Notes under the pieces: model-generated
What the model saw: the letters and a program-made list of their open reading frames with translations, nothing else
Told to the model about the DNA's origin: nothing
Database searches by the model: none
Translations under genes and position numbers: made by a program
Part shown: positions 1-33,513 of the stretch, one piece after another
Layout of the letters: every line of letters starts with the position of its first letter
Position numbering within the stretch: position 1 is the first letter of the stretch
Assembly (NCBI GenBank): GCA_021108395.1
Contig: JAIOQZ010000015.1
Span: forward strand, 1-33,513
Origin: Candidatus Cloacimonadota bacterium
GTDB lineage: Bacteria > Cloacimonadota > Cloacimonadia > Cloacimonadales > JAIOQZ01
Reading direction: 5' to 3'
Length of the DNA stretch: 33,513 nt

Positions 1-9
1 CTAACCCCG

Positions 10-168
10 CTCGCCTTTTGTAAAAGGCGAGACCGAAAACTTTTAACGGATACTACGTATCCTGTGCACAAAAGACATTCTTATGACACAAGGATGTGTT
101 AGCATCCACAAGAGTTTTTGATCAAACTTTTTGCAAAAAGTTTGCATGGTTCAGGGGCGGCGCCCCTG
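10..168 (+). repeat. Structured intergenic repeat, copy R1 (full form)
   Basis: This is an ordered hairpin series that recurs at 28081-28299 and, shortened, at 30462-30538. Stem A pairs 10-19 with 22-31 (CTCGCCTTTT/AAAAGGCGAG). Stem B pairs 48-53 with 57-62 (GGATAC/GTATCC). A short outer stem F pairs 63-66 with 87-90 (TGTG/CACA). Stem C pairs 92-97 with 102-107 (GGATGT/GCATCC, one wobble). Stem D pairs 123-132 with 135-144 (CAAACTTTTT/AAAAAGTTTG). Stem E pairs 152-158 with 162-168 (CAGGGGC/GCCCCTG). The last stem ends 2 nt before the yifB stop codon on the opposite strand, so this copy could also help end yifB transcription. Orientation is assigned from the linkers shared with the other copies, such as AGTTTTTGAT before stem D and GGTTC before stem E. 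Function is unknown. Confidence 0.8.
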
Positions 169-170
169 TC

Positions 171-1709
171 TTACACCCAGAATTTGCGGTCGAGGGAGCG
201 GTATTGCACAGCTTCGCTCACATGCTCGGCGCTGATGTCCTTTTGCGCTGTGAGGTCGGCGATGGTACGTGACACCTTGAGAATGCGGTCGTAGGCGCGA
301 GCCGACAGCCCCAGCTTGTCCATCGCGGTTTTCAGCAGGCTCTGGCCGGTGTCATCCAGGCGGCAATGCTTTCTGATGAGCCTCGGATTCATCTGTGCGT
401 TACGAAAAATCCCATCATCGGCGAAGCGGGTGTGCTGAACCTCGCGGGCAGCGTTCACGCGGGTGCGCACCACGCGGGACGATTCGCCGTCCGGTGCGCC
501 GGAGAGGTCTGCGTAAGCTACGGCCGGCACCTCGACGTGAATGTCTATTCGGTCGAGGAGCGGGCCAGAAACGCGCGCACGGTACGACTGTATCTTGCCA
601 GGCGGGCATATGCAACTGTGCCCCGGCACATCTGCCCCGAACCAGCCGCACGGGCAGGGGTTCATCGAGGCCACGAGCATGAACTCGGCGGGAAATTCGA
701 GGCTGTGCGCGGCGCGGGAGATGGTAACTACGCCGTCTTCGAGCGGCTGACGCAGCACTTCGAGCACCGATTTCTTGAACTCCGGCAGTTCGTCGAGAAA
801 GAGAACGCCGTTGTGAGCCAGCGACACTTCGCCCGGCTTGGGGTAGCTGCCGCCGCCGATGAGCGCCACATCACTGATGGTGTGGTGCGGTGAGCGAAAC
901 GGACGCTCGGTGACGATCCCCTTTCCGCTGCCCAGCACGCCAGACACGGAATGTATCTTGGTGGTTTCGAGCGCCTCGTCCAGAACGAGATCCGGCAGGA
1001 TGGTGGACAGCCTGCGCGCCAACATTGTCTTGCCCGAACCGGGTGGACCCAGCATGAGCAGGTTATGCCCGCCGGCCGCGGCCACCTCGATTGCCCGCTT
1101 CACATGAAATTGCCCCTTAACGTCCAGCATGTCCACCACCGATTCGTTCAGGCTGCTGAACAGGGATTCGCGGTCAACCTGGGTCGGCTCGATGTCGAGA
1201 TGGCCCTCGATAAAGCCGATGGCGTCGTTCAGCGTGGCGACGGGATAGATGGCCACACCCTCGATGACAGCCGCTTCGATGGCGTTTTCGGTTGGCACCA
1301 GCAATCCCTTCACGTTGTCCCGCCGTGCGGCGATTGCGATGGGCAGAATACCTCGGATGGGACGAACCTGTCCGTCGAGCGAAAGCTCGCCCACAAGCGC
1401 GTGAGAGGCCAGCTTGTCGCTGCGAATCTGCTTGCCTGCCGCCAAAATGGCCACGGCGTTTGGCAGGTCGAGGGCGACGGAGTCCTTGCGCAGGTCGGCG
1501 GGCGCCAGGTTGATGGTGTAGTTGTAACTGAGAAACTTGTAGCCGCAGTTGCGGATAGCCGCAGTCACGCGGTCACGGCTTTCTTTCACTGTGTTTGACG
1601 GCAGCCCGACAATGCTGAATTTGGCCAATCCACCCTTGATGTCCGCCTCGACGGTAATCTGGTGGGCGTCTATGCCGTTGACGGCGTATGAGATGGTCTT
1701 GTCAAACAT
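171..1709 (-). CDS. yifB: YifB/ComM-family Mg-chelatase-like AAA+ ATPase
   Basis: The 512-residue product has the usual length and layout of the YifB/ComM family. An N-terminal ChlI-type domain with a Lon-protease-like fold is followed by an AAA+ module and a C-terminal Mg-chelatase-like domain. Walker A is GPPGSGKT at residues 221-228 and Walker B is LFLDE near 303-307. A cysteine cluster typical of the family lies at about 352-368 (NPCPCG and CICPPG). In naturally transformable bacteria ComM is a hexameric helicase that promotes branch migration during integration of incoming DNA. In other bacteria the role is less clear. The start codon lies inside the 3' end of the macro-domain gene (8-nt overlap), so the two are probably co-transcribed. 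Repeat R1 lies directly downstream. The family call is firm; a role in transformation here is inference. Confidence 0.93.
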   Translation of the reverse strand: MFDKTISYAVNGIDAHQITVEADIKGGLAKFSIVGLPSNTVKESRDRVTAAIRNCGYKFLSYNYTINLAPADLRKDSVALDLPNAVAILAAGKQIRSDKLASHALVGELSLDGQVRPIRGILPIAIAARRDNVKGLLVPTENAIEAAVIEGVAIYPVATLNDAIGFIEGHLDIEPTQVDRESLFSSLNESVVDMLDVKGQFHVKRAIEVAAAGGHNLLMLGPPGSGKTMLARRLSTILPDLVLDEALETTKIHSVSGVLGSGKGIVTERPFRSPHHTISDVALIGGGSYPKPGEVSLAHNGVLFLDELPEFKKSVLEVLRQPLEDGVVTISRAAHSLEFPAEFMLVASMNPCPCGWFGADVPGHSCICPPGKIQSYRARVSGPLLDRIDIHVEVPAVAYADLSGAPDGESSRVVRTRVNAAREVQHTRFADDGIFRNAQMNPRLIRKHCRLDDTGQSLLKTAMDKLGLSARAYDRILKVSRTIADLTAQKDISAEHVSEAVQYRSLDRKFWV

Positions 1710-2232
1710 CGACTGTCGTCCGTGTTATTTCTCTGTATGCCAGCATGAAAGCATTCAGCGTCTTCAGGTCGAAACAGACCATATACACCTTGAGCAGCGT
1801 TGTGTCGGTGGCCAGGAAGTCCTGCATGGTGCGCATGGCGATGCCGGCGGCGCGCAAGAGCGGAAAACGGTATGCCCCTGTGGAGATGGAGGGGAAGGCA
1901 ATCGACCTGAAGTGGCGTTTTACGGCCAGTTCGAGGCAGTTGCGGTAACACGAGGCCAGCAGGTCGTCCTCACCCAGGTTGCCGCCTCGCCAGATGGGGC
2001 CGACGGTGTGGATAACGAACCGCGACGCCAGCTTGAACCCCGGAGACACCTTGGCCTGCCCGGTGCGGCACCCGCCCATTTTGCGGCAAAACTCGACAAG
2101 CTCCTTTCCGGCTGCGGCGTGAATGGCGCCATCCACCCCGCCACCGCCCAGCAGCGTTCTGTTGGCGGCGTTCACGATTGCATCCACCGGCAGGCTGGTG
2201 ATGTCAGCCTGAATAATCTCGACTCGCTTCAT
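1702..2232 (-). CDS. Macro-domain protein (O-acetyl-ADP-ribose deacetylase-like)
   Basis: This 176-residue protein is a single macro domain of the YmdB/MacroD type. It shows the conserved NAAN at residues 21-24, the glycine-rich ADP-ribose loop GGGGVDGAIH at 29-38, and the later STGAYRFP segment that contacts the distal ribose. Family members bind ADP-ribose and hydrolyse O-acetyl-ADP-ribose or mono-ADP-ribosyl esters in the cytoplasm. The start is supported by a strong Shine-Dalgarno sequence (AGGAGGTG) immediately upstream. The stop overlaps the yifB start by 8 nt, and dinG ends 66 nt upstream on the same strand. The substrate in this organism cannot be read from sequence. Confidence 0.92.
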   Translation of the reverse strand: MKRVEIIQADITSLPVDAIVNAANRTLLGGGGVDGAIHAAAGKELVEFCRKMGGCRTGQAKVSPGFKLASRFVIHTVGPIWRGGNLGEDDLLASCYRNCLELAVKRHFRSIAFPSISTGAYRFPLLRAAGIAMRTMQDFLATDTTLLKVYMVCFDLKTLNAFMLAYREITRTTVDV

Positions 2233-2298
2233 CTCACCTCCTCAGGGCGAATCCAACTTGCATAATTCATGCGGGCAAGACAAGGGAATAATATCGCG

Positions 2299-5121
2299 CT
2301 ATAATGAGCGAAAGAAAGCGGTGACAATATCGAGCAGCTCGATGGGGTCTTGTGTGGCGCGCCAGGGTGTCGGCGAAATCTCGTTGAAATAGTGGCCATA
2401 TGACTTGGTGAGCACACGGCGGTCGAGGATGAGGATGACCCCGCGGTCACTGCGGGAGCGGATGAGCCGCCCCACCCCCTGCCGGAAGCGCAGCAGCGCC
2501 GTAGGAAGCTGATAGTGTTGAAACGGATTCAGCCCCTGCCGCTTCAGGCGCTCGATGTGAGCCTCGACTATCGGCTCGCTGGGTACCTGGAAGGGCAGCT
2601 TGTACAGCGCCAGCATCGACAGCGCCGCGCCGCGTACGTCCACGCCTTCCCAGAAGCTGCTGGTGCCAAGCAGCACCGACGAGTCGTGGCGGCGAAACTG
2701 ATTCAGCAGTGAGGTGCGGCCTGTTCCGCGTCGCTGTGCCAGCAGCATGATGTCCTGCTCATAGAGCGGCTGTGCAAGGAAGTCTGCGGCGTTTTGCAGG
2801 TCGCGGTGAGAGGTGAATAACACCAGGCTGCCCGTGCGGGTTTGCCCAATGAGATCGCGCAGTACCGCCAGCGCCTGCGGACGGAAAAAGTCGTCCTTGG
2901 GATCGGGCAGAAAGCCGGCCACCAATACGCGGCACTGCTTCGTGTAATCAAAGGGCGAAGGCACGACAAGCTCGCGGCGATTTTCCTGGCGATCAAGACC
3001 TACGCGGTGCGCGAAATATTTGAACACGCCGCGCAGAGCCAGCGTAGCCGATGTGCACACCAGCGTTTCGAGCCGGTCATAGAGGCGCTCGTTCAGAATC
3101 TCGTCGATGTTGAGCGGGGCGGCGTGAAGCATGCCGTTGGGCGCGTCCTGCTCGGCGTTGAAGGAACTGAGCCAGTAGGCGTGGTCATCGAAGTCGGGTT
3201 GCAGAAACGGTTCGAGCGAGACGCGGAATTCGCCGCAGCGCTGCACTGTGCCATCCAGCCGGTTCAGATGGGCGTCTTGCTCGCCAAAAAGCTGTGCACT
3301 GGTGGTGGCCAGGGATTCACGCAGGTTGATGAGGCGGCGCTCGAGTTCGGCAAACATCGCGGCGGCTGCCTCCAGCCCTGGTTGCAGGAAAGCGTGAGTG
3401 GCCATGTCGCGCAGGCGCAGCTTGCCATAGCTGCCCTCGCGCTCGCACACGCTGCCGGCGTTCACAAACAGCCCCTTCAGCTCGAAGCCGCCATCCTCGA
3501 TCAGATGCTCGATAGCCTCGGTGGCGTGTTGAAGCGTCTGCTTTTTGTCATCGGGAATGCCGCTCTTTGCCACCGCCGCCTTGAACAGCGGCAGCGTGCC
3601 GCCCTGCCAGCGACTTCGCGCTGAACTGAGCTGCCCGAAAAACACGTTGATGTCCGTCCAGGAAAGCGTGATGCCGAGGTGGTGTGAAGCGGCGTCTGAC
3701 AGATTGTGCGCCTCGTCGATGACCAAGCGCTTATAGTCGCCCAGCGTGGTGTTTCCGCCCATCACATCGGTCAGCAGCAGACTGTGGTTCACGATGACGA
3801 TGTGGGCGTCTTCGCTACGGCGGCGCACGTCCATGAGCCAGCAACGCTTGAAGTGGCTGCAACGTTTGCCCATGCAAAAGTGGCGGTCGGCGGCCAGGCG
3901 CTTCCAGAGCGAGGCATACTGTTTGCGCGAGAACGAACTGTTCTCCGAGATGTCGCCGGTGCGGGTTTGCTCTACCCAGACCACGAGCTGCAACAGGCCG
4001 CCCGCTTCCCACGGCGAAACGCCACGCTGCGGGGTCAGCTCGCTCCACTTGCGCGGACAGACGTAGTTGTCGCGGCCCTTCAGCAGCACGGCGTGAAAAG
4101 GAACGTCCACTGCGTCGCGGATGGCCGGCAGGTCTTTGTGAAACAGTTGTTCCTGCAAGTTTTTAGTGTTGGTGCTCACCACCACCCGCGTCTGCGTGCG
4201 CTCGGCGAACTGTATGGCCGGCACGAGATAGGCCAGCGATTTGCCAACCCCAGTGCCCGCTTCCACCAGAAGGCATTCACCGGTGTGCAGCGCCTGCTCG
4301 ACGGCACTGGCCATTTCCACCTGGCCCTGGCGATACTCGTAGCCCTCGAAGTGGCCGGCGAACAGCCCGCCGTCGCCAAAGACCGCCTCGAGCGGATAGA
4401 CCTTGCCCGAGGGCACATCGTGCTCGATGGCGTTGGCGGGGGCGAACTCGCGGGCGGTGGGTTGTTTGACAAGCAGCGCGTGGCGGCGCTGGTGGTCGGT
4501 GACACGTTCGAGCAGCCAGGCCAGCTCCGATTTGTCTGATGAGAGGGCTGCCAGCTCGAGCAGGCGGACGTTGACTGCCAACGGCACATGGTCGTGCATG
4601 TGCGCCAGCAAGTACAGCAGCACATGGCCGGTGGCCTCGGCGTCATCGATGGCGCGGTGCGCCCGCAGGATTTCGACGCCACACGCCGCGGCGACTGTCT
4701 CGAGCTTGTGATTGTCGATAAACGGTTGAAATATGCGGCTCAGGGTGAGGGTGTCGAGTGTGCGGAAGGCGCGGGGCGCAAGGTTCAATCGCACCCGCAC
4801 CTCATCGTGAAAGCCGATGTCGAAGGGGGTGTTGTGGCCCACCACCAGCGACTCGCCGAGGAATTCGTCCAGCTCGCGCATGGCTGTGGCCGGGGGCTTG
4901 CCGCCAGCTAACTCGGCGTCGGTAATGCCGGTGAGCTGCTTGATGAACGCCGGCACCGGGCCGGACGGATGCACGAAGCAGTTGAAGCGTTTACTGACTT
5001 CACCGTTCTCGAAGCGCACCGCGGCAATCTCGATGATCTCGTCCCGCATGGCGTCGAGGCCGGTGGTTTCGAGATCGAAGGCGATGAAATCGAGCAGTGG
5101 CGCGCTACCTTTCAACCTCAT
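2299..5121 (-). CDS. dinG: DinG-type ATP-dependent helicase with N-terminal DnaQ-like exonuclease
   Basis: This 940-residue fusion has an N-terminal DEDDh 3'-5' exonuclease domain at about 10-175. D16 and E18 lie in FDLETTG, D101 in HNTPFD, and the HxxxD motif is at 155-159. A superfamily 2 DinG/XPD-like helicase follows, with Walker A AGTGVGKS at 288-295, DEAH at 469-472 and a late GVGRLIRS motif VI. Four cysteines between Walker A and DEAH (355, 416, 421, 427) fit the XPD/DinG [4Fe-4S] cluster. Exonuclease-DinG fusions are known in Firmicutes, although those often lack the cluster cysteines. The likely role is unwinding and trimming of damaged or structured DNA and R-loops. The start overlaps the 3' end of the upstream activator gene by 17 nt, implying one transcript. 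Confidence 0.93.
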   Translation of the reverse strand: MRLKGSAPLLDFIAFDLETTGLDAMRDEIIEIAAVRFENGEVSKRFNCFVHPSGPVPAFIKQLTGITDAELAGGKPPATAMRELDEFLGESLVVGHNTPFDIGFHDEVRVRLNLAPRAFRTLDTLTLSRIFQPFIDNHKLETVAAACGVEILRAHRAIDDAEATGHVLLYLLAHMHDHVPLAVNVRLLELAALSSDKSELAWLLERVTDHQRRHALLVKQPTAREFAPANAIEHDVPSGKVYPLEAVFGDGGLFAGHFEGYEYRQGQVEMASAVEQALHTGECLLVEAGTGVGKSLAYLVPAIQFAERTQTRVVVSTNTKNLQEQLFHKDLPAIRDAVDVPFHAVLLKGRDNYVCPRKWSELTPQRGVSPWEAGGLLQLVVWVEQTRTGDISENSSFSRKQYASLWKRLAADRHFCMGKRCSHFKRCWLMDVRRRSEDAHIVIVNHSLLLTDVMGGNTTLGDYKRLVIDEAHNLSDAASHHLGITLSWTDINVFFGQLSSARSRWQGGTLPLFKAAVAKSGIPDDKKQTLQHATEAIEHLIEDGGFELKGLFVNAGSVCEREGSYGKLRLRDMATHAFLQPGLEAAAAMFAELERRLINLRESLATTSAQLFGEQDAHLNRLDGTVQRCGEFRVSLEPFLQPDFDDHAYWLSSFNAEQDAPNGMLHAAPLNIDEILNERLYDRLETLVCTSATLALRGVFKYFAHRVGLDRQENRRELVVPSPFDYTKQCRVLVAGFLPDPKDDFFRPQALAVLRDLIGQTRTGSLVLFTSHRDLQNAADFLAQPLYEQDIMLLAQRRGTGRTSLLNQFRRHDSSVLLGTSSFWEGVDVRGAALSMLALYKLPFQVPSEPIVEAHIERLKRQGLNPFQHYQLPTALLRFRQGVGRLIRSRSDRGVILILDRRVLTKSYGHYFNEISPTPWRATQDPIELLDIVTAFFRSL

Positions 5122-8100
5122 ACCGCTTCATCTTCTTAATGAGTCCCTGGCGCGACAGGCCGAGGTCTTTGGCGGCCTGGGTTTGGTTCCAGCCGCGGCT
5201 TTCCAGCGATTTGAGGATCATCTTCTTCTCGAGGCTCTCGACAGCCTCTTTGAGGGCAACCTTGTCCAGCAGATCAATCGTCTCGGCGTTGTCGGCGTAT
5301 TTGAACACCTCCTCCGAGAGATCGCCCGGCTTGATGAACGACTCGTTCTCGGCCAGAGTCACCGCCCGCTCTATCTCGTTTTCGAGCTGACGAATGTTGC
5401 CCGGCCAGTCGCAATTGCTCATATACTTCATCGCCTCGTCGGTAATGCCCAGCACATTCTTGCTCATCTTCTTGTTGTACTTGTCGAGGAAGTGGATGGC
5501 CAGCAGCGGGACATCGCTCTTGCGCTCCTTGAGGGAGGGAATCGAAATCTTGATGACGTTCAGGCGATAGTAGAGGTCGAGGCGGAATTCGCCATTATTC
5601 ACTCTCTCCTGCAACGACACGTTGGTGGCGCAGATAACGCGCACATCCACCTTCGTGGTCTTGGTCGAGCCAACTCGCTTCAGCTCGCCTTCCTGAAGGA
5701 AACGCAACAGCTTTGCCTGGGTCGAGAGCGTGATGTCGGCAATCTCGTCGAGGAAGAAGGTGCCGCCGTCAGCGATCTCGAAGAGGCCCTTTTTGTCATA
5801 GACCGCGCCGGTAAAGCTGCCTTTCACATGGCCGAACAGTTCGCTTTCGAGCAGTGTTTCGGGCAAGGCGCCACAATACTGCGCCACGAACTTCTTGTTG
5901 CGCCGGTTGCTGGTGTAGTGGATAGCGCGGGCGATGAGCTCTTTGCCGGTTCCGCTGGGGCCTTCCAGCAGCACGGTGGTTGGCGTGTTCTTTATCTTCT
6001 CGATGACATTGAAGATTTCCTGAATGCGCTCGCTCTTGCCAATGATGTTAGTGAAGCTCTGGCTGGCATTGAGCTCCTCACGAATGATGGCATGGCTGCG
6101 GGTGAGGTTCGAGTGACGGATGTTTTCGAGAATGACCACGATCTGGTTGCACAACGCGCTCATCAGGTTATACATCTTCTCGGTGAAGTAGTGGCTGCCG
6201 TGTTTGCTGAACAGCAAGATAACGCCCAGATTGTTGCCGCGAATCATCAGCGGGAAGCAGATGATGTTGTTGAACTGCGGCGCCGAGTGCGGCTGCTTGA
6301 TGTTCAAGCCCTCGCCTTTGATAAACGCATCCTGGATGTACTCCATGAGGATGTCGTAGTCGGCTTCCTCGCTGGTGAAGTGATTGAACACCTGGTACTC
6401 CCAGCCCTCTGGAACGCTACGGCTGTTGTAAAGGCAGATGATGCCGCCGTCGGCTTCGCTCAGCTCCACCAGGTTATCCAGCGCCGTGTCGATGAGAACG
6501 TCGAAATCGGAAATGGTGTTGAGGCTTTGGGTAATCTCGTAGAACTTGGTGAGCAGCGACTCCTGGCTGCGGCTCTCTTTCAGCTCTATCGCGTGTTCCT
6601 TCATAATCTTCTGGATGAGGATGTCGTTTTTTTCGAGGAACTTGATCGCATCGAAGTCCTTGATAATCTTCTTGTTGTTCTGCAATATTTGCAGCGCCTG
6701 CTCCCACTCCTGCTTGTCGAAGAGGATATGGGCGTATTCGTAGTTAGCCTGGGCCAGCTCGAAGTTGTTCTTGGTTTCCACGAATATCTCGATGGCGCGC
6801 TCAAGCGACTTCTGACACTTCTCACGGTCGTTCTTTTCCAGCAGAGCCTTGAGAAAATAGGCGTTGCCCACCTCGAACTTGCTGTTTAGCTCCTCGGCCA
6901 TCTTGATAGCCTGGTCGAGGTAGTAGCTGGCGCTCTCGTAGTTGCGCGTCTGAATGAAGTAGTAAGCCTGCTTCTGACAGGCCTCGATCATCAGCTTGTC
7001 CTTGGCGTTGATGCTCTTGAAGAAGTCGTAGCTCTCGACCAGATAGGCATAGGCCTTGCCAAAGTTATGCAGGTGGGTGAGCACGCTGCCGAGGTTGCCG
7101 TACAGCTCGGCCTTCAGTATCTCGTCCTGCACGTCGGGCAGAATCTCGAGGCCTTTGAAGTAGAGATCATACGCGAGGTTATATTCGCCTCGCTTCTCGA
7201 AAAGCTCGCCAAGATTGTTATAGCTCGTGCACAACCCCTCGAGAAAGTTGTTCTCTTTGCTGCGCTCGATGGCACGCTCATAGTGCTCGATGGCGCGAGT
7301 CCACTTTCCGCTCTTGAAGTACAGCGCCCCCAGGTTGTTCAGCGCGGCAATGATGCTGCGGTAGAGGTTGAAGTTGATGGCCGTCTGCAACGATTGCTTG
7401 AAGGCTTTGTCCGCTTCCTCATACTCGGCGTTGTCCATGTAGGTGACACCGATATTGTTATAGATATTTGTAATGTTGTAGCGGTCGGAGAGCAGTTTTT
7501 GGATGTGAAGCGCTTCGTAGAGGTAGTTGAGCGATTTCTTGTAATCGCCCCTATCCTCCAGCAAGCCGCCCAGATTGTTGTAACAAACCGATATCCCGTT
7601 GAGATTGAAACGCTGTTGCTCGAGCTTGAGGCTCCTGGTATATAGCTCTTCGGTCTTGTCCCACTCACCCTGAAACATGGCCAATACGCCCAGATTGTTG
7701 TAAATGGCGGCCAGCCCCTCGGAGTCGTTGGCGCGACGGAAAAGCTGCTCGGCCTCACGGAACACCGCCTCGGCGTTCTCGAACTGGTTCGAGAAGTAAT
7801 AGACCTTGCCCTTGATCTTCTTGCACAGGCCCTGTATTTGACCGCGAACCATCTCATCCTTGATCTTGACTGAGACTTCCATAGCGCTTTCGAGATAGGT
7901 GAAGGCGTCGTCGAAGTGTTCGAGGTCGGTGATGATGTCGGCCTGAAGCATAAGCAACCGACAGCGCCAATAGTCATCCTTGGCATTGGGCTCGTATTTC
8001 TTGATAACCTCCAGAGCGAACGCGGAGGAATTGATGGAAAAGAGGCTTTCCGCAAGCTGAAAAACCACTTCTTCTGCTGGGAATTGGTGCGTGGTGCACA

Positions 8101-9391
8101 GACGCAACGCCTGACGGAAGTTCTCTGCCGAGGCCTCGATATTATTGAGACACTTGTTCGTGATGCCCAGTTCCATCAGCAGTTTCACCTGCTGATCTGG
8201 CTTGTCGGTTTTTTCGAGAAGCACATTGTCGAGGGTGCGCAAAGTCTCGTGGTCGTTCAGCAACATGAGGTATTGCACCGTAGGCGTGATTAACTTGAGA
8301 TGCAGGTCGTTGACGATAAATTGGTAGTATGACTGGCCGAAAGGGGTGATTCCCAGCGGCTCGGCGGCTTTCTTCAGGAACTCGCGCACCGTCTTGCGCT
8401 GTTCGTCAGCCGGCCGTTCGAGAAAGTAATTGCGAAAGACGGCGGTCTTGCCGATGACCAGGCGGTCGTTGCGAATCATGACCAGTCCCTCGTCGATCAG
8501 GATATCGAGATCTTTGCCCAGTGGCTTGCCGTCAAACATCTCCTCAATCTGTTCACGGCTGGCGCGCCCATCTATGAGGAACACCAGAACCGCCAACTGA
8601 TGTCGCCGCTGTGTAAGGCCTTCTGTGAAGTCGCGGTAGATGCGCTCGACACTGAGTTTGTCGTCGAGATAGTTGGAGAGATCAAAGTTTCTGCCCTTAT
8701 TGCCTTTACGGGACGATTTACCGTAGAAGCGGTTCAGCAGGCGTTCGATGATGAAAAGATTACCGCCGGTGATATTGAGCAGTACTTCGCTCTGAGTAAT
8801 CAGCTCAGTCTTGTCGGAGTCGAACAGGCTGGTGAGCACCTGGTGAATCTCGTCTGTATCGAGGTATTCCAGCTTGACCTTTTTCGAGAAAAGGAAGGTG
8901 GGCTCTGTGGTGAAGGTGAGAAAGACGATGCGTTTGTCGGTGGCGTACTGCACCAGGTATTCCATGAAAAGCAGCGTGAATTCATCGAGCACATTGCAGT
9001 TGTCCAGCAGCACGATCTGGGAATCGAAGTGTTCTTGCTCGCTGAGCTTTTCGCTGAGAAAGTAGAAGAAATCGTACCTGTTCGTCAGCTTGAATTGCTC
9101 CGAGGAATTCACCAGAGTAGAGTATTGATCATCATCGATACCGGTAAGCAGGCAAACGAGATTGCGCACCTGGTTGAAGCTGAAGATTCTGGGCGCATAC
9201 TCACGGTACTCGATCTTGCGCTCGGCCATCGTCTGTTGCAGACGCTCACAGAGGTAGGATTTGCCCGTTCCGGTAGGGCCAATCACCTCGACAATGCAAC
9301 TGCCGGGCTCCTCGATATGTTCGATAACTGAATCGATGATGTCGGGTTTGACGACGTAGCGCATCAGGACGTCGTTTATCTTTTTGTCCAT
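5105..9391 (-). CDS. Giant sigma-54-dependent activator: NTPase-TPR-GAF-AAA+-Fis HTH
   Basis: The start at 9391 is chosen because AAGGAG lies at correct spacing before it; the frame stays open further upstream without a ribosome site. The 1428-residue product begins with a P-loop NTPase, with GPTGTGKS at 38-45 and a LLDNCN Walker-B-like stretch near 125, resembling STAND/ORC-type sensory ATPases. A long helical region from about 400 to 960 contains many TPR units, with repeated NNLG, YNNLGxL and LExxxDY-type patterns. A GAF-like domain follows at about 980-1110. The sigma-54 AAA+ domain has Walker A GPSGTGKE at 1144-1151, GSFTGA (the sigma-54 contact loop, with Ser for the usual Ala) at 1191-1196, and FFLDEI around 1212-1217. 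A Fis-type helix-turn-helix closes the protein. It should activate RpoN-dependent promoters in response to ligand or partner binding. Targets are unknown. Confidence 0.9.
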   Translation of the reverse strand: MDKKINDVLMRYVVKPDIIDSVIEHIEEPGSCIVEVIGPTGTGKSYLCERLQQTMAERKIEYREYAPRIFSFNQVRNLVCLLTGIDDDQYSTLVNSSEQFKLTNRYDFFYFLSEKLSEQEHFDSQIVLLDNCNVLDEFTLLFMEYLVQYATDKRIVFLTFTTEPTFLFSKKVKLEYLDTDEIHQVLTSLFDSDKTELITQSEVLLNITGGNLFIIERLLNRFYGKSSRKGNKGRNFDLSNYLDDKLSVERIYRDFTEGLTQRRHQLAVLVFLIDGRASREQIEEMFDGKPLGKDLDILIDEGLVMIRNDRLVIGKTAVFRNYFLERPADEQRKTVREFLKKAAEPLGITPFGQSYYQFIVNDLHLKLITPTVQYLMLLNDHETLRTLDNVLLEKTDKPDQQVKLLMELGITNKCLNNIEASAENFRQALRLCTTHQFPAEEVVFQLAESLFSINSSAFALEVIKKYEPNAKDDYWRCRLLMLQADIITDLEHFDDAFTYLESAMEVSVKIKDEMVRGQIQGLCKKIKGKVYYFSNQFENAEAVFREAEQLFRRANDSEGLAAIYNNLGVLAMFQGEWDKTEELYTRSLKLEQQRFNLNGISVCYNNLGGLLEDRGDYKKSLNYLYEALHIQKLLSDRYNITNIYNNIGVTYMDNAEYEEADKAFKQSLQTAINFNLYRSIIAALNNLGALYFKSGKWTRAIEHYERAIERSKENNFLEGLCTSYNNLGELFEKRGEYNLAYDLYFKGLEILPDVQDEILKAELYGNLGSVLTHLHNFGKAYAYLVESYDFFKSINAKDKLMIEACQKQAYYFIQTRNYESASYYLDQAIKMAEELNSKFEVGNAYFLKALLEKNDREKCQKSLERAIEIFVETKNNFELAQANYEYAHILFDKQEWEQALQILQNNKKIIKDFDAIKFLEKNDILIQKIMKEHAIELKESRSQESLLTKFYEITQSLNTISDFDVLIDTALDNLVELSEADGGIICLYNSRSVPEGWEYQVFNHFTSEEADYDILMEYIQDAFIKGEGLNIKQPHSAPQFNNIICFPLMIRGNNLGVILLFSKHGSHYFTEKMYNLMSALCNQIVVILENIRHSNLTRSHAIIREELNASQSFTNIIGKSERIQEIFNVIEKIKNTPTTVLLEGPSGTGKELIARAIHYTSNRRNKKFVAQYCGALPETLLESELFGHVKGSFTGAVYDKKGLFEIADGGTFFLDEIADITLSTQAKLLRFLQEGELKRVGSTKTTKVDVRVICATNVSLQERVNNGEFRLDLYYRLNVIKISIPSLKERKSDVPLLAIHFLDKYNKKMSKNVLGITDEAMKYMSNCDWPGNIRQLENEIERAVTLAENESFIKPGDLSEEVFKYADNAETIDLLDKVALKEAVESLEKKMILKSLESRGWNQTQAAKDLGLSRQGLIKKMKRYEVER

Positions 9392-9434
9392 GCCGTGCTC
9401 CTTGGTCGCAGACAGAATAAAGTGTTGACGCAGG

Positions 9435-9635
9435 TTTACAGTAAGGGCGAGCCTCGAAGCAAGCCCTGGTTTACAAACCACGAAGAGCCTGAAAGGCCTG
9501 CTTACTGTAAGTCCCTGGCGTGCAACCCCAAAGACAAACGATAATGCGTCCCCTGCTCATCCTGTAAACGTTCGTAACACCCACGAAAAAATGTAAATGA
9601 AGTGCTATACTTGTCAACAAAGTTTTTTTTGTAAA
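9435..9635. promoter_or_regulatory. Array of TTTACA/TGTAAA hexamers upstream of the activator gene
   Basis: Five exact copies of one hexamer lie in the 275-nt gap before the activator gene. TTTACA occurs at 9435 and 9470, and its complement TGTAAA at 9563, 9592 and 9630. Degenerate relatives include CTTACTGTAA at 9501-9510, which forms a 10-bp inverted repeat with TTACAGTAAG at 9436-9445. The copy at 9470 sits in a 5-2-5 palindrome (GGTTT, two bases, AAACC). About 0.1 copies would be expected by chance in this length. The arrangement suggests binding sites for a regulator, possibly the activator itself. Confidence 0.5.
9590..9617 (-). promoter_or_regulatory. Candidate sigma-70-type promoter for the activator gene
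   Basis: Read on the minus strand there is a perfect -35 box TTGACA (9612-9617), a 16-nt spacer and TACATT (9590-9595) as a 4/6 match to -10. The -10 box overlaps one of the TTTACA-type hexamers (9592), and another hexamer (9630) lies just upstream of the -35 box. Transcription would begin about 190 nt before the start codon. No -24/-12 (RpoN) element was seen here. Confidence 0.45.
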
Positions 9636-9666
9636 GTTAGATTACAGTTTCTGGACAGGCTGTGAA

Positions 9667-10671
9667 CTAAGGCAGGTTCCACACCTGCTCTTCCAACAGG
9701 TGGCGGAATTTATCGGCCAGCCAGGCTGGGTGTACGCCGCGCAGACAACGAAAGTGATTCCTGGGGCAGGTTTTGCCGCCATGTAGAGAGCACGGCTGAC
9801 AGCGCAGGTCGGAAGTGACGACGACAGCGTTGTCGTTCAGAGGGCGGAATCCCAGGCGCGGATGGGTGGCGCCAAACAGTGCTATCTGCGGCTTTTGCAG
9901 GGCCGCGGCAATGTGCATCGGGCCGCTGTCGTTGCTGATAACACAATCCAGCCGCTGTATCAGCCTCGCCAGCCCGCCGGTGTCTGTTGCGCCGGTGAGG
10001 TCGATGACGCCTTCGGTCTCGCGCAGGATGTCCACAGCCTGTGGCTTGTCATCGGAGCTGCCGCACAGCAGAAACTGGCAGTTCCAGTCATCGGGTACAC
10101 GATTGATGAGGCAGGCGAAATACTCTGCCGGATAGCGCTTGGTGGCGTGGCGGGCGCCGGGAAACACTCCGATGAGCGTCTTGCGCGGAATGACGCCGTA
10201 TTGCACAAACAGCTCATCGATTGCGTGGGCGGCATCGTCTGGATGAAGCTGTGGCCAGGGGAGTTTTTCGTTCAGCCCCAGCGGCTTGAGCGCCGAGGCG
10301 TAGAGGTCGAGGGTGGTGTCAATTGCTGCGTTGCCAAAGCCGTGCACGATGGCCCAGCGGGTGAGCCGGCGCTTGTTGTAGCGCACAGTGCGGACAGACT
10401 TCAATGCGCGGCACAGCAACCACGAGTTGAGCTTGGCCTGCAAGTCCACCGTCAGGTCAATCTCGCCAATCTCCGCCGCGGTGGCGCGGGCGTCATTGCG
10501 CCATTCCACTATGCGGTCCACCGTGCCGAACATGAGCGCCACCGGCACATTGACGGGCTTGGTGACGAAGATGACGCTTGCCCCCGGCCAACGCTCGCGC
10601 AGCCAGCGTGTGATGGGCTGGGTGAGAATAACATCGCCCAGCGAGCTGAAACGAATAACGCAGATGTTCAT
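9667..10671 (-). CDS. ADP-heptose:LPS heptosyltransferase family (GT9)
   Basis: The 334-residue product is a GT-B fold glycosyltransferase of family 9. The N-terminus is typical of the family (IRFSSLGDVILTQPI), the central loop reads GVFPGARHATKRYP, and the nucleotide-sugar site reads ISNDSGPMHIAAAL. A C-terminal run of cysteines (CQPCSLHGGKTC) is also seen in many anaerobe homologues. These enzymes add heptose to the inner core of lipopolysaccharide on the cytoplasmic face of the inner membrane, which is the main reason to infer an outer membrane. The start codon overlaps the stop of a 13-codon mini-ORF (ATGA), so translation is probably coupled. It is the last gene of the alaS operon. Which core residue it acts on is not determinable. 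Confidence 0.9.
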   Translation of the reverse strand: MNICVIRFSSLGDVILTQPITRWLRERWPGASVIFVTKPVNVPVALMFGTVDRIVEWRNDARATAAEIGEIDLTVDLQAKLNSWLLCRALKSVRTVRYNKRRLTRWAIVHGFGNAAIDTTLDLYASALKPLGLNEKLPWPQLHPDDAAHAIDELFVQYGVIPRKTLIGVFPGARHATKRYPAEYFACLINRVPDDWNCQFLLCGSSDDKPQAVDILRETEGVIDLTGATDTGGLARLIQRLDCVISNDSGPMHIAAALQKPQIALFGATHPRLGFRPLNDNAVVVTSDLRCQPCSLHGGKTCPRNHFRCLRGVHPAWLADKFRHLLEEQVWNLP

Positions 10672-10709
10672 GCTTGAGCCGTCTCAATAGCACGCCTGTG
10701 GCGTGTCAT
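10668..10709 (-). CDS. 13-codon mini-ORF, second unit (MTRHRRAIETAQA)
   Basis: This small frame starts in the ATGA that ends the preceding mini-ORF and stops in the ATGA that starts the heptosyltransferase gene. It differs from its tandem partner by five bases: two are synonymous, and three give Leu/Ile, Ala/Thr and Pro/Ala exchanges. The peptide is basic at its N-terminal half. It may be a real leader for coupled translation, or a by-product of a 38-bp duplication that keeps the frame relation. No Shine-Dalgarno sequence stronger than GAG is visible. Confidence 0.35.
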   Translation of the reverse strand: MTRHRRAIETAQA

Positions 10710-10747
10710 GGTTGGGCCGCCTCAAGAGCGCGCCTGTGGCGTGTCAT
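10672..10747 (-). repeat. Two 38-bp tandem units at a gene junction
   Basis: Units 10672-10709 and 10710-10747 match at 33 of 38 positions. They fill exactly the space between the methyltransferase stop and the heptosyltransferase start. The period of 38 is one less than 39, so each unit shifts frame by -1 and regenerates an ATGA overlap. Confidence 0.9.
10706..10747 (-). CDS. 13-codon mini-ORF, first unit (MTRHRRALEAAQP)
   Basis: The start overlaps the TGA stop of the methyltransferase gene (ATGA), and its own TGA overlaps the next mini-ORF start in the same way. Ribosomes ending the methyltransferase could re-initiate here and be passed through two short frames to the heptosyltransferase. 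GAGG about 10 nt before the next ATG could assist. Expression is unproven; the support is the arrangement and the mostly conservative differences between the two copies. Confidence 0.35.
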   Translation of the reverse strand: MTRHRRALEAAQP

Positions 10748-11495
10748 GCCTGGGCCACCACGAAGACGCGCCGTTCGGACTCTGGCTCGGTGAGCGGCTG
10801 GTCAAGTTCCCGCACCCTGGCGAAGTGGCTGTGGGCGAATCCGGCCTGCCGCAGCCAGAGGGCTACGTTGTCCAGCGACCAGACGCGGTTGAAAATGGTT
10901 TCACTGAAGCGCTGCCAGTGGCCTGATTCGTCGGTGAAGAAACCTGAAATGCTCGTCCAGGCGCGCCGCTCGGACTCGTCATAAGCGCCGCGGGTGACGA
11001 TATGGGCGTCGTCCAGATCGCGCACCGACAGGCTGTTCCAACTTCGCAGCCCAAGCGCGGTGTTGAGGTCGAACAGGAACCAGCCGCCCGGCTTCAGCGC
11101 CTTATGCGTGGCGCGAAAGCAGCCGCGCAGGGCGTCGGCGTCGGGCAGGTGGTTGAGCGCGTCGTAGGTGGAGACGACGGCGTCCACCGGCTGGTCGAGC
11201 CGATAGCCGGCGGCGTCGCCCAACAGAAACGCGGCCTTTCCCTTCCTCTGCCAGTTGGCGCAGTTGCGTCTGGCGTGAGCCAGCATGTGTTCCGAAAGGT
11301 CGATGCCGGTGACGCTCCAACCGGCGGTGAGGAAATGGCGCACCAGGTGGCCGGCGCCGCAGCAGAGGTCGAGCACATGGCCGCTCGCCAGCCCCCTGCG
11401 CTCGAAGAACTCCAGCAGGCAGGGCGCGACCTGGTCGGAAAAATCACCCCACCGCAGGTTGTAAATCCGAGCGAAGCCGGGGCCGTAGGCCTGCA

Positions 11496-11496
<1 letters not shown>
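10744..11496 (-). CDS. Class I SAM-dependent methyltransferase
   Basis: This 250-residue protein has a Rossmann-type methyltransferase fold. Motif I is VLDLCCGAGHLVRHF, followed by the acidic end of strand 2 in VTGIDLSEHML, a motif IV-like STYDALNHLPD, and a post-motif GGWFLFDLNT. These features place it among small-molecule methyltransferases of the Methyltransf_25/11 type; the substrate is not identifiable. Its start overlaps the alaS stop (TGATG), so it is translationally coupled to alaS. Its stop overlaps the first mini-ORF start. Proximity to a heptosyltransferase allows, but does not show, a role in surface glycan modification. Confidence 0.88.
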
Positions 11497-14114
<2,618 letters not shown>

Positions 14115-14127
14115 GTATTGGCCTCCG

Positions 14128-14706
14128 TTAGTTCTTTATCAAGATTTCAACGAGTTTATACACGGTTGTACATGGGTTGCGGTCGGCGGGTTGGGTTTGC
14201 TTCTCATATAAATCATGTAGACGCTTGGCATTGGTGATAGCGGTATCGAGTTTGTCTCTAAGAACGTGAAACATAGCTTCATCGTTTTTCTTGTATTCAC
14301 GGTCGAGCTTACGATTTAATATCTTGATGTATTGATGTCTGGAAATCGCTGTGTTCACATAATCATAATGAAGAAGGAACCAAAGCTCGAAAGCTTCATT
14401 CGAATAAGCAATTCTAACATCTTGTGTGCAAACTGCCTGATTGAAATCCTGCGAAGTGAAGTCATCCTTGTCAAAAACGCACCAGCATTGATCAAAGTTC
14501 CAGCCCTGCTGTTTCTCTCTTTTATTTCGATACAGTGCAGCTTGCTTAACAAGGTTCAGAGGAGATGCGTTGATGAATTGCACATGCACTAAACCTGGTT
14601 TGAACTTGCGAAAATAGCTTGGTTCAGTCATCTTCCCATTACACACGATAAGAACTTGCTTCTTCGGTGCACGGGTTGGTTTTTTTCTACTTTGGTGATT
14701 ACTCAT
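14128..14706 (-). CDS. rloB: RloB-family TOPRIM-like protein (defence pair, second gene)
   Basis: The start at 14706 is chosen because it overlaps the 3' end of the ATPase gene by 8 nt and begins a normal basic N-terminus, giving 192 residues. The early segment NGKMTEPSYF carries a conserved glutamate (E28), and CVFDKDD carries D79 and D81. This E...DxD pattern is that of the TOPRIM-like catalytic site of RloB and related nucleases. RloB proteins are encoded beside an ABC-type ATPase (RloA) in restriction-modification and abortive-infection loci, and the pair resembles AbiL/PARIS-type ATPase-TOPRIM defence modules. Base composition is clearly AT-richer than alaS, which fits horizontal transfer. 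That it acts as an effector nuclease is inferred from family and context. Confidence 0.8.
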   Translation of the reverse strand: MSNHQSRKKPTRAPKKQVLIVCNGKMTEPSYFRKFKPGLVHVQFINASPLNLVKQAALYRNKREKQQGWNFDQCWCVFDKDDFTSQDFNQAVCTQDVRIAYSNEAFELWFLLHYDYVNTAISRHQYIKILNRKLDREYKKNDEAMFHVLRDKLDTAITNAKRLHDLYEKQTQPADRNPCTTVYKLVEILIKN

Positions 14707-15910
14707 TTTCGCCTTCTGGAAGCAATGAGTCGATGTACGGGATACCACCAAAACGACCTTGCAGGTAGTTCTTAGCAAGCGCAGTGTCATTGCGCACTTT
14801 GTAATCAGAAAGTGCAATCATTTGTGATGAACTTGAGTCATCTTTTTCAACCAGCCAAACTTGGTCTCTTCTTTGAATTCTCTGGTCGAGTAAGTATGGC
14901 GAATGTGTGGTGTATATGAACTGAGCATTTCCGATATTATAATCTCTTGAATGAAGTAAACGCAACAGCTGTTCAATCAACAATGGGTGAAGACTGGATT
15001 CAAATTCATCGATTGCAACAATGGAGCGTCTATGCAAAGTATCAATGATTGGGCCGGCAAGACTTAGAAACCGCCGTGTTCCCTGTGATTCATGCTCCTG
15101 CAAATCAAAACTGATCGTCTGCATTCCTTGAACTTGTTCAGAGAAGTAGTTATGTTGAGTGGAGATGGATGGTGTTTCATCCAGACCATTATCGACAACT
15201 TTGAAGTCGACAATGTCAGTATCAGCATTTTGAAGCATATCTATGATTGCTGATTTCAGGGTGCTGTTGCGCTCCAATATTTTTATAGTGGATAATGGAA
15301 AAGCATCGAATTCTTCAACGAGCTGATTGAACTGATGAAACCAAGCGACCACTTGTTTTGATATCTCTCCATTGTGATAGGACAGAAGAGATAAAAAGAG
15401 TACGTTGGGTCTTAGGTGATCCTTCAACTTCTTCCCTTCTTTGAATGCATTATTAATGAATATGAAATCAGAGCCATCAACTCGCTCATAAAGCTTGCTT
15501 TCTCTTTCGACAGTTCGGAACAAATACTCATGCTTAATTACTTCAGCATCAAACGAAAATCCGTAACGATACTCGATACCATCCTGTATGATAATCGCTT
15601 CGAACTCTGTCGGCATTGATTCAGGATTATCTCTTAACAGGAAAGGGTGTCTTTTGATTGATGGTTCCTCTGCATCACGGAAAGAGTGGAGCACCATGGT
15701 TCGCATGCGATACATAGCATCCAGAAAATTAGTCTTTCCACTCGCATTCGCGCCATAAATCGCCGCTGATTTCAGTAGCTTGTACTTTCGCCCCTTGGGC
15801 TGAAATACATGTGTTTCTTCGTGTTCTTTGATTGCGTTTGATGCAACCATACTGAATTCAGTATCATCTCTGAATGAGCGGTAATTCTTCACACGGAACT
15901 TAACGAGCAT
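14699..15910 (-). CDS. rloA: RloA-like AAA/ABC ATPase (defence pair, first gene)
   Basis: The start at 15910 is an ATG preceded by GGAGG at 5-nt spacing. The frame extends upstream only to a TTG that lacks a ribosome site. The 403-residue product is an SMC/OLD-like ATPase of the AAA_15/AAA_21 type. The N-terminal segment LVKFRVKNYRSFRDD is characteristic, Walker A is GANASGKT at 53-60, a signature region GTRRFLSLAG follows, and Walker B with the D-loop reads IVAIDEFESSLHP near 305. A late THSPYLLDQR matches the H-loop. RloA ATPases work with RloB, probably as the sensor or regulator of the effector. The gene is AT-rich compared with the flanking chromosome, has its own good promoter, and overlaps rloB. 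Confidence 0.87.
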   Translation of the reverse strand: MLVKFRVKNYRSFRDDTEFSMVASNAIKEHEETHVFQPKGRKYKLLKSAAIYGANASGKTNFLDAMYRMRTMVLHSFRDAEEPSIKRHPFLLRDNPESMPTEFEAIIIQDGIEYRYGFSFDAEVIKHEYLFRTVERESKLYERVDGSDFIFINNAFKEGKKLKDHLRPNVLFLSLLSYHNGEISKQVVAWFHQFNQLVEEFDAFPLSTIKILERNSTLKSAIIDMLQNADTDIVDFKVVDNGLDETPSISTQHNYFSEQVQGMQTISFDLQEHESQGTRRFLSLAGPIIDTLHRRSIVAIDEFESSLHPLLIEQLLRLLHSRDYNIGNAQFIYTTHSPYLLDQRIQRRDQVWLVEKDDSSSSQMIALSDYKVRNDTALAKNYLQGRFGGIPYIDSLLPEGENE

Positions 15911-15935
15911 AGTAACCTCCAAGCTTTATGTGCTT

Positions 15936-15963
15936 AGTATAGCTAAATCGATTCTTAAGTCAA
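15936..15963 (-). promoter_or_regulatory. Strong sigma-70-type promoter for rloA-rloB(-alaS)
   Basis: On the minus strand, -35 TTGACT (15958-15963) and -10 TATACT (15936-15941) are separated by 16 nt. Each box is a 5/6 match to consensus. The start point would fall about 20 nt upstream of the rloA start codon at 15910, leaving room for the GGAGG ribosome site. Since no promoter fits between rloB and alaS, this may also drive the synthetase operon. Confidence 0.6.
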
Positions 15964-15989
15964 GTATTTTACGGAAAATCCGCAATTTT

Positions 15990-17144
15990 CTACTTAAACA
16001 CCTCCATCCCCTTGAACCGGCGCTTCGGGTGGAAGCCGGCGAGGATGCGGTCGTCGTCGTTGTTGGGCGTGGCGGTAATGATGCGCGTGACCAGCTCGCC
16101 CAGTCCCGGCCCCAGCATGAAGCCCTGGCCGCACATGCCCACGTTGTGCACCCAGCCCGCCAGCTCCGGCGCGCAGCCAACGATGGGAAAGCCGTCGGGC
16201 GTCATGGGGTACTGGCCGCGCCAGGTGCGGCGTATCTTGAGATGCGCCAGACGTGGATAGAGCGCCACCATGCGCCGCGCCACCTGCGGCAGGAACACCG
16301 AGGTCGCGTCGCTGTCGGCGCCTAAGATGGGCGGGTCGGGGGTGATGCAGAAAACGACGTGGCCTTCCTTGTTCTGGTAGAAATAGTAGTTGGCGCTGTC
16401 GGGCGCGGGACGCAGGTCCACCACCATGGGGCCGAAGAACCGCTGCACCGGCTCGGTGACGGCGCCCTCATGACAGTCGGGGACAACCGGCACGCTCAGC
16501 CCGGCCAGCGCGCTGACGGCGGCAGCGTCGTTGCCGGCGCAGTTGACCACCCAGCCGCAAGCGTAGCTGGCCTTGTCGGTGCGCACCGCACGTACGCGCC
16601 CGCCCTCGGTCTCGATGCCGGTGACGCTCTCGCCCCAGCGGTAGGTGGCGCCGTGCGCGAGGCTCTTGAAGTAGAAGGCGTTGATGGCCGGCAGCGGCAT
16701 GGACGAGCCGTCGCCGGGGGAATAGGTGGCGCCCAGCAGGCCGGTGGTGTCGATGCCCGGCACCAGCGCTTCGTACTCGTGCGGGGACAGCCAGTCGATG
16801 TCGAGGCCGTAGCCCTTCTGCACCTTCAGCAGGTCGCGCAGCTTGGTGGCGTCGTCCTCGCTGTAGGCGGGGAAGCTGTAGCCGTTGGACAACCAGCCGA
16901 TGTCGTCGCCGTGCTCGGCCTCCCAGCCGGAGAATATCTCGATCGAGCGCAGGCTCACCTGTATCTTGCCGTAGTCGGAGTGCGTGGCGCGAACGCCGCC
17001 GATGGCCTTCTTGTTGTTCTCCTGTCCGGGAGAATGGCAGCGGTCGATGACGAGTACGCGCAATCCCTGACGCGCCAGCGACAGCGCGGCAGGCACGCCC
17101 ACAGAGCCTGCGCCGATGACGACAACGTCGTAGGCCCTACTCAT
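15990..17144 (-). CDS. FAD-dependent amino-acid oxidoreductase (DadA/SoxB/HcnC-like subunit)
   Basis: The start at 17144 overlaps the upstream gene by 8 nt; the open frame upstream lies inside that gene. The product of about 384 residues opens with an FAD-binding Rossmann motif (DVVVIGAGSVGVPAALSL, GAGSVG at 11-16). It has the DAO-family features of a middle substrate-binding sheet and a late second FAD contact (GWVHNVGMCGQGFMLGPGLG). Relatives oxidise secondary or D-amino acids such as glycine, sarcosine, proline or D-amino acids. Because it is paired with a subunit carrying electron-transfer centres, it is more likely a dehydrogenase component than an oxygen-using oxidase. The substrate is unknown. 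Confidence 0.85.
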   Translation of the reverse strand: MSRAYDVVVIGAGSVGVPAALSLARQGLRVLVIDRCHSPGQENNKKAIGGVRATHSDYGKIQVSLRSIEIFSGWEAEHGDDIGWLSNGYSFPAYSEDDATKLRDLLKVQKGYGLDIDWLSPHEYEALVPGIDTTGLLGATYSPGDGSSMPLPAINAFYFKSLAHGATYRWGESVTGIETEGGRVRAVRTDKASYACGWVVNCAGNDAAAVSALAGLSVPVVPDCHEGAVTEPVQRFFGPMVVDLRPAPDSANYYFYQNKEGHVVFCITPDPPILGADSDATSVFLPQVARRMVALYPRLAHLKIRRTWRGQYPMTPDGFPIVGCAPELAGWVHNVGMCGQGFMLGPGLGELVTRIITATPNNDDDRILAGFHPKRRFKGMEVFK

Positions 17145-19218
17145 GGCTGCCTCGCTCGCCGGCGGCGAAGACACCGAACGGAACCTCGACAAACACTGGC
17201 CGACTGGTGTTTTCGACGATACGCTCCGGCGGGATGCCCTCCTCGCGGAACACCTGCCTCACGAGCGAATCGCAGGTCTTGGCGCCGCATGGCCCCATCC
17301 CGATGCGCGTGATGGCCTTCAACTGGTTGATGTCGCGGACGCCCTTGCGGATAAGCGCCCGCACCTCGCCCACAGTCACCCGCTCGCACAGGCAGACCAT
17401 GGCGTCATCGGGCGTTTGCGTGGGCAATGTCGGCTGGGGCAGCGGACGGCTCACGCTCTGCGGCTGCACAATGAAGTTCACGATGTGCGCCGCGATGTTG
17501 GCCGGGGCCTTGAAGCGCACGAGTTGGGTCATGTTCTCTTTCATGGTGACCACAGCGGCCACTTCGAGGGAATCGAGCATATGCCCGGAAATGTCAACGA
17601 CGGTTACTACCGACCCCGGCTGCACTGGGTGATTGGACAGCTCGTAGGGCACTGTAACCGTCGGGTGCGCCCTGTCTTTGCGGTAGTCAACCAGCGTGAT
17701 GGCAAGTCCGGGGCAGATGGCGACGCACTTGCCGCAGCCCACGCAACTCCCCTCGTAGTAGGGGTTGCCCAAAATCGGGTCGCCCTTCATGTGGATGGCG
17801 TTTGTGGGGCAAACCGTGCTGCATGGGTTGCAGGGAATCTCCTGCAAACAATGCAACACAGGATACACGCCCTCGCGCAAGGTGGAAAATTCCTGCTCGT
17901 CGATGCAGCCGGGATGCGCTTTCAGGATGTCGGCCTTGGCAGAGAGACTGGCGGGGATGTCGGGCGCTCCGGCGACGAGATCGCGGGCGATGCGCAGTCC
18001 GGCGATGCGCCCCATGAACATGGCGCTGCTGGCCTCGGCAATCTCGTCGGCGTCACCGGCAGCGACGACCGGCAGCCCTGCCTTTTCAGCCTCGCGGGTG
18101 AACTCATCGACCGGGTTGAGGCCGACAGCGATGAGTAGCGTGTCGCAGATGAAGGTCTGCTCGGTACCGGCGATGGACGCAAAGTTCTCGTCGATGCGGG
18201 CGATGGTGACGCTTTCGACGCTCTCTTCGCCATTGGCGCACAGCACGGTGTGCGAGGTGTGGATGGGAACGCCCAATCGGCGCAGCTTGTCGGCGTGAAC
18301 CCTGTAGCCACCGCACTGCGGCATGGCCTCGACCAGTCCCGCCACCTCGATACCGGCTTGCAGCGCGTGGTATCCAGCAATCAGCCCCACGTTGCCGCCA
18401 CCGACGATGAACAGTCGCCGGGTGGGGCGCACGAGGTCGCGGTTCACTAATGTCTGAAAGGCGCCGGCGCCGTAGATGCCGGACAGCGTGTTGCCGGCGA
18501 AGCGCAGGAACTTCTCGCGGGCGCCGGCGGCGTTCAGCACGATTTTCGGGGTAACCAGGCGGTATCTGCCATCGTGCAGCACACCCACCTTGCGATCCTT
18601 GAAAACATACAGCGCGGTGGCGTCGGTCCAGGTTTCCACGCATTCGCTGTCAAGCGCCTGCCGCGCCAGCATGCGACCAATCTCGTTGCCGCGAGCGCCG
18701 GCATAGGAGTCCTCGACAGAGCCAAAAAACTTGTGTGTCTGCAATACCAGCTTGCCGCCCAGCTCGCTCTTGTCATCGATGATGAGCGTGCGGACGCCGA
18801 GTCTGCCAAGCTCGACCGCCGCCGACAGCCCGGCCGGGCCGCCGCCTATCACCAGCACGTCCACTTCCACTTCCTGTATATCGCTCAGGTTGGGCGCGGT
18901 GGTGGCCTCCGGCAATGCCGGCAAGCCCTCGACGCTTTGCACCATCATGCCTGCCTGCACCTTCGTCATGCAAGCCTTCACCGGTACGCCATTGGCGATG
19001 ACGGTGCATTTGGCGCACTGGCCGTTGGCGCAGTAGATGCCCTGAGCGCTGCCGTCGTTGTGATGGTGACCGAACACATGAATACCGGCGGCGATGAGAG
19101 CGGAGCTGATGACTTCGTCGCGTAGTGCCTGCACCGGCTCTTTGTTCCAGTATATGGTGACGGCTTCCCGCTGTGGCACGGGCAATACCGGGTGCGAGCG
19201 AATACGGTTATCAGACAT
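17137..19218 (-). CDS. Fused FAD/[2Fe-2S]/[4Fe-4S] electron-transfer subunit of an amino-acid dehydrogenase
   Basis: The start at 19218 has AGAGGAG at good spacing; upstream, only a TTG continues the frame. The 693-residue protein joins modules that are often separate subunits (HcnA/HcnB, OoxA, PDH-alpha, SoxA N-part). The N-terminal plant-type [2Fe-2S] domain has C63-x4-C68-x2-C71-x11-C83. Next is a pyridine-nucleotide-disulphide-type FAD domain (GGGPAG at 125-130), interrupted or followed by a two-cluster ferredoxin domain (CNPCSTVCP and CVGCGKCVAICPG). The C-terminal BFD-like [2Fe-2S] domain has CLCERVT and GPCGAKTC. It should pass electrons from the FAD subunit encoded immediately downstream (8-nt overlap) to a carrier. 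Both genes are GC-rich like the chromosome. The exact amino acid and acceptor are not readable. Confidence 0.86.
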   Translation of the reverse strand: MSDNRIRSHPVLPVPQREAVTIYWNKEPVQALRDEVISSALIAAGIHVFGHHHNDGSAQGIYCANGQCAKCTVIANGVPVKACMTKVQAGMMVQSVEGLPALPEATTAPNLSDIQEVEVDVLVIGGGPAGLSAAVELGRLGVRTLIIDDKSELGGKLVLQTHKFFGSVEDSYAGARGNEIGRMLARQALDSECVETWTDATALYVFKDRKVGVLHDGRYRLVTPKIVLNAAGAREKFLRFAGNTLSGIYGAGAFQTLVNRDLVRPTRRLFIVGGGNVGLIAGYHALQAGIEVAGLVEAMPQCGGYRVHADKLRRLGVPIHTSHTVLCANGEESVESVTIARIDENFASIAGTEQTFICDTLLIAVGLNPVDEFTREAEKAGLPVVAAGDADEIAEASSAMFMGRIAGLRIARDLVAGAPDIPASLSAKADILKAHPGCIDEQEFSTLREGVYPVLHCLQEIPCNPCSTVCPTNAIHMKGDPILGNPYYEGSCVGCGKCVAICPGLAITLVDYRKDRAHPTVTVPYELSNHPVQPGSVVTVVDISGHMLDSLEVAAVVTMKENMTQLVRFKAPANIAAHIVNFIVQPQSVSRPLPQPTLPTQTPDDAMVCLCERVTVGEVRALIRKGVRDINQLKAITRIGMGPCGAKTCDSLVRQVFREEGIPPERIVENTSRPVFVEVPFGVFAAGERGSHE

Positions 19219-19341
19219 CGCAAACTCCTCTACAGGACAATCTTTCAGATTCAAAAACCTTTATTTGCTGAGGATTGTCAAGCAAAAGGGGGAGCATGCT
19301 CAGAACAATGATGGCCTGTGCTTTTTGTTGCGCACAACTGT

Positions 19342-19974
19342 TTATTTTCTTATCAAAACGGATTGAATAAAAAACGGGAGAATTGTTCTGATTCTGTAAT
19401 TCTTAATCCCGATTTTGCTTAGAATCTTTTTAATCTCGCTTAGTCTGTATGCAGCCCGAATTGAATTGAAAAATCCACTTTCTGATTTAATATAGTATAG
19501 CCACATAACCCTTTTTAGATCATATATATACAGTATCCCCTCGTCGTTTAACAATGAATACAAGTTTTTTATTGCCAATTCCGCATTATCCCAATGATGT
19601 AATGTAAAAGCTGAATAAATCAAATTGAATCCCCCTAAATCTTTAATCGAATTTTCATCACAGGCGTCACCAGTTTCATAAGATATTCTTTTTCTCAAAT
19701 CTTCAGATAAATCCTGTCTGGATAGCTCAGTCATTTCAGACAATATGTCATATGCCATAATTTCTGCATTGGGATGTTGGATCGCAATATCCTGTGTCAG
19801 AATTCCAACCCCAGAGCCGATTTCCAAATACTTGCCCTTTACATCCAGTTTTTTCAAGGTAGCCATAAAATGACGGTATTTTGTCTTTGAAGCTTTCTTG
19901 GCATCATTTAAGTATTCACCGGAGGCTTCAGCATCAAAAAAAGAGCCTTGATGGCTTTCTGCAATTCTTTTCAT
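19342..19974 (-). CDS. Class I SAM-dependent methyltransferase, AT-rich
   Basis: This 210-residue protein has motif I in KYLEIGSGVGILTQDIA, the strand-2 acidic residue in IMAYDIL, and a motif IV-like NLIYSAFTLHHWDNAE, as in Methyltransf_11/25 enzymes of small-molecule metabolism. GGGAG precedes the ATG at 6-nt spacing. The gene is much richer in A+T than the dehydrogenase genes and rex on either side, and it has no functional link to them, so recent acquisition is likely. No substrate can be suggested. It could equally be a tailoring enzyme of a transferred cluster or an orphan. Confidence 0.8.
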   Translation of the reverse strand: MKRIAESHQGSFFDAEASGEYLNDAKKASKTKYRHFMATLKKLDVKGKYLEIGSGVGILTQDIAIQHPNAEIMAYDILSEMTELSRQDLSEDLRKRISYETGDACDENSIKDLGGFNLIYSAFTLHHWDNAELAIKNLYSLLNDEGILYIYDLKRVMWLYYIKSESGFFNSIRAAYRLSEIKKILSKIGIKNYRIRTILPFFIQSVLIRK

Positions 19975-20327
19975 ATTATTCTCCCAATTTCTATTGCGGG
20001 CAATGTGCAGATCCTCATACAGAAAAAGTTCGTGAATGCCGCCGAATTACGGATTGCATAAACAGTATTGCACGATATGTCTTTCATTCAACTATTCTGT
20101 CAATTCTTTACTCCAGAATGGAATTACAAATGAAGTGACTCAAGTTGCCGATTCGAGTCAGGCAGAAATGTCAGGTAGCTATGGTATGAAACTGGACAAG
20201 ACACGGCACTACCAGATCGAGTATAGTGTCACTTCATACAAAGCATCCAGCTAACAGCGCCATTTTTTCCTTGACGAGCAAATCAACACAAGAATATTGA
20301 TAGAATACTGGTTAATGTGAGGTGACT
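19975..20327. other. AT-rich intergenic region with a possible gene remnant
   Basis: No confident gene is seen in this 353-nt gap between a minus-strand methyltransferase and rex. A plus-strand frame at 20036-20254 (72 codons) ends with a plausible beta-rich tail (KLDKTRHYQIEYSVTSYKASS without an obvious family) but lacks a ribosome site. It may be the 3' stump of a lost gene. The last part holds the weak rex promoter candidate. Confidence 0.4.
20271..20300 (+). promoter_or_regulatory. Weak candidate promoter for rex operon
   Basis: TTGACG (20271-20276, 5/6 to -35) is followed after 18 nt by TATTGA (20295-20300), a poor -10. Position fits rex, but the match is weak. No convincing Rex operator half-sites were found nearby. 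Confidence 0.28.
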
Positions 20328-20981
20328 GTGCATCAGAACTCGGTTTCAGAATTCACGATTAGACGGCTCCCGCTGTACCTGCACGTGCTCGAGCAGTTCA
20401 AGAACGAGGGGCGCGCGTCGTTCTCCGCCACCGAGCTGTCGCGCACGCTGGGCATCTACCACACGTTAGTGCGCAAAGACCTCAACGTGGCTGGCCTCAA
20501 AGGCCGTCCGCGCGTGGGGCATATGGTTGACGAAGCTATACTGCAACTGAAAAGCTATCTCGGCTGGGATCGGGTGCTGAACGCCCTGCTGATTGGCGCA
20601 GGCAACCTCGCCCGTGCGCTGCTGGGCTACCGCGAGATGTCGCTCACCGGCATCCGCATCGCCGCGCTCATCGATTGTGATCCGGCCAAAATCGGCAGCG
20701 AGTTGTGCGGCCTCACCATCTTCTCCCCCGACGACATCCCACGGCTGAAGCGTGAATTCGGCATCGAGGCCGGCATCATCACCACCCCGGCGGAGACGGC
20801 GCAGGCTGCCGCCGATCGGCTCATCGCAGCCGGCATCACCACGCTGTGGAACTTCACCCTGCCGGTGCTGCAAACTCCCGAAAGCACTGTGGTGGAGCAC
20901 ACGCATTTCTTTTCGAATATGGCAATCGTAACCTACAAACATAAACAGGCAAATCAACAATCAATGGAGGCGACGCAATGA
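20328..20981 (+). CDS. rex: Redox-sensing transcriptional repressor Rex
   Basis: The start is taken as GTG at 20328 because GTGAGG (20317-20322) stands 5 nt before it; a GTG at 20322 would overlap that site. The product of about 217 residues has the Rex layout. An N-terminal winged helix begins TIRRLPLYLHVLEQF and contains FSATELSRTLGIYHTLVRKDL. A Rossmann domain follows with LLIGAGNLARALLGY and the second strand IAALIDCDPAKIG. Rex binds operators when NADH/NAD+ is low and is released by NADH. It is the first gene of an ATGA-coupled operon with hndB, nuoE and nuoF, so it probably controls this NADH-oxidising module and itself. Confidence 0.93.
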   Translation: MHQNSVSEFTIRRLPLYLHVLEQFKNEGRASFSATELSRTLGIYHTLVRKDLNVAGLKGRPRVGHMVDEAILQLKSYLGWDRVLNALLIGAGNLARALLGYREMSLTGIRIAALIDCDPAKIGSELCGLTIFSPDDIPRLKREFGIEAGIITTPAETAQAAADRLIAAGITTLWNFTLPVLQTPESTVVEHTHFFSNMAIVTYKHKQANQQSMEATQ

Positions 20982-21331
20982 AAACACTCGAAGAACTGCG
21001 TGAGATCAGGGCAAAGGCCAGGCAGAATCTCGACGCCGGCCACCGCGTGAAGGTGGTTGTTTCGATGGGCACTGCCAGCATCTCCCTGGGCGCACGTGAA
21101 GTGATGAAAGCGTTTCAGGACGAGATTGGCAAAAAGGGTTTGAATGACGTCATCGTCACTCAGACAGGCGAGAAAGGCCTGAGCTCCATTGAGCCGGTCG
21201 TTGATGTGCTGGTCAAAGGCCAGCCCTGTGTAATATACGGCCACATGAATGTCGAAAAAGTCAGACGCGTCGTTACTGAACACATCATCGGCGGCAAGAT
21301 CGTGGACGACATCGTCGCGGCGACCGTTTAA
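20978..21331 (+). CDS. hndB: HndB-like thioredoxin-fold ferredoxin protein lacking cluster cysteines
   Basis: This 117-residue protein aligns by eye with the small HndB-type (2Fe-2S) ferredoxin subunit of NADH/NADP-dependent hydrogenases. It shares the MGTxxIxxGAREVMKAFQ helix, the VTQTGxxGLSSIEPVVDV strand and the GQPxVIYGHM and EKVRRVVTEHI regions. The usual four ligand cysteines (in the MGTC and TGCxGLC segments) are absent: the observed residues are MGTAS and TGEKGLSS. The only cysteine is C84 outside those loops. It is therefore unlikely to carry the classical cluster and may be structural. The start overlaps the rex stop (ATGA), with GGAGG ahead of it. Confidence 0.85.
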   Translation: MKTLEELREIRAKARQNLDAGHRVKVVVSMGTASISLGAREVMKAFQDEIGKKGLNDVIVTQTGEKGLSSIEPVVDVLVKGQPCVIYGHMNVEKVRRVVTEHIIGGKIVDDIVAATV

Positions 21332-21345
21332 CGGAGGGAGCAGCT

Positions 21346-21801
21346 ATGTACAAAGCGATCCTGCAAAAGTATGAGCCAGTCAACTCGAACCTCATGTTTA
21401 TCCTGCATGATATTCAGGACAACCATCCGCAGAACTATATTCCCGAAGATGCAACCCGGGAAATCAGCGAATACATGGGCATCCCCGAGAGCCATATCTA
21501 TGGCGTTATCACCTTCTACAGCATGTTCTCGACCAAGCCCAGAGGCAAGCACATCATCCGACTGTGCGAGTCGCCGCCCTGCTGGCTGCGCGGCTCCGAG
21601 GCTATCCTCGACACGCTCGAAAGCCTGCTTGATGTCAGAGCCGGCGGCACCACGAAGGACGGCATGTTCACCCTCGAACTGTGCGCCTGCCTGGGTGTAT
21701 GCGGCAACGCGCCCGTCGTGATGATCGACGAGGATGTCTTCGGCGACCTTACCCCCGCCGGCATCACCGGCATCATCAACTCGCTGAGGGAGGAGAAATG
21801 A
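21346..21801 (+). CDS. nuoE: NuoE/HndA-like [2Fe-2S] subunit of an NADH-linked complex
   Basis: This is a 151-residue thioredoxin-fold [2Fe-2S] protein. The four expected ligands are present as C74-x4-C79 (CESPPC) and C115-x3-C119 (CLGVC), together with the family landmark GVITFYSMFSTKPRGKHIIRLC. It corresponds to the 24-kDa subunit of complex I and to HydC/HndA of electron-bifurcating hydrogenases and formate dehydrogenases, receiving or passing electrons next to NuoF. GGAGG precedes the start, and the stop overlaps the nuoF start (ATGA). No complex I membrane genes are nearby, so a soluble enzyme is more likely than respiratory complex I. Confidence 0.92.
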   Translation: MYKAILQKYEPVNSNLMFILHDIQDNHPQNYIPEDATREISEYMGIPESHIYGVITFYSMFSTKPRGKHIIRLCESPPCWLRGSEAILDTLESLLDVRAGGTTKDGMFTLELCACLGVCGNAPVVMIDEDVFGDLTPAGITGIINSLREEK

Positions 21802-23072
21802 GCAAGCACATCAAATACGACTTCACGCCCACTGGCCGCATCGTTCTCGAGAACTCTGGCCGCATCGACCCTGAGAACATCGTCGAATATCTGGGCGTCG
21901 GCGGCTACGAAGCCTGGGAAAAAGCGCTGCTGAATATGACTCCGTCCGAGGTGATCGACGAAGTGAAAGCCTCCGGCCTGCGTGGCCGTGGCGGCGCGGG
22001 CTTCCCCACCGGCCTCAAGTGGAGCTTCACAGCACCCATCCAGACCGAGCGGAAATCCTTCATCATCAACGCCGACGAGGGCGAACCGGGCACCTTCAAA
22101 GACCGCCACATCATGGAAGGCGACCCGCACAAGCTGCTCGAAGGCACCATGATCGGCGCATACGCCGTGGGCGCAAACATGGCCTACATCTACGTTCGCG
22201 GCGAATATAAACTCAGCATCGCCCGTCTTGACAAAGCCATCGATCAGGCACACGAATACGGTCTGCTGGGCAAGAATATCCTCGGCTCCGGCTTCAACCT
22301 CGACATCTGTATCATGATCGGCGCCGGCGCCTACGTTTGCGGCGAAGAAACCGCGCTCATCGAATCGATGGAAGGCAAACGCGGCATTCCACGTCTCAAA
22401 CCACCGTTCCCCGGCGTCAAGGGCTTCTGGCAGATGCCGACCGTGGTGAACAACGTCGAGACAATGGCCAACGTGCCCAGCATCATCAATCGTGGGGGGG
22501 CGTGGTTCGCCGGTATCGGCACTGAGAAGAGCAAAGGCACCAAGATCTACACCATCATGGGCGACGTCAATCAGCCCGGCCTCACCGAGGTCGAGCTGGG
22601 TACGCCGCTCAGCGCCATCATCAACGAGTATGGCGGCGGTATGCGCGACGGCAAGAAGTTCAAGGCCGCGCTCATCGGCGGCAGCGCCGGCGTGCTCATC
22701 AACGACAGCCTCATCGACATGAACATGGACTACGAAACCCTGGCGGCAAACGACGCCGTGCTTGGTTCCGGCGCCATCCTCGTCATGGGCGAAGACGTCT
22801 CGATGCCAGAAATGCTGGCCAACACCATCCATTTCTTCGGGCATGAGTCTTGCGGCAGATGCAGTCCGTGCAGCCTGGGCACCCGCCAGCTCTCACGTCT
22901 CATCAAGAAAATCCTCAAGGGACAGGGAACCGAAGCAGACCTCGATTACATGGTCACTCTATCCGAGGGAATGCAGCAGAGTTCGTTCTGTCCGCTGGGG
23001 CAGTCGCTCATCATGCCGGTGAAGAGTACAATCAACAACTTCAGGGAAGAGTTTCTGGCATACATCAAGTAA
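21798..23072 (+). CDS. nuoF: NuoF-like NADH-binding FMN/[4Fe-4S] subunit
   Basis: The start at 21798 lies in the ATGA overlap with nuoE, with GGAGGAG just before it. The 424-residue product holds the FMN/NADH-binding motif GRGGAGFPTG at 63-72, NADEGEPGTFKDR at 91-103, the GAGAYVCGEETALIES region from about 175 to 190, and the N3 cluster ligands C352, C355, C358 and C398. It is shorter than HydB-type subunits: neither an N-terminal thioredoxin-like extension nor a C-terminal 2x[4Fe-4S] ferredoxin domain is present. It should oxidise NADH or reduce NAD+ in a soluble complex with nuoE and an unlinked catalytic subunit, either [FeFe]-hydrogenase or formate dehydrogenase. A terminator follows at 23101-23132. 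Confidence 0.94.
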   Translation: MSKHIKYDFTPTGRIVLENSGRIDPENIVEYLGVGGYEAWEKALLNMTPSEVIDEVKASGLRGRGGAGFPTGLKWSFTAPIQTERKSFIINADEGEPGTFKDRHIMEGDPHKLLEGTMIGAYAVGANMAYIYVRGEYKLSIARLDKAIDQAHEYGLLGKNILGSGFNLDICIMIGAGAYVCGEETALIESMEGKRGIPRLKPPFPGVKGFWQMPTVVNNVETMANVPSIINRGGAWFAGIGTEKSKGTKIYTIMGDVNQPGLTEVELGTPLSAIINEYGGGMRDGKKFKAALIGGSAGVLINDSLIDMNMDYETLAANDAVLGSGAILVMGEDVSMPEMLANTIHFFGHESCGRCSPCSLGTRQLSRLIKKILKGQGTEADLDYMVTLSEGMQQSSFCPLGQSLIMPVKSTINNFREEFLAYIK

Positions 23073-23100
23073 GCAGCTCTGGTGTAACAGACAGATAATA

Positions 23101-23132
23101 AACCTCTGCCCTCAACCGGGTGGAGGTTTTTT
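23101..23132 (+). terminator. Intrinsic terminator after nuoF
   Basis: AACCTCTGCCC (23101-23111) pairs with GGGTGGAGGTT (23118-23128), with two G-T wobbles and a 6-nt loop, followed by a run of T to 23132. It ends the rex-hndB-nuoE-nuoF operon 28 nt after the nuoF stop. Confidence 0.85.
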
Positions 23133-23163
23133 CTTGAAGACGTGAACAAACAAGGGAGAACAC

Positions 23164-23970
23164 ATGGACGACCGCCGCGCCCTGGTGGAAATCTGCCGTT
23201 ACGACGATGGCAAGCCCACCATGAAAACCGACGTCGTAGCCAGGGAATCGAGCCTGACCATCATGGTCAATGGCGAGCGGCTGGTGTCCCTTGCCTGCCT
23301 CAACGACATGATGATGGAACTCGCCTGGGGATTCATGTTCTCGGAGGGTATCGTACTGCACCGCGATGAGATACTCGACGCCACCTACGACCGGAACGAC
23401 ATTGCGGTTTCATTTCGTCTGCAAGACGCGGGGGAGCGAGTGCGGGCGTTCCACGACAGCGGCGAGAAAACCTCCGGCTGCGGTTCGGGGCTTTCGGCGG
23501 CGCTTGTCGCTCGAACAGCGGATTTCCAGTCGCTAAGCGTCACCCCGGCAGCGCTGACCACCCTGACCACAGAGTTCCAGCGGCAGTCCGAGCTTTTCCG
23601 CGAAACCGGCGGCGTTCACGCCGCGGCGCTCACCGACGAACGGGGCTTCCATTTGTCGCCGAAAACCGACGGCAACACGCTCCGCCGCTTCGCCGAGGAC
23701 ATCGGCAGGCATAACGCGGTTGATAAAGTCCTGGGGGCGGATTTGTTGGAGGAGCATCACCCCGCCGGCCAGATTCTGTTGAGCAGTGGCCGCATCTCGT
23801 CGGAAATCGTGAAGAAGGCGGTACGATTGCAGATTGCGCTCATCGCTTCGCCCTCGGCGCCCACCTCCGAAGCGGTTCGACTGGGCTGGGAATACGGCGT
23901 TTATCTCTGTGGGTTTGTTCGAGGGAAAAGGCTCAACGTTTACACGGGTTTCGATAGATTATTCAGTTGA
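23164..23970 (+). CDS. fdhD: FdhD-family formate dehydrogenase accessory sulfurtransferase
   Basis: The 268-residue product matches FdhD, which carries sulfur from a cysteine desulfurase to the Mo/W-bis-MGD cofactor of formate dehydrogenase and binds the cofactor. Landmarks are the LAWGFMFSEGIV helix, the active loop SGCGSG with C106, FRETGGVHAAAL and the EDIGRHNAVDKVLG signature. E. coli FdhD has a CxxC pair in the active loop. Here the second position is glycine (G109), leaving one cysteine, as in some homologues. The gene has its own ribosome site (GGGAG) after the nuoF terminator. Its 3' end overlaps mobA from the other strand by 12 nt. Confidence 0.93.
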   Translation: MDDRRALVEICRYDDGKPTMKTDVVARESSLTIMVNGERLVSLACLNDMMMELAWGFMFSEGIVLHRDEILDATYDRNDIAVSFRLQDAGERVRAFHDSGEKTSGCGSGLSAALVARTADFQSLSVTPAALTTLTTEFQRQSELFRETGGVHAAALTDERGFHLSPKTDGNTLRRFAEDIGRHNAVDKVLGADLLEEHHPAGQILLSSGRISSEIVKKAVRLQIALIASPSAPTSEAVRLGWEYGVYLCGFVRGKRLNVYTGFDRLFS

Positions 23971-24537
23971 ACGGTTAAACTTTTCCAGATCTTCGGGCGT
24001 GTTGATATTGGTGAAGCAGTTACTGTCGGTTGTGTCCCAGTATTCGGTGTTGACGCGACCGAAAAACGAGCGTATCGCATTGTCACCGCTTTCAATCTGT
24101 GCAGCGATAACCGACAGGCAGGCGGGGCCGTAGATGGCGTGCAGCGGCTCGATGCCTTCGGCATGACGCGGGATCAGCACGTCGGGCATGGTTTTTCGCC
24201 ACTGGTTCAGCATAGCGCAAATCACGTCGGCGTCAAGCCAGGGCATATCGCAAGCGACGATGAAGACAGCCTGGCCGTTCGCGTTGTGCAGCGCGGTGTG
24301 CAATCCACCCAGAGGGCCACAACCAGGGTAAATATCTTCAACAATTACAGAATCCGAGATAACAGATTGGATATCCTGATTCCCAGATACAATGATAATG
24401 GAATGGAAAATACCGGAGAGCGTGTTGAAAGTTCTTTCAATAAGCGTTTCACCATTCAGAGGCAGCAAAACCTTATCCTGTTTCAATCTGGCGCTTTTTC
24501 CACCTGCCAGTATTACGCCGATTATTTGATTGTTCAT
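23959..24537 (-). CDS. mobA: Molybdenum cofactor guanylyltransferase
   Basis: This 192-residue nucleotidyltransferase has the N-terminal signature VILAGGKSARLKQDK, the central GGLHTALHNA, and the metal-site CDMPWLDADV. MobA attaches GMP to Mo-molybdopterin to give the bis-MGD cofactor needed by formate dehydrogenases and other DMSO-reductase-family enzymes, which fits the facing fdhD gene. No clear Shine-Dalgarno sequence precedes the ATG, and the focA terminator lies immediately upstream, so expression may be weak, leaderless, or dependent on readthrough. The K in SARLKQDK replaces the more usual MG; this does not remove a known catalytic residue. Confidence 0.9.
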   Translation of the reverse strand: MNNQIIGVILAGGKSARLKQDKVLLPLNGETLIERTFNTLSGIFHSIIIVSGNQDIQSVISDSVIVEDIYPGCGPLGGLHTALHNANGQAVFIVACDMPWLDADVICAMLNQWRKTMPDVLIPRHAEGIEPLHAIYGPACLSVIAAQIESGDNAIRSFFGRVNTEYWDTTDSNCFTNINTPEDLEKFNRSTE

Positions 24538-24547
24538 TGGGTTTTAT

Positions 24548-24576
24548 AAAAAAATAGCCCCGCCAAAGCGGGGCTA
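24548..24576 (-). terminator. Intrinsic terminator after the FocA-type gene
   Basis: On the minus strand, TAGCCCCGC pairs perfectly with its complement (24568-24576 with 24555-24563) around a 4-nt loop and is followed by seven T residues (24548-24554). It stands 12 nt after the transporter stop codon and just before the mobA start. Confidence 0.9.
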
Positions 24577-24588
24577 AAACATGTGTGT

Positions 24589-25437
24589 TTAGTCTGTTGC
24601 GCCACGCACGTATATCCACCAGTAAACAGCGCCACAAAGGATAGCTCCACCGACAAAGTTACCGAGAGTAACGGTAATCAGGTTCATTGAGAAGAATGTT
24701 CCCCAATTAAGAGCTGCCAGAGTTGCTACGTCCTTTCCGGAAGCGGCAATCGCGCCGTCAAAAGCCTTGGCAAAAATGCCGGCCGGGATGAAGTACATGT
24801 TGGCGATAGCATGCTCAAAGCCTGACGTAACGAAAGCCATAATCGGGAAGAAGATTGCCAGCACCTTGCCGCCAATGTCCTTCGCCGAAACAGCCATCAT
24901 GACAGCAAGGCAAACAAGCCAGTTACAGCCAATTGCTCTGAAGAAAAACCAGATTTGATGAGCATCTCCACCAGCTGTAACCTTGCCATAAGCGATATTG
25001 ATTGCTGTTCCACCAACGCCGCCATCCAGCAATCCACTCATTGCAGCGATCATCCAGGCGAGGAAAATCGAGCCAACCAGGTTGCCTATATAAACAGCTA
25101 CCCAGTTCTTCATCATTTGACCGAATGAGATGTCTTTGTTCAACAAACCGATGAACATGAGGTTATTGCCCGTCCATAATTCTGAACCAGGGATGATAAC
25201 GAGCATGAGGCCTACACTGAACACAGCGCCGATGAAGAATTTTTTGAGACCGAATAGCGCTGATTCTCCACCAATAGACCAACCTGTTCCTACTGTAGTA
25301 GCAAGATGTGCGGCGAAACCGATGAAAACACCAGCCAGAATACCTAAAACAAAAAGCTTCGCAAAAGTATTAGTACCTTTCTTTATACTAATACCTCTAA
25401 ATGCTTTCGCAAGTTCTGCGGGGGGCATGAAATTCAT
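24589..25437 (-). CDS. focA: Formate/nitrite transporter family channel (FocA-like)
   Basis: The start at 25437 is chosen for GGAGG at 5-nt spacing and because the family N-terminus begins here; the frame stays open further upstream without family resemblance. The 282-residue membrane protein has the six-helix FNT fold. Signatures include IPGSELWTGNNLMF, the central-histidine stretch SGFEHAIANMYFIPAG, and the end NWGTFFSMNLITVTLGN. FNT proteins form pentamers that pass formate, nitrite or hydrosulfide. Adjacent fdhD and mobA favour formate. Codon use is somewhat AT-richer than in nuoF. Confidence 0.92.
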   Translation of the reverse strand: MNFMPPAELAKAFRGISIKKGTNTFAKLFVLGILAGVFIGFAAHLATTVGTGWSIGGESALFGLKKFFIGAVFSVGLMLVIIPGSELWTGNNLMFIGLLNKDISFGQMMKNWVAVYIGNLVGSIFLAWMIAAMSGLLDGGVGGTAINIAYGKVTAGGDAHQIWFFFRAIGCNWLVCLAVMMAVSAKDIGGKVLAIFFPIMAFVTSGFEHAIANMYFIPAGIFAKAFDGAIAASGKDVATLAALNWGTFFSMNLITVTLGNFVGGAILCGAVYWWIYVRGATD

Positions 25438-25795
25438 AGACACCTCCATTGTATATTTACTCACCTTTTCTGCTTTCGATAAAATTGTGTCAAGTTTTTT
25501 GTTTCTCGCGCTATGCGTTTGATTTAGCTGTACTCTCACAGCCCTGTAGAATGGGCGTGAGCCCTGGTTATGCCGTCGCGATGATATTTGTGCGCGCCAA
25601 GTCAAATGGCTGCCAGAGTGAACAGATACAACCAGAGCATGTTTCGAAATAACAACAAAAAAAAGAGAAGCGCCGGTAACGGGTAATTTCATATGAATAC
25701 AACGGCGATATGCCTGCTGAAGAGCATAATATTCTTGACATTGAGCCACTGCAATTCTTATTAGATTTGATGCAAACAATATCGAGGATCGAGGT
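25438..25795. other. Divergent intergenic region between focA and the membrane glycosyltransferase
   Basis: No gene is seen. The focA ribosome site lies at its left edge, and a TTGACA (25488-25493 on the minus strand) has no matching -10 at normal spacing. A better promoter candidate for the rightward gene is listed at 25735-25764. No repeat copy is present. Confidence 0.5.
25735..25764 (+). promoter_or_regulatory. Candidate promoter for the membrane glycosyltransferase
   Basis: A perfect TTGACA (25735-25740) is followed after 18 nt by TATTAG (25759-25764), a 4/6 match to -10. It lies about 30-60 nt upstream of the start codon. Confidence 0.4.
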
Positions 25796-27175
25796 ATGGT
25801 TATGAAAAATATATTCTCAAATGCGCTGTTTTCCAAGAAAAATTTCTACATTCTTTTTGCGGTTGTACTCGTATTGAAGCTTGTTTTACTATTTGGAGTG
25901 CATATCAAGAGCCCCGATTTTTTCAGGTCAGTTGACTCGATCGCTTATACCAATTTTGCAGAACAGCTTATTTCCCAGGGATTACTGATGCCGGATGTTA
26001 CGACAAATCCTCTGGGGCTGGATACGATTGGACCTGGCTATCCGCTTCTGATTGTTTTTTTCTTTTTGTTTAGTGACAGCCTGTTGATATTGACTTTTGT
26101 CAACGTTGTCCTGGCACATCTTGTTTCCCTGTTTACATATAAGATTGGCCTTCTACTATTCAAGAACAACTTCTTTCCTTTCCTTGCAGCAGTCACAGTT
26201 ATGTTCAACTACAAAGCCATGTTCTATTCGTACAGGGTATTAAAAGAATCACTCGCTGGTTTTCTCTTTATTTGGTTGATATATTTGGTTATCCTCTTTT
26301 TTATCGTCAGAAAAGATGAATACTCTCTTCGATCCTACTTCTGGCGCATCGTTGGAATTGGTGCGCTCAGCACATATCTGATTCACACAGACGAACGCTT
26401 CATTGTCCATGTATTGTCGATAATGCTCATTATCATTCTGTTCCACTCCGTACGGTATCGTCAGCGCATACTGATTGCGGTTTCCTACGGCGCGCTTGTA
26501 TTGCTTCTGTCTGTTCCCTGGGCAGCAAGGAATAATGCCGTATTCGGAAGGCCGATATTTTTATCCTATCGAACGGCGCCCTACAGCGACCCCCTTTGCT
26601 CAAAACTGGGTTTTGAATGGAAAAGCATTGAATATTCCGTCCCTGCCAGTCATGTATATGGAACAATTTCCATCAGTGAGGCGGCGATTGATTCCATTGC
26701 TGCCGGCTTGAACCCAACGAGCCTGTCAACCCAAACCATTCACCATATCCGTCTGGGACTTGAGAAGGGAATAAGGCCACACCAGTTTTCTCCCGCGCAA
26801 CTATATTGGACCAATTTCATCGAGTTTTTCAAGATCGTGGATTTCAGAGATGATTACAGGGCATCCGGTTTCCTCTTTTCGGGATCCTGGTCGCTCAGGC
26901 ATACAGCCGCTTCGCTCCTTTGCATGGGGATATATCTGCCTGGATTCATCTTCGCATTGTTGTTCGCGCATCGAAACAGAATCATTATGTTCATGCTTAT
27001 CCTCACCGCAGTTCACGGATTCTATCATGTCTTTTTCGCATATGTGATTACTCGGTATAGAATCCCGATTGAACCTTTTGTCGTACTGGTTGGCATCTAT
27101 GGATATTGGCAACTTTATACGATGAAGCGACAACACTCGGAGAAGAAGTTAACTGAAGAAATTGTGAATCCTTGA
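25796..27175 (+). CDS. GT-C-type membrane glycosyltransferase (PMT/ArnT-like)
   Basis: This 459-residue, very hydrophobic protein has roughly ten membrane spans. The first periplasmic loop has the pattern of polyprenyl-phosphate-sugar-dependent GT-C enzymes: DFFRSVDSIAYTNFAEQL with an acidic residue, then LDTIGPGYPLLIVFF. Such enzymes transfer a sugar from a lipid carrier to lipid A, glycan or protein on the outer face of the membrane. Two in-frame ATGs (25796, 25802) each have a GAGG at usable spacing. The gene is AT-rich, stands alone between focA and mazG, and may be transferred. Its acceptor is unknown. Confidence 0.75.
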   Translation: MVMKNIFSNALFSKKNFYILFAVVLVLKLVLLFGVHIKSPDFFRSVDSIAYTNFAEQLISQGLLMPDVTTNPLGLDTIGPGYPLLIVFFFLFSDSLLILTFVNVVLAHLVSLFTYKIGLLLFKNNFFPFLAAVTVMFNYKAMFYSYRVLKESLAGFLFIWLIYLVILFFIVRKDEYSLRSYFWRIVGIGALSTYLIHTDERFIVHVLSIMLIIILFHSVRYRQRILIAVSYGALVLLLSVPWAARNNAVFGRPIFLSYRTAPYSDPLCSKLGFEWKSIEYSVPASHVYGTISISEAAIDSIAAGLNPTSLSTQTIHHIRLGLEKGIRPHQFSPAQLYWTNFIEFFKIVDFRDDYRASGFLFSGSWSLRHTAASLLCMGIYLPGFIFALLFAHRNRIIMFMLILTAVHGFYHVFFAYVITRYRIPIEPFVVLVGIYGYWQLYTMKRQHSEKKLTEEIVNP

Positions 27176-27240
27176 AAGCTGGAATACCTGCTGGGGTCTA
27201 ATTCGGCTTAGAGTGTAAAACACTGTAGAAAACAGCGCCC

Positions 27241-28014
27241 CTATTCTTCTTCCTTCACCTCGTCCCACACCTTATCGAGCTGTTCGAGAGAGTGGTCGGC
27301 CATGTCGAGTCCACGAGCGCGGTAGCTCTCCTCGACCGCCTTGAAACGCCGCTCGAACTTATCCGCGCCGCGCTTCAGGGTCGCCTCGGCGTCGATGTCG
27401 AGCTTGCGGGCCAGGTTCACCAGCGTAAACAGCAGGTCGCCCAGCTCGTCCTCGACGCGCTCCGGCGACTCGTGCCGCCGTGCGTACTCGAACTCCTCGA
27501 TCTCCTCTCGCAGCTTGAGCATCACGTTGTCGGGGCCGGGCCAGTCGAAGTTGGCGGCGGCGGCCTTTTCCTGCATACGCTGGGCTACGATGAGCGCAGG
27601 CATACTGCGGGGAATGCCTTCGAGGATGCTCTTACGTTGCGCGGCCTTCTCACGCAGCTTGATGCGCTCCCAGTTGAGCTTCACGTCGGCGGCGCTGCCC
27701 GCCTGTGTATCGCCGAAGATGTGTGGGTGGCGGCGTACGAGCTTGTCGCAGATGCGGTTTAGCGCCTCGGACATGACGAACGCGCCTCTCTCGCGGGCAA
27801 TGCGCACCTGCATGACGATGTGCAGCGTCAGGTCGCCCAGCTCTTCGCAGAGGTGGTCGTCGTCGCCACTCTGGATGGCCTCGATTACCTCGTAGAGCTC
27901 CTCTATGAAGTTGGGCACGAGCGAGCGGTGGGTTTGTTTGAGATCCCAGGGGCAGCCGTCCTGCGGGTCACGCAGCCGCGCCACGATGTCTATGAGCCGG
28001 TCAAATTCCTTCAT
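27241..28014 (-). CDS. mazG: Nucleoside triphosphate pyrophosphohydrolase MazG
   Basis: The 257-residue protein has the two-domain MazG layout of the housekeeping enzyme. Domain 1 begins near residue 10 with LRDPQDGCPWDLKQTH and carries the metal-binding EELYEVIEAI and EELGDLTLH motifs. Domain 2 has LREEIEEFEYA and VEDELGDLLFTLVNLAR. MazG hydrolyses NTPs and dNTPs to monophosphates and pyrophosphate, cleaning the nucleotide pool and, in some bacteria, lowering ppGpp signals. AAGGA stands 7 nt before the start. The gene is divergent from sucC across the R2 repeat. Confidence 0.95.
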   Translation of the reverse strand: MKEFDRLIDIVARLRDPQDGCPWDLKQTHRSLVPNFIEELYEVIEAIQSGDDDHLCEELGDLTLHIVMQVRIARERGAFVMSEALNRICDKLVRRHPHIFGDTQAGSAADVKLNWERIKLREKAAQRKSILEGIPRSMPALIVAQRMQEKAAAANFDWPGPDNVMLKLREEIEEFEYARRHESPERVEDELGDLLFTLVNLARKLDIDAEATLKRGADKFERRFKAVEESYRARGLDMADHSLEQLDKVWDEVKEEE

Positions 28015-28080
28015 GAGCCGTCCTTTCGCAAATCAGAAGTGATGCCGGGCATGTTGCGCAGAAGCAGCGAGAGTGTCAAT

Positions 28081-28299
28081 TTACCTTTTTCGAGAAAAAG
28101 GTAAAACCAAAAAGCTTTAACGGAAACTACGTTTCCTGTGTACCAAATTACAAACATTGTTTGTGATATACAACAATCTCATTGTACATAGGATGCGAAG
28201 CATCCGCCAGAAGTTTTTGATTCCACTTTTTACAAAAAGTGGACGGGGTTCTGTCGCGTAGCGAAGCGAAGTGAGCTTTCAAAAGGGGCAGCGCCCCTG
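28081..28299 (+). repeat. Structured intergenic repeat, copy R2 (full form with insertions)
   Basis: This copy has the same hairpin order as R1. Stem A pairs 28081-28090 with 28095-28104 (TTACCTTTTT/AAAAAGGTAA). Stem B pairs 28122-28127 with 28131-28136 (GGAAAC/GTTTCC). Outer stem F pairs 28137-28143 with 28184-28190 and encloses hairpin 28151-28163 (CAAAC/GTTTG) and the start of hairpin 28173-28185 (ACAAT/ATTGT). Stem C pairs 28191-28196 with 28200-28205 (GGATGC/GCATCC). Stem D pairs 28222-28231 with 28234-28243 (TCCACTTTTT/AAAAAGTGGA). Stem E pairs 28284-28289 with 28293-28298. About 30 nt, including a small TCGC/GCGA hairpin, separate D from E. It lies between divergent mazG and sucC, so a simple terminator role is unlikely. 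Confidence 0.8.
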
Positions 28300-28406
28300 C
28301 TCTTATACAAAAAGTTTGGTAGTGGCGAAAAGGATTCTTGACATCAGTAAACTGGACAGCCTTGTTTGGGTCGTCTTGCAACGATTACACTATGAGAAGG
28401 AAGGCT

Positions 28407-29576
28407 ATGAACATCCACGAATATCAGGCCAAACAGATTTTCAAATCGTATGGCGTCGAGGTACCCGGCGGCATCATGGCCACCACGCCCGCGAACGCCC
28501 GTCACGCTGCCGAGCAGATTGGCGGTGAGCGCTGGGTGGTGAAGGCGCAGATTCACGCCGGAGGCCGCGGCAAGGGCGGCGGTGTGAAGCTGGCCGACAG
28601 CGTTCAGGAAGTCGAGCGGTTCGCCGGTGACATGCTGGGCATGACGCTCGTCACCCACCAGACAGGCCCCGAAGGTAAGCTGGTGAAGAAGGTTTACATC
28701 GAGCCGGCCGTGCCCATCTTGCACGAGTTCTACCTCGGCGTGGTGCTCGATCGTGGACGCGAGATGCCGGTGATGCTGGCAAGCACAGAGGGCGGCGTCG
28801 AGATCGAGAAGGTGGCGGCAGAGACGCCCGACAAGCTCATCAAGGTAGGCATTGATCCGCTCATCGGGTTCCGTCCGCACCACGCGCGCGAACTGGCATT
28901 CGGGCTGGGGCTGACCAAGCCGCAGATTAAGCAGTTCGGCAAGTTCGCCGCGGCGCTCTATCGCGTCTATGCCGACAATGACGCCAGCCTCATCGAGGTC
29001 AACCCGCTCATACTCACCGAGGGTGACCGCTTCATGGCGCTTGACGCCAAGATGGGCTTTGACGACAACGCCGTCCCCCGTCACCCCGACATCGCCGAGA
29101 TGCGAGACCTGGACGAAGAAAACCCCGCCGAGACCGAGGCAGGCCGCTATGGCCTCAGTTATGTAAAGCTCGAAGGCAACGTGGGCTGCATGGTCAACGG
29201 CGCAGGACTGGCCATGAGCACGATGGACATTATCAAGCTGGAGGGCGGCGAGCCGGCCAACTTCCTGGACGTGGGCGGCGGTGCCAGCGCGGAGACAGTG
29301 GCCAAAGGCTTCGAGATCATCCTGCGCGATCCGGCGGTGAAGGCGATCTTCGTAAACATCTTCGGGGGCATCGTCCGTTGCGACCGCATCGCCGGTGGCA
29401 TTCTGGAGGCCACGCGCAAGATCAGCGTGAACGTGCCGGTCATTGTCCGCCTCGACGGCACCAACCACCGCGAAGCGGCCGAGATATTGAAGAACGCCAA
29501 CATCGACAACATCATCACGGCCAACAGCCTCGCCGACGGCGCCCGCAAGTCCGTGAACGCGGCGAAGGGAGCCTGA
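28407..29576 (+). CDS. sucC: Succinate-CoA ligase, beta subunit
   Basis: The start at 28407 is set by AAGGAAGG just upstream and by the invariant family N-terminus [16 protein letters not shown]. The 389-residue product has the ATP-grasp nucleotide-binding domain, including [20 protein letters not shown], and a C-terminal CoA-ligase domain with [13 protein letters not shown] and [13 protein letters not shown]. With SucD it interconverts succinyl-CoA and succinate with synthesis or use of ATP or GTP. The start of sucD is one base after its stop. Repeat R2 occupies most of the leader region, ending about 108 nt before the start codon. Confidence 0.97.
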
Positions 29577-29577
29577 C

Positions 29578-30447
29578 ATGAGCATACTCGTCAACAAGCA
29601 TTCGAGAGTTATCGTCCAGGGATTCACTGGCAAGGAAGGCACGTTTCACGCGCAGCAGTGCATCGACTACGGCACCAACGTCGTTGGCGGCGTAACCCCC
29701 GGCAAGGGCGGCCAGCAGCATCTGGGACTGCCGGTGTTCAACACCGTGTCCGCCGCTGTGCAGTCCACCGGCGCGGATGTATCCATCATCTTCGTGCCGC
29801 CGGCCTTTGCCGCTGACGCGGTGATGGAGGCCGCCGGAGCGGGCATCGAGCTCGTCGTCTGCATCACCGAAGGCATCCCCGTGAGTGACATGATGTTAGC
29901 CAAGAAATATTGCCAGAAGTGCGGCGCTGTGCTCGTGGGGCCAAACTGCCCTGGCGTCATCACAGCGGGCGAGGCCAAAATCGGCATCATGCCCGGAGTG
30001 GTCTTCAAGCCGGGCCGCGTGGGACTCATCAGCAAGTCGGGTACGCTCACCTACGAAGCCGCCAACCAGGTGGTGCAAGCCGGGCTGGGCATCTCGACGG
30101 CCATCGGCATCGGTGGCGATCCCATCATCGGCGCCTCGTACATCGACCTGCTCGAACGCTTCGAGTCCGACCCCGACACGGACGCCATCGTCATGATTGG
30201 CGAAATCGGCGGCGACCTCGAGATTCAGGCAGCCGACTACATCCGCGAGCACGTGAGCAAACCGGTGGTGGCATTCATCGCCGGGCAGACTGCCCCTGCG
30301 GGCAAGCGGATGGGCCATGCCGGCGCCATCATCGCCGGCTCGAAGGGCACGGCGAAGGAAAAGATGGACGCCCTGCGCGCCGCCGGCGTTGCGGTGGTGG
30401 CCAGTCCCGCCGACATCGGCAACAAGACGAAAGAAATACTTGATTAA
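29578..30447 (+). CDS. sucD: Succinate-CoA ligase, alpha subunit
   Basis: The 289-residue product is a full-length SucD. Its CoA-binding Rossmann domain reads [16 protein letters not shown] and [17 protein letters not shown]. The second domain carries the phosphohistidine motif [12 protein letters not shown] near residue 245. It forms the heterodimer or heterotetramer with SucC encoded directly upstream. The stop is followed after 14 nt by repeat R3 and then by the fumarase genes in the same direction, so the four genes may share a transcript modulated by R3. Confidence 0.97.
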
Positions 30448-30461
30448 TTGTTTTGAGCATA

Positions 30462-30538
30462 GGATACGCAGTATCCGTAAAAAGTTTTTGATCCACCTTT
30501 TTACAAAAAGGTGGTGGGGTTCAGGGGCAAAGCCCCTG
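30462..30538 (+). repeat. Structured intergenic repeat, copy R3 (short form)
   Basis: This copy retains only the right half of the element. Stem C pairs 30462-30467 with 30471-30476 (GGATAC/GTATCC). Stem D pairs 30493-30502 with 30505-30514 (CCACCTTTTT/AAAAAGGTGG). Stem E pairs 30522-30528 with 30532-30538 (CAGGGGC/GCCCCTG). The linkers AGTTTTTGAT and GGGGTTC match the other copies. It sits between sucD and the fumarase genes, 40 nt before the fumarase start. Confidence 0.82.
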
Positions 30539-30578
30539 TCTTCCTCACATTCTGTCATTAACCTGCGAAGGAGGACAT

Positions 30579-31424
30579 ATGCGTGACATCGACGTAAGCA
30601 AGATCGTCCCCGTTGTGCGTCAGCTCTGCATCGACGCCAATTACTACATCGGCGAGGACGTGTTGGACAAGCTCCGCGAGTACCGGGCGAAGGAAGAATC
30701 GCCCACAGCCATCGAGGTCATCGACCTCTGCCTGAAGAACTACGAACTGGCCGTCACCGAAAAGATGCCGAGCTGCCAGGACACCGGCATTGCCATCGTG
30801 TTCGTCGAGCTGGGACAGGACGTGCACCTCACCGGCGGCGACTTCTATGAAGCCATCAACGAAGGCGTTCGCCAGGGCTACAAAGATGGCTACCTGCGCA
30901 TGTCGATGGTGGACGACCCGATCATCGTGCGCAAGAACACCGGCGACAACACGCCCGCAATCATCTACACCGACATCGTCCCCGGCGACAAGCTCAAGCT
31001 CACTGTCGCGGCCAAGGGCGGCGGCTCGGAGAACATGAGCGAGGTGAAGATGATGAAGGCCGCCGACGGCATCGAAGGCGTCATCGACTTCATCGTTGAC
31101 CGCGTCAAACGTTCCGGTGGCAACCCCTGTCCGCCCATCGTCGTGGGCGTTGGACTGGGTGGCAACTTTGAGCAGAGCGCCCTGCTGGCGAAGAAATCGC
31201 TGCTGCGTCCGCTCGACGTACCCAATCCCGAAGAGAAGTGGGCCAAAGTCGAGGCCGAGATACTCGAGCGCGTCAACAAGCTGGGCATCGGGCCGCAGGG
31301 ACTTGGCGGGCGCACCACCGCGCTGGCGGTGAACATCCTTCACAAACCATGTCACATCGCTTCCATGCCCGTAGCCGTCAACATCCAGTGCCACGCCGAC
31401 CGCCACAAGAGCGCGGTCATCTAA
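30579..31424 (+). CDS. fumA: Class I fumarate hydratase, alpha (N-terminal) subunit
   Basis: This 281-residue protein is the catalytic, iron-sulfur-binding half of two-subunit class I fumarase/L(+)-tartrate dehydratase. The three expected [4Fe-4S] cysteines lie in MPSCQDTG, GGNPCPP and VNIQCHADRH; another conserved stretch is GVGLGGNFEQSALLAKK. The enzyme interconverts fumarate and malate and is oxygen-sensitive, in keeping with an anaerobe. AAGGAGG precedes the start. The beta-subunit gene follows 13 nt later. Fumarase is preferred over tartrate dehydratase because of the sucCD neighbours. Confidence 0.93.
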   Translation: MRDIDVSKIVPVVRQLCIDANYYIGEDVLDKLREYRAKEESPTAIEVIDLCLKNYELAVTEKMPSCQDTGIAIVFVELGQDVHLTGGDFYEAINEGVRQGYKDGYLRMSMVDDPIIVRKNTGDNTPAIIYTDIVPGDKLKLTVAAKGGGSENMSEVKMMKAADGIEGVIDFIVDRVKRSGGNPCPPIVVGVGLGGNFEQSALLAKKSLLRPLDVPNPEEKWAKVEAEILERVNKLGIGPQGLGGRTTALAVNILHKPCHIASMPVAVNIQCHADRHKSAVI

Positions 31425-31437
31425 CAAGGGAGCAGAC

Positions 31438-31989
31438 ATGGCTACATACAACCTGACCACTCCACTCAAGACCGAAGACCTCGAAAAGCTGCGCATCGGC
31501 GATTCGGTGTATATCACCGGAACCATCTACACGGGGCGCGACGCCGCCCACAAACGCCTGGAGAAGCTGCTCGAAGAGGGCAAAGAACTGCCGTTCCCAC
31601 CCCAGGGCGCGGTGATGTACTACGTCGGCCCGGCGCCGGCGCCACCCGGCAAGCCCATCGGCAGTGCCGGCCCCACCACCAGTTACCGCATGGACCCATA
31701 CGCCCCGGCGCTACTGGATGTCGGACTCAAGGCGATGATCGGCAAAGGCCCGCGCGGGCAGAACGTCGTCGACAGCATGATCAAGAACAAGGCGGTGTAT
31801 CTGGCGGCCATCGGCGGCGCGGCCGTGGTGGTGGCGGCGTCCATCAAGGAAGCGAAGGTTATCGCCTACGACGACCTGGGCACCGAGGCAATCCGCGAAC
31901 TGCGCGTCGAGAACTTCCCGTGCGTGGTCGCCAACGACACCAGCGGCGGCGACGTTTACAAGGCAGGCGTGAAGGAATACGCGAGGTAA
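31438..31989 (+). CDS. fumB: Class I fumarate hydratase, beta (C-terminal) subunit
   Basis: This 183-residue protein matches the C-terminal domain of class I fumarases. It starts LTTPLKTEDLEKLRIGD, followed by YITGTIYTGRDAAHKRL, the substrate loop SAGPTTSYRMDPYAP, and KGPRGQNVVDSM. It pairs with the upstream alpha subunit to form the active site. GGGAG precedes the start. It is the last gene of the GC-rich TCA block; the following SIR2-like gene is AT-rich. Confidence 0.92.
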   Translation: MATYNLTTPLKTEDLEKLRIGDSVYITGTIYTGRDAAHKRLEKLLEEGKELPFPPQGAVMYYVGPAPAPPGKPIGSAGPTTSYRMDPYAPALLDVGLKAMIGKGPRGQNVVDSMIKNKAVYLAAIGGAAVVVAASIKEAKVIAYDDLGTEAIRELRVENFPCVVANDTSGGDVYKAGVKEYAR

Positions 31990-32024
31990 TGCCTCCCGGC
32001 GTTACCCGAAGATAGTGAGAACGT

Positions 32025-32052
32025 TGGGGCGTGGCCACGGGGTGGCGCCCCA
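32025..32052 (+). other. Strong GC-rich hairpin before the SIR2-like gene
   Basis: TGGGGCG (32025-32031) pairs with CGCCCCA (32046-32052), and CCAC (32035-32038) stacks inside with GTGG (32042-32045), leaving a 3-nt bulge. There is no T tract. It recalls stem E of the R repeats but is not the same sequence. It may end fumarase transcription or shape the leader of the next gene. Confidence 0.55.
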
Positions 32053-32070
32053 TTTCACGAGGAAAAGAAA

Positions 32071-32922
32071 ATGAATTTGGGGTTTCTCTTAGGTGCGGGG
32101 TTTTCGGTGCCAGCGGGGTATCCGACAGTTGATGAAATAGACAATGCTTTCTTAAATAACACATATGAAAATAGAACACTATCTCTATTTACTAATTTGA
32201 GAATAACATCATACCCATTTGATCAATTGTTGAATGTATTCACACCATACCACCAATCTATATTGATCGATGTTTGGAATTCTTTCAATGTCCGGAACTA
32301 CGAAGAACTTTTCCAACTGTTAGTCGACTTACATCGTAATGATAAAACAATACAATCTAAAGATTTCGGAATATTTACTTCTATCGCTCAAAAACACTAC
32401 AGTGAATTTAACGAAAAACTCTTTATAACTGAATTGAACAGAGATCCTGATCATCTCATCTATTTTTTCAGGATATATGTGATAGAGATTATCTATCATT
32501 GCTTATCAAATCGTTTAACTTCTACAACTGTGTTTACAAATCTAATACTTAAACTATTACTTTCTAGCATAGAAAATACATTGCATGTCATAACTATTAA
32601 TCATGATACATCGTTAGAGCAAGCTCTTGTCAGTAATGATGTCCCATATTCTGATGGGTTCGATACTGCTAACTGCTTCAAGGATGTATGGCCTCCTAAC
32701 GCACTTCATCTTTACAAACTACATGGTTCTATTGATTGGTATTCAAACTCTTGCCTCATGAAGACTACAAATCTACTGCGCATTCCTGAAGAAAACAGTC
32801 ATAAGCTAATAGATTCAATTATAGCTGTTGGTATAGAGACAAAGTTTCATTTCTATTCACTTGAGTTCATGAGCACAATACTCAATAAAGTTCGTCAGAA
32901 CATTGATGAGATTAATGTGTAG
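32071..32922 (+). CDS. SIR2-like NAD-binding protein, 3'-truncated by an IS
   Basis: The 283-residue frame opens with a SIR2-type NAD-binding motif (LGAGFSVPAGYPTVDEID, GAGFS at 8-12). Later landmarks of SIR2_2 proteins are VITINHDTSLEQAL and LYKLHGSIDWYS. Prokaryotic SIR2 proteins of this type are defence effectors that degrade NAD+ on phage attack. The frame stops inside the left end of an IS3-type element, before the GYSF-like segment expected near the C-terminus, so the product is probably incomplete. The last Val codon and TAG are supplied by the IS end. The gene is strongly AT-rich, and GAGG precedes the start. Stand-alone action versus a lost partner gene cannot be decided here. Confidence 0.75.
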   Translation: MNLGFLLGAGFSVPAGYPTVDEIDNAFLNNTYENRTLSLFTNLRITSYPFDQLLNVFTPYHQSILIDVWNSFNVRNYEELFQLLVDLHRNDKTIQSKDFGIFTSIAQKHYSEFNEKLFITELNRDPDHLIYFFRIYVIEIIYHCLSNRLTSTTVFTNLILKLLLSSIENTLHVITINHDTSLEQALVSNDVPYSDGFDTANCFKDVWPPNALHLYKLHGSIDWYSNSCLMKTTNLLRIPEENSHKLIDSIIAVGIETKFHFYSLEFMSTILNKVRQNIDEINV

Positions 32923-33050
32923 TGACCCCCATATTTCAGACCAGCATATAAGGTGGACTCGTTGTTCGTAGTTTGTGCCTGGAATTACCCTTTTCATTTT
33001 GTCGTGGACAGGTGTTTGTTTCGGGGCAAACATTGAAACGAGGAGCAACT

Positions 33051-33356
33051 ATGCGAAGAGTCTATTCGTCTGAATTCAAGGGAAAAGTCGCGCTGGAAGC
33101 GGTCAAGGGTGAACGCACCATGGCAGAACTGGCGTCAGTTTACGAAGTGCACCCCAACATGATCACCAAGTGGAAACGGGAACTGCTGGAAGCGTTACCG
33201 GCTGTCTTTGCCGACAAGCGACGCAAGCATAGCCGTGAGAAGAAGCAGGAATCAAACCAGGATGAGCTACATCGACTACTCGGCCAGATGAAGGTCGAAA
33301 ACGAGTTTTTGCGAAAAAAGTACAGAAAAATATTCGGGAGAGAGCCCGACTTGTAG
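33051..33356 (+). CDS. IS3-family transposase OrfA
   Basis: The start at 33051 has GAGGAG at 5-nt spacing; the frame continues upstream without a site. The 101-residue protein has the HTH_Tnp_1 domain (RVYSSEFKGKVALEAV, then TMAELASVYEVHPNMITKWKREL) and a C-terminal leucine-zipper-like coiled coil (LHRLLGQMKVENEFLRKKY). OrfA binds the IS ends. Alone it is regulatory; fused with OrfB by frameshifting it is the transposase. Confidence 0.9.
   Translation: MRRVYSSEFKGKVALEAVKGERTMAELASVYEVHPNMITKWKRELLEALPAVFADKRRKHSREKKQESNQDELHRLLGQMKVENEFLRKKYRKIFGREPDL
33314..33320 (+). promoter_or_regulatory. Programmed -1 frameshift site (A AAA AAG)
   Basis: In the orfA frame the codons read CGA AAA AAG, so the heptamer A-AAA-AAG is in correct phase for -1 slippage. 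The -1 frame is open from here to the end of the window and encodes orfB. Confidence 0.8.
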
Positions 33357-33513
33357 ATAGCTCAACCCCGGATATTTCTATTCGCCGTCAATGCGAACTT
33401 CTGAGTGTCAACCGCTCCAGTCTGTACTACAAAACCAGGGAGACGAATTTGTCTGAGCAGCGCCTGCTTGCCTTGATTACAGAGATATACCTGAAGCGTC
33501 CGTTCTACGGCTA
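33320..33513 (+). CDS. IS3-family transposase OrfB, N-terminal part (runs off window)
   Basis: The -1 frame after the slippery site reads without a stop to the end. It contains ISIRRQCELLSVNRSSLYY and LLALITEIYLKRPFYG, the HTH_21-like N-terminal part of IS3-family integrase subunits. No strong independent start is visible, as expected for a frameshift product. The DDE catalytic domain lies outside the window. Confidence 0.85.

What the first reader, a model, noticed from the sequence alone, without database searches (positions are those of the whole stretch)
9435..9635. Hexamer array around the promoter of the giant activator
Five exact TTTACA/TGTAAA copies lie within 201 nt, where about 0.1 is expected. 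The two near the gene face one way and the three farther away face the other. One overlaps the -10 box of the candidate promoter. A 10-bp inverted repeat (9436-9445, 9501-9510) extends the motif.
Basis: partly seen in the sequence, partly recalled or inferred. Interest (0 to 1): 0.52.

Follow-up and report, generated by a model that had tools for sequence, protein, structure and literature searches.

The report
Conserved self-control switch of giant regulator
The repeated six-letter words mark a real, ancient control site in front of the gene for a very large bacterial gene regulator, which most likely binds there to adjust its own production; only one of the five words is part of the conserved site.

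Summary
The five TTTACA/TGTAAA copies are exactly where stated and far above background for this genome (none of 39 copies in a 240-kb sample has a second copy within 201 nt). The window is a Candidatus Cloacimonadota genome. The gene (5105-9391, minus strand) encodes a 1428-aa NTPase-TPR-GAF-sigma54 AAA+-Fis-HTH protein. Comparison with orthologues changes the picture: only the outermost hexamer (9630-9635) is conserved. It is the right half of a 17-bp inverted repeat, TGTAA-N6-TTTACA (9630-9646), followed by ACTTTGTTGACAA. This composite occurs once in this genome. Across the order, 27 of 30 examined loci with the exact composite lie directly before the same giant gene. A second layout, with the repeat just inside the -35 element, does so in 29 of 30. 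The repeat has the TGT-N11-ACA form reported for Fis-type enhancer-binding proteins. Best reading: an autoregulatory operator bound by the giant protein's own HTH, probably repressive. The other four hexamers are specific to this genome: one matches a half-site position used in another family, and two lie in a stable leader-RNA hairpin; their function is unproven. Binding and the sign of control are inferred, not shown.

The parts
9630..9646 (.). 17-bp inverted-repeat operator; gene strand TGTAATCTAACTTTACA; contains the outermost hexamer 9630-9635
   Evidence: Only exact TGTAAWN5WTTACA in the 2.89-Mb genome; conserved in orthologues
9611..9623 (-). ACTTTGTTGACAA, conserved -35 region (TTGACA = 9612-9617)
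   Evidence: Only exact copy in the genome; consensus AAAACnTtGTTGACAAA in 24 distinct orthologue sites
9590..9595 (-). candidate -10 TACATT, spacer 16
   Evidence: a -10 is not conserved in orthologues
9592..9597 (-). TTTACA half-site over the -10; TTGACA-N14-TTTACA spacing as in 8 of 12 f10-type promoters
   Evidence: functional role inferred
9563..9568 (-). additional TTTACA, specific to this genome
   Evidence: no counterpart seen in orthologues
9470..9475 (+). additional TTTACA in the leader, in the tip of the RNA hairpin
9435..9440 (+). additional TTTACA in the leader, in the hairpin stem
9430..9515 (-). 86-nt predicted leader-RNA hairpin built on the 10-bp inverted repeat
   Evidence: -32.9 kcal/mol, z -2.69, 1 of 200 shuffles as good; no significant second copy in the genome
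5105..9391 (-). gene for the 1428-aa STAND-like NTPase + TPR + GAF + sigma54 AAA+ + Fis-HTH protein

Best explanation
Shown: a conserved promoter-operator belongs to this one gene across the order. It is TGTAA-N6-TTTACA, then 9-16 nt, then TTGACAA; in family f10 the inverted repeat sits just downstream of TTGACA instead. Inferred: the giant enhancer-binding protein's own Fis-type HTH dimer binds the inverted repeat and controls its own sigma70-type promoter, most likely by repression (negative feedback), so that the level of this large sensor stays low and steady. In this genome four further half-sites lie over the -10 and in the leader; they may add weaker binding places that strengthen the repression. 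Likelihoods as I see them: a real operator 0.95; bound by the protein itself 0.65; net repression 0.5; extra hexamers functional 0.4.
For: Operator plus -35 composite with 2 or fewer mismatches in 20 of 23 non-f10 upstream regions (window included; 12 exact) against 1 of 2300 shuffles; all 12 f10-type regions (11 of f10, plus named record L032) carry TGTNAA-N5-TTTACA right after TTGACA. Independent check: of the 30 loci fetched for the exact composite, 15 come from genomes not seen when the pattern was set, and 14 of these 15 precede the giant gene, the other being cut by a contig end soon after the operator. Overall 27 of 30 and, for the f10 layout, 29 of 30. The exact inverted repeat and exact ACTTTGTTGACAA each occur once in this genome, which argues against a global regulator. 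The site is TGT-N11-ACA; PMC6615313 (passages read) reports UAS motifs of TGT and ACA spaced 10-12 bp for 15 groups of enhancer-binding proteins. The recognition-helix stretch SRQGLI is identical in 31 of 31 orthologues aligned and 4 of 4 more, matching the near-invariant half-site. In G060 two copies of the giant's N-terminus each keep an operator in front. Precedent: NtrC autorepresses ntrBC (PMC10746234, passages); autoregulated EBP genes with conserved motifs were proposed in Desulfovibrio (PMC4641369, passages).
Against: No binding data. In G019 and G031 the giant's operator is degenerate (4 and 3 mismatches) although the G019 helix stays SRQGLI. G018 is also weak (3). G019 has a perfect composite elsewhere without the giant downstream (L147), and G020 (L236, before a YggS-like ORF, my reading) and G043 (L219) have matches away from the giant. 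Upstream of -35 is an ordinary place for an activator, so the sign is uncertain. No conserved -10 was found. No sigma54 target of the protein was identified.
Confidence: 0.62

Rival explanations
1. A different, dedicated regulator binds the conserved inverted repeat and controls the giant gene.
For: Nothing in sequence proves self-binding; G019 keeps a perfect site away from the giant gene.
Against: One exact site per genome would mean a regulator kept across the order for a single target; the site form fits the giant's own HTH class.
Confidence: 0.22
2. Only 9630-9646 is an operator; the other four hexamers are chance words in AT-rich promoter DNA and in a leader hairpin.
For: They have no counterparts in the orthologue upstream regions seen; two lie in an 86-nt hairpin; window-wide, clusters of some hexamer this dense also arise in block shuffles.
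Against: Given TTTACA as an independently supported half-site, 4 extra copies in 232 nt were reached in 0 of 5000 shuffles; the one at 9592 has the TTGACA-N14 spacing of 8 of 12 f10-type operators.
Confidence: 0.5
3. The leader acts as RNA: the 10-bp inverted repeat forms a hairpin that tunes translation or transcript life, and the hexamers there are incidental.
For: -32.9 kcal/mol, z -2.69; whole leader z -2.68.
Against: No Rfam family, best E 1.5 and far below gathering score; found in this genome only, and its same-family relative G001 lacks the gene's N-terminal region in its assembly, so no covariation test was possible.
Confidence: 0.3
4. Positive autoregulation: the protein, or a partner, bound just upstream of -35 recruits sigma70 polymerase.
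For: The operator lies upstream of TTGACA in most families, and -10 elements are poor.
Against: In f10 the operator lies between and over core promoter elements, the usual place of a repressor; EBPs normally activate sigma54 polymerase only (general knowledge).
Confidence: 0.22

Closest known systems
Autorepressed EBP genes such as ntrBC (NtrC)
   Same: An EBP gene with an EBP-type site at its own promoter; negative feedback known for NtrC (PMC10746234, passages)
   Different: Here the protein is a 1428-aa NTPase-TPR-GAF fusion and not a response regulator; repression is untested
UAS of Fis-type EBPs (TGT-N10-12-ACA; NifA, FhlA, Clostridiales groups)
   Same: 17-bp inverted repeat TGT-N11-ACA
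   Different: Sits at a TTGACA promoter, not 100-250 bp upstream of a -24/-12 promoter
Putatively autoregulated EBPs DVU1949/DVU2894 of Desulfovibrio (PMC4641369, passages)
   Same: Autoregulation proposed; conserved motif upstream of the regulator's own operon or orthologues
   Different: Different repeat (yGTCA-N6-TGACr for DVU2894) and different protein architecture

Membership tests
Bacterial enhancer-binding proteins (sigma54 activators) | Sigma54-interaction AAA+ domain | tested here: met
   PF00158 E 2.9e-70
Bacterial enhancer-binding proteins (sigma54 activators) | GAFTGA sigma54-contact loop | tested here: inconclusive
   GSFTGA in 30 of 31, GAYTGA in one; a near variant
Bacterial enhancer-binding proteins (sigma54 activators) | Fis-type HTH at the C-terminus | tested here: met
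   PF02954 E 1.8e-13
Bacterial enhancer-binding proteins (sigma54 activators) | RpoN present in the genome | tested here: met
   PF04552 in G000 and in 38 of 39 genomes
NifA (equivalog TIGR01817) | Score above the curated cut-off | tested here: not met
   373.6 bits against 528.85
Fis-type EBP upstream activating sequence | TGT-N10-12-ACA inverted repeat | tested here: met
   TGT-N11-ACA at 9630-9646
Fis-type EBP upstream activating sequence | Lies upstream of a -24/-12 promoter | tested here: not met
   No -24/-12 site scoring 9 of 12 or more within 200 nt of the operator (L033)
Autoregulatory operator of an EBP gene | Site conserved before orthologues of the same gene | tested here: met
   27 of 30 and 29 of 30 loci
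Autoregulatory operator of an EBP gene | Protein binds the site and changes its own transcription | not testable with these tools
   Needs EMSA or footprinting and a promoter fusion

The most novel reading that the evidence does not exclude
The giant enhancer-binding protein has a single strong binding site in the genome, its own promoter, so its HTH serves self-dosage alone, while it would activate sigma54 promoters without a fixed enhancer site or act mainly as an ATPase sensor. In one family the operator moved from upstream of -35 to inside the core promoter while the protein's recognition helix stayed the same.
Probability: 0.17. Interest if true: 0.6.

Novelty: new member of a known kind. 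Interest (0 to 1): 0.4.

Why it matters
It gives an operator, testable from sequence alone, for an order-wide conserved giant regulator of an uncultured-rich phylum (Cloacimonadota) whose gene control I found no paper on: one search for Cloacimonadota with sigma-54 returned none. The motif can seed the search for what the regulator controls, and the layout switch between families is a natural experiment on operator position.

Tried and rejected
Regulon search: with one mismatch the inverted repeat has 21 places in this genome against 5 for the control. Of the 15 fetched as loci (L033-L047), including the operator itself, ten lie inside ORFs by a crude ORF call; none had a convincing -24/-12 neighbour. 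In the 39 genomes there are 112 exact inverted repeats against 83 control places (my sums of its table, one strand, G000 included; 20 of the control places fall in one genome, G019); most of those looked at were inside ORFs, so no further target was claimed. A recurring TGTAAACnnnGTTTACA variant was looked at and not pursued. The conserved -35 word as a general promoter: rejected, since only 1 exact copy exists and all ten one-mismatch copies have an open frame of 100 codons or more over them. Leader as a dispersed repeat: rejected. Rfam: nothing. Paralogous giants' upstream regions: uninformative. The same-family genome G001 lacks the gene's N-terminus in its assembly, so the closest comparison could not be made. 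The protein's presence in the sister order was not tested; the composite is absent in 18 of 18 genomes of the phylum outside the order.

Full report
Observation. All five hexamers, their orientations, the overlap with a -10 candidate and the 10-bp inverted repeat are present as described. Local shuffles give 0.37 copies on average and never five (0 of 3000); some hexamer reaches five in 6 of 3000. Scanned blindly over the whole window, clusters of that density also arise in shuffles, so the count alone would not carry the finding. Against the same genome it does stand out: in 240 kb sampled, none of 39 copies has a neighbour within 201 nt, and 29 ORF-free stretches hold at most one copy each.

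Where it is. The genome has 2,886,526 bases in 62 contigs. The named relative found is a Candidatus Cloacimonadota MAG (L032). The gene on the minus strand, 5105-9391, encodes 1428 residues: an N-terminal AAA_16-like NTPase, TPR repeats, GAF, sigma54-interaction AAA+ and a Fis-type HTH. All 39 genomes searched (own included) match the query at E <= 0.001, but in several the match is partial, or only the shared AAA+ or TPR part matches, as in G016 and G023. RpoN is present in 38 of 39 including this genome. The best NCBIfam match is NifA, below its cut-off.

What is conserved. I extracted up to 350 nt upstream of the orthologues. L009 was dropped because its contig starts inside the gene; 35 regions were used. 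In 23 regions outside family f10, the composite TGTAA-N6-TTTACA, spacer, TTGACAA fits with 0 mismatches in 12, 1 in 5, 2 in 3, 3 in 2 and 4 in 1; 1 of 2300 shuffles reached 2. The pattern was read off these same sequences, so the fair test is in new genomes: the exact form was found in 32 of 106 genomes of the order, one place each, with two control hits. Of the 30 loci returned, 27 have the giant's N-terminus directly downstream; L151 ends at the contig edge, and L130 and L147 do not have it. Fifteen of the 30 are genomes I had not seen before; 14 precede the giant and one is cut off. In f10 (11 regions) and L032, all 12 regions carry TGTNAA-N5-TTTACA immediately after TTGACA, with a further TGTAAA half 6-7 nt on in 10, TGTCAA in 2. 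That layout was found in 32 of 106 genomes with no control hit; 29 of 30 loci precede the giant, the other being cut by a contig end.

In the window the operator is 9630-9646 and the -35 word 9611-9623. Each exact form is unique in the genome. Only hexamer 9630-9635 belongs to it. Hexamer 9592-9597 lies over the -10 at TTGACA-N14, the spacing seen in 8 of the 12 f10-type promoters (my count; N16 or N17 in the other four). The copies at 9563, 9470 and 9435 have no counterparts that I saw. The last two lie in an 86-nt predicted RNA hairpin of the leader, which is long here (about 190 nt if transcription starts near 9583).

How it likely works. The site is TGT-N11-ACA. A survey of Clostridiales reports TGT and ACA at 10-12 bp for 15 groups of enhancer-binding proteins, and links motif similarity to similarity of the HTH (PMC6615313, passages). 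The stretch SRQGLI of the recognition helix is the same in 31 of 31 aligned orthologues and in 4 more, as is the half-site TTTACA in nearly all. A site found once per genome at the regulator's own gene is most simply an autoregulatory site. In f10 its place inside the core promoter suggests repression, as known for NtrC (PMC10746234, passages). Upstream of -35 the sign is open. Binding, sign and start site are inferred.

Results against. Three of 23 regions fit poorly: G018, G019 and G031. G019 keeps the same helix and has a perfect composite elsewhere with no giant behind it. G020 has a composite just upstream of an ORF that I read as YggS-like, and G043 has an f10-type match away from the giant. 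The -10 region is not conserved. No sigma54 target could be named.

Verdict. It is a conserved, gene-specific promoter-operator with extra half-sites of unproven function: a new member of a known kind, autoregulated enhancer-binding protein genes. A search for Cloacimonadota with sigma-54 in the paper library gave none; two wider searches on EBP autoregulation gave precedents but not this system (listings only, apart from the three papers whose passages I read).

Noticed in passing
L032, about 5030-5230; also L019, L020, L027 upstream regions: Repeated TTTGACA-N6-TGTCAC-like inverted repeats about 50 bp apart further upstream of several f10 giants; another possible regulator's array.
   Followed up: no
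L120/L147 (G019:C88:73307-73342): An exact copy of the composite operator-promoter with no giant gene downstream, while the giant of that genome has a degenerate operator.
   Followed up: partly
L221, L222, L223, L224 (G049, G060): G060 has two giant N-termini, each behind its own f10-type operator; G049 has two operators, one before a giant N-terminus and the other cut off at the contig end.
   Followed up: partly
G000:C15:336-6101 (L042-L045): Four identical TGTCATGAACAATTACA sites 1.6-2.6 kb apart, inside ORFs; probably a tandem gene array.
   Followed up: no
L037 near 1500; L205 near 1492: ATCCTG/TTTACAGGAT-rich intergenic stretches that may be a dispersed repeat of this genome.
   Followed up: no
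L236, about 2276-2312 (G020:C16:22775-22811): Composite-like operator just upstream of an ORF that reads like a YggS/PLP-homeostasis protein; a possible second target.
   Followed up: partly

Follow-up and report, generated by a model that had tools for sequence, protein, structure and literature searches.

The window analyzed here is a stretch of 33,513 nucleotides from a Candidatus Cloacimonadota bacterium (contig JAIOQZ010000015.1, positions 1 to 33,513 of the forward strand). Its minus strand carries a chain of genes and mini-ORFs in the order alaS -TGATG- MT -ATGA- MTRHRRALEAAQP -ATGA- MTRHRRAIETAQA -ATGA- hept, composed of the following features:

11496..14114, minus strand: alaS (alanyl-tRNA synthetase), at the head of the chain; Pfam tRNA-synt_2c, E 5.8e-198
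11494-11498, minus strand: TGATG overlap of alaS stop and MT start; the junction reads ...GAGGACTGATGCAGG
10744..11496, minus strand: MT, class I SAM-dependent methyltransferase, 250 aa; Pfam Methyltransf_25, E 1.3e-19
10744-10747, minus strand: ATGA, MT stop/U1 start
10706..10747 (10747->10706), minus strand: mini-ORF U1, MTRHRRALEAAQP plus stop; repeat copy 10710-10747
10706-10709, minus strand: ATGA, U1 stop/U2 start
10668..10709 (10709->10668), minus strand: mini-ORF U2, MTRHRRAIETAQA plus stop; repeat copy 10672-10709
10668-10671, minus strand: ATGA, U2 stop/hept start
9667..10671, minus strand: hept, glycosyltransferase family 9 (heptosyltransferase), 334 aa; Pfam Glyco_transf_9, E 2.9e-35

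Junctions and lineage of the gene chain

The MT protein ends in ...PESERRVFVVAQA followed by the stop, its gene reading ...GTGGTGGCCCAGGCATGA at the end on the minus strand, and for the N-terminus of hept the alignment agreed with the start positions in relatives. Stop/start overlaps of 4 or 1 nt between co-directional frames, as used to recognize termination-reinitiation pairs, were found throughout the chain (one TGATG and three ATGA), and in terms of this geometry the four consecutive junctions appear coupled in form. The ATGA-linked series from MT through both mini-ORFs to hept, which had been claimed from the letters alone, proved to be exact, with all three overlaps located. The accompanying argument that a period of 13 codons minus one base preserves the linkage when duplicated is geometrically right (38 = 3x13-1). 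Immediately before alaS and in the same orientation, an overlapping pair encoding a RloB-like protein and an AAA_21 ATPase (14128-15922, minus strand) matches the AbiLi/AbiLii defence models.

In relatives without MT in between, hept is located just downstream of alaS, at a distance of ~50 nt in three cases (L072, L080, L081); of the 11 loci, five others have it within about 0.2-0.55 kb. Among 125 genomes of the phylum, MT was matched at E <= 1e-25 in two, including the source genome, and in the other one MT was not found beside hept. Nor does hept follow the MT homologues located elsewhere. As alaS and hept stand together in relatives lacking MT, the repeat would be lineage-specific. Among the genomes compared, the MT-hept junction is particular to the source lineage, and the repeat is no older than this junction.

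The 38-bp repeat and its probable source

U1 and U2 are identical at 33 of 38 positions, with a period of 38 bp (TRF score 136, 2.3 copies). Two of the five differences are silent (CGC/CGT and GCC/GCT) and three are replacements (L/I, A/T and P/A); since the copies differ at five sites, the array is not a simple assembly duplicate. Genome-wide surveys, which covered 2.41 Mb read as stretches (84% of the genome), delimited what chance explains. In a sample of 1.2 Mb, one stop triplet in four (25%) is overlapped by an ATG, and a direct ATG-stop overlap occurs in 152 of 1,196 co-directional gene pairs. Relays via short ORFs that use ATG only were counted 13 times with one step and once with two steps among these 1,196 pairs, the latter being the U1/U2 locus itself; when GTG starts were included, longer relays appeared at other junctions as well. 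The 38-bp repeat exceeds chance, the lone ATG-stop overlap does not. At other genomic loci, no 38-bp unit was detected (BLAST; <=3 mismatches over 27 nt).

A third and more diverged copy, which the original prediction appears to have overlooked, is likely provided by the 3' end of MT, lying in the same register and frame:

10744..10781, minus strand: terminal 38 nt of MT including the ATGA, probably the parent copy in diverged form; similarity concentrated in 10744-10772

This tail shares 21 of 38 positions with each unit in register. Over the 25 nt preceding the ATGA, 17 match U1, a value that was equalled at 0 of 66,638 other window positions. When the 1,896 predicted gene 3' ends from the 2.41 Mb were ranked (k=26), the MT tail came first, with 18/26 matches to U1 and 16/26 to U2. 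A match to U1 as good as that of the MT tail was seen in only 1 of 693,911 in-frame coding windows. The frame common to the three copies reads RRVFVVAQA in MT, RRALEAAQP in U1 and RRAIETAQA in U2, each followed by a stop codon. Moreover, the C-termini of MT homologues follow the pattern PExExRVFxVAxx up to the stop; because RVFxVA is conserved in the homologues, the tail belongs to MT and is the likely parent of the units. The units' initial 9 nt (CACGCCACA) have no counterpart in the MT tail, and U2 by itself matches the tail less well (p about 2e-4 to 4e-3), with no significance when aligned to it with gaps, so that copying from the tail is well supported but not proved. Copies of the MT 3' end would nevertheless be the simplest account of the units, and from the sequence comparison we infer the direction of copying as being from MT into the array. 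The end of alaS was also considered as a source, but its similarity to the unit was no higher than that of shuffles.

Only two tandem arrays in the 2.41 Mb scanned cover both a gene 3' end and the next co-directional start. In the other one (C2:128985-129055, equivalent to L107:8985-9055), the 3' end of the upstream gene is repeated with units of 33 and 32 bp; the upstream and the downstream gene presumably both encode GWxTD-type products. Here, the mini-ORF MTSQQMTGLWL starts 4 nt past the upstream stop and terminates within the ATGA at which the downstream gene starts. Its frame differs from that of the upstream gene, following a one-base difference between the copies. This array appears to be an independent second case, similar rather than identical in kind to U1/U2.

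Translation signals and competing explanations

Of the readings considered, the one that we favour, and hold to be rather probable, is that slippage duplicated the MT tail and that the resulting spacer serves as a termination-reinitiation relay to hept. MT would have come to sit between alaS and hept with short overlaps, and slippage would then have made tandem copies of its 3' end, yielding U1 and U2. With a copied segment that is coding, 38 bp long and ending in ATGA, each copy would form an open 13-codon ORF running from ATGA to ATGA. Ribosomes leaving MT would restart at U1, then at U2 and finally at hept, every passage unfolding the structure over the following start. The array would be tolerated because the 76 inserted bases leave the coupling of hept to MT intact, and the mini-ORF peptides would be by-products. 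What the sequence shows directly is the overlaps, the period, the single locus and the in-register similarity to the MT tail; that the mini-ORFs would be translated, that reinitiation would occur and that hept output would be affected, we infer. In gene pairs tested in E. coli and Haloferax, reinitiation is almost lost once stop and start lie ~20 nt apart, and no more of the upstream gene than its last 15 nt is needed to support it (PMC10666635); the review literature on stop-start spacing is less uniform (PMC12548453). Therefore, a plain 76-nt insertion should weaken or end the coupling of hept, which two coupled mini-ORFs would not, and the copied tail could carry the whole reinitiation signal.

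To assess the signals at the starts, pairing with the anti-Shine-Dalgarno (anti-SD) sequence was calculated. No 16S gene or rRNA match was found in the assembly, which is rated 98% complete, and for this reason the standard anti-SD was assumed. Under this assumption, duplex energies amounted to -6.2 kcal/mol at the U1 ATG, -6.7 kcal/mol at the U2 ATG and -2.7 kcal/mol at the hept ATG, with 82% of genes showing stronger pairing than hept. In addition, the hept start is predicted to be occluded by a local structure:

10669..10694, minus strand: predicted hairpin over the GAG (weak Shine-Dalgarno) and the AUG of hept; local MFE -10.2 kcal/mol

Its stability is matched by 4.6% of 785 ORFs in the genome that start with ATGA. 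The hairpin is whole in U2 and has three pairs broken in U1; in the predicted structures, its completion in U2 is due to exactly three of the five sites at which the units differ. Random substitution of U1 gave an equally stable hairpin in 3.7% of cases. Dependence of hept on a relay would fit the weak SD and the hairpin, both being modest signals recognized post hoc. As to larger structures, an RNA element was rejected, as the fold of the whole 151-nt junction yielded z = -1.0 and the hairpins of U2 are absent in U1.

The array could also be a neutral tandem duplication, left by slippage in a spacer and of no consequence for translation; hept would then initiate on its own and the ATGA links would be a geometric by-product. 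A period of 3k-1 is expected one time in three, a coding parent gives open frames for free, the substitutions show no constraint and the ATG overlap is what 25% of stops have by chance. All of this makes neutrality a possibility to be taken seriously, albeit one that we regard as unlikely, given a hept start that combines a weak SD with an occluding predicted hairpin, and given that in both junction-spanning arrays the stop of the final mini-ORF overlaps the start that follows. Another reading is a tuned attenuator, in which ribosomes are lost at each step and the unit number sets hept below MT in the manner of a variable tandem-repeat rheostat. Reinitiation is usually incomplete, and the SD that U2 provides for hept is weaker, and the hairpin tighter, than those that U1 provides for U2, as this reading would have it; evidence of copy-number variation or selection is lacking, however, and no relative has the MT-hept junction, which renders the attenuator improbable. 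Compared with the stepwise lowering of hept output that had been suggested originally, a relay preserving coupling across the 76-nt spacer would be the simpler reading of the locus.

The possibility that the units encode a functional small basic peptide in two copies, likewise raised in the original prediction, draws on both copies being open and alike. Yet, a copied coding tail with a 3k-1 period makes every mini-ORF open and coupled automatically, and hence the lack of stops and indels is no evidence for a peptide. When the unit was given five random substitutions, no stop arose in 91% of cases, and with 25% of single changes being silent, ~1.3 of five are expected versus the two seen; the substitution pattern is therefore devoid of a coding signal. 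The tally of two synonymous changes, three replacements and no stop or indel had been correct as such, but it fails as a coding argument. Considering that the unit is also missing elsewhere in the genome, a peptide function found no support and is very improbable. Equally hard to credit, if not more so, is the insertion of a dispersed palindromic or mobile repeat (REP-, MITE- or MIRU-type) at the ATGA. The unit does contain CACGCC-ACA-GGCGTG, and MIRUs, the mycobacterial interspersed repetitive units, insert with matching geometry (PMC12548453), but the genome search described above returned no second copy and the likeness to the neighbouring gene end indicates a local origin. The single genomic locus largely refutes a dispersed element. 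REP and MITE families are characterized by many copies and a conserved hairpin, whereas this repeat occupies one locus and U1 is without the U2 hairpins.

Relation to known relays and possible generality

MIRUs represent a precedent that the original prediction had overlooked. MIRUs such as those at senX3-regX3, reported by Supply et al. 1997, are tandem intergenic units with a short ORF coupled at -4 nt (PMC12548453, PMC4213456), and a review proposes that this coupling limits the cost of insertion (PMC12548453). Their unit lengths are 77 and 53 bp (PMC4213456), and they occupy 41 loci in M. tuberculosis H37Rv, being apparently mobile (PMC2734929). U1 and U2 likewise are short ORFs with -4 nt overlaps, provided by three ATGA, and by our arithmetic 77, 53 and 38 are all of the form 3k-1. 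In contrast to the dispersed MIRUs, the U1/U2 array is confined to one locus, and its 38-bp unit was apparently derived from the tail of the upstream gene itself. As far as its relatives indicate, the source lineage lies outside the mycobacteria. By this comparison, the locus would resemble a MIRU in its working, but is not itself one; most likely, it is a MIRU-like coupling spacer that arose from local duplication.

The stop/start geometry is also shared with ATGA/TGATG termination-reinitiation pairs (PMC6728339, PMC10666635), which normally have one junction between full genes, whereas the U1/U2 locus interposes two mini-ORF steps. In the bicistronic-design leaders and short nonsense upstream ORFs of synthetic biology (PMC13255528; bicistronic design cited in PMC12548453), a meaningless short ORF feeds ribosomes to the next gene. 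These are engineered and have a strong internal RBS, while U1/U2 would be a natural counterpart with weak SDs and arranged in series. Local duplication of a 3' end as the source of such a relay was not encountered in the open-access literature.

Tentatively, and with considerable doubt, the tandem copying of 3' gene ends at ATGA junctions might be regarded as a general, self-repairing route by which operons acquire spacer DNA, with 3k-1 units surviving because each copy becomes a coupled mini-ORF, and the number of units tuning the downstream gene. If this route were true, the two arrays, independent of each other and from one genome, would exemplify it. The U1/U2 locus would also give MIRU-like translation relays a simple origin that requires no mobile element. 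Repeats bridging overlapping gene pairs would then be expected to be biased to 3k-1 and to resemble the tail of the upstream gene, both of which can be counted over sequenced genomes. The locus further carries the warning that chains of open mini-ORFs can form automatically and need encode no peptide.

Some other arrangements were noted in the course of the survey. Two intergenic tandem arrays are near-perfect, one comprising 3.9 copies of 69 bp at 100% (C5:106314-106582) and the other two copies of 76 bp at 98% (C23:39274-39425); their motifs are alike, e.g. CGCTACG/CGCTAC and GTTCGATG. Within the window, a gap at 31437-32922 (plus strand) is spanned by the short ORF MPPGVTRR and then by a 19-codon ORF with a GTG start, both joined through stop/start overlaps; this bridge is without a repeat and probably reflects chance.
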